A stretch of DNA of 64,000 bases, taken from Limnothrix sp. RL_2_0. Lineage in GTDB: Bacteria > Cyanobacteriota > Cyanobacteriia > Cyanobacteriales > MRBY01. Where the stretch lies: positions 12,420 to 76,419 of the forward strand of contig JAAUPR010000002.1 of NCBI GenBank assembly GCA_012033055.1, read 5' to 3'. The number at the start of each line of letters is the position of its first letter. Position 1 is the stretch's first letter. Both the position numbers and the translations under genes were made by a program. Of the stretch, positions 1 through 64,000 are shown in pieces. The notes under the pieces were generated by a model, which saw only the letters and a program-made list of their open reading frames with translations, was not told the origin of the DNA and did not search any database.

Positions 1-1
1 C

Positions 2-493
2 GCCGATGGGAGTGTCCATGAAGAGACCTTTGTGGCGTGGTATCACAGTGGCGGAGCCAATACCCTCCAGAGCTATAACCATAAGATTCCCTACGAACAC
101 CTGCAATGGTTGCGTGAACGGCCAACTCATTTAGATTTAGGGGATGTGTGGCTTGTCCATGCGGGGATTTGTCCCGACTTACCGATCCATGAACAAGGTG
201 CTGATCAATTCTGTTGGGTGCGCAATGAATTTCACTCAATGGCTCGCCCGTATTTTGCTGACAAATTAGTGATTATTGGTCACACGATCACCTTTACTTT
301 TCCGGGAGTAGAACCGGGACAATTGGTGCAAGGCCCCGGCTGGCTCGATATTGATACTGGGGTTTATCACACGAAAAGTGGTTGGTTGACGGCCTTTGAT
401 ATTGACCACCGCGAGGTCTATCAGGTGAACAGCCACACTTCCGAAAAACGTCATCTTCCCCTAGAGGCGATCGCCGTTACACCTTTTTTATAA
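2..493 (+). CDS. metallophosphatase (PPP / Ap4A-hydrolase-like), 5' end cut by window
   Basis: C-terminal part of a calcineurin-like phosphoesterase of the serine/threonine phosphatase / diadenosine tetraphosphatase type, which hydrolyses phosphoesters with a two-metal centre. The reading frame is open from base 2, so the gene begins outside the window. Visible family motifs are the strand carrying the metal-ligand histidine (WLVHAGICPD), the following VRNEF segment, the late metal histidine in IIGHT, and the closing IDTGVYH...LTAFDI segment. The GDxxDRG and GNHE motifs should lie upstream and cannot be checked. Protein phosphatase and dinucleoside tetraphosphatase cannot be told apart from this fragment. 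Confidence 0.85.
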   Translation, partial: ADGSVHEETFVAWYHSGGANTLQSYNHKIPYEHLQWLRERPTHLDLGDVWLVHAGICPDLPIHEQGADQFCWVRNEFHSMARPYFADKLVIIGHTITFTFPGVEPGQLVQGPGWLDIDTGVYHTKSGWLTAFDIDHREVYQVNSHTSEKRHLPLEAIAVTPFL

Positions 494-782
494 ATCTGCT
501 TTGATCAGTTTCCTGTTAGACAACGAATTGTGAGGAAAGATATTTTCGCCATGGCCATTGCTCAAAGATTCTTAATGGGTTGGCGATCGCCCCCAACCAT
601 GCATTCTTGCAAGATTTTCCCAACCGGACAAAGCGTAAATTAGACGTAGTATCCGAATAGGTGAATTTTTGTCAGTTATCTTGGACATAAAGGGAGCATC
701 GATTAGCCGCAATGATAACCATTGCTAACTTATTCCCTTTTGCAAAGTCTTTTATAGTCTTGGGCATAGTGGAGTGTACCCC

Positions 783-1108
783 ATGAAAAATCTTACTTTT
801 TTACCACTCGCTGGGGCGATCGCCATTGCCACAACCTCAGTAGTTCAGGCAGCTCCCGCAAAAATTTGGACAAGTTGGCAATCCACAAATTTAACCAAAG
901 CTCAATGCATGAACCGCGCTGAAAAGGCCGTCACTCAACTGGGATATCACGAAGTGCAAGTACTAGAGTCAGCAGTGTACGGCGAAGCATCAGATACGAG
1001 TGTAACCATCCGATGCGCCACGGATCAGAACTTCATTTTTTTATAGCGGTCGACCCGGATACAACAGTAGCATCTCAACAGCTAACGGCCCTTATCGATC
1101 GTTTTTAA
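783..1108 (+). pseudogene. small secreted protein, frameshifted in a T7 tract
   Basis: A short exported protein of unknown function. The ATG at 783 is preceded by GGAG (771-774) and opens a clear signal peptide (basic start, hydrophobic core, cleavage likely after VVQA). The mature part has two cysteines (AQCMNRAE and TIRCATD). The frame stops at 1046 straight after a run of seven Ts (1036-1042). Adding one T continues the protein with FFIAVDPDTTVASQQLTALIDRF to a stop at 1106-1108, a natural-looking C-terminus. The intact protein would be about 108 residues. The break may be a sequencing undercall, a real mutation or transcriptional slippage. No family recognised. Confidence 0.6.
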
Positions 1109-1223
1109 TCACTATTTTTCCGCAAAAATCAATCGTAACTGGCGAATATTCACAGTCATGATGCTTGAATAGCCCATGAATTCACTTTATTTGCCCGCGC
1201 ACTGATACTCAAGAGATAGTCTC

Positions 1224-1252
1224 TTTAAAGAGTCAGAAATCTACGCTATGAT
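1224..1252 (+). promoter_or_regulatory. sigma70-type promoter of tRNA-Ser
   Basis: TTTAAA (1224-1229) and TATGAT (1247-1252) are separated by 17 bases and end 22 bases before the tRNA gene. The -10 is good and the -35 matches the consensus at four of six positions. Inferred from spacing and position only. Confidence 0.45.
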
Positions 1253-1274
1253 AACTTTTGGCTGTAGCACGCTG

Positions 1275-1361
1275 GGAGAGGTGGCAGAGCGGTTGAATGC
1301 GCCTGACTTGAAATCAGGTTTAGGGTCAAACCTAACGGGGGTTCGAATCCCCCCCTCTCCG
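1275..1361 (+). tRNA. tRNA-Ser (anticodon TGA)
   Basis: An 87-base tRNA with acceptor stem GGAGAGG/CCTCTCC and discriminator G. The anticodon loop CTTGAAA carries TGA (1309-1311) between paired CCTGA and TCAGG. There is a long variable arm, as expected for a class II tRNA, and a T arm with GGTTCGAATCC. The CCA end is not encoded; the gene is followed by TTTTAG. Confidence 0.97.
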
Positions 1362-1458
1362 TTTTAGAGAAATCAACTTTTTGCCTTCAAAAATTAATAT
1401 CCGGTTTCAGTTTCATTGGGCAGAATGATAATAGTGCTTTCTAGACCCTGATTTTCCT

Positions 1459-2657
1459 ATGCCTAAGTCTGATTTTTTCCCGACGAAAACCCAGCCGATG
1501 CGTATTCGGTTAATCCAGAGTGTTGCTTATTGGATCGGGCGCTTCAAATTTCAGCTTAAGCTGCGGGTGAGTGAGGAAGATCTAGGTAAAATCCGGGCGC
1601 TGGGCGATGCTCGTGTGGTTTTGATGCCCAATCATCCAACTTTTGATGATGGTTTGGTTGTTTTTTTGCTGTCGGCGCAACTGGGCGAGATTTTTAATTA
1701 TTTGGTTGCTTACGAAAATTTTACGGAGCAGTTGGCGTTTTTTTTGCAGAAGGCTGGTTGTTATTCGATTCGTCGGGGTCTGGGCGATCGCCGTAGCATT
1801 ACCCATACTTTAGAGTTATTAAAAGCAGAAAGATCGCGGATGGTGATTTTTCCGGAGGGGGGCTGTTCTTTTCAAAATGACGAGGTCATGCCGTTTCGTA
1901 CTGGGGCCATTCAACTCCCTTTCCAAGCCATGCAGGCGATCGCCAAGAAACCAAAGAATTCCCCCCCTGCTACCTTGTGCCCATTAGCATTAAATATCGC
2001 TACATCAAATCCGGCGATGCCATTATCAAGAAGAGTCTCGAGAGCCTCGAATCCGAACTTGGTATTACCCCCCAAACCCCCGAATTTTATCCCCGTCTCC
2101 GGGAAGTATCCCAAGCGGTGATGCAACGACTAGAACGAGAATATAACCTCACTCCTAATCCCGGCGATGACTGGAATGACCGCATCAACCACATTCGTTA
2201 CCATGTGCTCCAGCTTTGCCAAGACCAATTGGATTTGAGTTTTCCCGATGATTTTCCTCTACGGGAGCGCGTTTACAAAATGCAAGCCCTCCTCATCGAA
2301 AAAGCCGATGGTGAGTTTGCCCTCGACCTCGCCACCTACGAAAAGCTCTATCAATCCACTGCGCGCCTGCTGAATTTTGATGCTATTTACGACGGTTATG
2401 TGGGAGCCTATCCCACCACAGAGCGTTTTATTGATACCCTCACCCGGTTAGAGCGGGAAGTCTTTAAGGTGGAAATCCCTGAACCAAAAGGACTCCACGA
2501 GGGTTGGCTAAAGGTTGGAACCCCTGTCAATATCCAAGATTATACTGAAGCTTATAAGGGCGATCGCCAAGGAACAGTAGCCCATCTCACCGAGATGATG
2601 CAGTCTGAAGTGCAACATAACCTCCTGAAGATGATGTATGGCGATCGCCAAAGGTAA
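1459..2657 (+). pseudogene. 1-acyl-glycerol-3-phosphate acyltransferase-like protein, frameshifted in a C7 tract
   Basis: PlsC/LPLAT-family acyltransferase, expected to transfer acyl chains to a lysophospholipid at the membrane. The first part (1459 to about 1967) carries the HX4D catalytic motif in NHPTFDDG and the glycerol-phosphate binding motif in IFPEGG. The frame is lost in CCCCCCC (1961-1967). The continuation from PCYLVPISIKYRY to 2657 is a long coherent C-terminal region of some 230 residues, which begins with the LVPxSxKYRY segment that follows the acyltransferase core in this family. Restoring one C joins both halves into a protein of about 399 residues. Both halves are well preserved, so a sequencing deletion or a very recent mutation is more likely than old decay. 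Confidence 0.75.
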
Positions 2658-2884
2658 GCCACCAGCAAAATTTGCAAGAGACAATCTTCGCAGAGTAAAA
2701 ACCATTCAGTAAAATAGAACGAACACGTAAAATTTGGCTATCTAATTTCGGCAAGCCATGGCAAAACTTTCTAGGAATGTGCGGATTAAACGCATCGTTC
2801 CTTGATAACTTTAGATACAGTGCGTAATCGCTAAGGCCGAAGAATAACCAACTACTGCACTCTAAGCTGTGAGGGAAATGAACC

Positions 2885-3793
2885 GTGGATGCTGCCAGCC
2901 AACAAAAAATTCTTGGGTACTTCATCGAAGAGGCCAAAGAACACCTTGAAACCTTAGAACAAGGCATTCTCGAACTGTCCGACGTGATTCACGATTCAGA
3001 ACGGGTAAACGAACTATTTCGTGCAGCACATTCCGTCAAAGGTGGCGCAGCAATGTTGGGCTACACAAGCATCCAAAAAACAGCCCACCGCTTAGAAGAC
3101 GCATTTAAAGTTTTTAAAGACAATGAAATTGAAGTGGATCAACAGCTAGAATCCCATTTCTTGAGTGCCAATGATGTCCTCTCCGAATTAATCGAAAAGC
3201 TCCAAAGTCCTTTCGGTTTACAGGAAGCCGATGGCAAAAAAATCGTCGCGGCTGCTGAACCTCAATTCATAGCACTCCAAAAATACTTAGATCAGCTCGT
3301 CAATGGTGAAGTAGCGACCACGCCACAACCGATTCCTGCGGCTGCTCCTGTTCGTCACACTAGTTCGGCTTCTCTCGGTGAACAGTTACGCGATCATCTT
3401 CGCCAAATGCTAGACCTGTTCAAGCAAGATGATACGCCCACTCACCGTCAGCAACTCCAGAAGGTTTGCGTTGAATTAGCGAAATTAGATAAAGACACGA
3501 AAGCTTGGCAAACGATCCTCAAGGCTGCCCACAAGGCGATCGCCAACCAGAGTCATTCCTTTAACCTTTTAGCACCAGTGGTGATCAAAGAGCTGAAATA
3601 CGCTGGGGATCAATTGGAATTAGACGAAAAGGAGCAAATTAGCCTGAGTCCAGAACTAAAGGGTTTGGCGATCGCCAAAGTGCCACAAATTCTGCTATCC
3701 GTCGAACCCAAACATGCTGCCCAGACCATTGTGAAAGCCTTTAACAAAAAGCAAATTGCCCAGCTCATCAAAATTCTCAGCACCCAGACCTAA
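2885..3793 (+). CDS. Hpt-domain protein (histidine phosphotransfer)
   Basis: A 302-residue cytoplasmic protein with an N-terminal histidine phosphotransfer domain (roughly residues 8-115). The phospho-accepting histidine is His49 in LFRAAHSVKGGAAMLG, the classic Hpt/CheA P1 motif. There is no kinase catalytic core, so it must be phosphorylated by a partner kinase. Residues 150-302 are a separate helical region without a motif I can name. The start is GTG at 2885, with GAGGG at 2871-2875 as ribosome binding site. It sits alone between the acyltransferase and murA, with no CheA or response regulator next to it, so the pathway (phototaxis, pili or other) is unknown. Confidence 0.85.
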   Translation: MDAASQQKILGYFIEEAKEHLETLEQGILELSDVIHDSERVNELFRAAHSVKGGAAMLGYTSIQKTAHRLEDAFKVFKDNEIEVDQQLESHFLSANDVLSELIEKLQSPFGLQEADGKKIVAAAEPQFIALQKYLDQLVNGEVATTPQPIPAAAPVRHTSSASLGEQLRDHLRQMLDLFKQDDTPTHRQQLQKVCVELAKLDKDTKAWQTILKAAHKAIANQSHSFNLLAPVVIKELKYAGDQLELDEKEQISLSPELKGLAIAKVPQILLSVEPKHAAQTIVKAFNKKQIAQLIKILSTQT

Positions 3794-3825
3794 AAGCCCC
3801 CCCCCAAATACCCAAATATATGCTC

Positions 3826-3865
3826 AAAAAAAGGATCCACTCAAATTAAAAGTAGATCCTTTTTT
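3826..3865. terminator. bidirectional terminator between the Hpt gene and murA
   Basis: GGATCCACT and AGTAGATCC pair with one mismatch around an A/T-rich loop. The hairpin is flanked by an A run on the left and a T run on the right, so it can serve both converging genes. Confidence 0.75.
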
Positions 3866-3904
3866 CGTATTAAAGGGTTTAGGACAACCAACTCAAAAGA
3901 GTCC

Positions 3905-5269
3905 CTAAATGTCTGTTGCAGTCAAACGCTCAATTTTTGCTCCAAGCGCCTTGAACTTACCTTCCAAATTGTCATAACCACGATCCATGTGGTGTACACC
4001 CCGCATAATCGTTGTGCCTTCCGCCGCCAAAGCCGCGAGGACAAGTGCTGCGGACGCTCTGAGATCCGTTGCCATCACTGGCGCACCAGAAAGGAAAGGT
4101 ACACCATTAATGATGGCGTTATTGCCCTTGAGCTTAATGACCGCTCCCATGCGACTAAATTCAGCCACGTGGTGCATACGGTTCTCAAACACTGTCTCCG
4201 TGACAACGCTAGTCCCTTCACAGAGGGTCAAGAGCGCCATGAATTGTGCTTGCATATCGGTCGGGAAACCGGGGTAAGGCAGTGTTTCAATGTCCGTTGC
4301 GCGGAGACCTTGGGGCACTAAGCGTAGGCGATCGGGCGCATCTGCGATGACTTTTGTGCCTGTCGATTCGAGTTTCGCAATGACGGGGCGTAGGTGATCG
4401 GGCACTACGGGAAAGACACTAAACTCGGACTGGGTAATGGCTCCAGCTACGAGAAAAGTACCGGCTTCAATGCGGTCGGGAATAATTGGATAGTTAGTGC
4501 TGTGGAGGCGATCGCAGCCTTGGATCACAATTTTATTACTGCCATCCCCGATGATTGTTGCCCCCATAGACCTACAGAAATTAGCAAGATCGACCACTTC
4601 CGGCTCCTGAGCCGCATTTTCGAGGATAGTTTGACCCTCAGCAAGGGTTGCTGCCATCATCAACGTCTCAGTCGCCCCAACGCTCGGATAGTCCAAATAA
4701 ATTTTTGCCCCTTGTAAACGCCGACGATTGCCCTTTACCGTCGCTTGCACTACGCCATGCTCGATGAGAACTTCCGCTCCCATTGCCCGTAAACCCCGCA
4801 CATGGAGATCCACCGGACGCGCACCAATGGCACAACCACCTGGTAGAGGAACTTTTGCTTCACCCATGCGCGCTAACAATGGGCCAATGATGAAGAAGCT
4901 TGCCCGTAGCTTAGACACAAGCTCGTAGGGGGCTTCAGCGGTACTGAGGTGACGGGTATCAAAATCTAAACTACCAGACTCGGCTTTGATGGCAACACCG
5001 AGGGAAGCAATCACGTCACCCATGCGCTTAATGTCGGCAAGGTCTGGCACGTTGGTGAGACGGCATTCTTCACTACAGAGTAGAGTGCCGGCAATGATAG
5101 CTAGAGCGGAATTTTTTGCGCCGCTAACTCTAATTTCGCCGCTGAGCTGGTGCCCACCTTCGATTTTTAGAATAGTTTCAGGGGTCGTTTTGGTCTTTGT
5201 GGCAGGGGCAGAAGTGTTAATGGTTCGATCCTCCAAAGGGCTTATAGGGGAAATCCGAAAAGTTGTCAA
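3905..5269 (-). CDS. murA: UDP-N-acetylglucosamine 1-carboxyvinyltransferase
   Basis: First committed enzyme of peptidoglycan synthesis: adds enolpyruvate from PEP to UDP-GlcNAc in the cytoplasm. Residues 35-60 ([20 protein letters not shown]) form the family start and include the conserved lysine-asparagine pair. The PEP-binding cysteine, the fosfomycin target, is Cys146 in [30 protein letters not shown] and [13 protein letters not shown] are also diagnostic. The protein has an extra N-terminal tail of about 33 residues before the core. No ATG exists upstream of the core: the longest start is TTG at 5269 and a later TTG is possible, so the start is uncertain. Confidence 0.96.
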
Positions 5270-5383
5270 AATTTCGTTTTGATCCTACATGAAATAGTGA
5301 GTGGATAACGCTCAGATTGGCTGCTTTTCCGTTCACTTATCGAGATAGGTGATCGGGAAAAAGATAATCTTTTCGCAATAGTC

Positions 5384-5412
5384 TTGACGTTTTAAGGTGA
5401 GGGAAACATAAT
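5384..5412 (+). promoter_or_regulatory. sigma70-type promoter of tRNA-Leu
   Basis: TTGACG (5384-5389) and CATAAT (5407-5412) are spaced by exactly 17 bases and lie 27 bases upstream of the tRNA. Each box matches the consensus at five of six positions. Confidence 0.6.
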
Positions 5413-5439
5413 TGATGATCGTGTGAACTAATAATATTT

Positions 5440-5525
5440 GCGGAACTGGCGGAATTGGTAGACGCGCTAGATTCAGGTTCTAGTGGGAGTTTAATCCTGT
5501 GCGAGTTCAAGTCTCGCGTTCCGCA
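5440..5525 (+). tRNA. tRNA-Leu (anticodon CAG)
   Basis: An 86-base class II tRNA. The acceptor stem is GCGGAAC/GTTCCGC with discriminator A. The anticodon stem CTAGA/TCTAG encloses TTCAGGT, giving anticodon CAG. A long variable arm is present and the T arm contains GAGTTCAAGTCTC. CCA is not encoded. Confidence 0.96.
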
Positions 5526-5608
5526 TGCATGGTTTAAACCTTATTTTGTCGATTATTGTCCGAAATTTGAGCGATGTGCGACATTTTAAGGAATAAGCCG
5601 AAATAAAA

Positions 5609-6400
5609 ATGCTAACAAGTTTACAAAATCCCCTAATTAAGGATTTTTGCCGGTTGCGTCTGGGCAAGGAAAGGCGTCGGCAAAATGTCTGTTTATTGGA
5701 GGGGACTAATCTGATTGCTACGGCGATCGCCCGAAATTTCAGCTTTGTAACGGTGTTGTATACGGCGGCTTGGGCTGATCGGCATCCTGATTTGGTGGCA
5801 CAGATGCGGGGCGATCGCCGAGAATTTGTCACAGTTGAGGTCATGCAAAAGGTCGCGACAACGGTCAATCCCGATGGTGTTGTGGCAAGTATTAGCAGAG
5901 ATTTGATGCAGTCCCCCCCCCCGGCAACAATTCAGCTTGGGGTAGCCATTGAACGGCTGCAAGATCCGGGGAATCTCGGCACAATTATCCGCACAGCGAC
6001 AGCCACCGGAGTGGACGGTTTATTTCTTAGCGAAGACAGTGTTAATCCAGAAAACCCCAAGGTATTGCGAGCTTCTGTAGGGGCATGGTTCCAAACCCCC
6101 CCCCGCGTTACCTCTGATTTAGAGGAAATCGTGCAGACCTATCAGGCCCAAGGGACACAGGTTATTGCGACGTTGCCGGAGGCAAAAAAAACATATTGGG
6201 ATCTCGATTGGCGGCGTTCGAGTTTAATACTGCTGGGTAATGAGGGGGCTGGTCTGTCGGCAGAGTTGGCAGCCTTAGCCGATGAAGCGGTGTCCATCCC
6301 CATGGCTCAGGGTATCGAATCTCTTAATGCGGCGATCGCCTGTTCTTTGATGCTTTATGAAGCTCAACGCCAGAGATTTAAGACATCGACTAACAACTAA
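5609..6400 (+). CDS. TrmH/SpoU-family RNA 2'-O-ribose methyltransferase
   Basis: A 263-residue SAM-dependent methyltransferase of the SPOUT class, likely acting on rRNA. It has an N-terminal substrate-binding domain (QNPLIKDFCRLR...LLEGTNLI) and a C-terminal knotted domain. Motif 1 is RLQDPGNLGTIIRTA, motif 2 is LILLGNEGAGLS, and motif 3 is IPMAQGIESLNAAIACSLMLYE. This layout fits RlmB-like enzymes rather than tRNA Gm18 methylases, but the target nucleotide cannot be read from the sequence. Two very long C tracts (C10 at 5923-5932 and C9 at 6096-6104) lie in frame inside the gene. Its stop overlaps the stop of the opposing small gene. Confidence 0.9.
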   Translation: MLTSLQNPLIKDFCRLRLGKERRRQNVCLLEGTNLIATAIARNFSFVTVLYTAAWADRHPDLVAQMRGDRREFVTVEVMQKVATTVNPDGVVASISRDLMQSPPPATIQLGVAIERLQDPGNLGTIIRTATATGVDGLFLSEDSVNPENPKVLRASVGAWFQTPPRVTSDLEEIVQTYQAQGTQVIATLPEAKKTYWDLDWRRSSLILLGNEGAGLSAELAALADEAVSIPMAQGIESLNAAIACSLMLYEAQRQRFKTSTNN

Positions 6401-6687
6401 TCCGTTAAATCCAAACAACTCGACTCCACCTTTGCCACAGACGAAGAATTGGAAGAATCTCGTAAAAAGTTTTCCACATCTGCAGCAGCATCATCCCAAG
6501 AAATATCGCAATAGGGAGTAACTGACTCGACGTTTTGGATATTAGTTGACTGGTTACTTGATTGGGTAGATAGCTGATTGAGGACTTGTAAAGATTCTGC
6601 AAAATCTTCTTGGGAAAATAGGCGATGAAAGCTCGTTTTTGTACTGTTCATAAACTTTGCGGCCCCATTGAATCTTTCTATTATCAT
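6397..6687 (-). CDS. hypothetical protein
   Basis: A 96-residue protein without signal peptide or membrane segment, rich in Ser, Asn and Asp (DISWDDAAADVENFLRDSSNSSS). It converges on the methyltransferase gene and the two stop codons share CTAA. A second in-frame ATG at 6651 gives 84 residues and is an equally possible start; neither has a strong ribosome binding site. No homologous family recognised. It is kept because it ends exactly at its neighbour's stop, as other convergent pairs here do. Confidence 0.4.
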   Translation of the reverse strand: MIIERFNGAAKFMNSTKTSFHRLFSQEDFAESLQVLNQLSTQSSNQSTNIQNVESVTPYCDISWDDAAADVENFLRDSSNSSSVAKVESSCLDLTD

Positions 6688-7113
6688 AGCGCTAGAGAAC
6701 TTATACTGAAAGGATGAAAAGCATCAGGAATTCAATTATCAAAAAACCTTAACTTGCTTTTTAAATCTTACTTTTTTGATCGATAAATCTTGATGAATGT
6801 TGCGTGATTTTACGCAAGTTGGCTTTGCTTGAATAATATTGCAGTCGTAGATATTTAGCCGTGATCATTGACATAATTTGCATTATTAATAAAGAGGCGT
6901 AACTTGCTGCACTGAACTGTTGAAAGTCAGAAAAAATTCATTTGAAAATTAAGTGCTGATAGTCTCAACTACTCTCCATCGCCAATAGTGCTAATTCTCT
7001 AGGAGTCTTGAATCTCGTGGCGATCGCCGCGTTGCGTTCAAAAAAAATTAGGCAATACAGTAAAATGAAGTTCGGATAAAACCCGTTATTTCAGTCTGAA
7101 TCAAAATAAGTTT
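6688..7113. other. intergenic region upstream of aroB
   Basis: A 426-base A/T-rich stretch with one HIP1 site (about 7020-7028) and no convincing open frame. TAAAAT near 7060 could be a -10 box for aroB, but no matching -35 is evident. I see no structured RNA or repeat. Confidence 0.5.
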
Positions 7114-8211
7114 ATGGATGCGACCATTCGAGTGGAGTTGGGAGAAAATAGCTACGATATTGCGATCGCCAAAGGAAAATTGGCACAAATTGGTCAACAT
7201 CTGAGCCGTCTGAAGTTAGGGCAAAAGATCTTGATCATTTCGAATCCCGAAATCTTTGGGCACTACGGCGATACAGTGATCGGTTCCCTCCATACAGCTG
7301 GTTTCGAAGTTTGCACCCATCTCATTCCCGCCGGGGAACAGTACAAAAATCTGGCCTCGATTCAGAAAATTTACGACACAGCCCTTGATCACCGCATTGA
7401 ACGCTCTTCTACAATGCTGGCCCTTGGTGGGGGCGTGATTGGTGATATGACTGGCTTTGCCGCAGCGTCATGGTTGCGGGGCATTAATTTTGTGCAAGTG
7501 CCGACCTCTCTGTTGGCGATGGTGGATGCGTCTGTGGGCGGCAAGACGGGGGTGAACCATCCCCAAGGGAAAAATCTAATCGGTGCGTTCTACCAGCCGA
7601 AATTTGTGATGATTGACCCGACGGTGTTGGCAACGTTACCTGTGCGCGAGTTCCGGGCGGGAATGGCAGAGGTTATTAAATATGGTGTCATCTGGGATCA
7701 CAATTTGTTTGAGCAACTGGAGGCGGCGGATCACCTCGATAGTTACGACACGATGAACGGTGATTTGTTGGATTTAATCCTAGAGCGATCCTGCCAAGCT
7801 AAGGCTGATGTGGTGAGTCAAGATGAGCGGGAATCTGGTATCCGCGCCATTCTCAACTATGGTCACACCTTGGGTCATGCGGTGGAAAGTCTGACGAATT
7901 ATAAGCAGTTTGTCCATGGGGAAGGGGTTGCGATTGGGATGGTACTGGCCGGGGCGATCGCCGAGAGTATGAGTCTCTGGACAAGCGCAGAGGGCGATCG
8001 TCAAGCAGAATTAATCCAGAAAGTGGGTTTACCAACCGAATGTCCCCCAGAGTTGCAAACCCGCGATATTTTACGCACCCTCCAGAGCGACAAAAAAGTT
8101 CGTGCCGGAAAAGTACGGTTTATCTTGCCCACAAAAATCGGCGAAGTGATGATCACCGATCAAGTGAGTGCTGAATTAATTACGGATGTCTTGGCGGCGG
8201 CGGCGGCTTAA
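7114..8211 (+). CDS. aroB: 3-dehydroquinate synthase
   Basis: Second step of the shikimate pathway: converts DAHP to 3-dehydroquinate with NAD+ and a divalent metal. The 365-residue length is normal. The glycine-rich NAD site is [36 protein letters not shown] and the metal-site segments [12 protein letters not shown] and [13 protein letters not shown] (metal histidines) are all present. Starts at ATG 7114. It converges with gshB, the two stops overlapping in TTAA at 8208-8211. Confidence 0.97.
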
Positions 8212-9185
8212 TTCCCAAGGGTGGCAACTTTTTGGGCAACCCATTCAATCACCTTTTGACCGAGGGAGAGATTGTCCAGACGATCAGCTTCCCGCACGCC
8301 CGTGGGACTGGTCACATTCACCTCGGTTAGGTTGCCACCAATAATATCTAGCCCGACAAAATAGAGGCCATCGGCTTTGAGTCTAGGGGCGGCGATCGCC
8401 GCAATTTCTCGATCCCTGTCCGTAATATCTACTTGAGCAATGCGCCCCCCCACTGCCATATTGCCCCGAAAATCCCCCCCTGTCGGAATCCGGTTGACCG
8501 CACCGATGGGTTCACCATCTAAGACAATCAGGCGTTTATCCCCTTCCTTTGCCGCAGGGAGAAACTCTTGCACCATGATTGGTTCTGCGCCCTGCTTTGT
8601 GCTGATTTCCACGAGGGAGTTAAAGTTTTTGTCCCCCTTTGGGAGGAATAAAATACCCGCCCCAGCCATGCCGCCGAGGGGTTTCATCACCGCAGAACCT
8701 TTTGTATCGAGGAATTCTTTAATAACTGATTTTTGGGAAGTGACAATGGTTTCCGGGATCACCTCCGGAAAATTGAGCGCGTAAATTTTTTCATTCGCTG
8801 CCCGCACACCTTGGGGATTATTAACGACGAGAGTACGGGTCGGATCAACAAAATCAAGGATATAAGTGGCGTAAAAATAGGCCGTCGTCACCGGCGGGTC
8901 TGTGCGCATAAACACCGCATCCATTTCCGTCAGGGGCACAAATCTTTTTTGACCTAATTCAAACCAATTTTCTGTGGCAACCCACAGGCCATCTTCGAGT
9001 TGCACTGGCACTAATTTGACAGACTGTAGCGCTGCCCATGCCTGATTTTTGATGATGCTGAGGCCGTCGATCTCTGTAATCCAGACTTCGTGACCGAGGA
9101 GTTGAGCTGCTTCCATAAAGGCCACGGTGGTGTCATGGCCGGGATCGAGTTTTGCGATGGGATCAAGGATAAACGCCAGTTTCAC
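8208..9185 (-). CDS. gshB: glutathione synthetase
   Basis: ATP-grasp ligase joining gamma-glutamylcysteine and glycine. The 325-residue length is typical. [20 protein letters not shown] and the ATP-grasp segments [15 protein letters not shown] and [30 protein letters not shown] match the bacterial GshB family, and the C-terminal [23 protein letters not shown] carries the metal-binding residues. The start is GTG (9183-9185), with AGGAA upstream as ribosome binding site. No gshA is nearby. Confidence 0.96.
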
Positions 9186-9350
9186 GCCGAATCATTCCTA
9201 AAAAAATATATCCTGCTGATCATAAATCAATGGTGAATTTACTGCGGGTGGCGATCGCCGTACTCTTGCTAATATTTGGGTACGATGCTCAGTTCTTAGC
9301 CATTTTTTAGTAGCACAACCCCACGATTATTCACGGTACTCTCCGGCAAA

Positions 9351-9727
9351 ATGAATCTGATTTTCAACCTATTTATCGGTGGTTTTCTGACCTTGCTGGG
9401 AGCTGGGGTTGCTTATGCCGTCATTGTGAATAATTGGTTGCCACTGTTGGCTTGTAAACGGTCGGCGATCGCCACGGCAAAAGTATGTGAAAAAGATATA
9501 TTGTCGGCAAATATGGAGTGGGCAAAAATGTTTATTCTCCTTTAACGAAAACCCATTGTCTCCGTTGGCGCATTGTTGTGATCAAGACAAAAGGCAGCAG
9601 TAGGCGATCCGTAAAAGTAACTCTTTTAGATCAGACTTCGACTAATGATTTTTCCGTAATGGATAATTCTGGCAGCATTATGTTTTTGCCCATTGGTATT
9701 AATGTTTTGCTTAGTCTGATTTTTTAG
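9351..9727 (+). pseudogene. GIDE-domain membrane protein, truncated and frameshifted copy
   Basis: Remnant related to the intact gene that follows at 9901. The first 55 residues (membrane segment, then CEKDILSAN) are in one frame and the next part (YGVGKNVYSPLTKTHCLRWRIVV) in another. With one T restored near 9507 the two parts align without gaps to the neighbour over the segment GEKVY...TQTNC. The protein then stops at 9727, lacking the last 110 or so residues including the second conserved block and C-terminal membrane helices. The single-base frameshift may be a sequence error, but the missing C-terminus is not. Upstream DNA (GCGATCGCC-N6-TTGCTAA) is also shared with the neighbour, so promoter and 5' part were duplicated together. 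Confidence 0.75.
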
Positions 9728-9900
9728 AATCATTGCCCAAGATTGCACCTTGACGAAACTTGTTAATCTATAGTGGGTTTTGTGGGCGATCGCCTCATCC
9801 TTGCTAAAATTTGATTATTGCTTTTGTTATTTTTGAAATTAATCTTTTCTGCCCTTCTGAATTTTTTCCTGAAAACTTCGTAGCGCGAAACTATTTATTT

Positions 9901-10644
9901 ATGAATATCTTTCTTAGTTTAGCTATCGGCCTTAGTTTTACATTGATTGGTGCTTTTATTGTCTATAGTATTCTGGTCGATAATTTATGGCCATTTTTAG
10001 CATATAAAAAAAGCACGATTGCGAATGTCCAGTCAGGTGAAAAAGTTTATATCGCTGGCAGATTTAGCCCCGGAAAAACAGTCATTTCTCCTGTTACTCA
10101 GACGAATTGTCTCTTTTGGCGAGTTTGCGTCACAGAAAAGGAAGAAAGGATCGGAAGGGAAGATAATAATATTACGAAGACGTTACTTGAGAAGACTTCA
10201 AAAGATGGTTTTTCTATCACAGATCATTCTGCAACCATTGAAGTTTTACCAATGTCAAAACAGAATTTGGATAAAGCAATCAATTCTTCTAATTGGGGAA
10301 AGCCTTTCTATAAAAAGTCTCAAAATCTCATAATAAGGTTTAGCGATCCACGAATACTTGCTTTCTTAAATAAACACCATATTAAATATACGCACAGCTT
10401 TATGAATAGTCAAAATTTGACTGTTCGAGAATATCTTTGGCAAGCTGGAAATCCCGTCTATGTTGCGGGAGAAGTTATTGAACAAGAACGCTATAAAAAA
10501 GCTATTTTGCCAACACTTATTTTACATAAAAGACGTTTGTTTGTTTTCGCATTTTTAGTATTTCAGCTAATTTTTGGCTTATTATTTTTCGGCATTGGAG
10601 TTGTCATTTTGGGGTTGCTTATTTTGTCTCTGCTTGGTTATTAA
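9901..10644 (+). CDS. GIDE-domain membrane protein
   Basis: A 247-residue membrane protein resembling the GIDE domain (the non-RING part of MUL1-type E3 ubiquitin ligases, found alone in many bacteria). It has an N-terminal membrane helix (about residues 3-27), a soluble domain with SPGKTVISPVTQTNCLFWRV and later VREYLWQAGNPVYVAGEVIEQE, the two hallmark blocks, and C-terminal hydrophobic helices (about 205-245). No RING domain is present and bacterial function is unknown. ATG 9901 is preferred over the upstream TTG 9811 because it aligns with the start of the neighbouring copy and leaves room for the shared promoter-like element at 9801-9812. Confidence 0.7.
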   Translation: MNIFLSLAIGLSFTLIGAFIVYSILVDNLWPFLAYKKSTIANVQSGEKVYIAGRFSPGKTVISPVTQTNCLFWRVCVTEKEERIGREDNNITKTLLEKTSKDGFSITDHSATIEVLPMSKQNLDKAINSSNWGKPFYKKSQNLIIRFSDPRILAFLNKHHIKYTHSFMNSQNLTVREYLWQAGNPVYVAGEVIEQERYKKAILPTLILHKRRLFVFAFLVFQLIFGLLFFGIGVVILGLLILSLLGY

Positions 10645-10917
10645 CGAGGTCTATGGCTAAATAATTGTGATTTATCAAGAATATTTTTAACTTTGCAAGA
10701 TTTGTCCATTAGGGCGATGGAAAGTTTGGTACAAGGAATCACTCCAGCGCAATATTGATCAAGGGTTAAGAGCAAGGCTTTAGGCTGATTTTTTACTAGG
10801 TTTTTTGTGGCATAATAGTGGTTCCTAGCCAAATTATTCGCTAAAGTTAGTACGAATTACTTTCGGCAAACTCATCACTCTTCAGCGCGAATTTTGAAAT
10901 TATTATCAGATCGAAAA

Positions 10918-11990
10918 ATGCAAATACCTGAGCTATTCACTTGGCAAAAATGGGGCTTGGCTCTACCGTTACTACTGCTTAATGGTTGGGCAATCTTGCA
11001 GTTGTTTCATTTTTTTGAGTCGGAGTTGACGGCGGTGATTACAGCAACTTTGTTTTCCTTTTTGCTCGCCTATCCGGTACGCATTCTAAAACAGCAATTC
11101 GGGTTTAAGCATCAAATTGCGGTGCTTTCGGTGGCAGCAATGGCGGCTATTCTATTTGTTTTGGCTTGTTTTACGCTAATTCCCCTCGTTTTTGACCAAT
11201 TTACAACGCTTTCGGCGCGATTTCCGGCTTGGGTGGATTCTGGGACGGTGCAGCTAAAGGCGCTGGAGGAATGGGCGATCGCCAACAATTCGCCGTTACG
11301 GGTGGACATGCTGGCGCAGAAACTAGAAAGCTATTTATCGAATCAAGCGCGCCCCTTGAGTAATGTGTTTTTGCAGCTTTTTCCGACGGCGCTGGAAGGG
11401 GTTTTACACTGGGCTTTGATCCTGATTTTGACTTTATATCTGCTACTCCACGGCGATAGTTTTTGGGATGGGGTTTTTCAGTGGTTGCCGGATTTTGGGG
11501 CGATCGCCTCCGACAGACAACGCGCCAAACGTTTCAGAACTATTTTATTGGTCAGCTCGCCCTTGTGATGATTGTGACCATCGTCATGACGACTGCTTTT
11601 CTGCTGCTGGGTGTTCCTTTTGCCTTAGTTTTTGGTTTGGGGGTCGGCATCTTGGCGTTCTTCCCGCTCGGTAAAACCCTCGGCGTTACGATTTCTAGCA
11701 CCATTGTCAGTCTGCAAAGTATTTGGCTGGGTCTGCGGGTGGCTGGGGTGGCGATCGTGCTGGATCAGCTCATCGATTATTTTGTGAGTCCGTTGCTAAT
11801 CGGTAAATTCACTTCGCTTAACCCGATTTGGGTATTGCTGTCGTTATTAATCGGGGCAAAGTTGATTGGCTTTCTCGGTTTGGTGTTGGCGGTTCCCATC
11901 GCTGGCACGATCAAAGCACTCCTTGACCAACCGACTGTATCGGAAATGCCGGAGCCGGAGATTGCTGTCGAGACGGTCTTGTCTAAATAA
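10918..11990 (+). pseudogene. AI-2E/PerM-family transporter, frameshifted
   Basis: Multi-helix inner membrane protein of the AI-2E transporter superfamily (TqsA/PerM-like). The first part (ATG 10918, possibly TTG 10894) has four hydrophobic stretches up to LHGDSFWDGVFQWLPDF. The second part reads GDRLRQTTRQTFQNYFIGQLALVM and continues with the C-terminal helices including LGVGILAFFPLGKTLG, ending at 11990. The join falls at GGGG (11497-11500); one more G gives an uninterrupted protein of about 357 residues with the family's usual motif order. Substrate cannot be inferred. The break is probably a sequence error or a recent mutation. Confidence 0.75.
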
Positions 11991-12122
11991 AGTTCTAGCT
12001 ATCAATGCAGGAAAGGTATTAGCCGAGGGGATCACGATTCTTTTTCGCAGCCGTAATTTAGAGAATATATAGCTCCTTTGGACAAAGGGATAAGTTCTTC
12101 GTTTGTTGCGAAATTGATCGAA

Positions 12123-12156
12123 CCCCTTCCGGCTGCGCCACCTTCCCCAAGGAAGG
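12123..12156 (-). repeat. dispersed palindromic repeat, copy 1
   Basis: On the minus strand it reads CCTTCCTTGGGGAAGG followed by TGGCGCAGCCGGAAGGGG. The first part is a near-perfect hairpin; the second can form a smaller one (GGC/GCC). Related copies lie at 43136 and 57255. All three are intergenic; this one lies between the converging transporter and GntR genes. Confidence 0.75.
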
Positions 12157-12206
12157 ATCAATTCTTCCGCATCTATCAGGACATCGCCATTAATATTGCA
12201 GCTCGC

Positions 12207-13190
12207 CTATTCCATATCCAGTTCCCGGCGGAGAAGATCAATAGATTTTTCACTGATGTAATTTTTGCAGGGTAAGACTTTTGGTTTACGGATAAGATCT
12301 TCGCGGGCAGCTTGAATCGCCTGTTCTACGAGGGGAGTACTTGCCGGATCACAGATAATCGTTTGGCTAGACCGCACTAATGCGCTCAATCGACGGCGAT
12401 CGCCCACTTGGGAAGTAAACACAAAAACCTCATCCCCCCGCAGACTATAGATAATGATTTCGGCCACCCGCACAATGCCCGGACTGAGACTGACAATCCC
12501 AAGATTGTGCCCTGCCTCTAGCTTCTTAATTAGCCTTAATTCTTTCGCATAATCATATAGATCCACCGGAATGACCCGAATGCCTTTCGGTTGGGCGATC
12601 GCCTCTGCCTGCTGCACAAAATAATGGGTCGTGAGCACCGTGCCCGAATGGGTTTGCGCCAATACCGCCTCCAACTCTTCGAGGGGGACAAGCTGCACCG
12701 GCAGAGCCATTTCTTGCTCCAGTTCCTGCGCCATCAGCTCCCCAGCACCGATATCCTGCGTGGGAACCGTCACCACCACCTTTGCACCGCACCGCATCCG
12801 CCAATCAATTTCCGCCAAAAACAATTCCCGCGCTTGGGAAAGGGTACAGCCCTGATTTAGGAGTCGATCAATCGTGCCGCCGATCTGCTCCGAAGCTTGA
12901 GGATATTTAGCCAGTAACGGCGATCGCCCCGTGTCCCCCTCCACCGATCGATTCTCTTTGATATAAATGCCCGACCCCGCGATGGATTCCACCAACCCCA
13001 TATCTTCCAACTGATGGTAAACCTTACTAATCGTGTTGCGATGGAGACCCGTGATCATTTCCAACTGCCGCAAACTCGGTAACTTTTGTCCCGCCGGAAA
13101 CTGTCGCGAGGCGATCGCAAACTGAATCTGATCGAAAAGCTGCTGCGAGGCCGGAAGCTCACTATTACTCTGGATATTAAACTGCAACAT
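12207..13190 (-). CDS. GntR-family transcriptional regulator
   Basis: A 327-residue DNA-binding regulator. Residues 10-80 form a GntR winged helix (LFDQIQFAIASRQFPAGQKLPSLRQLEMITGLHRNTISKVYHQLEDMGLV, with the wing in AGSGIYI). The remaining 240 residues are an effector-like domain I cannot assign to a named subfamily; it is not an aminotransferase (MocR) domain. The gene diverges from pyk with 237 bases between the starts, so control of pyk or of itself from that region is plausible but not shown. Confidence 0.85.
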   Translation of the reverse strand: MLQFNIQSNSELPASQQLFDQIQFAIASRQFPAGQKLPSLRQLEMITGLHRNTISKVYHQLEDMGLVESIAGSGIYIKENRSVEGDTGRSPLLAKYPQASEQIGGTIDRLLNQGCTLSQARELFLAEIDWRMRCGAKVVVTVPTQDIGAGELMAQELEQEMALPVQLVPLEELEAVLAQTHSGTVLTTHYFVQQAEAIAQPKGIRVIPVDLYDYAKELRLIKKLEAGHNLGIVSLSPGIVRVAEIIIYSLRGDEVFVFTSQVGDRRRLSALVRSSQTIICDPASTPLVEQAIQAAREDLIRKPKVLPCKNYISEKSIDLLRRELDME

Positions 13191-13427
13191 CGTTAGCCAC
13201 TAACCCTGAATGATTTGCCACACAGCCATTATCTCCCAAAGCCGAAAATCCATCTCTCCCCTAAATAAAAAACCCGTACAAAACAAAATTACTGAATAAT
13301 TTGACGGCGATCGCCCCATCCCCCAACCCACCACACCTTGCAACCGCCGACTCCGCCCATGATATGAAACGTCAACTTTTGGGCTAATATGGGGCTTGTT
13401 TTCCACACCGATCCGAGAAGTTCCACT

Positions 13428-15224
13428 ATGCTCTCCAGAGACATGCCTCGCCGTACAAAGATCGTCGCAACAATCGGCCCCGCAACCAGTAAGCCCGATG
13501 TCTTGCGCGCCATCATCGAAGCGGGAGCAACCACTCTGCGGCTCAACTTCTCCCACGGCACCCACGACGATCACCTCAGCAATATCCGCCTTATTCGTCA
13601 AACCGCCTTCGAACTCAACCAACCCGTCGGCATCCTCCAAGATCTCCAAGGACCAAAAATTCGCCTCGGCAAATACGCAGACGGCCCCGTCACCCTAAAA
13701 AATAACGATCCCTACATCCTGACCAGCCGCGACGTCCCCTGCACCAAAGATATCGCCTGCATCAGCTACCAAAAACTCGCCGAAGAAGTCCCCGAAGGCT
13801 CCACCATTCTTATTGACGACGGCAAAGTCGAGATGAAAGTCGAAAAGATCGACCTAGAAGCCCAAAACCTCCACTGTCGCGTCGTCGTCGGTGGCAAACT
13901 TTCCAACAATAAAGGCGTGAACTTTCCCGGCGTTTATCTCTCCGTCAAAGCCCTCACCGAAAAAGATCGCGAAGACCTCATGTTTGGCCTCGACCAAGGC
14001 GTAGATTGGGTCGCCCTCAGCTTTGTCCGCAACCCCCAAGATGTCCTCGAAATTAAAGACATTATCTCCAGCGCAGGCAAAAGCGTCCCCGTCATCGTCA
14101 AGATCGAAAAACACGAGGCGATCGAGCAAATGGATGCGATCCTTTCCCTGTCCGATGGCGTCATGGTAGCCAGAGGCGATCTGGGCGTAGAACTCCCCGC
14201 CGAAGACGTGCCGATCCTTCAAAAAAGACTCATTGCCACAGCTAACCGCCTAGGCATCCCCGTGATCACCGCCACCCAAATGCTAGACAGCATGGCGAAT
14301 AATCCCCGTCCCACCCGCGCCGAAGTATCCGACGTTGCCAATGCCATCCTCGATGGTACAGACGCAGTTATGCTTTCCAACGAGACCGCCGTCGGTGACT
14401 ATCCCGTCGAAGCCGTTGCAACCATGGCCACGATCGCCAAACGGATCGAAAAAGAACCCGACAGTATCCGGCGCCAAACATCCGACAAAAAATCCATTCC
14501 CAACGCCATCTCCGCCGCAGTGAGTCAAATTGCTACCCAGCTCGATGCCACAGCAATTATGACCCTCACGAAATCTGGTGCTACCGCTAGAAATGTCTCT
14601 AAATTCCGTCCCTGTACACCAATTTTGGCAGTAACTCCCCATGTGGATGTGGCACGCCGTCTGCAACTCGTTTGGGGCGCAAAACCGTTGCTTGTGATGG
14701 ACTCCCCCTCTACAAGCCAGACCTTTAAGGCCGCCATCAACGTTGCCCAAGAAAATAAACTCCTCAAAGAAGGGGATCTCGTGGTGATGACAGCAGGGAC
14801 ATTACAAGGGGTTTCTGGTTCTACCGATTTGCTCAAAGTAGAAATGGTGCAAGCCATTCTTGGGGAAGGGACTGGTGTTGGTCAAGGCTCTGCGAGTGGT
14901 CGGGCACGGGTGGTCACTACCAGTGAAGATGTGAAAGATTTCGGTGTTGGTGAAATTCTAGTGGCCTGTTCTACTAACGCAAACCATGTCGATATGATCC
15001 GTAAGGCGAGTGGCATTGTCATTGAAGAAGCGAATCAAACTTGCCATGCTGCCACGATTGGCATGCGTTTAGGTATTCCGGTAATTGTTGGTTTCAAAGA
15101 CGCAACAACTTTAATTCGTGAAGGCTCCATTATTTCTATCGATGCCCGTCGTGGTGCTGTGTACTCTGGCGTGAATGTCACCTTAGGGGAAGCGGTTGCG
15201 GGTACAAGAATATCTTTGTCCTAG
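13428..15224 (+). CDS. pyk: pyruvate kinase with C-terminal PEP-utiliser-type domain
   Basis: Last step of glycolysis: PEP + ADP to pyruvate + ATP. From ATG 13428 the protein has 598 residues. RRTKIVATIGPA, LNFSHG, DLQGPKIR, the catalytic-lysine region VIVKIEKHEAI, VMVARGDLGVE and TATQMLDSM are all intact. After the usual C domain comes an extra domain of about 100 residues (GQGSASGRARVV to the end) resembling the mobile phosphohistidine domain of PEP synthase/PTS enzyme I, with TCHAATIGMRLGIPVIVG at its core; this addition is common in cyanobacterial and Bacillus-type enzymes. An upstream in-frame ATG at 13389 is less likely because the extra residues fall outside the conserved start. Confidence 0.96.
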   Translation: MLSRDMPRRTKIVATIGPATSKPDVLRAIIEAGATTLRLNFSHGTHDDHLSNIRLIRQTAFELNQPVGILQDLQGPKIRLGKYADGPVTLKNNDPYILTSRDVPCTKDIACISYQKLAEEVPEGSTILIDDGKVEMKVEKIDLEAQNLHCRVVVGGKLSNNKGVNFPGVYLSVKALTEKDREDLMFGLDQGVDWVALSFVRNPQDVLEIKDIISSAGKSVPVIVKIEKHEAIEQMDAILSLSDGVMVARGDLGVELPAEDVPILQKRLIATANRLGIPVITATQMLDSMANNPRPTRAEVSDVANAILDGTDAVMLSNETAVGDYPVEAVATMATIAKRIEKEPDSIRRQTSDKKSIPNAISAAVSQIATQLDATAIMTLTKSGATARNVSKFRPCTPILAVTPHVDVARRLQLVWGAKPLLVMDSPSTSQTFKAAINVAQENKLLKEGDLVVMTAGTLQGVSGSTDLLKVEMVQAILGEGTGVGQGSASGRARVVTTSEDVKDFGVGEILVACSTNANHVDMIRKASGIVIEEANQTCHAATIGMRLGIPVIVGFKDATTLIREGSIISIDARRGAVYSGVNVTLGEAVAGTRISLS

Positions 15225-15233
15225 AGAAAATCC

Positions 15234-15476
15234 ATGTCTAATCCGATTGATGTCCGTGCTAGTTTTGCTCAGCTATATCCCAATATCGCTAAATTTCTAG
15301 CTGCTGACGGGAAAATTCGTATGGGCTACATGTATATGCTTGAGGCTTTTGTCGGAGCTTATGATGAGGGCGGCACGATTTATGAAGGGAAAAGTAGTTA
15401 TCCGTCTTTGGATATTGCCCTAGAAGATCTAGATCGTGGGATTAAAGCCTATAACGATCAATGGGGAATCTTTTGA
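15234..15476 (+). CDS. small conserved-type hypothetical protein
   Basis: An 80-residue soluble acidic protein (MSNPIDVRASFAQLYPNI...), starting nine bases after the pyk stop in the same direction and so probably co-transcribed with it. It is rich in Tyr and Met (GYMYMLEAF) and has no signal peptide. No family recognised. The tight spacing and good coding character make it a likely real gene. Confidence 0.65.
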   Translation: MSNPIDVRASFAQLYPNIAKFLAADGKIRMGYMYMLEAFVGAYDEGGTIYEGKSSYPSLDIALEDLDRGIKAYNDQWGIF

Positions 15477-15580
15477 TCTTGGTGTTTTACTCTGTTTTGC
15501 TCTAAAAATTCTTTACTGTTCGGTTGGGAATCGAGTGGATCTCCTATGCTGGGGGTTAGCAGAGGCTTCGTAGGGAAATT

Positions 15581-16078
15581 ATGCGGCAATTAAATTTTTT
15601 ACTGTTTTTCGCGCTGTGTTTGGGATTGGCTCTTTTTAGTATTGAGAATACCCAGACGGCTGCCATCAATCTGGTTCCCGGTGTGCAAATTGAAGCGCCT
15701 TTGTCGATTGAGCTGCTGTTGGCAGTGGGGACGGGGGCGATGTTGGCATGGATTTTTAGTTTGTGGGATCAGCTACAGCGCCAGATTGATTCTTGGAAGG
15801 CTCAGCGGGAACTTAAGCTGCAAAGCAAAAAAATTGAGGAACTGGAGCAAACTTTATCGGCACTTAAGGGTACTGATGGGGCAGAGGAGGATGGTGCTAG
15901 GCTGGAAGTGCCTATTGATAAGGCTTTAAATGCTGCTGAAGATGAGTCTGCTGGTGGTGATAGTGCTGAGTCTGACGCCCCGTTTGTGGAGACAACGACC
16001 GCTGATGGGGAGATCTCGCCAAAGACAAAAACATTTGAAGATTTACACAATTCGGAATCGATGCAGGAGTCTAATTAG
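15581..16078 (+). CDS. LapA-like (DUF1049) membrane protein
   Basis: A 165-residue protein with two N-terminal membrane helices (about residues 3-20 and 42-62) separated by SIENTQTAAINLVPGVQIEAPLS, the layout of the lipopolysaccharide assembly protein A domain. A coiled coil (about 65-95) and a low-complexity acidic tail follow. In proteobacteria LapA works in outer membrane assembly; in cyanobacteria the role is not established. It lies 22 bases before scpA and may share its transcript. Confidence 0.8.
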   Translation: MRQLNFLLFFALCLGLALFSIENTQTAAINLVPGVQIEAPLSIELLLAVGTGAMLAWIFSLWDQLQRQIDSWKAQRELKLQSKKIEELEQTLSALKGTDGAEEDGARLEVPIDKALNAAEDESAGGDSAESDAPFVETTTADGEISPKTKTFEDLHNSESMQESN

Positions 16079-16100
16079 GTTGGGTTGAGCTGAGGAAGGT

Positions 16101-16913
16101 ATGGTGACTAAACCCCAAGAGGCGATCGCCACATTAATCGCATTAGCCCAAGACGGTGACATTGACCCGTGGGATGTGCAGGTAATCGACGTCATTGACC
16201 AGTTCCTAAATGAATTGGGATTAACGGGCGAAACAGATCAGCATCTAAAAGAGGCCGACCTGCCCAAGTCTGGGCAAACATTTCTGTGGGCCTCCAAACT
16301 GGTTTTGCTCAAGGCCGATACCCTCGAAAGTTTGACGGCGATCGAAGCAGAAGTTCAAGAAGATGAATTTTACGAAGATTGGGATGAAACAGGAGGAAAA
16401 CGTCTGCCCCTCAAACTAGAAAAACATCTCCGCCGCCGCGCCTCAGCCCCACCCCCAAAACGTCGTCGGGTCACCCTCCAAGAATTTATTACGCAAATCC
16501 AACAAATCGCCAATGAGATCGAGGATCACACCCCCAGAGCGAAGGTAAAACGTCCCCGTAAACTATCCAATAAGGCAGCAATTCAGCAGATAACCCAACT
16601 TGCCCACGACGAAAATTTAACGGAGTTAGCGGCCCAGCTAGAGCAATTTTTTCAAACCAAAGCCCCTCAAGATCTTGACACTCCCGTTGTGTTTTCTCTG
16701 AATGATCTAGTGGGACAGTGGATCAAATACAAAGAGCAACATGAATTTTTCCCGAGGGAAATTACCCAACAGCAACACCGTCACGAGAAAGTCGGAATTT
16801 TTTGGGCGCTGCTGCTACTCTCAGCCCAATCAAAGGTGGAGTTAATGCAAGAGGACTTTTATTCACCTGTATTAGTGCGTCCTTTTTATACCGAAGAGAT
16901 GGTTCAAGCCTAA
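16101..16913 (+). CDS. scpA: segregation and condensation protein A
   Basis: Kleisin subunit of the SMC-ScpA-ScpB complex that compacts and segregates chromosomes. The N-terminal helix (ATLIALAQDGDIDPWDVQVIDVIDQFL) that binds the SMC neck and the C-terminal winged-helix region (FWALLLLSAQSKVELMQEDFYSPVLV) are typical. The middle is charged and variable. At 270 residues it is of normal length. ATG 16101 is preceded by GAGGAAGG. scpB and smc are not in the window. Confidence 0.9.
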   Translation: MVTKPQEAIATLIALAQDGDIDPWDVQVIDVIDQFLNELGLTGETDQHLKEADLPKSGQTFLWASKLVLLKADTLESLTAIEAEVQEDEFYEDWDETGGKRLPLKLEKHLRRRASAPPPKRRRVTLQEFITQIQQIANEIEDHTPRAKVKRPRKLSNKAAIQQITQLAHDENLTELAAQLEQFFQTKAPQDLDTPVVFSLNDLVGQWIKYKEQHEFFPREITQQQHRHEKVGIFWALLLLSAQSKVELMQEDFYSPVLVRPFYTEEMVQA

Positions 16914-16951
16914 ACTCTTTCATCTAAGCCCAAACCAGTGACATTGATTAG

Positions 16952-17632
16952 TTAAGGTTGCTCTGTTTGCTTACGACGTCCTAAACCGACGAAAATACCA
17001 AACAAGCTGGGCAAAATGGCAGTGGGTGTAGGCACATCTTGAACATAGCCGTAGCGAATATTATCGATGCCTGCATATTGTAAATAGCCGCCCCCTTCTG
17101 TATCGGAAAATTCTACAGAATCAAACAAACCGTCCAAAGCGATAATACCGAAAAATCCTTTTTGATTCGCAGCGCCAAAAATTTCTGATTGGCCGTCAAT
17201 AATTAGCTCAAGGGTATCTCCTGAATTATCGGTGTTAACCCAGTCAAAGCCGATGGCACTCATGCTGGAGTAGAAATTCAGGGCTGCACTAGTGGCTGGA
17301 TTTCGGGATTGTAATTGCAGAAAATTTGTGTTGTTAATATTTCCTGTGAGTGTACCTTCAGAAATTCTCGTCCATGTCATATCTGAACGAATATTAAAAT
17401 CAGTTAAATCGTGATTTTTGTCTGTACTGGTTGCTGTTGAATTGAATGTTTCGATGTTTAATCGGGTAGTTGCTGCTTGGAAAGCGTCAATATTGGTAAA
17501 TGTTTTAAATGTTAGGGCTTGGGCTGATGGGGCAAGGCTAAGGGTTAGCAGAGAGATACTGATAAAAGAGGAGCCAATTTGGTATTTTGAAATGCCCATG
17601 GGAATAAATGAAGTGAGTTGAAGATCTCGCAT
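16952..17632 (-). CDS. secreted PEP/PTPA-CTERM-type protein
   Basis: An exported protein with a signal peptide (ISLLTLSLAPSAQA) and a C-terminal sorting signal: VPTPTAILPSLFGIFVGLGRRKQ, that is a Pro-Thr-Pro motif, a short hydrophobic helix and a basic tail. Such tails are recognised by exosortase-type enzymes for anchoring or export of surface proteins. The middle (about residues 40-200) looks like an all-beta extracellular domain and is not assigned. ATG at 17599 gives a more compact signal peptide than 17632 and may be the true start. No exosortase gene lies in the window. Confidence 0.75.
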   Translation of the reverse strand: MRDLQLTSFIPMGISKYQIGSSFISISLLTLSLAPSAQALTFKTFTNIDAFQAATTRLNIETFNSTATSTDKNHDLTDFNIRSDMTWTRISEGTLTGNINNTNFLQLQSRNPATSAALNFYSSMSAIGFDWVNTDNSGDTLELIIDGQSEIFGAANQKGFFGIIALDGLFDSVEFSDTEGGGYLQYAGIDNIRYGYVQDVPTPTAILPSLFGIFVGLGRRKQTEQP

Positions 17633-17864
17633 TATTCTACGCTGAATCTCGTAGGTCAGGAGCTATTAAATACAATCTTTATTGACGCTTTATATATTGC
17701 CAGTTTAAGTTTGTTTGATGAAGTTAGATGTGAAATGTTTTGGCGATCGCCGTCCTAAAATAATCATTTATTTTCACTGCCCCAAAGCAATAAGAAATAG
17801 AACTTACGGCGGGCGTAATGGCTAAAATCTGTCAGAATTAAAAAGGTCTTTTGATGGCAATGTT

Positions 17865-18539
17865 ATGGCTATTCCGGATAACGAGATTGATCTAACCCGT
17901 TACATCGAACATTCTCTTTTGCACCCGGCGGCAACGGTGGAGCAAATTAAGCATTACTGCAAAGAAGCAGATCAGTGGCGGTTTCCAGCGGTTTGTGTGT
18001 ACCCGACTGCTGTACGCATTGCAGAAGAACTTTTACATAATCGCCCCACGAAAGTTTGTACGGTGATTGGTTTTCCTTCCGGTGCTCACACGGCGGAGAT
18101 GAAACTTTATGAGGCTCAGGAGGCGGTGGATAATGGCGCGGCGGAGCTGGATATGGTGATTAATCTCGGCAATATCAAAATGGGGGACACGGATGCGGTT
18201 TATCAAGAGGTGGCTCAAATTTGCGACATGGCGGGTGTTCCAGTAAAAACAATCCTTGAAACGAGTTTATTAACTCAGGATGAAGTCTGTTTGGCGGCAG
18301 AAATTTGCATGGATGCAGGGGCGAGCTATCTGAAAACTTCGACGGGTTGGTTTGGTGGTGCAACGATCGCCGATGTGGAATTATTGGCACAAATTACGAA
18401 GGGACGTATTGGCATAAAGGCTGCCGGGGGGATTAAAACTGCTGCTCAGGCGATCGCCCTTGTTCAGGCGGGTGCGACCAGATTAGGTACATCACGGGGA
18501 GCGCAAATTATGCAAGAACGAGAATCAACGGGTTCCTAG
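17865..18539 (+). CDS. deoC: deoxyribose-phosphate aldolase
   Basis: Splits 2-deoxyribose-5-phosphate into acetaldehyde and glyceraldehyde-3-phosphate in nucleoside catabolism. This is a 224-residue TIM-barrel enzyme. The Schiff-base lysine is Lys157 in YLKTSTGW; Lys185 in GIKAAGGI is the second active-site lysine, and the catalytic aspartate region is ELDMVINLG. CTVIGFPSGAH is also diagnostic. recO begins three bases after its stop, so the two probably form one transcript. Confidence 0.96.
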   Translation: MAIPDNEIDLTRYIEHSLLHPAATVEQIKHYCKEADQWRFPAVCVYPTAVRIAEELLHNRPTKVCTVIGFPSGAHTAEMKLYEAQEAVDNGAAELDMVINLGNIKMGDTDAVYQEVAQICDMAGVPVKTILETSLLTQDEVCLAAEICMDAGASYLKTSTGWFGGATIADVELLAQITKGRIGIKAAGGIKTAAQAIALVQAGATRLGTSRGAQIMQERESTGS

Positions 18540-18542
18540 GCG

Positions 18543-19361
18543 ATGGCAACTCCTTTTCGGGTGACGGGCATTGTGATTAAAGGTTCTGGTTTTGGCGAGT
18601 CGGATCGGTTGGTGACGATTTTATCGCCGGAGCTGGGTTTGCTAAAAGTGGTTGTGCCGGGTGCTCGTAAACATCGTTCCCAACTGCGGGGGCGCACAGA
18701 ATTGTTGGTGGTGAATGATTTTTTGTTGATTAAAGGGCGATCGCTGGATCGAGTTAGCCAAGCCGAAACCCTCACCTCCCATGCCGGACTCAGTAAGGAT
18801 TTTGCGAAATTAACGGCGGGTCAATATTTAGCAGAATTGGTGGGCTACCTCAGCGTTAGTGATGTCTACCAAGGGGAACTTTATAATCTATTGCTGGAGC
18901 ATTTACAGCGCCTCGAAAATTTGGAAGTAACTGCTGAAAATCGGGTCACGGAAATTGTGGCTCACCTTACCCAAGCGGTTTTTCACCTATTGGCGATCGC
19001 CGGACTAGCCCCCCAAGCCCAAAGATGTTGCCAGACCCAACGGGCGATCGCCGCAAACTTTATCGATCCCCGCTGGCGAGTCGGTTTTAGCCATAGCCTC
19101 GGTGGAGTGATGCAGCTCAACTCGAACCAAAATATCAAGCCCGATCAACGCCTCACCGCCCTTGAATTAGAGTTGCTACAACATTTAGCCAGTCCCACTT
19201 TGCCTGAGTTTGAGCAATGGTCAGATAAGCAAACCATCTTTCCGTTGGAGACGGCATGGTTGCGTTTAGAAAGACTGATGCGCGATTACACAGAACACCA
19301 CATCGGTAAGCCCCTTAAAACTGCGACATTGATTGATACTCTGGCTCCCCTCGCTTTTTGA
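18543..19361 (+). CDS. recO: DNA repair protein RecO
   Basis: Recombination mediator of the RecFOR pathway, which binds single-stranded DNA and helps load RecA. The N-terminal OB fold is clear (VTGIVIKGSGFGESDRLVTILSPELGLLKVVVPGARKHRS...LLVVNDFLLIKG). The C-terminal helical part follows, with a CC pair (QRCCQTQ) where many RecO proteins have a zinc site; four spaced cysteines are not present. At 272 residues it is of normal length. It follows deoC by three bases. Confidence 0.92.
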   Translation: MATPFRVTGIVIKGSGFGESDRLVTILSPELGLLKVVVPGARKHRSQLRGRTELLVVNDFLLIKGRSLDRVSQAETLTSHAGLSKDFAKLTAGQYLAELVGYLSVSDVYQGELYNLLLEHLQRLENLEVTAENRVTEIVAHLTQAVFHLLAIAGLAPQAQRCCQTQRAIAANFIDPRWRVGFSHSLGGVMQLNSNQNIKPDQRLTALELELLQHLASPTLPEFEQWSDKQTIFPLETAWLRLERLMRDYTEHHIGKPLKTATLIDTLAPLAF

Positions 19362-19495
19362 GCAAAAAAAATCGCCCCCACCGTATTGCTACAGCAGAGG
19401 CGATCGCCGAATTGTACAAAATCTATTTAATGATCACAGATCACAATTTTGTTTCATCGCAACATTAGATTGACTTAGTATTTAGACGCTAATTT

Positions 19496-20653
19496 CTAGC
19501 TGGCAGACTTTTGAAAAACCGTAGCCGCAGCTTTAACACCAGCACCAGACTCAAAATCCGTGTGACCAAGGCCGTGCAACGTCGCTTCAAGGGCGGCGAT
19601 CGCCGTCAAAATATCCCGATCATGCACAAAGCCCAGATGACCAATGCGGAAAATCTTACCTTTGTAATCGTCCTGACCCCCCGCAAGGGAGATATCAAAC
19701 TGTTGGGCGATCGCCTTCCGCACATCTTCCGCACCCAATGGCGCAGGATCAACCGCAGTCACCGCAGTACTCGCATTACCATCCGGCGCAAAAGTCTTAA
19801 GACCCAGAGCCTTCACCGCAGCACGAGTCGCCTCAGTTAAACGCTTGTGACGCGCAAAAATATTCTCCAGACCTTCCCGCTTCATCATCGCAAGGGATGC
19901 CTTTAGACCAAAAATCAAATTCACCGGAGGCGTAAAAGGCGTGGTATTCTTAGCGAGATTTTTCTGCGCAGACTTGAGATCAAGGTAAAAGCGCGGAATT
20001 TTCGCATGTTCATAGGCCGCCCAAGCCTTATCACTGACCGACACAAAACCCAGACCGGGGGGCAACATAAAACCTTTCTGGGAGCCAGAAGCCACCACAT
20101 CCAAACCCCATGCATCAGTGGGAACATTACAAGAACCCAAGCTAGTGACCGCATCCACGATCATCAACGCACCATGGGCTTTCACATAACCGCTGATAGT
20201 TTCAAGATCGTTTAATACACCCGTCGAAGTTTCGGAATGGGTAATCACCACTGCTTTAATTTCTTTAGCGGTATCGGCTTCAAGTTTCGCTTTGAAAATC
20301 GCCGGATCGAGGGCTTCACCCCAAGGTGCTTTAACCCTTTCTACGTCCATGCCGTAGGTGTCACAAATAATCGCCCAACGCTCACCAAATTTACCGTTTT
20401 CGCCCACAAGGACTTTGTCGCCAGCATTGATGAAGTTGATCAGACCCGCTTCCATCGCCCCTGTACCACTTGCTGCGAGACAGAACACATCATTTTTCGT
20501 TTGGAAGAGCCACTGGAGATTTTCGGTAACCTCCGCCATGATTTTGCTGAATGCCGCGCTGCGGTGACCAATGGGATGCTTTGCCATCTCCAGTAGTACC
20601 TGTTCCGGCACAGGGGTTGGCCCCGGAATCATGAGCATATGTTTGTCTTCCAT
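19496..20653 (-). CDS. alanine/serine-glyoxylate aminotransferase family protein (class V)
   Basis: PLP-dependent class V aminotransferase, 385 residues, of the group that transfers the amino group of alanine or serine to glyoxylate in photorespiration; older cyanobacterial annotations call it soluble hydrogenase 42-kDa subunit. MIPGPTPVPEQVL is the family start, SETSTGVLN and VDAVTSLG line the cofactor pocket, and the PLP lysine is Lys193 in ASGSQKGFM. GAGGAAAA upstream of ATG 20653 is a good ribosome binding site. The preferred amino donor cannot be told from sequence. Confidence 0.9.
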   Translation of the reverse strand: MEDKHMLMIPGPTPVPEQVLLEMAKHPIGHRSAAFSKIMAEVTENLQWLFQTKNDVFCLAASGTGAMEAGLINFINAGDKVLVGENGKFGERWAIICDTYGMDVERVKAPWGEALDPAIFKAKLEADTAKEIKAVVITHSETSTGVLNDLETISGYVKAHGALMIVDAVTSLGSCNVPTDAWGLDVVASGSQKGFMLPPGLGFVSVSDKAWAAYEHAKIPRFYLDLKSAQKNLAKNTTPFTPPVNLIFGLKASLAMMKREGLENIFARHKRLTEATRAAVKALGLKTFAPDGNASTAVTAVDPAPLGAEDVRKAIAQQFDISLAGGQDDYKGKIFRIGHLGFVHDRDILTAIAALEATLHGLGHTDFESGAGVKAAATVFQKSAS

Positions 20654-20738
20654 GTTTTAGTTTTCCTCGCGTAGAAAATATCTGAAAAGTTCGCCTATTC
20701 CCATGGCTTTGGGAATTTTTGCAGAGCTAAATCCTATC

Positions 20739-20825
20739 CTATGCGATCGCCCAAATCAAGATAGTCATAACCCCAAACAGATTCACGAAGAGTAACATCG
20801 CGCCAAACGTCAGTCCATCAGACAT
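20739..20825 (-). CDS. possible 28-residue single-helix membrane peptide
   Basis: A short open frame, MSDGLTFGAMLLFVNLFG followed by VMTILIWAIA, that is almost wholly one hydrophobic helix with a polar N-terminus. This is the shape of small subunits of photosynthetic or respiratory membrane complexes. It lies 85 bases upstream of the aminotransferase start on the same strand. Its ribosome binding site is weak (TTGAGA) and I do not recognise the sequence as a known subunit, so it could be chance. Confidence 0.3.
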   Translation of the reverse strand: MSDGLTFGAMLLFVNLFGVMTILIWAIA

Positions 20826-20949
20826 TCTCAATCATTTAGAACCGTAACAAAGCTCGAAAAGTTTAATCGATGAACCTATCCTAAAGTCACAAGTTTTCGT
20901 GATGAAACCTCAGTTCAAAAATTTAAATTTAAACTTTCAAAGAAATACT

Positions 20950-22077
20950 ATGAGTGACCAAGTTGTAAAGACAGAAACTACGGGGTATTTTGAGCGGCTG
21001 AGAAACTCAATTATGGGAATTTTTCTGGGTCTGCTGCTATTCCTCGCATCTTTTGGGGTGTTGTACTGGAATGAGGGGCGGGTGGATCTTTCCCGTGTCG
21101 CTAAAACGTCAGTGGAAGTCGCGGCGACAGGTGTACCGAGTGCAGATAGCGGCGAGTTTGTTTCTGTCACGGGGAATCTAGACAGTCCGGATACCCTTGG
21201 CGATCGCCCTTTCCTTGTAGAAGGGGAGTATGTTGCCCTGAGACGCATCTCAGAAATGTATGCATGGGCTGAACGCAGTAGCACGGAAACCCAGAAAAAT
21301 ACGGGTGGCTCTGAGACGAAAACTACGACCTATACCTACGAAAAAACTTGGACGGAAAGACCGGATAATTCTAGTTCTTTTCAAAAACCCCAAGGTCATA
21401 CAAATCCGACAAAATCTATCGAAAGTGACGAGTTTCAGGTGGCTAAGGCGACGGTCGGTGATTATCAATTGGATATGCCAAAGATTGGTTTACCCGGCTT
21501 GGATAAGCTCTCGTTAACGCCGACTAATGTGTTGCCAGAGTATAAATCCCAGCAGATGGGGGAGTATATTTTTATTGGCAAAGGGAGCATTGCAACGCCG
21601 GAAATTGGGGATTTACGCATTAGCTATCGGGCGTTAGGTCAAGGGGTGGAGGCGACGGCTTTTGGAGCGCTGGGTGCTCAACAGCTTTCTCCTTATCAAG
21701 CTCGCAAGAAGATTTCTTTTTATCGGTTATTTACTGGTACTCGTGAGCAGGCGATCGCCTCCCTTGCATCTGAGCACAAAATTATGACGTGGGGACTCCG
21801 TGCGGGGGGATTTGTAATGATGTGGATTGGGTTAAATCTGGTCATCGAACCGTTAGGAGTGCTGTTAGATTTTTTCCCGTTTATCGGCAATTTGGCGCGG
21901 ACGGCTTCAGGTTTTGCGACGTTTATTATTGCGGCGGTGTTATCGAGTGTAACCATCGTGATTTCGATTATTTTGCACAATCCGATTATGTTATTCCTCG
22001 CAGCGGGATTGAGTGGTTTTATTATTTATCGACTGACTAAAGGCAAAAAATCCAAGCCTGTAGAAGACGCAGGATAG
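20950..22077 (+). CDS. TMEM43-family membrane protein
   Basis: A 375-residue membrane protein matching the TMEM43/LUMA family. It has one N-terminal helix (IMGIFLGLLLFLASFGVLYW) followed directly by NEGRVDLSR, the family hallmark, then a large soluble domain of about 250 residues, then three hydrophobic segments near the C-terminus. Bacterial function is unknown. ATG 20950 (MSDQVVK) is chosen over 20899 because the conserved part begins shortly after it. It is transcribed alone and followed by a hairpin at 22108-22168. Confidence 0.8.
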   Translation: MSDQVVKTETTGYFERLRNSIMGIFLGLLLFLASFGVLYWNEGRVDLSRVAKTSVEVAATGVPSADSGEFVSVTGNLDSPDTLGDRPFLVEGEYVALRRISEMYAWAERSSTETQKNTGGSETKTTTYTYEKTWTERPDNSSSFQKPQGHTNPTKSIESDEFQVAKATVGDYQLDMPKIGLPGLDKLSLTPTNVLPEYKSQQMGEYIFIGKGSIATPEIGDLRISYRALGQGVEATAFGALGAQQLSPYQARKKISFYRLFTGTREQAIASLASEHKIMTWGLRAGGFVMMWIGLNLVIEPLGVLLDFFPFIGNLARTASGFATFIIAAVLSSVTIVISIILHNPIMLFLAAGLSGFIIYRLTKGKKSKPVEDAG

Positions 22078-22107
22078 CTCTTGGGTTCAGCTATTAGGTT
22101 TAGGTCC

Positions 22108-22168
22108 CCGACTTCTGTGCATTGCTCGCGAGATGCTGATTTTGTTGTTTTAGAAGTCGGAGATTTTT
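22108..22168 (+). terminator. long hairpin with T tail after the TMEM43-like gene
   Basis: CCGACTTCT (22108-22116) pairs perfectly with AGAAGTCGG (22152-22160) around a 35-base loop that itself contains GCAT/ATGC, and TTTTT follows at 22164-22168. The loop is long for a standard terminator; a degraded repeat element is the alternative. Confidence 0.5.
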
Positions 22169-22223
22169 GGCGTTGTTTAGGGTGAAGTAAAGGTGTTCAA
22201 AAGCATTGAGTTCTATGGGAAAA

Positions 22224-23849
22224 TCAACGAAATAGGCTACGTATCAAACGTTTGAATTTAAGCCATAGGTTCTGCAACAAAGAACGACGCGGCTTTTGTG
22301 CTGGAATCTGAAAGGCGGGTGGTAAAGGTGCTAATTTTGTCGTTGGTTGTTCTGGCGAATCAGAAAAAGAATATTGCGCAGGTGAATTTTGGCGAGATGC
22401 AGGTGTGTCCGGAGTCCAAAGGGGCTGGACTGTTGCCGCATCAACAATTTGAAGAATTTCCCTAAGCAGTTTTTCACAATCTTCAACTCTATGTTTTGCT
22501 CCCATCTCTTCAAATAGATCCTTTGCTGCCAAGATATTTTGTTGTGCTTCGTATTTGCGTCCTAGTCTTGACCAAGCAATCGCAATATTGTAAGTTCCCG
22601 CAGCAAAACCACTTTTATTACCAATTTCTTTATAAATGCTCAGTGCTTGTTCGTAGAAACTAATCGCCCGCTGATATTCCCCCAAACTGTCGTAAGCATT
22701 GCCCAAATTACCAAGGGAAGCCGCTTCTCCCCGTCGGTCACCGATTTCTCTGGCGATGTCTAAATGTTGCTGCTGGAAGGCGATCGCCCGCTGATATTCC
22801 CCCAAACTACAGTAAGCATTGCCCAAACTACCAAGGGAATTGGCTTCTCCCTGTCGGTCACCGATTTCTCTGGCGATGTCTAAATGTTGCTGATGAAAGG
22901 CGATCGCCCGCTGATATTCCCCCAAATTCTTATAAGCAATGCCCAAATTACCAAGGGAATTGGCTTCTCCCCGTCGGTCACCGATTTCTCTGGCGATGTC
23001 TAGGGATTTTTGCCAAAGTGTTTTTGCTTCCCAGAAGTTACTACGGTTGTAGATCAGAATGCCTAAACTAATTAAATTATTTGCTTCGTTGGCTTTCGCA
23101 CCCAATTGCTGATTTAAGGCGATGGCTTTTTCCCATGTAGCAACAGCTTCGTCATAGGTTGCAAGGGATTTACCATATTGTTTGGCGACGAGTTCATAGA
23201 GCTTTGCCAAGTTCGCATCGTACTGATTCTTTGCTTCCCGCTGCGCCACATACTCCAGCAATTCCGGCAGCGATAAATTCAGATCATCATCAATATCGTC
23301 AATAATTTGTCCTTCACCTTGGACGATTACAGCCTTTTCGAGCTGTCCCACTCCTAAAATCGGCTGTCTCTCAAAGAAAAATACCCCTTGCCGCCAACTG
23401 TAAAAATCCGGAGCCTCCCGTGCAATTTCGTCATACACTGCCCCATTGATCCAGATCACAATCGGAAACTCAAATTCCCGCATCGCCTCCCGTGTCCATT
23501 GCAGATAGCCGAGAAACTTAGCTAATGGTGACTTTTCCTCATTTGCTGCAACCGTCTCCGATAAACCTACCCCCCCCTCCACCGAAAACATCATGGGCTG
23601 GTCACTATTGTCTATTTGCTCAAAGCCTTCCCGCACCGCACGATACAAACTCGGATCATCACTGTTCAAACTTACCCGATGACAAATAATCCCCTGTGCC
23701 GCCAACTCCTGTTCATATTGCTGAATGGCTGTTTTCCGCAACGCATCCTGATCACATACCGCCAGAAAAAGCCCTAGGTGCTGAAGATTTGACTCCACCG
23801 CCACCACGATTTCCCAGAGATTATCTTGATTCGTTGTGTTCAGTTCCAT
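22224..23849 (-). CDS. TPR protein with N-terminal NTPase-like domain
   Basis: A 541-residue cytoplasmic protein. Residues 15-170 form a Rossmann-like domain (LGLFLAVCDQDALRKTAIQQYEQELAAQG...FPIVIWINGAVYDEIAREAPDFYSWRQGVFFF) that resembles a STAND/AAA-type NTPase fold but has no P-loop. Residues 200-465 are tetratricopeptide repeats of the 40-residue kinesin-light-chain type (LGNLGNAYxSLGEYQRAIxFxQQHLDIAREIGDRxGEA); three are almost identical at DNA level (120-bp period). The C-terminus is Pro/Gln-rich and then basic. Its start directly abuts the stop of the AAA ATPase upstream with no gap, so both are translated from one message and probably act together. Confidence 0.8.
   Translation of the reverse strand: MELNTTNQDNLWEIVVAVESNLQHLGLFLAVCDQDALRKTAIQQYEQELAAQGIICHRVSLNSDDPSLYRAVREGFEQIDNSDQPMMFSVEGGVGLSETVAANEEKSPLAKFLGYLQWTREAMREFEFPIVIWINGAVYDEIAREAPDFYSWRQGVFFFERQPILGVGQLEKAVIVQGEGQIIDDIDDDLNLSLPELLEYVAQREAKNQYDANLAKLYELVAKQYGKSLATYDEAVATWEKAIALNQQLGAKANEANNLISLGILIYNRSNFWEAKTLWQKSLDIAREIGDRRGEANSLGNLGIAYKNLGEYQRAIAFHQQHLDIAREIGDRQGEANSLGSLGNAYCSLGEYQRAIAFQQQHLDIAREIGDRRGEAASLGNLGNAYDSLGEYQRAISFYEQALSIYKEIGNKSGFAAGTYNIAIAWSRLGRKYEAQQNILAAKDLFEEMGAKHRVEDCEKLLREILQIVDAATVQPLWTPDTPASRQNSPAQYSFSDSPEQPTTKLAPLPPAFQIPAQKPRRSLLQNLWLKFKRLIRSLFR
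22661..23020. repeat. tandem 120-bp repeats inside the TPR gene
   Basis: Three successive copies of a 120-base unit with the shared stretches GCCCGCTGATATTCCCCCAA and TCGGTCACCGATTTCTCTGG. They encode TPR units that differ at only a few residues per repeat. Recent copying by slippage or gene conversion explains the identity; repeat number may vary between strains. Confidence 0.85.
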
Positions 23850-25157
23850 TTATGCCTGCTGACGTTCTGCCATCAGCTCCCACAGAATCGGGTGAACATC
23901 ATGCCATTCTTTCGAGTTGCGATATTCCACCACCTGCAGTCCTTTTAATAGACCCAAAAATTCATCATCCCTCGGATCATCCGGCGCATAATTCCGATAA
24001 ACCTGATCTAAAATCTCCAGATCAATTTTTCCTAAAGGACGAGAAATCTGTAATCGCAATTTGTTGATTGCTTCTCCGACAATTGCCGTTGAAATTTTGT
24101 AATCGGAAAAATCTTCATCCTCCGGAGCGCGGCGAATTCTCCCCAATGCCAAACGACAACATTGCTGCACAATACGAATTACTTCCCGCAATACCCCGCC
24201 GCTGTAAATAATTAGATCGTCCACAGCATCCGTTTCAAAAAGCTCTAGGTTTATCCGCTTGCCTAATAACTCCAATAATAATTTCCGCGTTTTTGGTACA
24301 GGTTGAGGATCTGGTTTGTGACTCTCCCCTTTCACGAAAAGCTTTAACACCCGCATCTGAACAATGCGATCGCTTGTCTCGGTTTCTAGCACGGGCAGAA
24401 TATCTTTGTCATGCAACGCAGAAATGGGAAGTGTATAAATAATCTGGCAATTCGGCAAAAATAGCGCTTTAATATTGCTCACGAAAATTTCACTGATGAC
24501 TCGTAAATCTAGCTTGTCAATATCATCAATAATCACCAAAATTGGTTTCCCTACAGCCGTGCCGATAATGCTGATGATGTCATTGAGTTTCGATACGAGA
24601 TCCGTCACTTTGTGCTGAAATTCTTGTTTGATTTCTTCTCGAATCGCAGCATCGACTTTTAACCGTAAACCAATGATTGAAAGTATATTTGCCCCGACGT
24701 TTGCTTCTGTCTTTAATTCAGCTTGTTCAATTTTTGTGCGTTTAGCAAACCAGTTTAAAATCTCTTGCTTTGTTTGTTGAGAGAGGGGGACATTTTGTTT
24801 TTCTGCTTCCTCCATCAACTTAATCGCAATGCTAAACAGAATATTGATGTGATTAATGTCTGCATTTTCAATCATATTGGCAATTGAGAAGCGCACAACA
24901 AGGCGACTGCTTGTAAATCGTCGTTCTAAAGCTGCTAAAAGTGTAGATTTGCCACAGCCCGTGTGGCCACTGAAAATGATTTTCTCGTCTTTGCTAGAAG
25001 TGTAGGTGACCAAATCTTCTAGTTCGTTCAACGTTGTGTCGTCGTAGCCAATCACGAATTTATCGAGATTTTCTTGGGTCTCCAACGGAAATAACTCTAA
25101 ATTGTTTAGAGCTTTGTAGAACGTATCGATGAGTTGTTCGCGAGAGCGAGGGGCCAT
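23850..25157 (-). CDS. AAA-type P-loop ATPase, partner of the TPR protein
   Basis: A 435-residue ATPase. Walker A is GHTGCGKST (residues 64-72) and Walker B is PILVIIDDID (205-214). Between them lies a charged helical insertion of about 80 residues. After Walker B come ISEIFVSNIKALFLPNCQIIYTLPISALHD (sensor-like region) and a C-terminal helical/winged-helix region ending in EWHDVHPILWELMAERQQ. The layout is that of STAND/Orc-like switch ATPases that hold a partner inactive until a signal arrives. It is translated together with the following TPR gene. A role in signalling or defence is inference; no nuclease, TIR or protease effector is fused or adjacent. Confidence 0.8.
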   Translation of the reverse strand: MAPRSREQLIDTFYKALNNLELFPLETQENLDKFVIGYDDTTLNELEDLVTYTSSKDEKIIFSGHTGCGKSTLLAALERRFTSSRLVVRFSIANMIENADINHINILFSIAIKLMEEAEKQNVPLSQQTKQEILNWFAKRTKIEQAELKTEANVGANILSIIGLRLKVDAAIREEIKQEFQHKVTDLVSKLNDIISIIGTAVGKPILVIIDDIDKLDLRVISEIFVSNIKALFLPNCQIIYTLPISALHDKDILPVLETETSDRIVQMRVLKLFVKGESHKPDPQPVPKTRKLLLELLGKRINLELFETDAVDDLIIYSGGVLREVIRIVQQCCRLALGRIRRAPEDEDFSDYKISTAIVGEAINKLRLQISRPLGKIDLEILDQVYRNYAPDDPRDDEFLGLLKGLQVVEYRNSKEWHDVHPILWELMAERQQA

Positions 25158-25320
25158 AGTTGAAAAGTTGGATTTACAGATAGTCAGGGTAAAGCCATTT
25201 TACTGACATTGACTGATATTTTTTCTTTCGGTGCTCGGATTTGGCGATCGCCTATGGCTTTGTGAAACCCACTATCAAGTCGTCCAATTGATCATCCCCG
25301 ACCATATCGAATAGTTTTTT

Positions 25321-25632
25321 CTAGACAATCAATCGCGCTTTGAGAGGTGGCTTGCTCCAAAACCACGCCATCCAATTCTGATAAGAAACACCTTTTTGTT
25401 TAGAGTCTGACCAAATTTCTGCGTCTAAGGTGTGACGATCTAGATAACCTCGTTTGACCCATTGGATTTGGCCTGACCAGAGCACTTTATTTCGGCGATC
25501 ATAGATGGTTAGTCGGTGACCATTCTGAAGAAAAAATGGTTTAGTTTGACCCGTAGTATGAAAGGCAAAGGCAATGCGCCCTTCCCAACCCTGTTCCCAA
25601 TAAGCTTCTAATTCGCCAAATAATTCAGCCAT
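25321..25632 (-). CDS. hypothetical protein
   Basis: A 103-residue soluble protein rich in Trp (seven of 103) with alternating hydrophobic residues suggesting beta strands (KPFFLQNGHRLTIYDRRNKVLWSGQIQWVKRG). No signal peptide, cysteine motif or known domain. It lies 163 bases upstream of the AAA/TPR pair on the same strand, which does not prove co-transcription. ATG 25632 is the only reasonable start. Confidence 0.6.
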   Translation of the reverse strand: MAELFGELEAYWEQGWEGRIAFAFHTTGQTKPFFLQNGHRLTIYDRRNKVLWSGQIQWVKRGYLDRHTLDAEIWSDSKQKGVSYQNWMAWFWSKPPLKARLIV

Positions 25633-25701
25633 CGCGCACCTCGAATAGGGTAGGGGAAAGTCGGTTTTGAGTTAAAAAATCAATGCCAATTTTATGGTGA
25701 C

Positions 25702-26583
25702 TTAACCGAGTCGTCTTTTTAATAAAGGTTGAATCAGGGTGAGGGCGATCGCACTAAAACCAAGCAAAATACCTAATACCGTCGCGAAATTCAGACCAGC
25801 CCATGGGGTTGTAATCACAATGCTCTGTAACGACCAAGCGCTATGGGTGTAGAGATAACGAATGGGTTCGATGGCGTAGGTAAGGGGATTGAGGCTCGCA
25901 ACCACCTGTAGCCAATCTGCCATAAAGTCCAACGGTGCAAGGGCTGTGCTGGCGAAAAGTAGGGGTAAGTTCGTGACAAAAATGACTGCGATTAATTCGA
26001 TATGTCCCGGTAGGGCAAAGGCTAAACCGAGGCTTAAAGCTGTGACGCTGAGGACAATTAGGAATACCACAAGGGCGATCGCCGCCAAACCGATTAAGCT
26101 GGGCAACCCCGCACCCAGTAAAGCACTTGCACCAATAATTACGGCTGTCTGGATGAGCGTCAAACCCATGATGTACACCGTCGAAGCCGCCACGATAGAA
26201 TAACGAGTCGAAAGGGGAGCCACCAAAAGACGATTCAGGAAGCCAAACTCGCGGTCAAACATCACCGGCAATCCAGCATTTAGCGCACCAGAAAAAGCAG
26301 TGAATACGATAATGCCCGGCGCGAGAAACTGCGCGTAATTCATTTCGTCGCCAAACAATCCCTGCGGTGCTTTGTAGAACAATGCCCCAAAAAGAACGAG
26401 CCACATGAACGGCTGCACAATCCCGGCGATGAGGGTAGAGGGGCGGCGCTGGAGCTGAATCACTAAACGTTTCGTTAATGCCGCTGTCTCTTGGAAAAAG
26501 TTGGCAAGTTCGCTGCTTGACTCTGGGGTGACCCGTGCATCGGGCGAAAAAATCGTGTTGGGTTTAAAAACAGATTGGCTCAT
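25702..26583 (-). CDS. ABC-2 type transporter permease
   Basis: A 293-residue inner membrane protein with six hydrophobic segments. It belongs to the DrrB/ABC-2 family: LIAGIVQPFMWLVLFGALF near the first helix and FLNRLLVAPLSTRYSIVAA, the family signature after the second. It would need a separate ATP-binding subunit, which is not encoded next to it, so the partner is elsewhere or shared. Substrate (drug, lipid or polysaccharide) cannot be inferred. Confidence 0.9.
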   Translation of the reverse strand: MSQSVFKPNTIFSPDARVTPESSSELANFFQETAALTKRLVIQLQRRPSTLIAGIVQPFMWLVLFGALFYKAPQGLFGDEMNYAQFLAPGIIVFTAFSGALNAGLPVMFDREFGFLNRLLVAPLSTRYSIVAASTVYIMGLTLIQTAVIIGASALLGAGLPSLIGLAAIALVVFLIVLSVTALSLGLAFALPGHIELIAVIFVTNLPLLFASTALAPLDFMADWLQVVASLNPLTYAIEPIRYLYTHSAWSLQSIVITTPWAGLNFATVLGILLGFSAIALTLIQPLLKRRLG

Positions 26584-26777
26584 AGAACTCTCAAACGCTG
26601 ATGATGATACGCTTTTATGGCATTGGCTATCCCTAGGTTAGCGTATTTCTCCACACCCTTCATTGCCGGTGCAGCGATCGCCGTCCCCCTTCAATTTTTG
26701 TTGCAATCACGGGGCGATCGCCATCAATGTTCAAGGGCTGTCATACATTAAAAAAAGAACAAAGATGGGTGCAATAA

Positions 26778-28274
26778 ATGTCTTTTTTTTGTTTCAACAT
26801 TAGCTGCAATCAAAATCAAAACACCCCAGATCAAACCTATTGTTCCAATTGCGGCTCACCCCTAACCCTCAAAGACCGCTACGCAGCAACCCAATTACTC
26901 GGCTGCGGTGGCTTCGGTCGGACATTCGCCGGTGTCGATCAAAGGTCGGACTTAGGTAAACCCTGCGCCATTAAACAGCTCCACATGCCCTACATGGCGG
27001 GGACATCAAAGCAGAAAATCCTAGAATTATTCGAGCGGGAAAGCCAATGGCTCTATCAACTTGATGAGCATCCCCAAACCCCTAAATTTATTGACTATTT
27101 TGCCGCAGGCGAAAATCTTTATCTCATCCAAGAATTAATCGCAGGCCAGACTCTTACCGAAGAAATTGGCGCTAGAAGCACTCCCTATCAAGAAGCAGAG
27201 GTGGTCGAATTTTTGGGCGAAGTGATTAACATTCTGAAATATATTCACCATTACAAAATCATGCACCGCGATCTCAAGCCAGATAACTTTATTCGGCGAG
27301 ACAGTGATCAGAAATGGGTTTTGATAGACTTTGGGGCATCGCGGATTTTGTCGGAAACAGCATTACTCGGCGGTGCAACGGTGATCGGCACACCGGAATA
27401 TATGGCGCCAGAACAGCATCGCGGTAGGGTTTTACCCGCCAGTGATCTTTATAGTCTTGGGGTCATCTGTGTACAGCTCATCACGGGTCGATCAACGTTA
27501 GAGATGTTTGATATTCAAACCAATCAGTGGTTTTGGACAAATTTTATTCCCAAGGATACGGTGCTCAGTAAATCTTTTGTGCAGCTCTTAAATGATTTGA
27601 TTGCTCCAGTCGTCGGCGATCGCCCCAAATCAGCTATCCAAGTCGAACAATACCTACGGCGCATGGAGAGACGCAAAAAACAAGGCCGTATCCAGCCCTA
27701 CCAACGCTCTATCACTGCGACCCAATCCCGAACCACCTTTGTCAATTCAGGCGATCAACCCACTGTGCTTACCGAAGGCAGTCCGCCGGTCGTTCACGCT
27801 GTCTGGGATCCCCCCACCACACCTAAATTTCCCCAGCCGCAATATGACCTCAAGAAACTGTCCTCCCATCTACGGATTCATCGCTGGAAAGCCGCCGATA
27901 GAGAAACCTGGCATGTGGTGAATAAATCAGTGGGGAAAAAAGCCAATGCATTTCTATTCCCGCGAGATGTGGAGCAGATTCCCTGCGCTCTCCTCCGAGA
28001 TATCGATCAACTGTGGAACCAATACAGCAACAATCACTTTGGCTTTAAACAACAGCTCGAAATTTATGCATCCGTAGACGGCGAATATCACCTATTTTGC
28101 AGCATCCTCGGCTGGCCATTGATCGCCCGCAATAGTGATCCCGGGAAAGATTTTCAGTTCAAAACCAACGCTCCCTATGGTCATCTCCCTTCCCGGCAAA
28201 AAATGGGGGGCACAAACCTCAAACGCAATATCCAAGTCCTATATAAAAAGCTGTCAGAATCAGAATTTTTTTGA
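26778..28274 (+). CDS. serine/threonine protein kinase with zinc ribbon and GUN4 domain
   Basis: A 498-residue signalling protein in three parts. Residues 5-25 carry four cysteines (C5, C10, C22, C25) as a small zinc ribbon. Residues 34-315 are a Hanks-type kinase: glycine loop GCGGFGRTF (42-50), ATP lysine K66, HRDLKPDN with catalytic D165, DFG at 184-186 and GTPEYMAPEQ in the activation segment. Residues 350-470 match the GUN4 domain (YDLKKLSSHL, WKAADRETW, IPCALLRDIDQLWNQYS, FGFKQQLEIY), which in true GUN4 binds porphyrins and activates Mg-chelatase. All catalytic motifs are intact. Regulation of the kinase by tetrapyrrole binding is a reasonable hypothesis, not shown. Confidence 0.9.
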   Translation: MSFFCFNISCNQNQNTPDQTYCSNCGSPLTLKDRYAATQLLGCGGFGRTFAGVDQRSDLGKPCAIKQLHMPYMAGTSKQKILELFERESQWLYQLDEHPQTPKFIDYFAAGENLYLIQELIAGQTLTEEIGARSTPYQEAEVVEFLGEVINILKYIHHYKIMHRDLKPDNFIRRDSDQKWVLIDFGASRILSETALLGGATVIGTPEYMAPEQHRGRVLPASDLYSLGVICVQLITGRSTLEMFDIQTNQWFWTNFIPKDTVLSKSFVQLLNDLIAPVVGDRPKSAIQVEQYLRRMERRKKQGRIQPYQRSITATQSRTTFVNSGDQPTVLTEGSPPVVHAVWDPPTTPKFPQPQYDLKKLSSHLRIHRWKAADRETWHVVNKSVGKKANAFLFPRDVEQIPCALLRDIDQLWNQYSNNHFGFKQQLEIYASVDGEYHLFCSILGWPLIARNSDPGKDFQFKTNAPYGHLPSRQKMGGTNLKRNIQVLYKKLSESEFF

Positions 28275-28414
28275 GACGAGTCGCACAATTGATAATGAAC
28301 CACAGCGTAAGCGATCTATCCTTCGTTCACATTTTTCACCTTGTCGGATGGTGTCAGGGCTTCTAAAATCATTTAGGCTTACGTGCAATTCGGATACCGA
28401 GTAGAACAGAAATT

Positions 28415-29452
28415 ATGACTAGCTTCTCTGAGATCTCTACAGATGAACTTTCCGCAGCGGTGCTGACAACGAATGATTTTGGCTTTGAGCTGCCCGATCC
28501 AGAGGATGAAGGAATCCATGATGCAGAGTTTGAAACCCAGATCGAACGGGCTTGGTTAGTCTGCGATCGCTTTGACCTCCAGACGGATATTTGGCGGGGC
28601 AGAATTATGCGGGCAGTGCGCGATCGCGAAAAGATTGGCGGTGATAGTCGGGGTACTGGTTTTCTCAGTTGGCTGAAGCTCAAGGAAATTTCTAAAAGCC
28701 AAGCTTATAACTTGATTGAACTGGCTAATAGTGCGGACACTCTGCTTGCGGATGGTCAACTTAATGCGGATAGCCTAAATAATTTCAGTAAAAATGCTTT
28801 TGTGGAAACGGCAAAATCTTCGCCAGAAATTCAGCTCATGGTCACGGAGGCTGCTCAAAAGGGCGATCGCATTACCCGCCGAGAAGTGAAGCAACTGGCT
28901 GATGAATGGACAACGATGAATTCGGATTTGTTGCCCGATGAAATTAAGGAGCAAGCGGCAAGTGGTACATTACCTAGTCGTTTTCTTTCGCCCCTCGTGA
29001 AGGAAATGGAAAAGTTGCCCGCAAGTCACATCACCGCCATTCAGGACGAAATTCGCGAAAAGCCCGATGCGGATACCGTGAAAAGTGTGACCACTGAGGC
29101 TAAGAGTCTAGCGAAATACCTTGATGCGGCCTCCCAAGTGCAAACCCTCCGCAAAGCGAATATTGATCTCGAAATGGCTTTAGAAGAGGCACTGCGTTTA
29201 GACTGTCTCGGTACGGCAGCGGATTTGGTTAAACAAGCGACTCAGATGGAGCAGGCTGTCGTTAAACTTTTCACTACTTGGAAGCGCATGGGCAAACTGG
29301 CCGATCGCCTATATGTGGACACGGGGGCGAGTAATCCTTATCTGCGATCGCTGCTGGGTTCCCTTGAAATTTTGAGCGGTGAAGTGATTGAAGTGGATCT
29401 GGATGATTCTGGTGATAGTAGTGTGCGTTTGCGTATTTTGGGTGATGATTGA
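28415..29452 (+). CDS. hypothetical protein with DUF3102-like helix-turn-helix region
   Basis: A 345-residue acidic cytoplasmic protein without signal peptide. Residues 60-110 (RGRIMRAVRDREKIGG...GFLSWLKLKEISKSQAYNLIELANSAD) recall the DUF3102 / ParB-associated region where a short helix-turn-helix follows a conserved FLxWL. The middle (210-290) is helical with coiled-coil character, and the C-terminus predicts as beta. DNA binding is plausible but unproved. It overlaps nothing and is followed 19 bases later by the next gene, which may share its message. Confidence 0.6.
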   Translation: MTSFSEISTDELSAAVLTTNDFGFELPDPEDEGIHDAEFETQIERAWLVCDRFDLQTDIWRGRIMRAVRDREKIGGDSRGTGFLSWLKLKEISKSQAYNLIELANSADTLLADGQLNADSLNNFSKNAFVETAKSSPEIQLMVTEAAQKGDRITRREVKQLADEWTTMNSDLLPDEIKEQAASGTLPSRFLSPLVKEMEKLPASHITAIQDEIREKPDADTVKSVTTEAKSLAKYLDAASQVQTLRKANIDLEMALEEALRLDCLGTAADLVKQATQMEQAVVKLFTTWKRMGKLADRLYVDTGASNPYLRSLLGSLEILSGEVIEVDLDDSGDSSVRLRILGDD

Positions 29453-29471
29453 CACCTGTATAACGAAAGAA

Positions 29472-29900
29472 ATGTTTAATTCTGGGCAAAAAATAATCGG
29501 CTTGTTGTTGCTATTGGGTTGTCTGTGGCTGAATTGGACGGATGCGGCGATCGCCACCTTTGCTCCCAGCCCTGATGCTCCGGTAGTAGAATATCTCCAG
29601 TATTCAGTCCCCACCGCAGAACAAGCTTTTTTTGTTGCCCAAGAAGAAGCTATTTGGGGTCAATTTAATGCCCAGTTTCCCGGCTTTGATGGCAAAGAAA
29701 TTTGGCAAGATCCCAGCCATCCAGAACGGTTGATTGTCGTCGTGCATTGGCAAAGTCGGGGGCAAATGCAGTCTGTCCCCAAAGCGGAGATTCACGCAAC
29801 TAATCAGGCGTTTGAACAGGCTCTCGGTAAAACCTATCCACTGACAATCCAAGAATTTTACGAGTTGTCTCCTGTCCCCGCCGAGGCACTGAACAATTAA
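29472..29900 (+). CDS. TIGR03792-type exported protein
   Basis: A protein of 142 residues, preferring ATG 29472 (MFNSGQKIIGLLLLLGCLWL) over the earlier in-frame start at 29388, which lies inside the previous gene. It has an N-terminal hydrophobic segment (signal peptide or anchor) and then a domain with VEYLQYSVP, EEAIWGQFNAQFPGFDGKEIW and LIVVVHWQSRGQMQSVP. This matches my recollection of the cyanobacterial TIGR03792 family, which has the ABM-like alpha+beta barrel fold. Function unknown. Confidence 0.7.
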   Translation: MFNSGQKIIGLLLLLGCLWLNWTDAAIATFAPSPDAPVVEYLQYSVPTAEQAFFVAQEEAIWGQFNAQFPGFDGKEIWQDPSHPERLIVVVHWQSRGQMQSVPKAEIHATNQAFEQALGKTYPLTIQEFYELSPVPAEALNN

Positions 29901-30199
29901 GCGAGACTGACAAATTCCCCTTCAAAATGCTTGGCCTGCACCGGTAAAACCACATCAAAGGTTGTGCCACAATTTTGCTCAGAGACACAGGCGATCGCCC
30001 CATCGTGCCGATGAATAATTTGGCGGCAAATGGCTAAACCCAAGCCCGTACCTGGCCCTATCGATTTCGTGCTGAAGAAAGGTTCAAAGATTTTTGCCTT
30101 CGCCTCCGGCAGAATTCCTGACCCATTATCCGAGATACAAATTTTGATGTGGTCAGCATCAATAGCCGTTGTAGTCACCGTGATTTTTGGGCGATCGCC
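29897..30199 (-). pseudogene. histidine kinase, 3' fragment only (ATPase domain)
   Basis: Only the last 100 residues of a sensor histidine kinase remain. The G1 box (SDNGSGI), F box (FEPFFSTK) and G2 box (GTGLGLAI) of the HATPase domain are present; the N box, the phospho-accepting histidine and any sensor are absent. The frame is kinase-like up to GDRPKITVTTT and loses similarity exactly at the HIP1 palindrome 30190-30199. On the other side a different gene fragment begins on the opposite strand. Non-functional as it stands. Confidence 0.85.
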
Positions 30200-30385
30200 A
30201 ACACACAGGACGAGGACGGCTGGGCAAAACTAGGCTTAGTGGGTGGTCACATTAAAAACCAAGCGTCCTTTGATGCCCGTAACTATGACTATGACAAATT
30301 GAGCAGCCTCTTTGAAGCCATTGACCTATTCGAAATCAAGCGGGATAAAACGATTATTTCTGTCCGCAAAAAAAGCAAAAAATAA
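30190..30385 (+). pseudogene. NYN/LOTUS (OST-HTH) protein, 3' fragment only
   Basis: Starting at the HIP1 site the plus strand encodes AIANTQDEDGWAKLGLVGG followed by FDARNYDYDKLSSLFEAI, DLFEIKRD and a lysine-rich end. This is the C-terminal LOTUS/OST-HTH domain of NYN-nuclease proteins (consensus DGWxxLxxxGxxxxxxxPxFDxRxYGYxKLSxLxxAxxLFE). The NYN nuclease domain expected upstream is missing; the DNA there belongs to the histidine kinase fragment on the other strand. The fragment has no start site of its own and is most likely dead. Confidence 0.75.
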
Positions 30386-30599
30386 TTGGTCACATCACCT
30401 CAAGCTCATACTTCGTGACCATAAGGCTCTCTCTTGGGCGATCGCCAAACTCTCCAGCAATGGTAGCCAATACAGATGCAGACTTGGCCCAAGACATACC
30501 AGCCACCTCCCCAAGCCCTACAAGCCGTGACACAAAAACCGGTTGAAACCCGAAGTTCAAAGAGAGCTATTCTTAGTTTCGAGATGGGCAAAACTACAT

Positions 30600-30621
30600 C
30601 TTCATCTAATCTTCATAAAAG
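30600..30621 (+). promoter_or_regulatory. direct-repeat operator A1
   Basis: CTTCAT-CTAAT-CTTCAT followed by AAAAG: two identical hexamers spaced 11 bases start to start, which puts them on the same DNA face. This is the arrangement bound by dimers of OmpR/PhoB-type response regulators. Regulator unknown. Confidence 0.55.
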
Positions 30622-30648
30622 ACCTTTGTTCCGTAGAATCCCATAGAA

Positions 30649-30670
30649 CTTCACAGAAACTTCATAAAAG
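30649..30670 (+). promoter_or_regulatory. direct-repeat operator A2
   Basis: CTTCAC-AGAAA-CTTCAT followed by AAAAG, the same motif as A1 with one change in the first hexamer, 49 bases downstream in the same orientation. Confidence 0.5.
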
Positions 30671-30764
30671 AACATTGTGTCTAAAAAATGAAAAATGGGC
30701 TGAAAGTCACGAATATCAATAACACAGGGAAAACCGCCAAAAAAGACGATGAATGTAATGTATT

Positions 30765-30787
30765 TTTTAGATGAAGCTTGCATGAAG
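30765..30787 (-). promoter_or_regulatory. direct-repeat operator A3, inverted
   Basis: Read on the minus strand: CTTCAT-GCAAG-CTTCAT followed by CTAAAAA. Two perfect hexamers with the 11-base period, pointing toward A1 and A2. Confidence 0.55.
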
Positions 30788-31063
30788 AGAATAGCTGAAA
30801 TGTCCACTCCACAAGGAACATGAAGCAATACAACTGCCATTATGAGGGTTGCAGATCTCGGTATTTAATAGATATGATTCGAGCAAAGCTAGCAAAGAAA
30901 ACGTCAATGTCTTTGCTTAAGTGTTAGTTAAGCTCAAATTATTTATGAGATAGCTAACTACCCACTAATAGCAACTGCCAGGTCGAACTCCGTTTTCACG
31001 TTGACGAAATTCATATCCAACATAAAGCCCTTAACGATAGGACAAGATTTAAGTCGAAATACA

Positions 31064-31789
31064 ATGATGAAAAAGCAACTGATATTAGGGGCGATCGCCA
31101 CATCTGTTTTAACTCTAGGAACCGCCGTAATTGCACCAAGTGCTGATGCATTCTCTTTAAGTGCGTCTTCACTAGAAACAAATGGGAATCCTGATGCAGA
31201 ATCATCTTGGTTTGACATTAGCCTAAAAACCAATGGCGATGGAACAGCAACCTTCTCCTTCGGTAACGTCATTGCGGATGGCAATGGTACGAAAATATCT
31301 ACAATTTATTTTGGAGATGATGATTATTTCTCCAGCATTTTTGACACATCCGGCACCGTAAGTTTTGACGGCTCGACTAGTCCGGGTACTAATTATTCCT
31401 TTGATTGGTCTGCAAGCGGAGGCTCACAAATTTCTAACAATAATGGTGGTGCGTGGCAAGTTGTATCCTCTGCGGATCCAAAGAATGGAAGTAACAAAAG
31501 CACGATTAATCCCGGAGATATTCTTAAAGTAACGTTTGATCTCGTGAATAGCTCTACCAGTGATGCTGATCTCCTTGCTGCTTTTGTCAGCACTCCTCAG
31601 AAGCTAGGTGTTGCTTTTCACGTTCAATCTATTGAAGCGCAGGGTTATAGTGAGTGGTATGAAGCGTTACCAATTCATAATCCTGTCAATGTTCCAACTC
31701 CCGCAGCAGTATTGCCTATTATCGGTAGCATGATTGGCGCAGCATCTCGTCGCAAGTCAGCTTCAGAAGAGTCTGAGTCCAACGCATAG
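31064..31789 (+). CDS. secreted PTPA-CTERM protein 1
   Basis: A 241-residue exported protein. Signal peptide MMKKQLILGAIATSVLTLGT with likely cleavage after PSADA. The mature part is rich in Ser, Asn, Gly and Asp, typical of an extracellular beta domain (WFDISLKTNGDGTATFSFGN). The C-terminus is VPTPAAVLPIIGSMIGA followed by ASRRK and an acidic tail, a PTPA-CTERM sorting signal. ATG 31064 is chosen because it starts the signal peptide; the longer frame from 31001 would bury it. It has its own terminator and a long upstream region with repeated operator-like sites. Confidence 0.8.
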   Translation: MMKKQLILGAIATSVLTLGTAVIAPSADAFSLSASSLETNGNPDAESSWFDISLKTNGDGTATFSFGNVIADGNGTKISTIYFGDDDYFSSIFDTSGTVSFDGSTSPGTNYSFDWSASGGSQISNNNGGAWQVVSSADPKNGSNKSTINPGDILKVTFDLVNSSTSDADLLAAFVSTPQKLGVAFHVQSIEAQGYSEWYEALPIHNPVNVPTPAAVLPIIGSMIGAASRRKSASEESESNA

Positions 31790-31910
31790 AGATCAATTTA
31801 AGTTTTTTCTAAAAAAGATTGACTACCAAAGGGAAGAGGATTTCCTTCCTAGAAACCTCAAGACGTAACTAAAATCTTGAGACAGGACAAAAGAATTCGT
31901 CGTCGAATAT

Positions 31911-31949
31911 AAACGGTTATTGGAGAGTAATTCTCTGTAGCCGTTTTTT
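31911..31949 (+). terminator. terminator after PTPA-CTERM gene 1
   Basis: AACGGTTA pairs with TAGCCGTT (one G-T pair), with an inner GAGA/TCTC extension, followed by TTTTTT. A strong intrinsic terminator about 120 bases after the stop. Confidence 0.85.
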
Positions 31950-32067
31950 ATGTGAGATATTTACGGATAGCAAATTTGCAACCAAGATTTTATTTTTGAG
32001 ATCTTATAGAAAAATCAAAATCTATCAATCAGGAATAGATACATAATTATTCTTAACACAATGTTTT

Positions 32068-32089
32068 CTTCATCTAATCTTTATAAAAA
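32068..32089 (+). promoter_or_regulatory. direct-repeat operator B1
   Basis: CTTCAT-CTAAT-CTTTAT followed by AAAAA. It differs from A1 by one base in the second hexamer, and even the CTAAT spacer is the same. Confidence 0.55.
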
Positions 32090-32211
32090 TGTATTTTGGA
32101 TTGTAACTGGGGAAATAGTTAAGTGAATTGGGCAAAGACATGGAGTTGCCAAAGTGATTGAGCTTCAAGGTTTTCAATCTGTACCAGCAAAAACTTTTAT
32201 AATGAACACTT

Positions 32212-32234
32212 TTTTTGATGAAGATTGCGTAAAG
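32212..32234 (-). promoter_or_regulatory. direct-repeat operator B2, inverted
   Basis: Minus strand: CTTTAC-GCAAT-CTTCAT followed by CAAAAAAA. Counterpart of A3, including the GCAA start of the spacer. Confidence 0.5.
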
Positions 32235-32523
32235 TTTATAGGGTAAAAGCATACTTAAGCATTGTCTTGAAATCGGACTTTAAGCAAAATCAACGATATA
32301 CTTGTGTACTATTCGTATGATACCAAGATATTATTTAAGTTAGGACGGAATCAAGAAAGTTTTTTGCAGTATTTGGGATAAGACTTAGATACTTCGAGGC
32401 TATAAGTTTTTCGCTTTATCTGTGATTGGGTTCCATGCACATCGACCTTTCGATTGATTGGTTTAACTCATTTCACAAAACAATCTTTGTGTACAACTCA
32501 TATTCTGAGGTTACGGAGTAACT

Positions 32524-33178
32524 ATGAAAAATCAACTTTTGTTAGGGGCGATCGCCGTTAGCGTTTTCAGCGCAGCATTAGGCTTGGGTAAAGCTCAGGC
32601 GTTCAATCTCACTGAATGTGCCGCCAATACTGCTGTAACAGGCGCGCTTGGTTGTCAATATGTGACCGATCCATATATCAGCACAAGGTAATGACGATAC
32701 TACTGCTGTCGGTACAGAGGTTTCTGATGGTCCTCCTGGATCTATCAAAATCAATGTCAACAACTTGAATGTTGCAGGTGAGGATGATGGAGTAGCGGAA
32801 GGCTTTTTTGGAAAAACAGATTGGGATTTTATTTCCAAGTTTGATCCAGTCGCAGAATCTGGTGACCAAGCAGCTCCTACTGGTGGTTACAACGAGATTC
32901 TTGCAATCTTTAAGGGTGGTGCAAACACAACTCTAGTTGGATATTTGTTAGATGGAACAAATATTGACTGGGAGAACCCTTGGCTATCTGGAGATATCCC
33001 TGGTGCAACCGGAGGTTCTTTGTGCAGTACTGGTTGTGGAATCTCTCATATTTCGTTTTATGGTCGGACTGGTAGTACTCCTCCTCCCGTTCCTACTCCT
33101 GCGGCAGTTCTTCCTATTCTCGGCGGTCTTTTCGGTGCAGCTTCTCGTCGTAAGAAAGGCGAATCTACTGAAGCATAA
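32524..33178 (+). pseudogene. secreted PTPA-CTERM protein 2, frameshifted
   Basis: Relative of the preceding CTERM gene. The signal peptide (MKNQLLLGAIAVSVFSAALG...AQA) and first 50 residues are in one frame, which stops at 32689-32691. From about 32678 another frame continues as ISAQGNDDTTAVGTEVSDG and so on to PPPVPTPAAVLPILGGLFGA then ASRRKKGE. The change needed is +2 (or -1) and fits loss of one AT unit in ATATAT (32673-32678). The intact protein would be about 218 residues. The C-terminal sorting signal is nearly identical to that of protein 1, the middle domain is not. Confidence 0.7.
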
Positions 33179-33237
33179 ATTACTCTATCTGTTGCCTATC
33201 TAAAATTGGTAGCGATGTAATTTAATAGTTTTTTGTA

Positions 33238-33270
33238 AGGGGTTTCACTTTGTGGAGTCCCTATTTTTTT
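33238..33270 (+). terminator. terminator after PTPA-CTERM gene 2
   Basis: AGGGGTTTCAC pairs along its whole length with GTGGAGTCCCT (three G-T pairs), loop TTT, followed by a run of seven Ts. Confidence 0.85.
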
Positions 33271-33275
33271 GTTTG

Positions 33276-33971
33276 TTAAACATGATTTTTAATGCTTTGC
33301 AAAGCCAAAAAGATTAATTCCGGTTCGTAGAAAAAGCTGAGATTGTGTCGCTGTAAATTTTGCTTTAGCCACTCTCCATCGCCTCCGGTTAGGATGATCG
33401 CTCTAGTAGGAAATTGTTGTCGCCAATCCTGAATGAAATGTTCTACCCCGGCTAAAACTGTATGCAAAATACCGCTGGCGATCGCCCCTTCCGTATTCAT
33501 GGCCCAACGGGTCGGCAAAGTTTCTGGGAAGTCCACTTTTGGTAACTTGGCTGTACCTTGGGAAAGCGTCCGAAATTGTAAGCTCAGACCCGGCAAAATT
33601 GCGCCCCCCATAAAACGGCGATCGCCAGCCACCGCCGAGAAAGTTAACGCTGTCCCCCCATCGATCACAAGGCAAGGAAAACCATATTTTTCGCCCGCCC
33701 CCCAGACCGCTAAAGCCCGATCAATCCCTAGGGTCGGATAGAGATTTTTTAGGGGAACATTATCAAGGGTGATTTCCTGAGCTTGCGGAAAATGATTGAG
33801 CAAGAGGCGAGTTTGCGCGGGAACAACTGAGGCGAAATAGAGAGAGTAGGATGACCTTTCAGGCAAAATTCCATGGGCACTGTGCCAAGTTTTGAGCAAT
33901 GTTTCACCAGAAAACTCAGCCCAATGTAATCGGGAGTTGCCGATCATCAGAGCTAGCCATATTTCAGTCAT
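33276..33971 (-). CDS. coaX: type III pantothenate kinase
   Basis: First step of coenzyme A synthesis, ATP-dependent phosphorylation of pantothenate. A 231-residue protein of the ASKHA fold. N-terminal phosphate loop region LMIGNSRLHWAEF, central VIDGGTALTFSAV with the catalytic aspartate, GGAILPGLSLQFRTLSQGTAKLP, and IILTGGDGEWL near the C-terminus. The leading aspartate of the usual DxGN loop appears as Met-Ile-Gly-Asn here, a departure that cyanobacterial members may share. Confidence 0.9.
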   Translation of the reverse strand: MTEIWLALMIGNSRLHWAEFSGETLLKTWHSAHGILPERSSYSLYFASVVPAQTRLLLNHFPQAQEITLDNVPLKNLYPTLGIDRALAVWGAGEKYGFPCLVIDGGTALTFSAVAGDRRFMGGAILPGLSLQFRTLSQGTAKLPKVDFPETLPTRWAMNTEGAIASGILHTVLAGVEHFIQDWRQQFPTRAIILTGGDGEWLKQNLQRHNLSFFYEPELIFLALQSIKNHV

Positions 33972-33988
33972 GTAGAACGAGCCAAACC

Positions 33989-35182
33989 TTAGAAACCCGG
34001 CGGAAAATTAGTCGGACGAACTTTCAAAAATACTGTTTTACCTTCCCGCTGCACTTCGATCATTAGCTCTTGACCAATGCTGCTATTTTCGACAGCTTCT
34101 TGCACTTCAATTGCAGTATGAATTTTGCGATCGCCCACTTTACGAATGATGTCCCCCTCCCGCATATCGGCGATCGCCGCCGGAGAATTATCCACAACCG
34201 CTACCACGAGCACCCCATTTTCCTTAGCAAGATCACCAAGGGTGTCCTTAAAATATTCATTTGCCCGCTCCTTACCCTCACCATTAAGGGTCAACATCCG
34301 GATGCCGAGATAAGGGTGATCCGCCTCCCCTTTATTAAATAACTGTTCTGCAACCCGCTGGGCTGTCTCAATGGGGATCGCAAAGCCGAGTCCTTGGGCA
34401 TCTGTCCGGATCGCCGTATTCAGACCAATTACCTCACCCCGCACGTTCAACAAAGGCCCCCCAGAATTCCCCGGATTGATCGCTGCATCGGTCTGGATAA
34501 AACGCACCCGCTTATCGGGAATGCCTACCTGAGCACTGGGACGATCTAGGGCGCTGATGATGCCAATGGTCACCGTGTTATCAAAACCGAGGGGATTACC
34601 AATGGCGATCGCCCATTCTCCCGGAATTAGCGTTTCAGCCGAACCAAGCTTTGCCGTCGGGAGATCATTCGCTTCAATCTTGATCACCGCAATATCAGTC
34701 AACCCATCAATGCCCATGACTTTCCCTTCATAGACCTGACCATCCTTGAGGGTAACCTTGACCGTAGTACTGCCTTCTACCACGTGGGCATTAGTCACAA
34801 TTTGACCATCCTCACTGAGGATAAAACCAGAACCTGTACCCTGCTCTACATCTTCTTCTTGGAAAGGGGGTAGGTCTTGATCAAGTTCAAAAAAGCGTTT
34901 AAACAACGGTGAAGCCAGATCCTCTTCGTTGTAGCGCTCCTTTGTCGCATCGATTCTTACTACCGTTGAGCCAACTTCCTGCACCGCTTGCGCAATAAAA
35001 TTCACAGAGCTACTACGTGGGGAAGCAACTAGACCACCGTTACTCGAAAACTCATCATAGGATCTCAATGTTGCCGTTAACTGTCCCTGCATCCAGTAGG
35101 CATGACCAATAAAACCAATTCCTCCTCCGAGAAGAACTAAAGTCGTATATAGGCTCCATTGGCGCAGTGACTGATTTAGCAT
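33989..35182 (-). CDS. HtrA/DegP-type serine protease
   Basis: Envelope or periplasmic protease/chaperone, 397 residues. An N-terminal membrane anchor (about residues 12-30) is followed by a trypsin-like domain with catalytic triad His133 (VTNAHVVEG), Asp163 (LTDIAVIKI) and Ser240 (NPGNSGGPL), and one PDZ domain (about 285-395, DNSPAAIADMREGDIIRKVGDRKI). Closest in type to the cyanobacterial HhoA/HhoB/HtrA group; which of the three cannot be decided. It is encoded 17 bases upstream of coaX on the same strand. Confidence 0.95.
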   Translation of the reverse strand: MLNQSLRQWSLYTTLVLLGGGIGFIGHAYWMQGQLTATLRSYDEFSSNGGLVASPRSSSVNFIAQAVQEVGSTVVRIDATKERYNEEDLASPLFKRFFELDQDLPPFQEEDVEQGTGSGFILSEDGQIVTNAHVVEGSTTVKVTLKDGQVYEGKVMGIDGLTDIAVIKIEANDLPTAKLGSAETLIPGEWAIAIGNPLGFDNTVTIGIISALDRPSAQVGIPDKRVRFIQTDAAINPGNSGGPLLNVRGEVIGLNTAIRTDAQGLGFAIPIETAQRVAEQLFNKGEADHPYLGIRMLTLNGEGKERANEYFKDTLGDLAKENGVLVVAVVDNSPAAIADMREGDIIRKVGDRKIHTAIEVQEAVENSSIGQELMIEVQREGKTVFLKVRPTNFPPGF

Positions 35183-35325
35183 AAAAAATTAAGTGAGGCA
35201 GTTAAGATGCAGGTATAGAGAAAATAGCAAGTATTGACACCAATTATGGCAAATATTCCTATTCTTCACTTCACTCTAAGCCGACAATCAGGTCAATATT
35301 GTCAATATTTAATAAAAATTTCGTG

Positions 35326-35904
35326 TTATGGCCGTGCTGCTAAAAATGCCCAGTTACGAGTCTGCACCATGCGGGGATGAATCAATTTATTGTTTTTTAC
35401 TAAATGTTTGAGGGTCATATCACACACTTGACGAACGGCTTGTAGAAGATGTTCTTGGCTCGTTTGTCTTAGTTGGTTGAGCTTTTTACTGTCGCCTCGT
35501 CCCGGTTCTAAGGCATCGGCAAGAAAAATGACACAGCTTAAATCATCCATCTGGGGTTGGCCTAGGGTATGATTGGCGATCGCCCTCAAGACCTGCGGAT
35601 CTTTTACCCCAAACTCTTCCTTAGCAATAATTGCCCCCACATCCGCATGGAGTAAATGGGGAACCCGACGACAGACTTCATCAATGTTGAGCTGATGCTG
35701 CCGAGCAAGATCGAGTAACTTTGCCGGGGGAAAAAATTTCGCGAGGTCATGGAGAAGGCCAGCCTGCGCAGCCTGTCGAGCATCTAGCTGGTGAATTTTA
35801 GCTAAATTGATCGCCATCATTTCCACACCGAGAATATGTTCCAAGCGGTGAGCAGAGACATTTTGTTCCAACCAGGCGATCGCCCGTTGTCGATCCAAAT
35901 CCAT
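35326..35904 (-). CDS. yqeK: HD-domain hydrolase, YqeK-type (Ap4A hydrolase)
   Basis: A 192-residue HD-domain phosphohydrolase. The YqeK family hydrolyses diadenosine tetraphosphate symmetrically. HRLEHILGVEMMAINLA supplies the first histidine, LLHDLAKFFP the HD pair, LLHADVGAIIA and RAIANHTLGQPQMDDLSCVIFLADALEPGR the later metal ligands and family tail. ATG 35904 (with AAGGG just upstream) is preferred to a TTG 14 codons earlier. In other cyanobacteria it often accompanies rsfS; not here. Confidence 0.88.
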   Translation of the reverse strand: MDLDRQRAIAWLEQNVSAHRLEHILGVEMMAINLAKIHQLDARQAAQAGLLHDLAKFFPPAKLLDLARQHQLNIDEVCRRVPHLLHADVGAIIAKEEFGVKDPQVLRAIANHTLGQPQMDDLSCVIFLADALEPGRGDSKKLNQLRQTSQEHLLQAVRQVCDMTLKHLVKNNKLIHPRMVQTRNWAFLAARP

Positions 35905-36045
35905 AAAGCCCTTATCTAACCCCAAAACATCAAGATACACCGACAAAATAGCAGGAATGCCCCCCGAAAAAAGTTCTACTAAGCAGTCCCATAAGAGATA
36001 ATCCTATTGAATCAACAGTAAACCCGTCACTTCGGATATTGGATC

Positions 36046-37698
36046 TTGAGCACCGCTACCATCGCCACCCATCGCACCATTCGCCCCATTGCCACCTACG
36101 CACTCCACGGCATTGCGTATCACGCAGACTATTTTTGGGCGATTGAGACCATTAACGGTTACTTAATGCGAATTAACCCCAAAACCGACTCCACAGAGAT
36201 CATGAATATCGAAACATGGTCTGCCTTTATCGGAGCAACAGGGTTAGCGATTTATGAAGACACCCTCTGGTTTACCAGCGGCGAGTACGTTTACAAATGT
36301 TCCATGACCGATGGTCATTGGAATCCAGAACTATTTATTCGTTTGCGCGACACCGCCAACGGCATCACAGTATCCGGCAACAGCCTCTACATCAGTTGCC
36401 AAAAACAAGGCGATATTTATATTTACGACGCCACTAACGGCAAAGAAATCACCGCCCTCTATGCCCCCGGCATCGGCATCGAAAACCTCATCATTCGCGG
36501 CGAAGAACTCTGGGTATCCGACAACCTCGAACAAACCGTCTATTGCCTTGACCGCGCCACCGGAGCAGTGAAATTTAGCCTGCTAACCCCCTTTGCCTCC
36601 CCCACCGGCGTCACCTTCTACACAGATCCCGATTCCGGTGAAGAGATCCTATACGTTGCCTACGCTGACCAAGAACCCTACATTCGCGATAACCCCAACG
36701 CCGACCCCAACTACGAGCTGCAATATCGAGATGTAACCTTTTTGCACCCGTTGTACTTCCGGTACGATGCCGACAAAAAATACGCTCTATCGAATGGTTT
36801 CCGCATTGAAATGAGCTATGTCGAAGAATTATCTCCCCTAGAACCCGCAGAAATTGAAGGTTTTGAGTGGAAAATTGCCCTCCCAGCCGAAACCGATCGC
36901 CAGCAAATCATCGCACTAGAACCCATCGGTTTACCCTTCACTATCGAGGAGCATGATGGTCAAAAGATTGCTGTTTTTAAATTTGATGGTCTAAAACCGA
37001 AACAACGCCATGTTCTTGGTTGGCGGGCAGTGCTACAAGTCTGGGGCATTAAGTATCAATTCAATCCCCTCGATTGCGAAAACTTACCAGGGTTAACACC
37101 GGAGTTTGCCGAATGTTACCTCGTGGATAATGACAATCTTTCGATGGAGACGGAGATTATTCAGCGGGCAGCGGTGGAGGCGATTGGTACGGAGACTAAT
37201 TTCTTACGCCAAATGTACAGTATTCGTGATTATGTCTATGACCATTTGTCCTATGGCATTAAGCCCCACATTGATACGCCGGACATTGCGTTACGTCGTG
37301 GTGTGGGTTCCTGTGGTGAATATCTCGGTGTTTTGCTGGCTTTAGCGCGTTTAAACAAGATTGCTTGTCGGACGGTGGGACGTTATAAGTGCCCTGCTAG
37401 TGCGCACCAAAGATTAATCCCTCTCCAGCCGGACTATAACCATGTGTGGATGGAATTTTATCTGCCGGGTTATGGGTGGTTGCCGATGGAGTCGAACCCT
37501 GATGATATTCAGGAGGGTGGCCCTTATCCGTCGCGTTTCTTTATGGGCTTGGCTTGGTATCACGCGGAGATGGCGAAGGGAGTAAAGTTTGAAAAGCTTT
37601 ATCGTAATGGTGAGCCGATTCCTAAGGAAGTGCTTTCTCTGGGGGATTTGGCGTTAAATCATGTGCGTTTTACGATTCTTGAGGAATTGAAGCCTTAG
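36046..37698 (+). CDS. transglutaminase-like protein with beta-propeller N-terminus
   Basis: A 550-residue protein in two parts. The first 230 residues look like a beta-propeller of the SMP-30/NHL type (repeated blades such as GLAIYEDTLWFTSGEYVYKC, GITVSGNSLYISCQKQGDIYIYD, NLIIRGEELWVSDNLEQTVYCLD). Residues 370-500 are a transglutaminase core: Cys in RRGVGSCGEYLGVLLALARL, His in YNHVWMEFYLPGYGW and Asp in MESNPDD. No signal peptide, so probably cytoplasmic. The start is TTG 36046, the best available since the next ATG is within the propeller. The substrate (peptide, protein or polymer) is unknown. The stop overlaps that of alr. Confidence 0.85.
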   Translation: MSTATIATHRTIRPIATYALHGIAYHADYFWAIETINGYLMRINPKTDSTEIMNIETWSAFIGATGLAIYEDTLWFTSGEYVYKCSMTDGHWNPELFIRLRDTANGITVSGNSLYISCQKQGDIYIYDATNGKEITALYAPGIGIENLIIRGEELWVSDNLEQTVYCLDRATGAVKFSLLTPFASPTGVTFYTDPDSGEEILYVAYADQEPYIRDNPNADPNYELQYRDVTFLHPLYFRYDADKKYALSNGFRIEMSYVEELSPLEPAEIEGFEWKIALPAETDRQQIIALEPIGLPFTIEEHDGQKIAVFKFDGLKPKQRHVLGWRAVLQVWGIKYQFNPLDCENLPGLTPEFAECYLVDNDNLSMETEIIQRAAVEAIGTETNFLRQMYSIRDYVYDHLSYGIKPHIDTPDIALRRGVGSCGEYLGVLLALARLNKIACRTVGRYKCPASAHQRLIPLQPDYNHVWMEFYLPGYGWLPMESNPDDIQEGGPYPSRFFMGLAWYHAEMAKGVKFEKLYRNGEPIPKEVLSLGDLALNHVRFTILEELKP

Positions 37699-38906
37699 GG
37701 GTTTGGTTGCCTAGGTTCGTTGAGGTTAATGCGGGGTAGTCGGTGTTTAAAGCCACACATGATTTCCCATGAGATTGTGTCTAGTTGGTTTGCCCAATGG
37801 TCTACGGTAATTTGGCGATCGCCTTCCTCCCCACCAATTAAAGTCACCACATCGCCCGCTTTCGTGTCGGGTATATGGGAAATATCGAGCATAATTTGAT
37901 CCATCGTGATCGAACCGATTTGTGGCGCAAACTCGCCATTCAGTAAAACTTTTAAATTATTTGAAAGCTTGCGGGGCACGCCATCAGCATAACCAATTCC
38001 AATTACAGCAATAGTCGTTTCGTCGGAGGTGACAAAGCGATGTCCATAACTAACACCTGTATCGGCTGGCAGGGTTTTGATTTGAGTGATACGAGCCTTA
38101 ACTTGCATTACAGGCTTTAGCTCGACTTTATTTTCGAGATGAGGAGCTGGATAAGCGCCATAAATAGCCAGACCTGCCCGCACAAAATCGTAGTGAAATT
38201 CTTGTCCCAGTAAAATTCCGGCAGAGTTCGCAATATGCAGTTTCGGGAGGGGAATATTTTGCTCTTGAATGGCGTTTAGGGTTGTTTTAAATCGTTCGTG
38301 TTGCAAATAAGTGAAGCTCGGATCTGCCTCATCCGCCATCGCAAAATGGGAATAAATACTGGCAATTTCTAAATTGTGGGCTTGATCAACCGTTTTTACA
38401 AAATTTATCGCATTTTCCCAACGGGTTCCGAGGCGCGACATACCGGTGTCAATTTTTAGATGAACGGGTAAGGTTTGCCTTAACTTTGCCATTGTTTCAG
38501 AAAAAAGTTGGGCTTGTTCAATGGTGCATAATGTCGGCTGTAAATTCCAATGGGCGATCGCCTCAATTTCTTCCCGCGTATTTGTCGCCCCTAACACCAA
38601 AATCGGCGCAGTAATGCCCGCATCCCGTAGTTCTACCCCTTCTCCCAACGTGGCGATCGCCAACCATATTGCCCCATTTTTTAGCACCGTTTCCGCAACT
38701 TTAATTACACCGTGACCATAGGCATCCGCTTTCACTACTGCCATTAATTCTGTCTGGGGAGCCAATAATTTTTTCAACTCCCGCACATTATGGGCAAGGG
38801 CTTCATGGTCAATTTCTACCCATGCCCGCTGCCGAATCGCTTGGGAAAATTGATAATGGCGACAGGATTGGGACACGATATAAGAAAGCTGTTCTCCGTC
38901 CAACAT
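37695..38906 (-). CDS. alr: alanine racemase
   Basis: PLP enzyme converting L- to D-alanine for peptidoglycan. From ATG 38906 it has 403 residues. The PLP lysine is in AVVKADAYGHG (Lys59), HLKIDTGMSRLG is the arginine-containing barrel strand, and the catalytic tyrosine is in GVSYGHRFVT. GIGYADGVPRKLSN and GSITMDQIMLDIS are also diagnostic. An upstream TTG would add five residues. It converges with the transglutaminase gene, stop on stop. Confidence 0.96.
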   Translation of the reverse strand: MLDGEQLSYIVSQSCRHYQFSQAIRQRAWVEIDHEALAHNVRELKKLLAPQTELMAVVKADAYGHGVIKVAETVLKNGAIWLAIATLGEGVELRDAGITAPILVLGATNTREEIEAIAHWNLQPTLCTIEQAQLFSETMAKLRQTLPVHLKIDTGMSRLGTRWENAINFVKTVDQAHNLEIASIYSHFAMADEADPSFTYLQHERFKTTLNAIQEQNIPLPKLHIANSAGILLGQEFHYDFVRAGLAIYGAYPAPHLENKVELKPVMQVKARITQIKTLPADTGVSYGHRFVTSDETTIAVIGIGYADGVPRKLSNNLKVLLNGEFAPQIGSITMDQIMLDISHIPDTKAGDVVTLIGGEEGDRQITVDHWANQLDTISWEIMCGFKHRLPRINLNEPRQPNP

Positions 38907-39032
38907 AGGCGATCGCTCCAAAGAATAAAGTTTTGGGAACTATTCTAAACGTCTCTCTTATGAGAGTAACCGTTGTGGACGCTATCTTTTTTGTCTTTTA
39001 CAATGGCATTAAAAGTTAAACCGAGTAAAACA

Positions 39033-39323
39033 ATGGGATTACGTTTTCGAAAAAGAATCAAAGTTCTCCCCGGAATTTCCCTTAATCTGTCTAAATCTGG
39101 GGTTTCCACTTCGGTAAAAATTGGTCCAATCAATTGGAATTCTCGCACAGGTAAACAATCCATCAATTTACCCGGTGGCTTTTCATACCACATAGATAAA
39201 GCGAAAGGCGCAACAAAAGCCGAATTAGTGCAAGTCGCAAAAGATGCGGGCTTGTCGGGATATTCCAAACTTAACAAACAAGAATTAATTGATTTCTTAC
39301 AACAAGCTGGCGTGATTTCTTGA
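39033..39323 (+). CDS. DUF4236 protein with SAP-like C-terminus
   Basis: A 96-residue protein. GLRFRKRIKVLPGISLNLSK and SGVSTSVKIGP are the DUF4236 core. The last 30 residues (TKAELVQVAKDAGLSGYSKLNKQELIDFL) look like a SAP/Rho-N type helix-extended loop-helix, often nucleic-acid binding. ATG 39033 is the usual family start (MGLRF...); two earlier in-frame ATGs exist. It converges with ureG, 20 bases apart. Function unknown. Confidence 0.75.
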   Translation: MGLRFRKRIKVLPGISLNLSKSGVSTSVKIGPINWNSRTGKQSINLPGGFSYHIDKAKGATKAELVQVAKDAGLSGYSKLNKQELIDFLQQAGVIS

Positions 39324-39343
39324 GGTGTTTAAAAAGATATATT

Positions 39344-39940
39344 TCAAACAATATGTTGTTCGACAAATTTGATTACTTCATTTAGTCCATCAGCGGTTTT
39401 GAGGTTAGTGAAAAGAAATGGTTTTTTCCCGCGCATTTTTTTCGCATCGCGATCCATCACGCCTAAATCTGCGCCAACGGCTGGGGCGAGATCGATTTTA
39501 TTAATCACCAACAAATCAGATTTTGTGATGCCGGGACCACCTTTGCGGGGAATTTTATCGCCTGCTGCTACGTCAATTACATAGATAGTTAAATCGACTA
39601 ATTCGGGGCTAAATGTTGCTGCTAAATTATCGCCGCCACTTTCGACAAACATAATTTTTAACGGTGCAAATTTTTCTTCTAGTTCGGCGATCGCCGACAA
39701 ATTGAGTGATGCATCTTCCCGAATTGCAGTGTGGGGACAACCGCCTGTTTCTACGCCCATAATTCTCTCGGCTGGTAATGCGCCAGAACGGGTTAAAAAT
39801 TGGGCATCTTCCTTGGTGTAAATGTCATTGGTCACGACGGCGATTTGATACTTATCCCGTAGAGCCTTACATAGCGCATCTAACAATGCCGTTTTCCCTG
39901 AACCCACTGGCCCCGCAATGCCTACCCGTAATGCACTCAT
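39344..39940 (-). CDS. ureG: urease accessory GTPase UreG
   Basis: GTPase that powers nickel delivery to urease together with UreE/F/D. From ATG 39940, 198 residues. P-loop [12 protein letters not shown], metal-binding [18 protein letters not shown] (Cys-Pro-His), [17 protein letters not shown], and NKIDLAP for guanine recognition. No other ure gene is in the window, so urease genes are dispersed in this genome, as is common in cyanobacteria. Confidence 0.95.
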
Positions 39941-40091
39941 CTTTTTAAATTTGCTCCAAATAACCACAGGATCATCATAGTCATGGCGATCGCCCTTGGC
40001 ACGAAACGTTGCTGAATTTCACAAATGAGCGAGAGAAAAAAGGGTTAACCAGTAGAATGATGGGCGGATTGACTTGTGCAGGAGATCGCTT

Positions 40092-41366
40092 GTGAGTACG
40101 GCAGAAAATTTGGTGTTACGTCAGGTGCGGGTGCTTGACCCCGTGGCGCAGTTGGATTCCTCGCAGGACGCTTGGTTTCAGGATGGCAAACTTCAGGCGA
40201 TCGCCCCCCAATTAAATAATCTCCCTCCAGACATTCAAGAGCTGGAAGCGGAAGATTTAATCTTGGCTCCCGGATTGGTAGATCTCTACAGTCACAGCAG
40301 CGAACCCGGTTATGAATCCCGCGAGACGTTGGCGCAATTGGCAAAAGGGGCGATCGCCGGAGGATTTACCCAAGTTGGCATTTTACCCGACACAAATCCC
40401 GCCCTCGACAATATTGGTCAGCTCAACAGTTTTCAACAATTAATCGACAATTTGCCCGACCCCAAACCAAACTTTCAACCTTGGGCAGCCATCACCAAAA
40501 AGACAAACGGCACAGATTTAACCGAATTAGGGGAATTGCTCACAGGCAATATCTGCGGTTTTAGCGACGGAAAAGCCTTGCAAAATTGGGGTTTATTGCG
40601 CCGAACCCTCGAATATCTCCGTCCTTTCAACAAGCCCGTTGCCCTCTTCCCGAAAAATCTTGCCCTCCATAATGGCGGTACAGCCCGCTACGGTAAAGCG
40701 AGTTTAGCCTACGGCCTAGTCGAAGAATTAGTCTCCGTCGAAACTACGGCGATCGCCGCCATTTGTGAATTAGTCGCCGAACTAAACACCCCCGTTCACC
40801 TGATGCGAATTTCCACCGCACGGAGCGTAGAACTCATTGCCGACGCAAAATCACGGGGTCTGCCCATCACTGCCAGCGTGTCATGGATGCATTTGCTCTG
40901 GAACACCAAAGCCCTTAGCACCTACGATCCCAACCTCAAATTTGATCCGCCCCTCGGTAATCCCAGCGACCAAGAAGCCCTGATCGAAGCTGTCAAAACG
41001 GGGGTAATTGAGGCGATCGCCATCGACCATCAACCCTATCTCTACGAAGAAAACACCGTCAGTTTCGGAGAAGCCCCATCCGGTGCCATCGGTTTAGAAC
41101 TCGCCCTGCCACTCCTCTGGCAAAACTTTGTCGTCTCCCAAGATTGGCAACCCCTCAAATTCTGGCAAGCCCTGAGCAGCAATCCTCAAAAATGTTTGGG
41201 ATATACAGCAAAGCAAATTATCCCCGAAAATCCCCAGCCATTGATCCTGTTCGACCCCAACAAAACATGGCAAGTCAATCACGAAAACCTCCATTGCCCC
41301 CAAACCAATACCCCTTGGTGGAATAAAAATCTGTCAGGCAAAATGATCAAATCATTTCTTCCCTAA
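40092..41366 (+). CDS. dihydroorotase-like protein lacking most metal ligands
   Basis: Amidohydrolase-fold protein of the dihydroorotase family, 424 residues. GTG 40092 is the start because AGGAG lies at 40080-40084. The family frame is evident (LILAPGLVDLYSHSSEPGYESRETL, GFTQVGILPDTNPALDN, FSDGKALQNWGLLRRTLEY, AIDHQPYLYEE). The residues that hold zinc in active enzymes are mostly replaced: HxH reads YSH, the histidine after the third strand is absent (ALFPKN), and HIAHVST reads HLMRIST. Only the late Asp in AIDHQP remains. It is probably not an active dihydroorotase and may be a structural partner like the PyrC' proteins of other bacteria. Confidence 0.8.
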   Translation: MSTAENLVLRQVRVLDPVAQLDSSQDAWFQDGKLQAIAPQLNNLPPDIQELEAEDLILAPGLVDLYSHSSEPGYESRETLAQLAKGAIAGGFTQVGILPDTNPALDNIGQLNSFQQLIDNLPDPKPNFQPWAAITKKTNGTDLTELGELLTGNICGFSDGKALQNWGLLRRTLEYLRPFNKPVALFPKNLALHNGGTARYGKASLAYGLVEELVSVETTAIAAICELVAELNTPVHLMRISTARSVELIADAKSRGLPITASVSWMHLLWNTKALSTYDPNLKFDPPLGNPSDQEALIEAVKTGVIEAIAIDHQPYLYEENTVSFGEAPSGAIGLELALPLLWQNFVVSQDWQPLKFWQALSSNPQKCLGYTAKQIIPENPQPLILFDPNKTWQVNHENLHCPQTNTPWWNKNLSGKMIKSFLP

Positions 41367-41408
41367 AGCAAATCCCCGTGCTCCTTGCCCAATCAAATCA
41401 TAAGCCAC

Positions 41409-41451
41409 AAAAAAAAGAACGGTCTTATGAAGCATCAACCCCATAAAACCG
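41409..41451 (-). terminator. terminator of ahcY
   Basis: On the minus strand CGGTTTTATG pairs with CATAAGACCG (nine of ten pairs) around a 12-base loop; TTC and a run of eight Ts follow. Confidence 0.8.
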
Positions 41452-41494
41452 CCTTAGATTATCAAACCGACATCAAAGCTGAGTACTTGAAAGA

Positions 41495-42871
41495 TTAGTA
41501 CTTATAGCTATCCGTTTTGAAAGGACCTTCCACTGGCACATTGATGTAGCCTGCTTGAGTTGTGGTGAGCTGAGTAACAACACCACCAAAGCCCTCTACC
41601 ATGTAGCGAGCCACTTCCTCATCTAACTGCTTAGGCAATACCTCAACAGTGATTTGGCGCTCAGCCGGACTCTGATCAGCAAACTTACGCTCAAACAAGA
41701 ACATTTGAGCCAGTACTTGGTTTGCAAAGGAGCCATCCATAATCCGTGAGGGGTGACCAGTGGCATTACCGAGATTCACTAAGCGACCTTCAGACAACAG
41801 AATCAAAAAGTCTTTGGGGTCATCGCTGCGATAGACCTTATGGACTTGGGGCTTAACCTCTTCCCACTCCCAAGTCTTGCGCATGTAGGCCGTATCAATC
41901 TCATTGTCAAAATGGCCAATGTTACAGACCACTGCACTCGGTTTCAGAGCGGCAAGCATAGCGGCATCACAAACATTGAAGTTACCAGTGGCAGTGACCA
42001 AGAGATCAATCTTAGCCAACAGCTCTTTGTTGACGCTATCGGGACCATTGTTAATGCCGTTGAGGTAAGGTGAAACGACTTCAAACCCGTCCATACAAGC
42101 CTGCATGGCACAGATGGGGTCTACTTCAGTCACCTTAACAATCATGCCTTCTTGGCGGAGCGAAGCGGCGGAGCCTTTGCCCACATCTCCATAGCCAATC
42201 ACCAAGGCTTTCTTGCCTGCCATGAGGTGATCGGTACCGCGCTTAATGGCATCGTTTAAACTGTGACGGCAGCCATATTTGTTGTCATTTTTGGCTTTGG
42301 TTACTGCGTCATTGACGTTAATTGCGGGAATTTTGAGTTCGCCTTTTTCGAGCATTTCATACAGGCGATGTACTCCAGTGGTAGTCTCTTCTGTTACGCC
42401 ATGGATGAGGGGAAGCATTTCGGGATAGGTTTCGTGGATGTAGCCAGTGAGGTCACCGCCATCGTCCAAAATCATGTTGGCATCCCACAGTTTGCCTTCG
42501 GGGGTGCGGCAGGTTTGCTCAATGCACCACATATATTCTTCTTCAGTTTCTCCTTTCCAGGCAAAAACAGGTGTGCCGGCTTCGGCGATCGCTGCGGCAG
42601 CATGATCTTGGGTAGAAAAGATATTGCAGGATGACCAACGCACTTCCGCGCCTAGTTCGATCAGGGTTTCAATCAGTACAGCGGTCTGAATCGTCATGTG
42701 AATGCAGCCGATAATCTTGGCTCCAGCCAAAGGCTTGCTATCGCTATACTTTTTCCTGATAGTCATCAGAGCTGGCATTTCACCTTCGGCGATCGCAATT
42801 TCCTTGCGTCCCCAGCTTGCGAGATTAATGTCAGCAACCTTATAGTCACGGGTTAGTGTTGAAGTGCTCAT
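41495..42871 (-). CDS. ahcY: adenosylhomocysteinase
   Basis: Hydrolyses S-adenosylhomocysteine to homocysteine and adenosine, keeping methylation reactions going. A 458-residue NAD+ enzyme. [31 protein letters not shown], the substrate-domain [20 protein letters not shown] and the NAD fold [18 protein letters not shown] are all intact, as is the C-terminal KTDSYKY whose lysine and tyrosine reach into the neighbouring subunit's NAD site. It has its own terminator. I looked for a SAH riboswitch in the leader and did not find one. Confidence 0.97.
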
Positions 42872-43359
42872 AGATTTACGGTCTAAAGTTAATGTCTAGA
42901 GGAAATTGATCCAAAAGTTAGCTGTGGCTAATCTGGGGACTAAATAATGGTCGAATGACAATACTATTTATCGATGCAATATTGCTTAGATAAAATCATC
43001 CTAAAGAATCAGCAACGCTAAAAACATCTAAAGTGTAACGTTAAGTTAATCGACTTTGTCAGTTTTTCTGAACGAAAATCGGGTATGTCACTACAAAAGA
43101 GTTCTTGCAAAAGCCCATAGACTAGTAATAAATATCCTTCCTTGGGGAAGGTGGCCGAAGGCCGAAAGGGATTTCGATAGGTTTCGCAAGTTACTGAGAA
43201 CCCACCTCTAGCCCCTCCCAAGAGGAAAATTTAGACTTATGCAAGAGGTCTAAAAATCACCGCAGGTCGCTGTGGATTGATAACTCGATTATTTATTTTA
43301 TTGTGCTCGGAAGGCATCCACGACAAAATTATTCAGAAAATATTTGGGAGTTTCAGCAA
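42872..43359. other. intergenic region between ahcY and the glutaredoxin gene
   Basis: 488 bases holding promoters of two divergent genes (not clearly recognisable) and one copy of the dispersed palindromic repeat at 43136-43170. No coding frame stands out. Confidence 0.5.
43136..43170 (+). repeat. dispersed palindromic repeat, copy 2
   Basis: CCTTCCTTGGGGAAGG followed by TGGCCGAAGGCCGAAAGGG. The first 20 bases equal copy 1 exactly; the second hairpin differs slightly. Confidence 0.75.
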
Positions 43360-43665
43360 ATGTTTGATTGGTTAAATCCGCTATTTAGCAGAAGTGCGAC
43401 TGGGGTTAATGCGAAGGTAGAAATCTATACTTGGCAAACCTGTCCCTACTGTATTGCAGCGAAAATGCTGCTCTTTTTTAAGGGAGTTCATTTCACTGAA
43501 TACAAAATTGACGGGGATGAGTCGGCGCGGACAAAAATGGCAGAACGCTCCAGCGGCAAACGCTCTGTGCCTCAAATCTTTATCAATAATGCTCACGTTG
43601 GTGGCTGTACGGACTTATTCGGCTTGGAGCAACAGGGGGAATTAGCCGTTTTGCTAAAGCAGTGA
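43360..43665 (+). CDS. grxC: glutaredoxin 3
   Basis: Dithiol glutaredoxin that reduces disulfides with glutathione. From ATG 43360 (GGGAG at 43345-43349 upstream) it has 101 residues. Active site CPYC at 28-31, the glutathione-binding SVPQIFINNAHVGGCTDL with cis-proline and GG. A 17-residue N-terminal extension precedes the core. Its stop overlaps the GTG start of tadA (GTGA), indicating translational coupling. gshB at 8.2 kb supplies glutathione to the same system. Confidence 0.93.
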   Translation: MFDWLNPLFSRSATGVNAKVEIYTWQTCPYCIAAKMLLFFKGVHFTEYKIDGDESARTKMAERSSGKRSVPQIFINNAHVGGCTDLFGLEQQGELAVLLKQ

Positions 43666-44138
43666 TTACGGCGGCGGAGTACGAAACTCATCTTTATTGG
43701 ATGAAAAAGGCGATCGCCATCGCAAAGGTAGCAGGCAAATCCGGTGAAATTCCAGTGGGTGCAATTATCATTGACAGTACAAATCAGATCCTTGCCCAGA
43801 GCGGTAATCGTAAAGAAAAGCAACAAGACCCCACCGCCCACGCCGAGGTTTTAGCTATTCGTGCAGCCAGCCAAATGTACCAAGATTGGCATCTAAATGA
43901 TTGCACTCTATATGTCACCCTAGAACCCTGCCCGATGTGTGCGGGAGCCATTATCCATGCCCGCCTAAAGCAAGTGGTGTATGGCGTAGATGATCCCAAA
44001 ACAGGCGCATTCAGAAGCACCGCTAATTTTGCCGATGCTCCTTTTTCTAATCATCGCCCCAATGTCATCGGCGGGATCGCTGAGACGGACTGTCGTCAAC
44101 TCTTGCAGCAGTGGTTTATGAAGAGTCGGAAAAGTTGA
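43662..44138 (+). CDS. tadA: tRNA-specific adenosine deaminase
   Basis: Converts A34 to inosine in tRNA-Arg(ACG). A 158-residue zinc deaminase: His60 and the catalytic Glu62 in TAHAEVLA, Cys90 and Cys93 in LEPCPMCAGAI. PKTGAFRS and the C-terminal helix are as in the family. The start is GTG 43662, overlapping the glutaredoxin stop by four bases. Confidence 0.94.
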   Translation: MITAAEYETHLYWMKKAIAIAKVAGKSGEIPVGAIIIDSTNQILAQSGNRKEKQQDPTAHAEVLAIRAASQMYQDWHLNDCTLYVTLEPCPMCAGAIIHARLKQVVYGVDDPKTGAFRSTANFADAPFSNHRPNVIGGIAETDCRQLLQQWFMKSRKS

Positions 44139-44200
44139 AGCATAATCGAGTTTGAGTGGGTAACGTAGAGTTACGTGAAATTATTCAATTAGGTACAACC

Positions 44201-44608
44201 ATGGTACAAGCGACAACAACAGCCCCCACCATCAAACAAGACGGCGATCGCCTCACCATCAAAGCCCCCATTTCCGACACCCGCCCGTGGGGAACCTTCA
44301 CCATCCTCGACGAGGGTCCCGGCTACAAAATTAAACGCATCGAAGTCAACCCCGGCCACCGCCTCAGCCTTCAGATGCACCACCACCGTAGCGAGCATTG
44401 GATTGTCGTTGCCGGTACGGCTCGCGTTGAATGTGGCGACACCAATAAATTACTGACCTCTAACCAATCAACCTACGTGCCCGCCTGCACCAACCACCGT
44501 CTCGAAAATCCCGGCGTTGTTCCCCTCGTCCTCATCGAAGTGCAAAATGGAGAGTATCTAGGCGAAGATGATATCATCCGTTTCCAAGACGATTATTCTC
44601 GCCAGTAG
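44201..44608 (+). CDS. mannose-6-phosphate isomerase-type cupin
   Basis: A 135-residue single cupin domain matching the C-terminal isomerase half of bifunctional type II mannose-6-phosphate isomerase/GDP-mannose pyrophosphorylase. RPWGTFTILDEGPGYKIKRIEVNPG, LSLQMHHHRSEHWIVVAGTARVE (metal histidines and glutamate) and LENPGVVPLVLIEVQNGEYLGEDDIIR are diagnostic. ATG 44201 is chosen; an upstream in-frame start at 44156 adds unconserved residues. It would supply mannose-6-phosphate for polysaccharide synthesis. Confidence 0.88.
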   Translation: MVQATTTAPTIKQDGDRLTIKAPISDTRPWGTFTILDEGPGYKIKRIEVNPGHRLSLQMHHHRSEHWIVVAGTARVECGDTNKLLTSNQSTYVPACTNHRLENPGVVPLVLIEVQNGEYLGEDDIIRFQDDYSRQ

Positions 44609-44631
44609 GCCGTACTCCACTAAGCTCGACC

Positions 44632-44954
44632 ATGATCCAAATCACCCCCACCGCTGCCCAAGAAATCAAACGTATTCAGCGCAGCCGCCAAGCCCCAGAC
44701 AGTTATCTCCGGCTGAAGTTGGCACAAGGGGGTTGTTTGGATTTCATCTATCAATTCGACCTTGAGGCCGCCGAAAAACAGGCGATCGCCAATTCACCAT
44801 TCGCAACATTAATGTCCTCATAGATTCCGCCGACGAAGAACATCTCCAAGACCTAAATATCGACTATTCCGAAGACCTAATGGGCGGCGGATTTCGTTTT
44901 ACAAATCCCAGCGCCACAAAAACCTGCAATTGCGGACAATCATTTCAGATATAG
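44632..44954 (+). pseudogene. A-type iron-sulfur carrier (HesB/IscA family), frameshifted in an A5 tract
   Basis: Carrier for Fe-S cluster assembly. The first part (MIQITPTAAQEIKRIQRSRQ...LKLAQGGCLDFIYQFDLE) has the first conserved cysteine. The frame then stops early at 44821-44823. With one A added in AAAAA (44774-44778) it continues as AAEKTGDRQFTIRNINVLID, then LMGGGFRFTNP and the CNCGQSF motif with the last two cluster cysteines, ending at 44952-44954: 107 residues, the normal family length. Such perfect repair of a small housekeeping gene argues for a sequence error. Confidence 0.8.
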
Positions 44955-44956
44955 CC

Positions 44957-44986
44957 TTGACATAGCATGTTCAAAGTAGCTAAGAT
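44957..44986 (+). promoter_or_regulatory. promoter of the str operon
   Basis: TTGACA (44957-44962), 18 bases, TAAGAT (44981-44986): a perfect -35 and a good -10, 59 bases before rpsL. Confidence 0.75.
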
Positions 44987-45044
44987 TACCATTTGTCAAT
45001 GCTAATGACTTACGTTATTAATTATTTGCGTAAGGCAAAACTTC

Positions 45045-45419
45045 ATGCCAACTATCCAACAGCTTATTCGTTCAGAACGCTCTAAGCTCAAAAAGAAAAC
45101 AAAATCCCCCGCACTGAAGCAATGCCCACAGCGTCGTGGCGTTTGCACCCGTGTTTATACCACTACACCCAAGAAGCCTAACTCAGCGCTTCGGAAAGTA
45201 GCCCGTGTTCGCCTAACCTCAGGATTTGAAGTAACCGCTTACATTCCCGGTATTGGCCACAATCTTCAAGAACACTCCGTTGTGCTCATCCGTGGTGGTC
45301 GTGTAAAAGACCTTCCCGGTGTTCGTTACCACATCGTCCGTGGAACCCTTGATGCGACTGGTGTAAAAGACCGCCGCCAAAGTCGTTCCAAGTACGGCGC
45401 AAAACGACCCAAAGAATAA
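45045..45419 (+). CDS. rpsL: 30S ribosomal protein S12
   Basis: First gene of the str operon. A 124-residue decoding-centre protein. [39 protein letters not shown] contains the KKPNS loop where streptomycin resistance mutations map, and [21 protein letters not shown] follows. The arginine/lysine-rich tail ends [13 protein letters not shown] strong promoter lies just upstream. Confidence 0.99.
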
Positions 45420-45664
45420 AGCCATGAGCTTAAGGTTGAGTTATTAGTATCGAGTTGCAACCACTAATAACCTCGGCGCAAGCCAAATCCTTAGCAAAAA
45501 CTTTGAAGAACATCAAAAACTTGTTGTGAACCGTTCTCTCTCACGAACTTTAACAGGACGTTCCACTCGTAAATAAAACTGCTGCCCTTAAACGGTGTGC
45601 CTAGACTATCTAGCGCGTCAAAAAAAACTAAGCAAACCCTTAATTCAGACGAAATCAAACAAAT

Positions 45665-46135
45665 ATGTCTCGCCGTTCAGTCACAAAAAAACGTGAAGTT
45701 CCCCCAGACGCAGTACATAGCAATCGATTGCTCAGTATGACGATCCGCCGCGTAATGAAAAGCGGTAAAAAATCCTTGGCAGCACGGATTGTCTACGATG
45801 CTCTTGACATCATCAAAGAAAGAACCGGCAACGATCCCGTTGAGGTTTTTGAAGAAGCTATTCGTAATCTTACTCCCCTCGTCGAAGTAAAAGCTCGCCG
45901 TGTTGGTGGTGCAACCTATCAAGTCCCCATGGAAGTCCGCCAAGGACGAGGTACAGCCCTTGCTCTACGTTGGTTGATTGGTTATGCCCGTCAGCGCTCC
46001 GGCAAAACTATGGCAATGAAATTGGCTAACGAGCTGATGGATGCAGCAAATGAGACCGGTGGTGCGATTAAAAAGCGTGAAGACACCCACCGCATGGCTG
46101 AAGCGAACAAGGCATTCGCTCACTATCGTTACTAA
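45665..46135 (+). CDS. rpsG: 30S ribosomal protein S7
   Basis: A 156-residue primary 16S rRNA-binding protein of the small subunit head. [40 protein letters not shown] and [11 protein letters not shown] are diagnostic. It follows rpsL by 245 bases, a longer gap than in most bacteria, with no terminator in between. Confidence 0.99.
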
Positions 46136-46180
46136 AATGCTTGCCTGAGTTTCGGAGAGGAATATTTTTTTGCTTGGCTG

Positions 46181-46199
46181 TGCCCTACAACATAGGGCA
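46181..46199 (+). other. stem-loop between rpsG and fusA
   Basis: TGCCCTA-CAACA-TAGGGCA, a perfect seven-pair hairpin without a T tail, 45 bases after the rpsG stop. TATAAT at 46254-46259 follows and may be the -10 of an internal fusA promoter, though no -35 at the right distance is clear. A processing or attenuation site is possible. Confidence 0.45.
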
Positions 46200-46388
46200 T
46201 TCTCAAGGTCAGATAAAATTCCTCTCTGACTAGACGGACTTATCAAGTGTCAGTATAATTGTGAGTCGCGGATTGCATTAAGAAATGTAAACGATAGTGT
46301 GTCAGTCCTTTTGGGCTAACGGTTACGCACAAACTTGAAATACAAGCTGGATTTTAGATCTAAATTCTTTGAGGTGCAGGAGGTCTCA

Positions 46389-48470
46389 ATGTCACGAAGC
46401 ATCGCTTTAGACCAAGTTCGAAATATCGGGATTGCGGCTCATATCGATGCCGGCAAGACTACTACAACTGAAAGAATTTTGTTCTACTCTGGAATTGTTC
46501 ACAAGATCGGGGAAGTTCACGATGGCAATGCCGTTACTGACTGGATGGAACAGGAGCGGGAAAGGGGGATTACGATTACCGCTGCAGCTATCAGTACTAG
46601 TTGGCGTGATCATAAAATCAATATTATCGATACTCCCGGCCACGTGGATTTCACTATTGAGGTAGAGCGTTCAATGCGCGTTCTTGATGGTGTAATCGCA
46701 GTTTTCTGTTCTGTGGGTGGAGTTCAACCTCAATCAGAGACGGTTTGGCGACAAGCAGATCGTTATCATGTACCTCGTATTGCTTTCGTCAACAAGATGG
46801 ATCGTACGGGTGCAAATTTCTTTAAGGTTTACGAGCAAATAAAAGATCGCCTCAAGGCGAATGCTGTTGCAATTCAAATGCCCATCGGTGCAGAAGGTTC
46901 CTTTGAAGGGATTATCGACCTTGTCTCGATGAAGGCCAATTTGTATAGGGATGATATTGGCAAGGAAATTGATATAGTTGATATCCCGGATAATTTGCAG
47001 GAAAAAGCAGAGGAATATCGGTCTTTTCTGATTGAGGCGATCGCCGAAGCCGACGAATCTCTACTAGAGAAATATCTTGAAGGCGAAGCATTTACCGAAA
47101 CAGAAATCATGTCGGCACTACGCCAAGGCACAATCGCCGGAGCAATGGTTCCTTTACTGTGTGGTTCGGCCTTCAAAAATAAAGGTGTGCAGTTACTTTT
47201 AGATGCTGTTGTCGATTATTTGCCATCCCCATTGGAAGTGCCAGCCATTCAAGGTGAATTACCTGATAGCAGTATCGGCGATCGCCCAGCAGACGATGAC
47301 GAACCCTTTGCAGCCCTTGCCTTTAAAATTGCATCCGATCCCTATGGACGCCTAACATTTATTCGCGTTTATTCCGGTGCCATCGAAAAAGGCAGTTATA
47401 TATACAACGCCACAAAAGACAAAAAAGAACGTATTTCGCGCTTAATTGTCCTCAAATCCAACGAACGCATTGAAGTCGATTCATTACGTTCCGGGGACTT
47501 AGGCGCAGTAATTGGGATGCGAGACACCACCACGGGTGACACCCTATGCGATCCCAAAGATCCAATTATTCTTGAGTCACTTTTCGTTCCAGAGCCCGTC
47601 ATCTCAGTCGCTGTGGAACCAAAGACCAAGCAAGATATGGAGAAGCTTTCCAAAGCACTCCAATCACTATCCGATGAAGACCCGACATTCCGTGTCAGTG
47701 TCAATCCGGAAACGAACCAAACAGTGATCGCCGGGATGGGAGAGTTACACCTCGAAATCCTTGTAGATCGAATGCTTCGAGAATTTAAAGTCGAAGCAGA
47801 CGTTGGTCAACCCCAAGTCGCTTATCGCGAAACAATTCGCCAGAAAGCAGATGCAGAAGGCAAATTCATTCGTCAGAGTGGCGGCAAAGGGCAATACGGT
47901 CATGTTGTCATCCAGATTGAACCTGGAGACGAAGGCAGTGGCTTTGAGTTTGAATCAAAAATTGTCGGCGGCACCATTCCACGTGAATATATCCCTTCCA
48001 TTGAACAAGGGATGAAAGAAGCGTGCGAATCTGGTATCATCGCAGGCTACCCAATGATTGATCTCAAAGCCACCCTACTTGATGGCTCTTTCCACGACGT
48101 GGACTCTTCCGAAATGGCATTCAAAATTGCAGGTTCCATTGCAATTCGAGATGCTGTTGACCAAGCGACCCCCGTAGTGTTAGAACCCATTATGCAGGTT
48201 GAGGTAGAAGTGCCCGAAGATTTTCTTGGGGAGATCATGGGTGACCTCAATGCCCGTCGGGGCAACATCCAAGGTATGGATTCCGAAGACGGCCTTGCCA
48301 AGGTTTCTGCAAAAGTTCCACTCGCAGAAATGTTTGGCTACGCCACAGATATCCGTTCTAAAACCCAAGGACGTGGTATCTTCTCGATGGAGTTCAGTAA
48401 CTACGATGAAGTGCCTCGCCACGTGGCGGAAGCCATCATCGCCAAAAACAAAGGGAACGCACAATTTTAA
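46389..48470 (+). CDS. fusA: elongation factor G
   Basis: Translocation GTPase, 693 residues. ATG 46389 is fixed by a perfect AGGAGG at 46378-46383. The G1 loop [20 protein letters not shown] in switch [16 protein letters not shown] and GSAFKNKG are present, followed by domains II-V ([10 protein letters not shown]..., [14 protein letters not shown]). No frameshift. The tail ends [17 protein letters not shown]. Confidence 0.98.
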
Positions 48471-48493
48471 CGATTAAGGAATAACGAAAACTC

Positions 48494-49723
48494 ATGGCAC
48501 GCGCAAAGTTTGAAAGAAACAAACCCCACGCCAATATTGGTACTGTTGGTCACGTTGACCATGGTAAAACCACATTGACAGCAGCGATCACTATGGCTTT
48601 GGCTGCCGCTGGTGGTGCAAAGGCTAGAAAATATGAAGATATCGATGCTGCTCCCGAAGAGAAAGCGCGTGGTATCACAATTAATACAGCTCACGTAGAG
48701 TATGAGACTGCAGAGCGTCATTATGCTCACGTTGATTGCCCTGGCCACGCTGACTATGTCAAGAACATGATTACTGGTGCGGCTCAAATGGATGGCGGCA
48801 TCCTCGTAGTATCTGCGGCTGACGGTCCAATGCCCCAGACTCGCGAGCATATCCTTTTGGCAAAGCAAGTGGGTGTTCCTAGTCTTGTTGTTTTTCTTAA
48901 CAAAGAGGATCAAGTTGATGATGAAGAACTCCTCGAACTCGTTGAACTTGAGGTTCGTGAACTCTTAGATGAATATGATTTCCCCGGTGAGGAGATTCCT
49001 ATTACAACTGGTTCTGCTCTCAAGGCTGTTGAAGCTTTAACGGCGAATCCTGCTCTTAAGCCCGGTGAAGATCCTTGGGTAGATAAGATTCTTGCGTTAA
49101 TGACAAGTGTTGATGAGTACATGCCTCTGCCTGAGCGTGATGTTGACAAAGACTTTCTCATGGCTGTAGAGGATGTTTTCTCTATTACTGGTCGTGGTAC
49201 TGTTGCGACTGGTCGTATCGAGCGTGGAAAAGTCAAAGTTGGTGAGACCATCGAAATCGTTGGTATTAGAGACACTCGTACCACTACTGTGACTGGTGTT
49301 GAGATGTTCCAAAAAGTCCTTGATGAAGGTCTTGCTGGTGATAACGTCGGTGTTCTCCTTCGTGGTGTTCAGAAGGAAGATATTGAGCGCGGTATGGTTT
49401 TGGCGAAGCCTAAGTCCATCACACCTCACACGAAGTTTGAAGCTGAGGTTTATGTCCTCACGAAGGAAGAGGGTGGTCGTCACACGCCTTTCTTCCCTAA
49501 CTATCGTCCTCAGTTCTACGTTCGGACAACTGATGTAACTGGTATTATTACTGAGTTCACGGCGGATGATGGTTCTGCTGCTGAGATGGTGATGCCCGGC
49601 GATCGCATCAAAATGACTGTAGAGCTCATCAACCCTGTTGCGATTGAGCAAGGAATGCGTTTTGCAATCCGTGAAGGTGGTCGTACCATCGGCGCTGGTG
49701 CTGTTTCTAAGATCCTTGCTTAG
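48494..49723 (+). CDS. tuf: elongation factor Tu
   Basis: Delivers aminoacyl-tRNA to the ribosome. 409 residues, the usual cyanobacterial length. [15 protein letters not shown] (G1), [17 protein letters not shown], a G4 loop reading NKEDQ instead of the common NKxDM, and GSALK are present, with intact domains II and III ending in KILA. It begins 24 bases after fusA. Its codon use is strongly biased, as expected for a very highly expressed gene. Confidence 0.99.
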
Positions 49724-49741
49724 AACCTCTAGCTAAATACG

Positions 49742-49777
49742 GAAGGAGTTGGTTTTTGCTTATAAACTGGCTCCTTC
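49742..49777 (+). terminator. stem-loop after tuf (partial terminator or processing site)
   Basis: GAAGGAGTTGGTTT pairs fully with AAACTGGCTCCTTC (three G-T pairs), loop TTGCTTAT. The following bases are TCTCTCATTTC rather than a T run, so it may only attenuate or stabilise the message before rpsJ. Confidence 0.55.
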
Positions 49778-49857
49778 TCTCTCATTTCATATAGGCACCG
49801 GAAGTTATGCTCGCCACAATTTCCTTTTGATATTCTGTACCTTGAAAAATAAAGAAC

Positions 49858-50175
49858 ATGGCAACTCTGCAACAACAGAAAATTCGGATTCGTTTGAAAG
49901 CATTTGACCGTCGTCTACTCGATACATCTTGTGAAAAGATCGTAGATACTGCTAATCGTACAAACGCTACAGCGATTGGCCCTATCCCTCTTCCCACTAA
50001 GCGCAAAATTTATTGTGTGCTCCGCTCGCCCCACGTTGATAAGGATTCTCGGGAGCACTTTGAGACTCGCACTCACCGCCGCATTATCGATATTTATCAG
50101 CCTTCTTCCAAAACTATTGATGCTTTGATGAAGTTGGATTTGCCTGCTGGTGTAGATATTGAAGTGAAATTATAA
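49858..50175 (+). CDS. rpsJ: 30S ribosomal protein S10
   Basis: A 105-residue protein of the small subunit head, also the NusE antitermination factor. [66 protein letters not shown] and [12 protein letters not shown] match the family. Location after tuf is the standard cyanobacterial order. A strong terminator follows. Confidence 0.99.
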
Positions 50176-50218
50176 AAGACTTTTTTAGCTATATTTAGCT
50201 ATATCTCGTCAATTTTTT

Positions 50219-50260
50219 AGAGCCTTTAGGGAGATTTTTTCGCCTCGGAGGCTCTTTTTG
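50219..50260 (+). terminator. terminator of the str operon
   Basis: AGAGCCT pairs with AGGCTCT, with further pairing of GAG/CTC inside, followed by TTTTT. Confidence 0.85.
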
Positions 50261-50318
50261 GTGGGCTTAAGTTTTGTATATCCGTTAAAGTAGGGAGAGA
50301 TAGCATTCACCTCAATCC

Positions 50319-50957
50319 ATGACTCCTTCATCTGTAGCCGTTCGAGAACTCCCATTGTTTCCATTGCCTGAAGTGGTTTTATTCCCTTCTCGCCCTCTAC
50401 CACTCCATGTTTTCGAGTTTCGGTATCGCATTATGATGAACACGATTTTGGAGCACGATCGCCGTTTTGGGGTGTTGATGGTGAATCCGACCGATGGCAG
50501 TATTGCCAATGTGGGCTGCTGTGCTGAGATTGTACATTGCGAAAAGTTACCTGATGGTCGCATGAAGATGTTAACGATTGGTCAGCAGCGGTTTCGGGTG
50601 TTGGATTATGTACGGGAAAAGCCTTACCGAGTGGGCTTAGTAGAGTGGATTGAAGACGATCTCAACAGTGGCAATTTGTCTTCGTTGGCGGTTGATGCGA
50701 AGCAGGTTTTGTTGGATGTGGTTGGGCTATCGGCTAAGTTGGCGGGTCAAAAGTTAGAGTTACCAGAAGAATTGCCAGATTTGCCCAGAGAATTATCCTA
50801 TTGGATTGCGGGTAGTTTATATGGTGTGGCTGATGAGCAGCAAACGCTTTTAGAGCTTCAGGATACTCAGGAGCGACTCAGACGGGAAATTGATATTTTG
50901 ACTTCTACGCGTAATCATTTAGCGGCGCGTACGGCTCTGAAAGATGTTTTTGAATAA
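50319..50957 (+). CDS. Lon N-terminal-domain protein (no protease)
   Basis: A 212-residue protein consisting of the LON substrate-binding domain only (ELPLFPLPEVVLFPSRPLPLHVFEFRYRIM, FGVLMVNP, GRMKMLTIGQQRFRVL), followed by a helical C-terminal region. There is no ATPase or Ser-Lys protease part, so it is not a Lon protease. Such stand-alone proteins are widespread in cyanobacteria; role unknown. Confidence 0.9.
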   Translation: MTPSSVAVRELPLFPLPEVVLFPSRPLPLHVFEFRYRIMMNTILEHDRRFGVLMVNPTDGSIANVGCCAEIVHCEKLPDGRMKMLTIGQQRFRVLDYVREKPYRVGLVEWIEDDLNSGNLSSLAVDAKQVLLDVVGLSAKLAGQKLELPEELPDLPRELSYWIAGSLYGVADEQQTLLELQDTQERLRREIDILTSTRNHLAARTALKDVFE

Positions 50958-51018
50958 TGGCTCGCGATTTGCTGGGGTACGATTATAAATTCGGATTAGC
51001 TAATTAGTTTGGGCATTT

Positions 51019-52439
51019 ATGAGTTGGTCTTCTGAGGATCTAGATGGGGCGATCGCCGATTTTACTGAGATCCAAACCGCGATTAATTACCATAATGCTC
51101 AGGAAACCCTGCAACATTTGTTGCAAAATCTCGACTTAACGAGCCAAGAACAACAGGGGCTAGAAACAGAGATTGATCAGTTGGCGCAGATGCTCAATAA
51201 GCTGGAAAATGCTGTGCTGCAAATTGCGGCTTTCGGCTTGGTGGGGCGGGGGAAATCTTCGGTTTTAAATGCGCTGTTGGGTAAGGATCTTTTTCAGACT
51301 GGTGCGCTCCACGGGGTTACAACGGATATTGGTCAGGCTGATTGGCAATTGCTAACGGAAACGATAGGCGATGGTGTGGTGCAGCGGGTGGCGATCGCCG
51401 ACAAAAAAATAGTCATTTGGAATTAATTGATACGCCGGGCATTGATGAAGTGAATGGCGAAACCCGTGAACAACTCGCCAAGATGATTGCGCAACAGATG
51501 GATTTGATTTTGTTTGTGATTGCGGGGGATATGAGTCGGGTGGAATTTCAGGCGCTGTCGCAACTGCGGGAAGTGGGCAAGCCGATTATTTTGGTATTTA
51601 ACAAAGTGGATCAATATCCCGATGCTGACCGGGAGTTGATTTACCAAACAATCTGCGATCGCCGCGTTAAAGAATTATTATCCCCGGAGGAAATTGTGAT
51701 GGTTTCCGCTGCGCCATTGGTCACGAAAGTAGTTATTGATGAAGCAGGTAATCAAAAAATTCGCCGGGTGAAAGGGGAAGCCAATATTCTCGATTTACGA
51801 GTGAAAATCCTCGAAATTTTGCAGCGGGAAGGGAAGGCGTTACTGGCTTTAAATTCGATGTTGTACGTAGATGCAGTGCATGACAAATTAGTGCAACGAA
51901 AACTGATTCTCCGAGAACAGGCTGGCGATCGCCTCATTGATCAAGCCATGGTCAGCAAAGCCGCAGTGGTCGCCCTAAATCCAGTCACTGTTTTAGATAT
52001 TTTTAGTGGTGCAGTGGTAGATGTTGCCCTAATTATTTCCTTGTCGAAACTCTACGGTTTGCAACTACAACAGTCCGAAGCCATCGCTTTACTACAAAAA
52101 ATTGCCCTGAGTATGGGGGGGATCAGTGCCGGGGAATTGTTAGCAAATTTAGGCTTAAGTTCCCTGAAAGGAATACTAGGTATTTCCACGCCCCTAACGG
52201 GAGGATTGGCGATCGCCCCCTATTTATCAGTCGCCGTAACCCAAGGTGCTGTGGCGGGATTATCCACAAAAATCATCGGTCAAGCGATCAAAATGTACCT
52301 AGCCAATGGCGGATCTTGGGCTGGCGCAAATCCGAAAACCATTGTGCAAGATATTATTGATTCTCTTGACGAAAAATCAATTTTGCACCGTCTAAAACAA
52401 GAATTAACCGCCAAATTACAACCCAGTCCGAGGAGTTAA
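51019..52439 (+). pseudogene. membrane-associated GTPase (dynamin/Era-like with DUF697-type tail), frameshifted in an A7 tract
   Basis: P-loop GTPase: G1 is GLVGRGKSSVLNALLG in the first frame, which ends prematurely at 51426. With one A added to AAAAAAA (51403-51409) the protein continues ADKKNSHLELIDTPGIDEV (G3), FNKVDQYPDAD (G4), VSAAP (G5) and a long C-terminal part with several hydrophobic stretches (about residues 310-420) typical of YcjF/DUF697-linked GTPases that attach to membranes. Full length would be about 473 residues. Both halves are intact, so the break is probably a sequencing error. The end overlaps the stop of the following convergent gene. Confidence 0.8.
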
Positions 52440-53392
52440 TCTGTAATCTCGCCAATGTTGGCGATCGCCTCGAAGATTTGCTGGGACACAAAAGGTAGAA
52501 TTTCGCGGTTAGTGGCGTGCTGTTCCCCTTCCGTAAACACCGTCAATAAATAAGGCTGACGATCCGGCCCTTCGATATAGGCGGCATCGTGACGCACACG
52601 GCTTGTCCAACCTGCCTTTGACCAGAGCAGACTGCCAGCGGGAAGCGCTTCCCCTAAAAATCCGGTGACTTGGTTTTCGTCTTCGTCAATGGGGGCTAAA
52701 TTCTGGGGGTCAATACTCCGGTGGAGCAGCTTAATCATGGTTTGACATCGTTCGCGGGACACGGCAACCCCACCCATAATGCTGTGAAATAACCGGGCGA
52801 TCGCCTTCGTAGTGAGCATATTGCGATTTTGATAATCTGCACCTAGAAATTGTCGCTCCCGTCCGTAGGGGCCATCTCCCCAAGGTTTTTGATTAACATT
52901 GATCGGTTCTAATTCTGGCCAGCCCAACCCTTGGTAATAACGATTAATAATGTTGCGTTGATGTGCCCAGGTGCGTAGGGGTTCCGTGGGTAATTCGGGG
53001 CCACTGGTTGTCCCCGTTAAAGTATCGACAATGTAACTCGTGGCATCATTACTCGACTCGATAATCATGTCGTGGATCGCCCGCTCTAGCTCGGCACTGT
53101 CCTGCACCATATTGCCTTCGAGCCATTCCTGAATTGCCACCAGATAAAACAGCTTCACGACGCTAGCAGGATAAATGCGTTCATTGCCACGATAGCTAAA
53201 GCCCCTCACCGGATGCTCCCAAAAGGCTTCTGCGGAGATTGCGCCGCCGGTATGGACGATGACCGGATTGTCATAAACGAGCCAAGTAAGGGCGATTTGT
53301 TCGAGGTTGAGATTCGGAAATTCCTGCCATGTCTTCTTTAAAACTTGCTGCCCTAAACTCTCTAGGCGATCGCTGCTCTGGTAAAACGTCAA
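52436..53392 (-). CDS. serine hydrolase, class A beta-lactamase-like
   Basis: A 318-residue penicillin-binding-protein-fold hydrolase: SxxK at Ser77-Lys80 (YPASVVKLFY), SxN at 113-115 (ESSNDAT) and KxG in LLWSKAGWTS. No Sec signal peptide is visible from the TTG start at 53392, so location is unclear. The true target may be peptidoglycan or an unrelated amide or ester; beta-lactam resistance should not be assumed. It converges with the GTPase gene, stop on stop in TTAA. Confidence 0.85.
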   Translation of the reverse strand: MTFYQSSDRLESLGQQVLKKTWQEFPNLNLEQIALTWLVYDNPVIVHTGGAISAEAFWEHPVRGFSYRGNERIYPASVVKLFYLVAIQEWLEGNMVQDSAELERAIHDMIIESSNDATSYIVDTLTGTTSGPELPTEPLRTWAHQRNIINRYYQGLGWPELEPINVNQKPWGDGPYGRERQFLGADYQNRNMLTTKAIARLFHSIMGGVAVSRERCQTMIKLLHRSIDPQNLAPIDEDENQVTGFLGEALPAGSLLWSKAGWTSRVRHDAAYIEGPDRQPYLLTVFTEGEQHATNREILPFVSQQIFEAIANIGEITD

Positions 53393-53450
53393 AAGCTTAT
53401 ATCCTCGATAGTCAATGATAAGATTTTTTCATATTTTACTGGGTAATAGC

Positions 53451-54038
53451 ATGGTGACGCAGGAACATTGGCAGCCGGTTTTAGACTTTTGGTTTGGTAA
53501 ACCCACAGACTCCGACTATGCTCAACAAAAAAAGGCTTGGTTTATTAAAAATCCGGCTTTTGATAATTTGGTGCAGGAACAACTCGGCGATTACTACCAC
53601 CAAGCGAGTAATAACGATCTTTTCGATGAGTGGCAACGGGAGTCGCTGGGTTGTTTAGCCCTAATCATTTTGCTTGATCAGGTTCCCCGTAATATTTTTC
53701 GCCAGACTCCCCAAGCTTTTGCCACAGACTCGAAAGCCTTGAATATTGCAAAACAGGCGATCGCCCAAAACTTCGATCAGAATTTACTCACCGTACAACG
53801 CTTATTTTTGTACATTCCCTTCGAGCACAGTGAAAATTTAGAGGATCAACGGCGATCGCTGAAATTATTTGCCCGTCTCAGTGATGACCCAGATGCCCAG
53901 AGCTATATCGACTATGCCCAAAGACATTTCGACGTGATTGAACAATTTGGCCGTTTTCCCCACCGAAACCAAATTCTTGGACGAACCAGTACGCCCGCAG
54001 AACAAGATTTTCTCCAGCAGCCCGGCTCTTCATTTTGA
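53451..54038 (+). CDS. DUF924 family protein
   Basis: A 195-residue all-helical protein of the DUF924 family, of unknown function, with a fold related to tetratricopeptide proteins. VLDFWFGKP at the start, ESLGCLALIILLDQVPRNIFRQTPQAFATDSKAL and FLYIPFEHSENLEDQ are the family motifs. ATG 53451 is preferred to 53415. Encoded 73 bases upstream of the RND transporter. Confidence 0.9.
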   Translation: MVTQEHWQPVLDFWFGKPTDSDYAQQKKAWFIKNPAFDNLVQEQLGDYYHQASNNDLFDEWQRESLGCLALIILLDQVPRNIFRQTPQAFATDSKALNIAKQAIAQNFDQNLLTVQRLFLYIPFEHSENLEDQRRSLKLFARLSDDPDAQSYIDYAQRHFDVIEQFGRFPHRNQILGRTSTPAEQDFLQQPGSSF

Positions 54039-54111
54039 CGCTTTCTCCCCAAGCAACCTTGAAGTATGAGTAAAATAGAGCCTGTAACAAATCGCAACAA
54101 TTGGCGCTGCT

Positions 54112-57100
54112 ATGTCATTTCACGTCTCGGCTTGGTCGATTAAAAACCCAGTACCGACCTTAATGGGATTCATTATCCTGATCATTGTGGGGCTTTACTC
54201 ATTTTTTAATTTGGGGATTGATAATACCCCCAATATCGACATTTCCTCAGTCATCGTGAGTGTGAGTCAACCGGGGGCAGCGCCGGAAGAAATCGAGACA
54301 GATATTACAAAAAAAATTGAAGATGCGATCGCCAGTTTGGCCGATTTAGACCAAATCACTTCGACAGTGACAGACGGTAGCTCCCGGACAGTGGTTAACT
54401 TTGAACTGGGCACAGACACCAACCAAGCGACCAATGATGTGCGGAATGCGATCGCCGAAATTAGAGCCTCGTTACCGCAGGATATTAACGATCCGATTGT
54501 GCGCAAATTAGATTTTTCGGGCGGCTCGGTAATGACCTATGCCCTCTCGTCGGATCAGCGCAGCGTGGAAGAATTGAGCGATCTGATTGACCGAAAAATT
54601 GGTAGGGAATTAACCAATGTCCAAGGGGTTGCCGATATCGAGCGCCTTGGTGGCGTAGACCGGGAAATTCGGGTGGATCTTGATCCCCAATTGTTACAAG
54701 GTCTGGGCATTACGGCGACACAGGTAAATGATCAAATTGCCCGGTTTAACATTAATAGCCCCGGTGGTCGCGTCGAAATTGGCGGCAGTGAGCAAAATGT
54801 GCGCACCTTGGGCAGCGCCAAAAATATTCAAGCATTGCAGCAATATCCCATTAGCCTGCCGAACGGAGACATTGTTCCCCTAGAAAGCCTTGGGACAGTG
54901 GCAGATCTCTATCGGGAACCACGGGTCGCCGCCACGCTTGATAACGAACCTGTTGTGGCTTTCTCTGTCCTACGCAGCACGGGCAGTACGGTGGTGGGGG
55001 TAGATCGAGGTATTCGGAAGGCGATCGCCGAGTTAGAAAAAACCTTGCCGGAAGATTTGCAATTCCAGTTAATTTTCACCCGTGCCGACGAAATTCAGGC
55101 TTCCTATGACGGCACAATTTTGGCATTAGTAGCGGGCTGTTTACTAACGGTGGTCACGGTCTTTATTTTCCTAAAAGATTGGCGAGCCACGGTGATCACC
55201 GCAGCAGCTTTGCCCCTTTCCATCGTGCCAACATTTTTTGTGATGCAGTACTTGGATTACACCCTCAACGGCATGACCTTACTAGCGTTGGCATTGGCGA
55301 TCGGTAATCTGGTGGACGATGCCATCTGCATGATTGAAAATATTGACCAACATTTGCAGATGGGGAAAACCGCCTACAGAGCAGCGATTGATGGGGCAAA
55401 GGAAATTGGCCTCGCCGTTGTTGCCACCACTGCAACCATTGTGGCCGTCTTTTTGCCCGTGGCGTTTATGGGGGGAGTGCCGGGACAATTTTTCCAACCG
55501 TTTGGGGTAACCGTGGCTGTTTCGACAATGTTTTCCACCCTTGTGGCGACAACGATGACCCCGATGTTGAGTGCTTATCTCCTCAAATCAAAGCTCAGTT
55601 CTTTTCAGACGGACAATCAGCCGGGCACATACCGCAATATTTTGGGCTGGGCCTTAAGCCATCGTTTAACCACATTACTAATCGCTGCTGCTTTTTTTAT
55701 CGGTAGTTTACAACTTGTGCCTTTTATCCCTAAGGGGTTGTTTAGTAGTGGTGATACGGGCATCAGTACGGTGAGTTTTGATTTGCCCCCCGGTTCTACC
55801 CTTGCCGATAGTGAAAATATTATGGAGTATGTCGGCGATCGCCTCCTCGATAATCCAGCCGTCTCAACTGTGCTAGCAACAGCCAACAGTGTCAATAGCG
55901 GTCTGATCTACGTCAATTTAGTCCCCCAAGACGAACGCATCTCCCAACAAGAATTTGAACAAGATATGCGCGAAGAGTTCCGCAAAATTCCGGGGGCAAG
56001 GGTCGCTTTCCGGAGCGCAGGTGCAGGGGGTGGCTCAAAGGATCTCTCGATTATTCTCAAAAGTGAAAACAAAGAATCTCTCCTCGCCACTGCCGCCACC
56101 CTCGAAAAACAGATGGCAGACATTCCGGGGATCGTGGAAATTTCCTCTAGCGCGAGCTTGGTAAAACCGGAGATCTTGATTCAGCCAGATCCTCAACGGG
56201 CAGCCGATTTAGGTGTATCAGTGGCGGCAATTTCTCGGACTGCATCCCTTGCTCTGATTGGTGACAACGAATTTAATTTGCCCAAATTCAACCTCAGCGA
56301 TCGCCAAATTCCGATTCGGGTGCAGCTCGATCCCGACAAACGCAAAGACATCGACACCCTTAAAAACTTGCAAGTGTCCAGTAGCACCGGACAACTCGTT
56401 CCCTTGGCAGCAGTAGCAGATTTACGTTTAGGTAGTGGCTCGGCGCAAATTGACCGTTTTAACCGTTTTCGTCAGGTGGAAGTGGGCGCAAACCTCCAAG
56501 GTGCTGCCCTCGGCGATGCATTTACGGCAGTGAATGATCTACCTGTCATGAGTCCTTTACCTGCCGATGTGACCATTGAACCCTCCGGCGACGCGGAAAT
56601 TATGCGGGATATTTTCAGTCGTTTTGTCACCGCTTTAGGGGCAGCAATTCTCTGCATCTACGCCATTTTGGTATTGCTTTACAACAATTTTCTTTATCCA
56701 CTCACTATCCTCTCCGCCTTACCGTTATCAGTGGGTGGCGCGTTATTGGGCTTGTTAATCACCCAAAAAGAATTGGGCTTATTTGCGTTAATTGGCATCG
56801 TGCTACTGATGGGACTGGTAACTAAAAATGCCATTTTGTTGGTGGATTTTTCCCTCGCAGGTATGAAGGAAGGCAAATCTTTAAGACAGTCCCTAATTGA
56901 TGCCGGAATTTCCCGCCTACGCCCGATCTTGATGACCTCCATCTCCACCATTGCGGGTATGTTGCCCATTGCCCTAGAACTGGGTTCCGATGGTGCTACC
57001 CGGAGTCCGATGGCGATCGCCGTGATTGGGGGTTTTAGTACCTCAACATTGCTAACCCTGATCGTTGTGCCAGTGATTTTTACCTACATTTATCGCTTTG

Positions 57101-57162
57101 TGCAGTGGCTATTGAAACCCATACAGGCAGCACAGTTACAGGAAAGCCAATCGTTAAATTAA
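54112..57162 (+). CDS. RND-family efflux transporter permease
   Basis: Proton-driven inner membrane pump of the AcrB/HAE1 family, 1016 residues, with two repeats of one plus five membrane helices and two large periplasmic loops. SQPGAAPEEIETDITKKIEDAI follows helix 1; LALALAIGNLVDDAICMIENI holds the proton-relay aspartates of helix 4; LMGLVTKNAILLVDFS and RLRPILMTSISTIAGMLPIAL are in the second half. No membrane fusion protein or outer membrane channel gene adjoins it, so its partners are encoded elsewhere. Substrate unknown. Confidence 0.95.
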   Translation: MSFHVSAWSIKNPVPTLMGFIILIIVGLYSFFNLGIDNTPNIDISSVIVSVSQPGAAPEEIETDITKKIEDAIASLADLDQITSTVTDGSSRTVVNFELGTDTNQATNDVRNAIAEIRASLPQDINDPIVRKLDFSGGSVMTYALSSDQRSVEELSDLIDRKIGRELTNVQGVADIERLGGVDREIRVDLDPQLLQGLGITATQVNDQIARFNINSPGGRVEIGGSEQNVRTLGSAKNIQALQQYPISLPNGDIVPLESLGTVADLYREPRVAATLDNEPVVAFSVLRSTGSTVVGVDRGIRKAIAELEKTLPEDLQFQLIFTRADEIQASYDGTILALVAGCLLTVVTVFIFLKDWRATVITAAALPLSIVPTFFVMQYLDYTLNGMTLLALALAIGNLVDDAICMIENIDQHLQMGKTAYRAAIDGAKEIGLAVVATTATIVAVFLPVAFMGGVPGQFFQPFGVTVAVSTMFSTLVATTMTPMLSAYLLKSKLSSFQTDNQPGTYRNILGWALSHRLTTLLIAAAFFIGSLQLVPFIPKGLFSSGDTGISTVSFDLPPGSTLADSENIMEYVGDRLLDNPAVSTVLATANSVNSGLIYVNLVPQDERISQQEFEQDMREEFRKIPGARVAFRSAGAGGGSKDLSIILKSENKESLLATAATLEKQMADIPGIVEISSSASLVKPEILIQPDPQRAADLGVSVAAISRTASLALIGDNEFNLPKFNLSDRQIPIRVQLDPDKRKDIDTLKNLQVSSSTGQLVPLAAVADLRLGSGSAQIDRFNRFRQVEVGANLQGAALGDAFTAVNDLPVMSPLPADVTIEPSGDAEIMRDIFSRFVTALGAAILCIYAILVLLYNNFLYPLTILSALPLSVGGALLGLLITQKELGLFALIGIVLLMGLVTKNAILLVDFSLAGMKEGKSLRQSLIDAGISRLRPILMTSISTIAGMLPIALELGSDGATRSPMAIAVIGGFSTSTLLTLIVVPVIFTYIYRFVQWLLKPIQAAQLQESQSLN

Positions 57163-57254
57163 TTGCACCGAGCATCAGCCAAACTAAAATCTTCGTCTCA
57201 TTGCCGATCTCATAACAAATCTAAAAAAATATCGATTAATCTTTGGACTAATTG

Positions 57255-57289
57255 CCTCCCTTTCAAAGGGAGGTGGCGAAGCCGGAGGG
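57255..57289 (+). repeat. dispersed palindromic repeat, copy 3
   Basis: CCTCCCTTTCAAAGGGAGG then TGGCGAAGCCGGAGGG: perfect first hairpin and a GGC/GCC second one. Same architecture as copies 1 and 2 with compensating changes that keep the stem. Confidence 0.75.
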
Positions 57290-57411
57290 ATTCTTCATCC
57301 GTCGCTGTTATAAATCGACTTGGTATCAGCATCACCAATCAAAATCACAACTTCCCCTACAATATGTTCCAACCAAACGTAGGTTTTCAACCCTAGGAAT
57401 AAGTCACAGAT

Positions 57412-58238
57412 ATGGAAGTAGAAAGTTGTTGTCAGGCGCTACTCAAGCGAATTTTGCCGGAAGTCGATCCCCAGAAATCTGGCTATTGCGTGGATGTGGG
57501 GGTCGGCACTTTTGCTTTTTACTGTGAACTTTTTGCCCAGCTTGGTTTTACGACCATCGCCGTCGAACCATCCCCGGTGAAAAAACTGAAAAAACTCTGC
57601 GATCGCGCTCCATTCAATTAGTCGAAGCTTGCCTGTCCGATAAAAATGGCACTCAAACCCTCTACATGGGAAATTTTGCCAGCATGGACAACGAAAATTT
57701 TAATTCCCTCGAAGCGGAATGGTTTGGCTCTTCACCAAAAACAAAGGAAGTAAAAACCCTTGATCTACAAACCTTTTTAAACGATGCCGCCATCGAAAAC
57801 CTCACCTGTCTCAAGCTGGATATTGAAGGCTGGGAACCCGTCGTGATCAAACAATTTCCGGCGCTTGAACCCACAAAATTACCCAAGGTCATCATGTTTG
57901 AATATGGTGGTGGCGGCTCCCGTGATCAAGGGGGCAAGGGTTGGTCAGAGTCTTTTCTCGCGGGCACATTAACCTGTTTAGAGACTTTGAAAAACTGCGG
58001 CTACGGCTTTAGTATCATCATCGATTACGCCTTTGATGCGGAAGTGAAAATTGTCGATTTACAAAATCAAAACCTCGATGCTGACGAATTATTTTTGCCC
58101 AACGCGGTATACGGCAACATCATTAGCTTCCGGGAAGGGGATTTTTCCGAGGCGGCGATCGCCGATATTTGCAAAGCCTACAAAGGCGGTGTGATTAACT
58201 GGATTGTTGGCAAAGTCGTATCTGGTCAAAAGCAATAG
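57412..58238 (+). pseudogene. FkbM-family methyltransferase 1, frameshifted
   Basis: SAM-dependent methyltransferase of the FkbM type. The first part has motif I (YCVDVGVGTFAFYCELF) and motif II (TTIAVEPSP). The frame stops at 57619-57621. One base inserted in the A-rich stretch 57580-57594 or shortly after it restores a reading frame through SIQLVEACLSDKNGTQTLYMG, LTCLKLDIEGWEP and the C-terminal half to 58238, about 276 residues. The two halves overlap cleanly with no lost conserved block. Such enzymes usually methylate sugars or small hydroxylated compounds. It is followed 21 bases later by a second FkbM gene. Confidence 0.8.
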
Positions 58239-58259
58239 GTCGTAAAGGGGCGTTTTTTA

Positions 58260-59021
58260 GTGAATATTTTTGATGTGCCGATCATTTCGTCGCTGATCTT
58301 TTTGGCGCGGTATTTTACCGATAAAAGTGCCTTTAAAGCCCAGAAAAAACTCATTACACTGCGGGAACCGGTGATTTTTGATGTGGGGGCGCATGTAGGT
58401 CAAACTGCCAAGCAATACCGCCGATTTTTCCCGAAAGCTAAGATTTATTCCTTTGAGCCGTTCCCGGAATCCTACGCAAAATTAGCCACAAAACACCGCC
58501 AAGATCGCCGTGTTTTACCGCAAAATCTGGCAGTTTCGGACACCTCCGGCAAGATTGTCCTCAACGTAAATGCTGATGCTGCGACTAATTCTGTGTTGGC
58601 GATCGCCGATGAGGGGAAAATCTGTTGGGGCGATCGCCTGAAAAGCGAAGATATTTTGGAAGTGGCGAGCGTTGCCCTTGATGATTTTTGTGAAACGAAC
58701 CTAATTAATCACATCGATATTCTCAAACTCGATCTCCAAGGCCATGAATTAGCGGCGCTGCAAGGGGTAACAAAAATGCTCCAGCGGCAGGCGATCGACG
58801 TGATTTATTTAGAATTGCTCGTCAGTAAAAGCTACGAAGGTCAACCGAAACTCCACGAATATCTCGCCCTTTTTGCCCAATATGATTACGAGTTACTCGA
58901 CTTTTATAGCCCCATCCGTAAAGGCGTGCAGCTCATCCAGTGTGACCTAATTTTTGTGAGCCAGAACCTCCACGACAAAATTCTCCGCAGCATCAAAAAA
59001 GGCGGTTTTAGTACCAGTTAA
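58260..59021 (+). CDS. FkbM-family methyltransferase 2
   Basis: A 253-residue methyltransferase. Motif I VIFDVGAHVGQTAKQYRRFFP, motif II IYSFEPFPESYAKL, then NLAVSDTSG and DILKLDLQGHELAALQG, all FkbM hallmarks. The start is GTG 58260 with AAAGGGG a short way upstream. The two adjacent FkbM genes share fold and direction but little sequence outside the motifs. No glycosyltransferase is beside them. The gene ends 12 bases from the stop of menF on the other strand. Confidence 0.9.
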   Translation: MNIFDVPIISSLIFLARYFTDKSAFKAQKKLITLREPVIFDVGAHVGQTAKQYRRFFPKAKIYSFEPFPESYAKLATKHRQDRRVLPQNLAVSDTSGKIVLNVNADAATNSVLAIADEGKICWGDRLKSEDILEVASVALDDFCETNLINHIDILKLDLQGHELAALQGVTKMLQRQAIDVIYLELLVSKSYEGQPKLHEYLALFAQYDYELLDFYSPIRKGVQLIQCDLIFVSQNLHDKILRSIKKGGFSTS

Positions 59022-59033
59022 CTTGGCAAAAAT

Positions 59034-60473
59034 TTACGTTAAAGCATCCAAGAGGGACGTAAGTTTTAGCTGCACTTCCGCATATTCTCGCTCTGGTTCG
59101 GAACCCGCCACAATACCTGCACCGCCGTATAACCGAGCATGGTTACCGCGAATCAGGGCGGAACGAATAGCGACAATAAATTCAGCGTTACCGTGGGCAT
59201 CCAGCCAGCCGATGGGGGCAGCGTAAAGGTTGCGGTCAAAGGATTCGGACTGACGAATATGCTCGCAGGCGATCGCCCTTGGGACACCAGCTACAGCGGG
59301 GGTGGGATGTAGTTTCGCCACGATTTCTAGGGGGTGAATCTGCGGGGGAAGTTGGGCAGAAATCGGTGTCCAGAGATGCTGAATATTCGACAGTTTGAGC
59401 AATGTACGTTCGGCGACACGGGGGGTTAAACCAAGTCCCGTTAATTGCTCAGTCAGGAAATTGGCAACTGCCTGATGTTCCCGGCGTTCCTTTTCACTGT
59501 TCAATAAATTTTGCGCAAAAGTTTGATCGCTGGTAAGGTCTTTTCCCCGTGGCGCAGAACCCGCAAGGGCATCGGTAATTAATTCGTCATCGTGGATCGC
59601 CAATAACCGTTCTGGACTCGCGCCGATAAAAGTGTCTCCTTGCTGATTGCGCACGGAAAATACACAACAATCTGGGTGGCGATCGCGGAGATTATCTAGG
59701 GCATTCACCACCTGAAACGCTTGGCTGGCAGTGACATCAAGGGCATGGGCGAGGACAACTTTGCTTAACTGACCCTGGTCAATCAGTTTTAAGGCTGCGG
59801 CAACCCCTTCTACAAAGCCCGCTGATGCTGTGTAAACAGAACCACGAATGCCTAGGGCTGAGGTCAAAACTTTGGGAAGTTGCTCTAAAAAATGCTTTAG
59901 TTGTCGGGCAATGGTGCTCAACTGGGAACGGTGGCGGCGATCGCCATTAACCACTAAAAAATGCTGTTGGGCTTGGCAGAAAATCTGCACAAGGGGAATC
60001 GTCACTAACCCCGCTGGAAATGGCGAATCATAATTTTTGTCGGCGAAAAATGTAAAGCCACAATGGAAATAAGGAATATTTAACGCGCTGTGAGTATAAA
60101 TTTTTTGCCGCTGATCTTCCACAAATGCTTGGGCAATTTTGAAACGATCTGCCCCATCGATTTCCAGCGATCGCAGCGTCCCCAAACTTAAAATAGCTCG
60201 TTCTTGAGTGCGATTTTCCCAGTAAAAATGATTTAATGGCGTTGTGATTTTACGATCAATAGCCTGCAAAATAAGCAATAAATCAACATTCGCGAGGGGC
60301 AAAACTTCACTAAAAATATGTCCCTCTTCCGAAGCAAACTGTCCTGAGAGAAAACGTTGCCACTCTGGCTGAGATCCCCGACTCTGGGAGTAGGAAGTAT
60401 GGGCGCTTCCCTCCGGTGCTAACGTTCCGCCTTGATGTGGTTCTAGGTGATCGCGCCAAAGCGTTTTTCCCAC
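59034..60473 (-). CDS. menF: isochorismate synthase
   Basis: Chorismate-utilising enzyme that makes isochorismate for phylloquinone (photosystem I quinone). 479 residues. The conserved C-terminal catalytic half is complete: GDTFIGASPERLLAIHDDELITDALAGSAPRG, SEKERREHQAVANF, LHPTPAVAGVPR and GGAGIVAGSEPEREYAE (Mg2+ ligands). The N-terminal half is longer and variable, as usual for MenF/EntC. The start is GTG 60473 with AGAGGG upstream. No other men gene is nearby. Confidence 0.93.
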   Translation of the reverse strand: MGKTLWRDHLEPHQGGTLAPEGSAHTSYSQSRGSQPEWQRFLSGQFASEEGHIFSEVLPLANVDLLLILQAIDRKITTPLNHFYWENRTQERAILSLGTLRSLEIDGADRFKIAQAFVEDQRQKIYTHSALNIPYFHCGFTFFADKNYDSPFPAGLVTIPLVQIFCQAQQHFLVVNGDRRHRSQLSTIARQLKHFLEQLPKVLTSALGIRGSVYTASAGFVEGVAAALKLIDQGQLSKVVLAHALDVTASQAFQVVNALDNLRDRHPDCCVFSVRNQQGDTFIGASPERLLAIHDDELITDALAGSAPRGKDLTSDQTFAQNLLNSEKERREHQAVANFLTEQLTGLGLTPRVAERTLLKLSNIQHLWTPISAQLPPQIHPLEIVAKLHPTPAVAGVPRAIACEHIRQSESFDRNLYAAPIGWLDAHGNAEFIVAIRSALIRGNHARLYGGAGIVAGSEPEREYAEVQLKLTSLLDALT

Positions 60474-60825
60474 AATTGAGATCCCTCTAGATGATGATAC
60501 CGACTAGTTTTGAGGTGGACAATGCAAGATGTTTTCCCATCGTCAGATTGATGGACATCCTAACTTCAAACCAGAAACCTCAAGTCTATTTATGTTAACG
60601 AAACGAAGACTATCTTCATAGGTTAAAACCGTTATTTTGCGCCAGTTTCAGCAGAAATCGCCGGAGTTTAGATATTTTTTACTTTTGTTTAAGTTTTTTC
60701 TTGTTTTATCGGAAAATTTGCCTCGATATGCATTCTCAATTAGGCGATCGCCTTCTGCACAAAAGCTGGATAAAAGACTTTTTAGATCCCTTTCCAGCTT
60801 TAACAGGGTGAATGAAATTGAGGTT
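60474..60825. other. intergenic region between menF and the ArsA-like ATPase gene
   Basis: 352 bases, A/T-rich, containing the menF promoter region and the terminator-like palindrome at 60762-60801. No coding frame. Confidence 0.5.
60762..60801 (-). terminator. probable terminator of the ArsA/Get3-like gene
   Basis: AAAGCTGGA and TCCAGCTTT are perfect inverted repeats with a 22-base loop; the minus-strand exit has only four Ts, so efficiency is uncertain. Confidence 0.45.
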
Positions 60826-61923
60826 TTAGAGAGAAATGATTAAATACTGATCTTGGAATTTTGCGCCTTTCACGGGTGCGCCTTTGAGGGGAGGGGGAAG
60901 CAAAATGTTGCGCCGTTGATCGCCTGCTTCGATGGTGATTTCTGTGCCGTATTGGGTGAGTTTGACTTGTTTTTTATCAAAGGTGGGCAAAAATACTTTT
61001 ACTTGGCGGGCAGCGGTATCGATAATCAGGGGCTTCGGGGCGGCGATCGCCTGCTTAAAATCAGGAAGTTGTGCCGCCATTACATCCCAATCTGTCCCAT
61101 CAATATGGCCTAAAGCTGAAGTCGGGAGCGGGGCGAATTCTGGGGCGATGGCATCGGTATTTTCGCTACGGTTGACTAATACACCGCCCACTGTCACATT
61201 CACTTGCTGGGCACTGCCCCAGAGATATTTTGCTTTGGCGATCGCCGCCGGACTTTGATCCGTGACGAGATAGGCCGCAAAACGGTTGGGATCACTAATG
61301 GTTTTCTTGCCCTGATCGAGAAGACTATTCGCTTCTTGGGTCGGTTCATCCCCGAAGGTGTCCATCGTCCAAGACACATTAAGCACCGCGCTCGTGACGG
61401 GCTGGACAAAAGGCGAGATAGCTTTACCCAAATCCGATTGTTGAAACACTTCCCGAAAACGACGGATATACCAACTCAACATTTCCGGGGTTCCCAGCAA
61501 ACGTAGGGTATTCAGATCGCCGTCGCCATCATAAATAATCACGTCATAATTACCGCTTTTGTCATAATCCCAAATTTCTTTGAGGGCAACTGCACCATCC
61601 ATCCCCGGCAAAATGCCCAGCTCTTGGCCATACACATTTTTCAAAGTCGGCGATCGCAGATATTTTGCTTCGATGGCTTTCACTTCTTCCCAGCCCGATT
61701 CCACCGCCGAAGTTGCCATCATTTGCACCACTGAGAGATTTGCGCCAATGGTTTGGGGTTCAAAACTGGGAGCAAGGCCCAAAGGAATGCCCCAAGCCGG
61801 ACTGGGATCTTGCCCGATTAATAAAACCCGTGATCCTTCCCCTGCGTATTTTTTTGCGGCGGCGATCGCCACAGTGGAGCGTCCAACCCCCCCCTTACCA
61901 AGAAACGTCAAAATGAAAGCCAT
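60826..61923 (-). CDS. ArsA/Get3-type ATPase with HSP20-like C-terminal domain (Get3d-like)
   Basis: A 365-residue P-loop ATPase of the ArsA/Get3 group. The loop at residues 9-17 reads GKGGVGRST: the signature intersubunit lysine (Lys10) is kept, while the usual second lysine is Arg15. VLLIGQDPSPAW and DVIIYDGDGDLNTLRLLG are the following ATPase motifs. The last 70 residues (PKPLIIDTAARQVKVFLPTF...QYLIISL) form a small alpha-crystallin/HSP20-like domain. This combination defines the Get3d proteins of cyanobacteria and plastids, whose client is unknown; arsenite transport and tail-anchored insertion should not be assumed. Confidence 0.88.
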   Translation of the reverse strand: MAFILTFLGKGGVGRSTVAIAAAKKYAGEGSRVLLIGQDPSPAWGIPLGLAPSFEPQTIGANLSVVQMMATSAVESGWEEVKAIEAKYLRSPTLKNVYGQELGILPGMDGAVALKEIWDYDKSGNYDVIIYDGDGDLNTLRLLGTPEMLSWYIRRFREVFQQSDLGKAISPFVQPVTSAVLNVSWTMDTFGDEPTQEANSLLDQGKKTISDPNRFAAYLVTDQSPAAIAKAKYLWGSAQQVNVTVGGVLVNRSENTDAIAPEFAPLPTSALGHIDGTDWDVMAAQLPDFKQAIAAPKPLIIDTAARQVKVFLPTFDKKQVKLTQYGTEITIEAGDQRRNILLPPPLKGAPVKGAKFQDQYLIISL

Positions 61924-62052
61924 CTGTTATCTCTGCACTAAAAATTGCTAAATGAACCTAAAAACGATTGTAACGACTTGGAATAGTCCCTTTCAGTGCT
62001 GTTAAGGTATTCTCATCGATCTGAGTACCAGTATTTAAGTCTAGAAAAAATT

Positions 62053-62535
62053 ATGCGATGGCTAGGGATTGACCCCGGATTAGCGATTATCGGCTGGGCA
62101 GTACTCGAAGACAAAGGCGACACATTGCCCGAAATTCTCGACTTCGGCACGATAGAAACCGAAAAACATTTAGCCACCCCCCACCGACTTTTAGAAATTG
62201 AACAGGATTATGTAGAGATTCTCACTGAATTTGAACCGGAGGCGATCGCCATTGAAATGCCCTTTTTTAGCCGCCAAATTAAAGCCGCAGGCGGTGTTTT
62301 ACAAGGCTTGGGAATTCTTAATCTAGTCAGCGTGCGGGAGCGACAAATTATCCCTATTTTCTTGCATCAATCCAGTTGGAAATGCCATATCGGCAACGCC
62401 AAAGCCGACAAAAAAGAAGTCGCCACCATGGTGCAATCTATTTTCAATCTAGAATCTATGCCCATTGATGACAGTGTCGATGCCATTGCGATCGCCTATG
62501 CTGCGTCCTGCGGGTTACGCAATGACATTAGATAA
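62053..62535 (+). CDS. ruvC: Holliday junction resolvase RuvC
   Basis: Cuts four-way DNA junctions during recombination, acting with RuvAB. From ATG 62053 it has 160 residues. Acidic catalytic residues: Asp in LGIDPGLAIIGW, Glu in AIAIEMPFF, and the aspartates in IDDSVDAIAIAYAA. The DNA-binding segment reads WKCHIGNAKADKKEVA, more diverged than in enterobacteria, as is common for cyanobacteria. A longer in-frame start at 61996 adds unconserved residues. Confidence 0.92.
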   Translation: MRWLGIDPGLAIIGWAVLEDKGDTLPEILDFGTIETEKHLATPHRLLEIEQDYVEILTEFEPEAIAIEMPFFSRQIKAAGGVLQGLGILNLVSVRERQIIPIFLHQSSWKCHIGNAKADKKEVATMVQSIFNLESMPIDDSVDAIAIAYAASCGLRNDIR

Positions 62536-63632
62536 ACACTTAAATACAATAATTTTTTGAAAGCGCTCAAAAACACAATACAACTAACAAAAACCATCCA
62601 TAATCATCTTTTCCGGCACGCCAATACGTTTTTGCCATCGAGCCGTACGTAACGGTCAACGAGCAGGCACTAGAGATAAAGTAGTCTTACTTATTAAAAC
62701 TAGGGTGAAACCGACTTGCAACCCTTGAGGTGAAATAAATCCGGCTTTTAGACAAATCACGTACAACCCGAAATCCTAGAGCGATTGTATCAGTCTCATC
62801 AATTCAATATATCTTCTTAATCACGAAATTGTAGCGTAGCTAGAAAGGCCAAGAACTCACCCCAACAAAACAGAATTTGCAAACTTATTTGCTGAAGTGA
62901 GATGCACTATTCAGAGCGTATCTTTAGTGGAAATACGTACCACCTGATTGAGTCTTTTGTGGAAGTCCTTGACGATCGGTTGTATCTTTTTCTTCCGACT
63001 GGACAGGGGCGATCGCCACCCCAGTACACACTAACAAAATTGCAGAAAACAGTAGAATTTGGCGAGACATAGATTTAAAAGGTAATAGAGCACACATGAA
63101 TCAACTTATTTACGCAATCGTAAATTTCCAAACCGAAGCACACATATAAACTAAGATGTTTTCTACCGATTGAGAAGTGGTGGGCAACCCCCTATCCCCC
63201 TCGTAAACATACGGAGAACCGATCAAAACAGAATCTTAGTCTGAACAAAAAGCGGCAAATACTTGTGATCATTGAGACTGTAATGTGGAGCGACAAACTA
63301 TATCTGACAAGCATTGACAGCCTTTTTACGTATCTCCGCAATTTCCACAGGTCATGGTTTCATAAAATAATTTAGATCAGGAATAAATTTCGCTTCAAAC
63401 ATTATCATTCGGTGAATCCTCTTCTATTTTTGAATTCAATCAATTCGAATTTTGTATCTTCACTAAATTCATAATCCCTAAGATCACCCTACGTCATTTT
63501 TTTCTTCTCTGCCCTTAGAGCCGTATCTCGTTCGCCCTAGAAATTGCCGGGATTGTGGGAAGACACTGCACTGAGCAGATACCATGGATAGACGGTATAA
63601 ATTTTGTGCAATCCCAAGGAGAGAAAGCGAGC
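62536..63632. other. 1.1-kb intergenic region before thrS
   Basis: The longest gap in the window. It contains one possible small secreted peptide (62924-63070, minus strand). I see no tRNA, T-box, hairpin-T-run terminator or recognisable repeat in the rest. AAGGAGAG (63616-63623) is the thrS ribosome binding site. Confidence 0.5.
62924..63070 (-). CDS. possible 48-residue secreted peptide
   Basis: Signal-peptide-like start (MSRQILLFSAILLVCTGVAI, then APVQS) followed by a short polar tail ending GLPQKTQSGGTYFH. The GLPxxTxxGGT pattern resembles the first conserved motif of DUF928 secreted proteins, whose remaining parts are absent. It may be a truncated DUF928 gene or a true small exported peptide. 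No good ribosome binding site is seen. Confidence 0.4.
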   Translation of the reverse strand: MSRQILLFSAILLVCTGVAIAPVQSEEKDTTDRQGLPQKTQSGGTYFH

Positions 63633-64000
63633 ATGGCTCAGGCGAATGATGATCAACTTGAACCGATAAAACTTCCGAAGACCAGTGAGTCGGATACCCT
63701 CAAGCGCATTCGTCATACGACATCCCACGTGATGGCGATGGCAGTGCAAAAGTTGTTCCCTGACGCTCAGGTGACCATTGGCCCTTGGACGGAAAACGGT
63801 TTTTATTACGACTTTGATAAGGAAGAGCCATTCACAGAGCAGGATCTGAAAACCATCAAGAAAGAGATGGTCAAGATCATTAAGAAAAAGCTGCCTGTGA
63901 TCCGTGAAGAGGTTTCTCGCGCAGAAGCAGAGAGTCGCATTAAAGCCATCAACGAGCCTTATAAGTTAGAAATTCTTGAGGGTTTGGAAGCACCAATTAC
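63633..64000 (+). CDS. thrS: threonine--tRNA ligase, 3' end beyond window
   Basis: Charges tRNA-Thr with threonine. Only the first 122 residues are in the window. The protein starts at ATG 63633 (AAGGAGAG just upstream) and goes straight into the second N-terminal (editing/SAD) domain: RIRHTTSHVMAMAVQKLFPD with the HxxxH zinc motif, then VTIGPWTENGFYYDF. There is no TGS domain before it, so this is the short form of ThrRS. Confidence 0.95.
   Translation, partial: MAQANDDQLEPIKLPKTSESDTLKRIRHTTSHVMAMAVQKLFPDAQVTIGPWTENGFYYDFDKEEPFTEQDLKTIKKEMVKIIKKKLPVIREEVSRAEAESRIKAINEPYKLEILEGLEAPI

What the first reader, a model, noticed from the sequence alone, without database searches (positions are those of the whole stretch)
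30600..32234. Five 11-bp-period direct repeats upstream of two PTPA-CTERM genes: a candidate undescribed regulon
The sequence shows CTTCAT-N5-CTTCAT (hexamers CTTCAT, CTTCAC, CTTTAT or CTTTAC) followed by an A-rich tail at 30600, 30649 and 30765 (minus) before PTPA-CTERM gene 1, and at 32068 and 32212 (minus) before gene 2. In both places forward site(s) and an inverted site are about 145-165 bases apart and lie 230-465 bases before the start codon. Hexamers spaced by 11 bases on one DNA face are the known layout of OmpR/PhoB-class response regulator sites (PmrA and Pho boxes). Preservation of the sites while the rest of the upstream DNA diverged suggests selection. The facing orientation and long distance suggest looping or a divergent, possibly non-coding, transcript.
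Basis: partly seen in the sequence, partly recalled or inferred. Interest (0 to 1): 0.72.

Follow-up and report, generated by a model that had tools for sequence, protein, structure and literature searches.

The report
DNA switch motif for exosortase-sorted surface proteins
A short paired DNA word, CTTCAT repeated once per helical turn, sits in front of many genes for exported surface proteins in a small group of cyanobacteria, and in front of the enzyme operon predicted to anchor those proteins, so these genes are probably switched together by one still unidentified regulator.

Summary
All five CTTYAY-N5-CTTYAY sites are present (0.17 expected per 64 kb). In 38 other PTPA-CTERM upstream regions from three related genomes, the pair occurs 11 times at exactly an 11-bp period and never at any other spacing from 0 to 14 (shuffles: mean 0.125, at most 1). 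Allowing one mismatch gives 30 sites in 22 of 38 genes (shuffles 2.8). The refined motif CTTYAYNNAANCTTYAYNNAA occurs 39 times against 3 reversed controls in the three genomes that have exosortases, but 9 against 5 in three close relatives that lack them.

The motif also heads the operon glycosyltransferase - PTPA-CTERM - HpsJ-C - cyanoexosortase C in all three genomes. There four hexamers are conserved through C/T changes while most flanking DNA has diverged.

Best explanation: a transcription-factor operator, probably of an OmpR/PhoB-type response regulator, that co-regulates cyanoexosortase C, part of its presumed substrates and other surface genes. The regulator is not identified. Canonical Pho boxes lie at pstS in the same genus, which argues against SphR. 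The only OmpR-type regulator confined to the exosortase genomes lacks the motif at its own promoter. No expression or binding data exist. Looping and a divergent transcript are not needed.

The parts
30600..30616 (+). Operator pair 1, CTTCATCTAATCTTCAT, distal site of PTPA-CTERM gene 1
   Evidence: perfect match to the refined motif
30649..30665 (+). Operator pair 2, CTTCACAGAAACTTCAT
   Evidence: perfect match to the refined motif
30771..30787 (-). Operator pair 3, CTTCATGCAAGCTTCAT, inverted, proximal site of gene 1
   Evidence: perfect match to the refined motif
31064..31789 (+). PTPA-CTERM gene 1 (241 aa); ortholog in G004 at 53% identity, also with sites upstream
   Evidence: NF033465 28.2 bits, just below the 29-bit cut-off, 31.8 bits over the cut-off
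32068..32084 (+). Operator pair 4, CTTCATCTAATCTTTAT, distal site of gene 2
   Evidence: perfect match to the refined motif
32218..32234 (-). Operator pair 5, CTTTACGCAATCTTCAT, inverted, proximal site of gene 2; shared with G004:830598
32524..33178 (+). PTPA-CTERM gene 2, reading frame broken by a shift near 32690
17677..17693 (+). Sixth site, CTTTATTGACGCTTTAT, inverted relative to the third PTPA-CTERM gene; kept at -92 to -94 in G004 and (one mismatch) G005
16952..17632 (-). Third PTPA-CTERM gene of the window

Best explanation
The repeats are operators of one sequence-specific transcription factor, most likely an OmpR/PhoB-type winged-helix response regulator. Two subunits would bind head-to-tail to hexamers one helical turn apart on the same face of the DNA (consensus CTTYAYNNAANCTTYAYNNAA, sometimes three or four hexamers). 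It coordinates the cyanoexosortase C operon (glycosyltransferase - PTPA-CTERM - HpsJ-C - exosortase), a large part of the PTPA-CTERM genes, and probably other surface or polysaccharide genes, so that the sorting enzyme and its presumed cargo are made together when the cell builds its extracellular matrix. At the exosortase operon four hexamers lie upstream of a conserved extended -10-like element (TTG[C/T]TAGACT), which suggests activation from upstream. Shown: the motif, its spacing specificity, its location and its conservation. Inferred: the protein class, activation, that PTPA-CTERM proteins are cargo of cyanoexosortase C, and the physiological role. Unknown: which regulator, and the signal.
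For: Spacing specificity in 38 independent upstream regions (11 at N5, 0 at other spacings 0-14; 30 sites in 22 genes with one mismatch, shuffles 2.8). Unbiased hexamer-pair test peaks at distance 11 with CTTCAT on top. Flanking A positions not used in the search repeat with the same period. Location enrichment in three genomes. Refined motif 39 v 3 in exosortase-bearing genomes, 9 v 5 in relatives without. Footprints at orthologs. Exosortase typed as cyanoexosortase C.
Against: No binding, expression or TSS data. No regulator gene carries a zero-mismatch site. 16 of 38 other PTPA-CTERM genes have no site even with one mismatch. Orientation and distance vary, which a simple activator would not predict. 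The refined motif's flank was read from the same sites, so its genome-wide enrichment is partly circular. Non-CTERM targets were listed, not tested statistically. Only three genomes carry the system, and orthologous sites are not independent.
Confidence: 0.72

Rival explanations
1. The sites are Pho boxes: SphR, the cyanobacterial PhoB, controls these genes under phosphate starvation.
For: The SphR box is also a tandem repeat of 11-bp period starting with CTT (CTTAACCT, PMC1906773).
Against: Hexamer differs (CTTCAY against CTTAAC). In the same genus canonical boxes of the (Y)TTAACCT type lie upstream of pstS in G002, G003 and G004, so SphR keeps its usual sequence; no phosphate gene appears among the CTTCAY sites apart from an overlap with the pstS Pho box itself.
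Confidence: 0.06
2. The binder is the CopR/CzcR-like two-component pair (G000:C72, G004:1148571, G005:C5) found only in the three exosortase-bearing genomes, possibly metal-responsive.
For: Exact phylogenetic profile among OmpR-type regulators; TIGR01387/TIGR01386-like, below cut-offs; Synechocystis CopR box is TTCATN4-5TTCAT (PMC4182526), the same TTCAT core.
Against: Its own divergent promoter has a different conserved repeat (ATTACAGAT) and no CTTYAY pair; the CopR period is 9-10 bp, not 11; sites at polysaccharide and secreted-protein genes in G001-G003, which lack this regulator, would need another binder if real.
Confidence: 0.15
3. The element works in the RNA: facing CTTCAT and ATGAAG blocks pair in a long leader and control translation or stability.
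For: In gene 1 and gene 2 the forward and inverted sites face each other and are partly complementary.
Against: Most sites have no facing partner; the repeat finder reports no inverted repeat within either leader; no known RNA family matches; strict 11-bp phasing and both orientations fit DNA binding.
Confidence: 0.05
4. The five sites are leftovers of a duplicated or mobile sequence and the match elsewhere is chance.
For: Gene 1 and gene 2 are tandem relatives, so their five sites are not independent.
Against: The motif occurs at unrelated genes and at 22 of 38 other PTPA-CTERM genes with no shared flanks; hexamers keep C/T alternatives across genomes while surroundings diverge.
Confidence: 0.02

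Closest known systems
PrsK/PrsR and sigma-54 (RpoN) control of PEP-CTERM genes in Proteobacteria (PMC9850573)
   Same: Genes of an exosortase sorting system share an upstream regulatory element; coupled to polysaccharide and aggregation
   Different: That system is a Fis-type regulator acting at sigma-54 promoters; here the element is an 11-bp-period direct repeat, and cyanobacteria are known (general knowledge, not tested) to lack sigma-54
Nostoc punctiforme cyanoexosortase B locus and PEP-CTERM genes under SigJ (PMC12188702)
   Same: A cyanobacterial exosortase expressed together with several PEP-CTERM genes; the paper reports that those genes lack a J-Box and infers indirect control by SigJ
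   Different: Cyanoexosortase B, not C; control traced to a sigma factor; no operator motif described in the passages read
SphR/PhoB Pho box (PMC1906773)
   Same: Tandem direct repeats of 11-bp period beginning CTT, A/T-rich linkers
   Different: CTTAACCT octamer, phosphate genes; canonical boxes coexist with this motif in the genus
Synechocystis CopR box TTCATN4-5TTCAT (PMC4182526)
   Same: Direct repeat with a TTCAT core bound by an OmpR-type regulator
   Different: Period 9-10 bp instead of 11; copper-resistance genes

Membership tests
OmpR/PhoB-type direct-repeat operator | Two or more head-to-tail hexamers at an 11-bp period | tested here: met
   Only N5 is enriched; triples at C160, G004 and G003
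OmpR/PhoB-type direct-repeat operator | Bound by a winged-helix response regulator | not testable with these tools
   11-12 candidates per CTERM genome, none linked by a perfect site at its own gene
SphR Pho box | CTTAACCT-like octamers upstream of phosphate genes | tested here: not met
   Hexamer and targets differ; canonical boxes lie at pstS
CopR box | TTCAT-N4/5-TTCAT | tested here: not met
   Spacing is TTYAY-N6-TTYAY (N5 between hexamers); spacing N4 gives 0 strict sites
Cyanoexosortase C / PTPA-CTERM system | Exosortase of the CrtC family with HpsJ-like C partner and PTPA-CTERM proteins in the same genome | tested here: met
   NF033464 361.8 bits (cut-off 225), NF050019 183.3 (cut-off 140) in G004; PTPA-CTERM genes in the same genomes and operon
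PrsK/PrsR-sigma-54 PEP-CTERM regulon | Sigma-54 promoters and a PrsR regulator | not tested
   Not searched; cyanobacteria are generally held to lack sigma-54

The most novel reading that the evidence does not exclude
A dedicated, undescribed matrix-building regulon in which one response regulator turns on cyanoexosortase C, its PTPA-CTERM cargo, adhesin-like giant proteins and polysaccharide export together: a cyanobacterial counterpart of the proteobacterial PEP-CTERM regulon, built on a different transcription mechanism.
Probability: 0.45. Interest if true: 0.68.

Novelty: new member of a known kind. Interest (0 to 1): 0.56.

Why it matters
No paper in the searched library uses the term PTPA-CTERM, and how cyanobacteria control their exosortase-sorted proteins is open: in Nostoc the PEP-CTERM genes are inferred to be only indirectly controlled by SigJ (PMC12188702). 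A clean operator that marks both the sorting enzyme and its presumed cargo gives a short list of targets and a bait for finding the regulator. It also offers a handle on what those unstudied surface proteins are for (biofilm, sheath or aggregation).

Tried and rejected
SphR Pho box: rejected on hexamer, targets and coexistence with canonical boxes. Autoregulation of an OmpR-type regulator as a clue: no zero-mismatch site found. CopR-like regulator by phylogenetic profile: attractive, weakened by its own promoter. RNA hairpin or known ncRNA: no support. Sigma70-like promoters: one overlaps site 1, but the region's total is not above shuffles. Wider conservation: no clear motif at PTPA-CTERM genes of the distant genome G156 or the exosortase locus of G047, nor at cyanoexosortase C loci of other cyanobacteria, although CCP2 keeps the operon order; so the motif is genus-level as far as seen. 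Whole-genome counts of the loose pattern are uninformative. Literature searches for a described motif gave nothing.

Full report
Observation. All five CTTYAY-N5-CTTYAY sites are at the stated places, with 0.17 expected in 64 kb. The two upstream regions share the motif and the first codons but little else. The tail rule needs correction: the A-rich positions are +17 to +20, and +8/+9 in the spacer, so the repeat unit is CTTYAYNNAAN.

Is it tied to PTPA-CTERM genes? Over the family cut-off, G000 (the window's genome) has 10 such genes, G004 has 22 and G005 has 8; the three further genomes of the genus have none. I took up to 700 bp upstream of these 40 genes. Start codons were my own choice (first in-frame start, adjusted by eye to the signal peptide), which blurs distances but not the spacing test. 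Leaving out gene 1 and gene 2, the strict pair occurs 11 times at spacing 5 and not once at any other spacing from 0 to 14. Dinucleotide shuffles give 0.125 on average and never more than 1. With one mismatch allowed there are 30 sites in 22 of 38 genes, against 1 to 9 sites at other spacings and 2.8 in shuffles. Without presupposing the motif, identical hexamer pairs are commonest at distance 11, and the top hexamer is CTTCAT. By location, 5 of 17 further G000 sites, 8 of 22 in G004 and 2 of 5 in G005 fall in PTPA-CTERM or exosortase-operon upstream DNA, with 0.026, 0.069 and 0.009 expected.

Whole-genome test. The loose pattern is not clearly above its control. The refined motif CTTYAYNNAANCTTYAYNNAA with up to one mismatch occurs 16, 14 and 9 times in G000, G004 and G005 against 1, 1 and 1 for the reversed pattern, and 3, 2 and 4 times against 0, 1 and 4 in G002, G003 and G001. 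All seven perfect matches in G000 lie upstream of PTPA-CTERM genes or the exosortase operon. Part of this is circular because the flank was read from these sites. The comparison between genomes with and without the exosortase is less so, but modest (P 0.018).

The exosortase link. Exosortases occur only in G000, G004 and G005. One of the two in each lies in an operon glycosyltransferase - PTPA-CTERM - HpsJ-like - exosortase, the same order in all three. In G004 the exosortase is cyanoexosortase C (E 2.6e-108) and its neighbour HpsJ_like_C (E 3.7e-54). Upstream of this operon all three genomes carry two N5 pairs about 30 bp apart, with C and T exchanged inside the hexamers and most of the flanks diverged; the last hexamer ends in CTTTAA in two of them. 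A conserved TTG(C/T)TAGACT follows about 43 bp later and about 80 bp before the start codon. This looks like an extended -10 and suggests an upstream-bound activator; that is an inference. That PTPA-CTERM proteins are the cargo of this exosortase is inferred from co-occurrence and operon structure.

More footprints. A triple hexamer is kept between the C160 gene and its G004 ortholog. A site at -92 to -94 is kept in three genomes at the window's third PTPA-CTERM gene and its orthologs, with one mismatch in G005. Gene 2 and G004:830598 share the inverted site. Outside PTPA-CTERM, sites recur at an inositol-phosphatase-family gene (G000, G004), DUF11 surface proteins (G000, G004), a single-domain response regulator (G004, G005), a polysaccharide-export gene (G002, G003), and large secreted or autotransporter-like proteins. 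These are fewer and were not tested statistically.

Mechanism. Exact 11-bp head-to-tail phasing with A-rich linkers is the layout of PhoB-class sites; assigning the binder to that class is my inference, not a result.

Which regulator? G000 has 11, G004 11 and G005 12 OmpR-type regulators. None of those examined has a zero-mismatch site at its own gene. SphR is unlikely, since canonical Pho boxes lie at pstS in the same genus. One CopR/CzcR-like pair follows the exosortase distribution exactly, and CopR's published box has a TTCAT core, but its own promoter carries another conserved repeat. Others are RpaB, an RpaB paralog, an RppA-type, an NblR-like and unassigned ones. I cannot choose.

Breadth. 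PTPA-CTERM genes over the cut-off were seen only in this genus among 149 genomes of the order, and in one further genome in an overlapping sample of 194 across the phylum. No clear motif was found at those distant genes or at cyanoexosortase C loci elsewhere.

Verdict. A real operator and regulon, undescribed in the searched literature; ordinary in kind, interesting in its targets.

Noticed in passing
window 32524-33178: PTPA-CTERM gene 2 reads MKNQLLLGAIAVSV...DPYISTR then a stop; the protein continues in another frame (QGNDDTTAV...VPTPAAVLP). Either a decayed gene or an error in the draft assembly.
   Followed up: partly
window 29897-30384: The C-terminal end of a histidine kinase (minus strand, 29897-30178) abuts the C-terminal end of an unrelated protein (plus strand, to 30384, ending ...DLFEIKRDKTIISVRKKSKK): two truncated genes meet just upstream of the regulatory region, suggesting a rearrangement.
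   Followed up: no
L144 (G000:C27:35506-35538) and L247 (G005:C21): Hexamers at 11-bp steps precede a 78-aa protein ending IPTPGALLAVVTMGGAAIRKK next to a large repeat-rich surface-like protein; a similar large protein in G005 also has a site (690 bp upstream). Possibly a short CTERM variant missed by the PTPA-CTERM model.
   Followed up: no
L127 4919-4946 (G003): A triple hexamer CTTCATGGTTTCTTCATATAAGCTTTAT precedes, inverted at -154, a protein with collagen-type repeats in a genome without exosortase, hinting that the regulator predates or outlives the sorting system.
   Followed up: no
L313 (filamentous cyanobacterium CCP2): Apparently the same operon order (glycosyltransferase - CTERM proteins - HpsJ-like - cyanoexosortase C relative, 54% identity) with two CTERM genes and no clear CTTYAY motif.
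   Followed up: no
L217/L120 (G005:C56:12220) and L134 (G004:2828575): A single-domain response regulator gene has a conserved site upstream in two genomes (CTTCACCAACTCTTCATAAAA / CTTTACCAACTCTTCACAAAA), in G005 divergent from gyrA; a possible feedback component.
   Followed up: no
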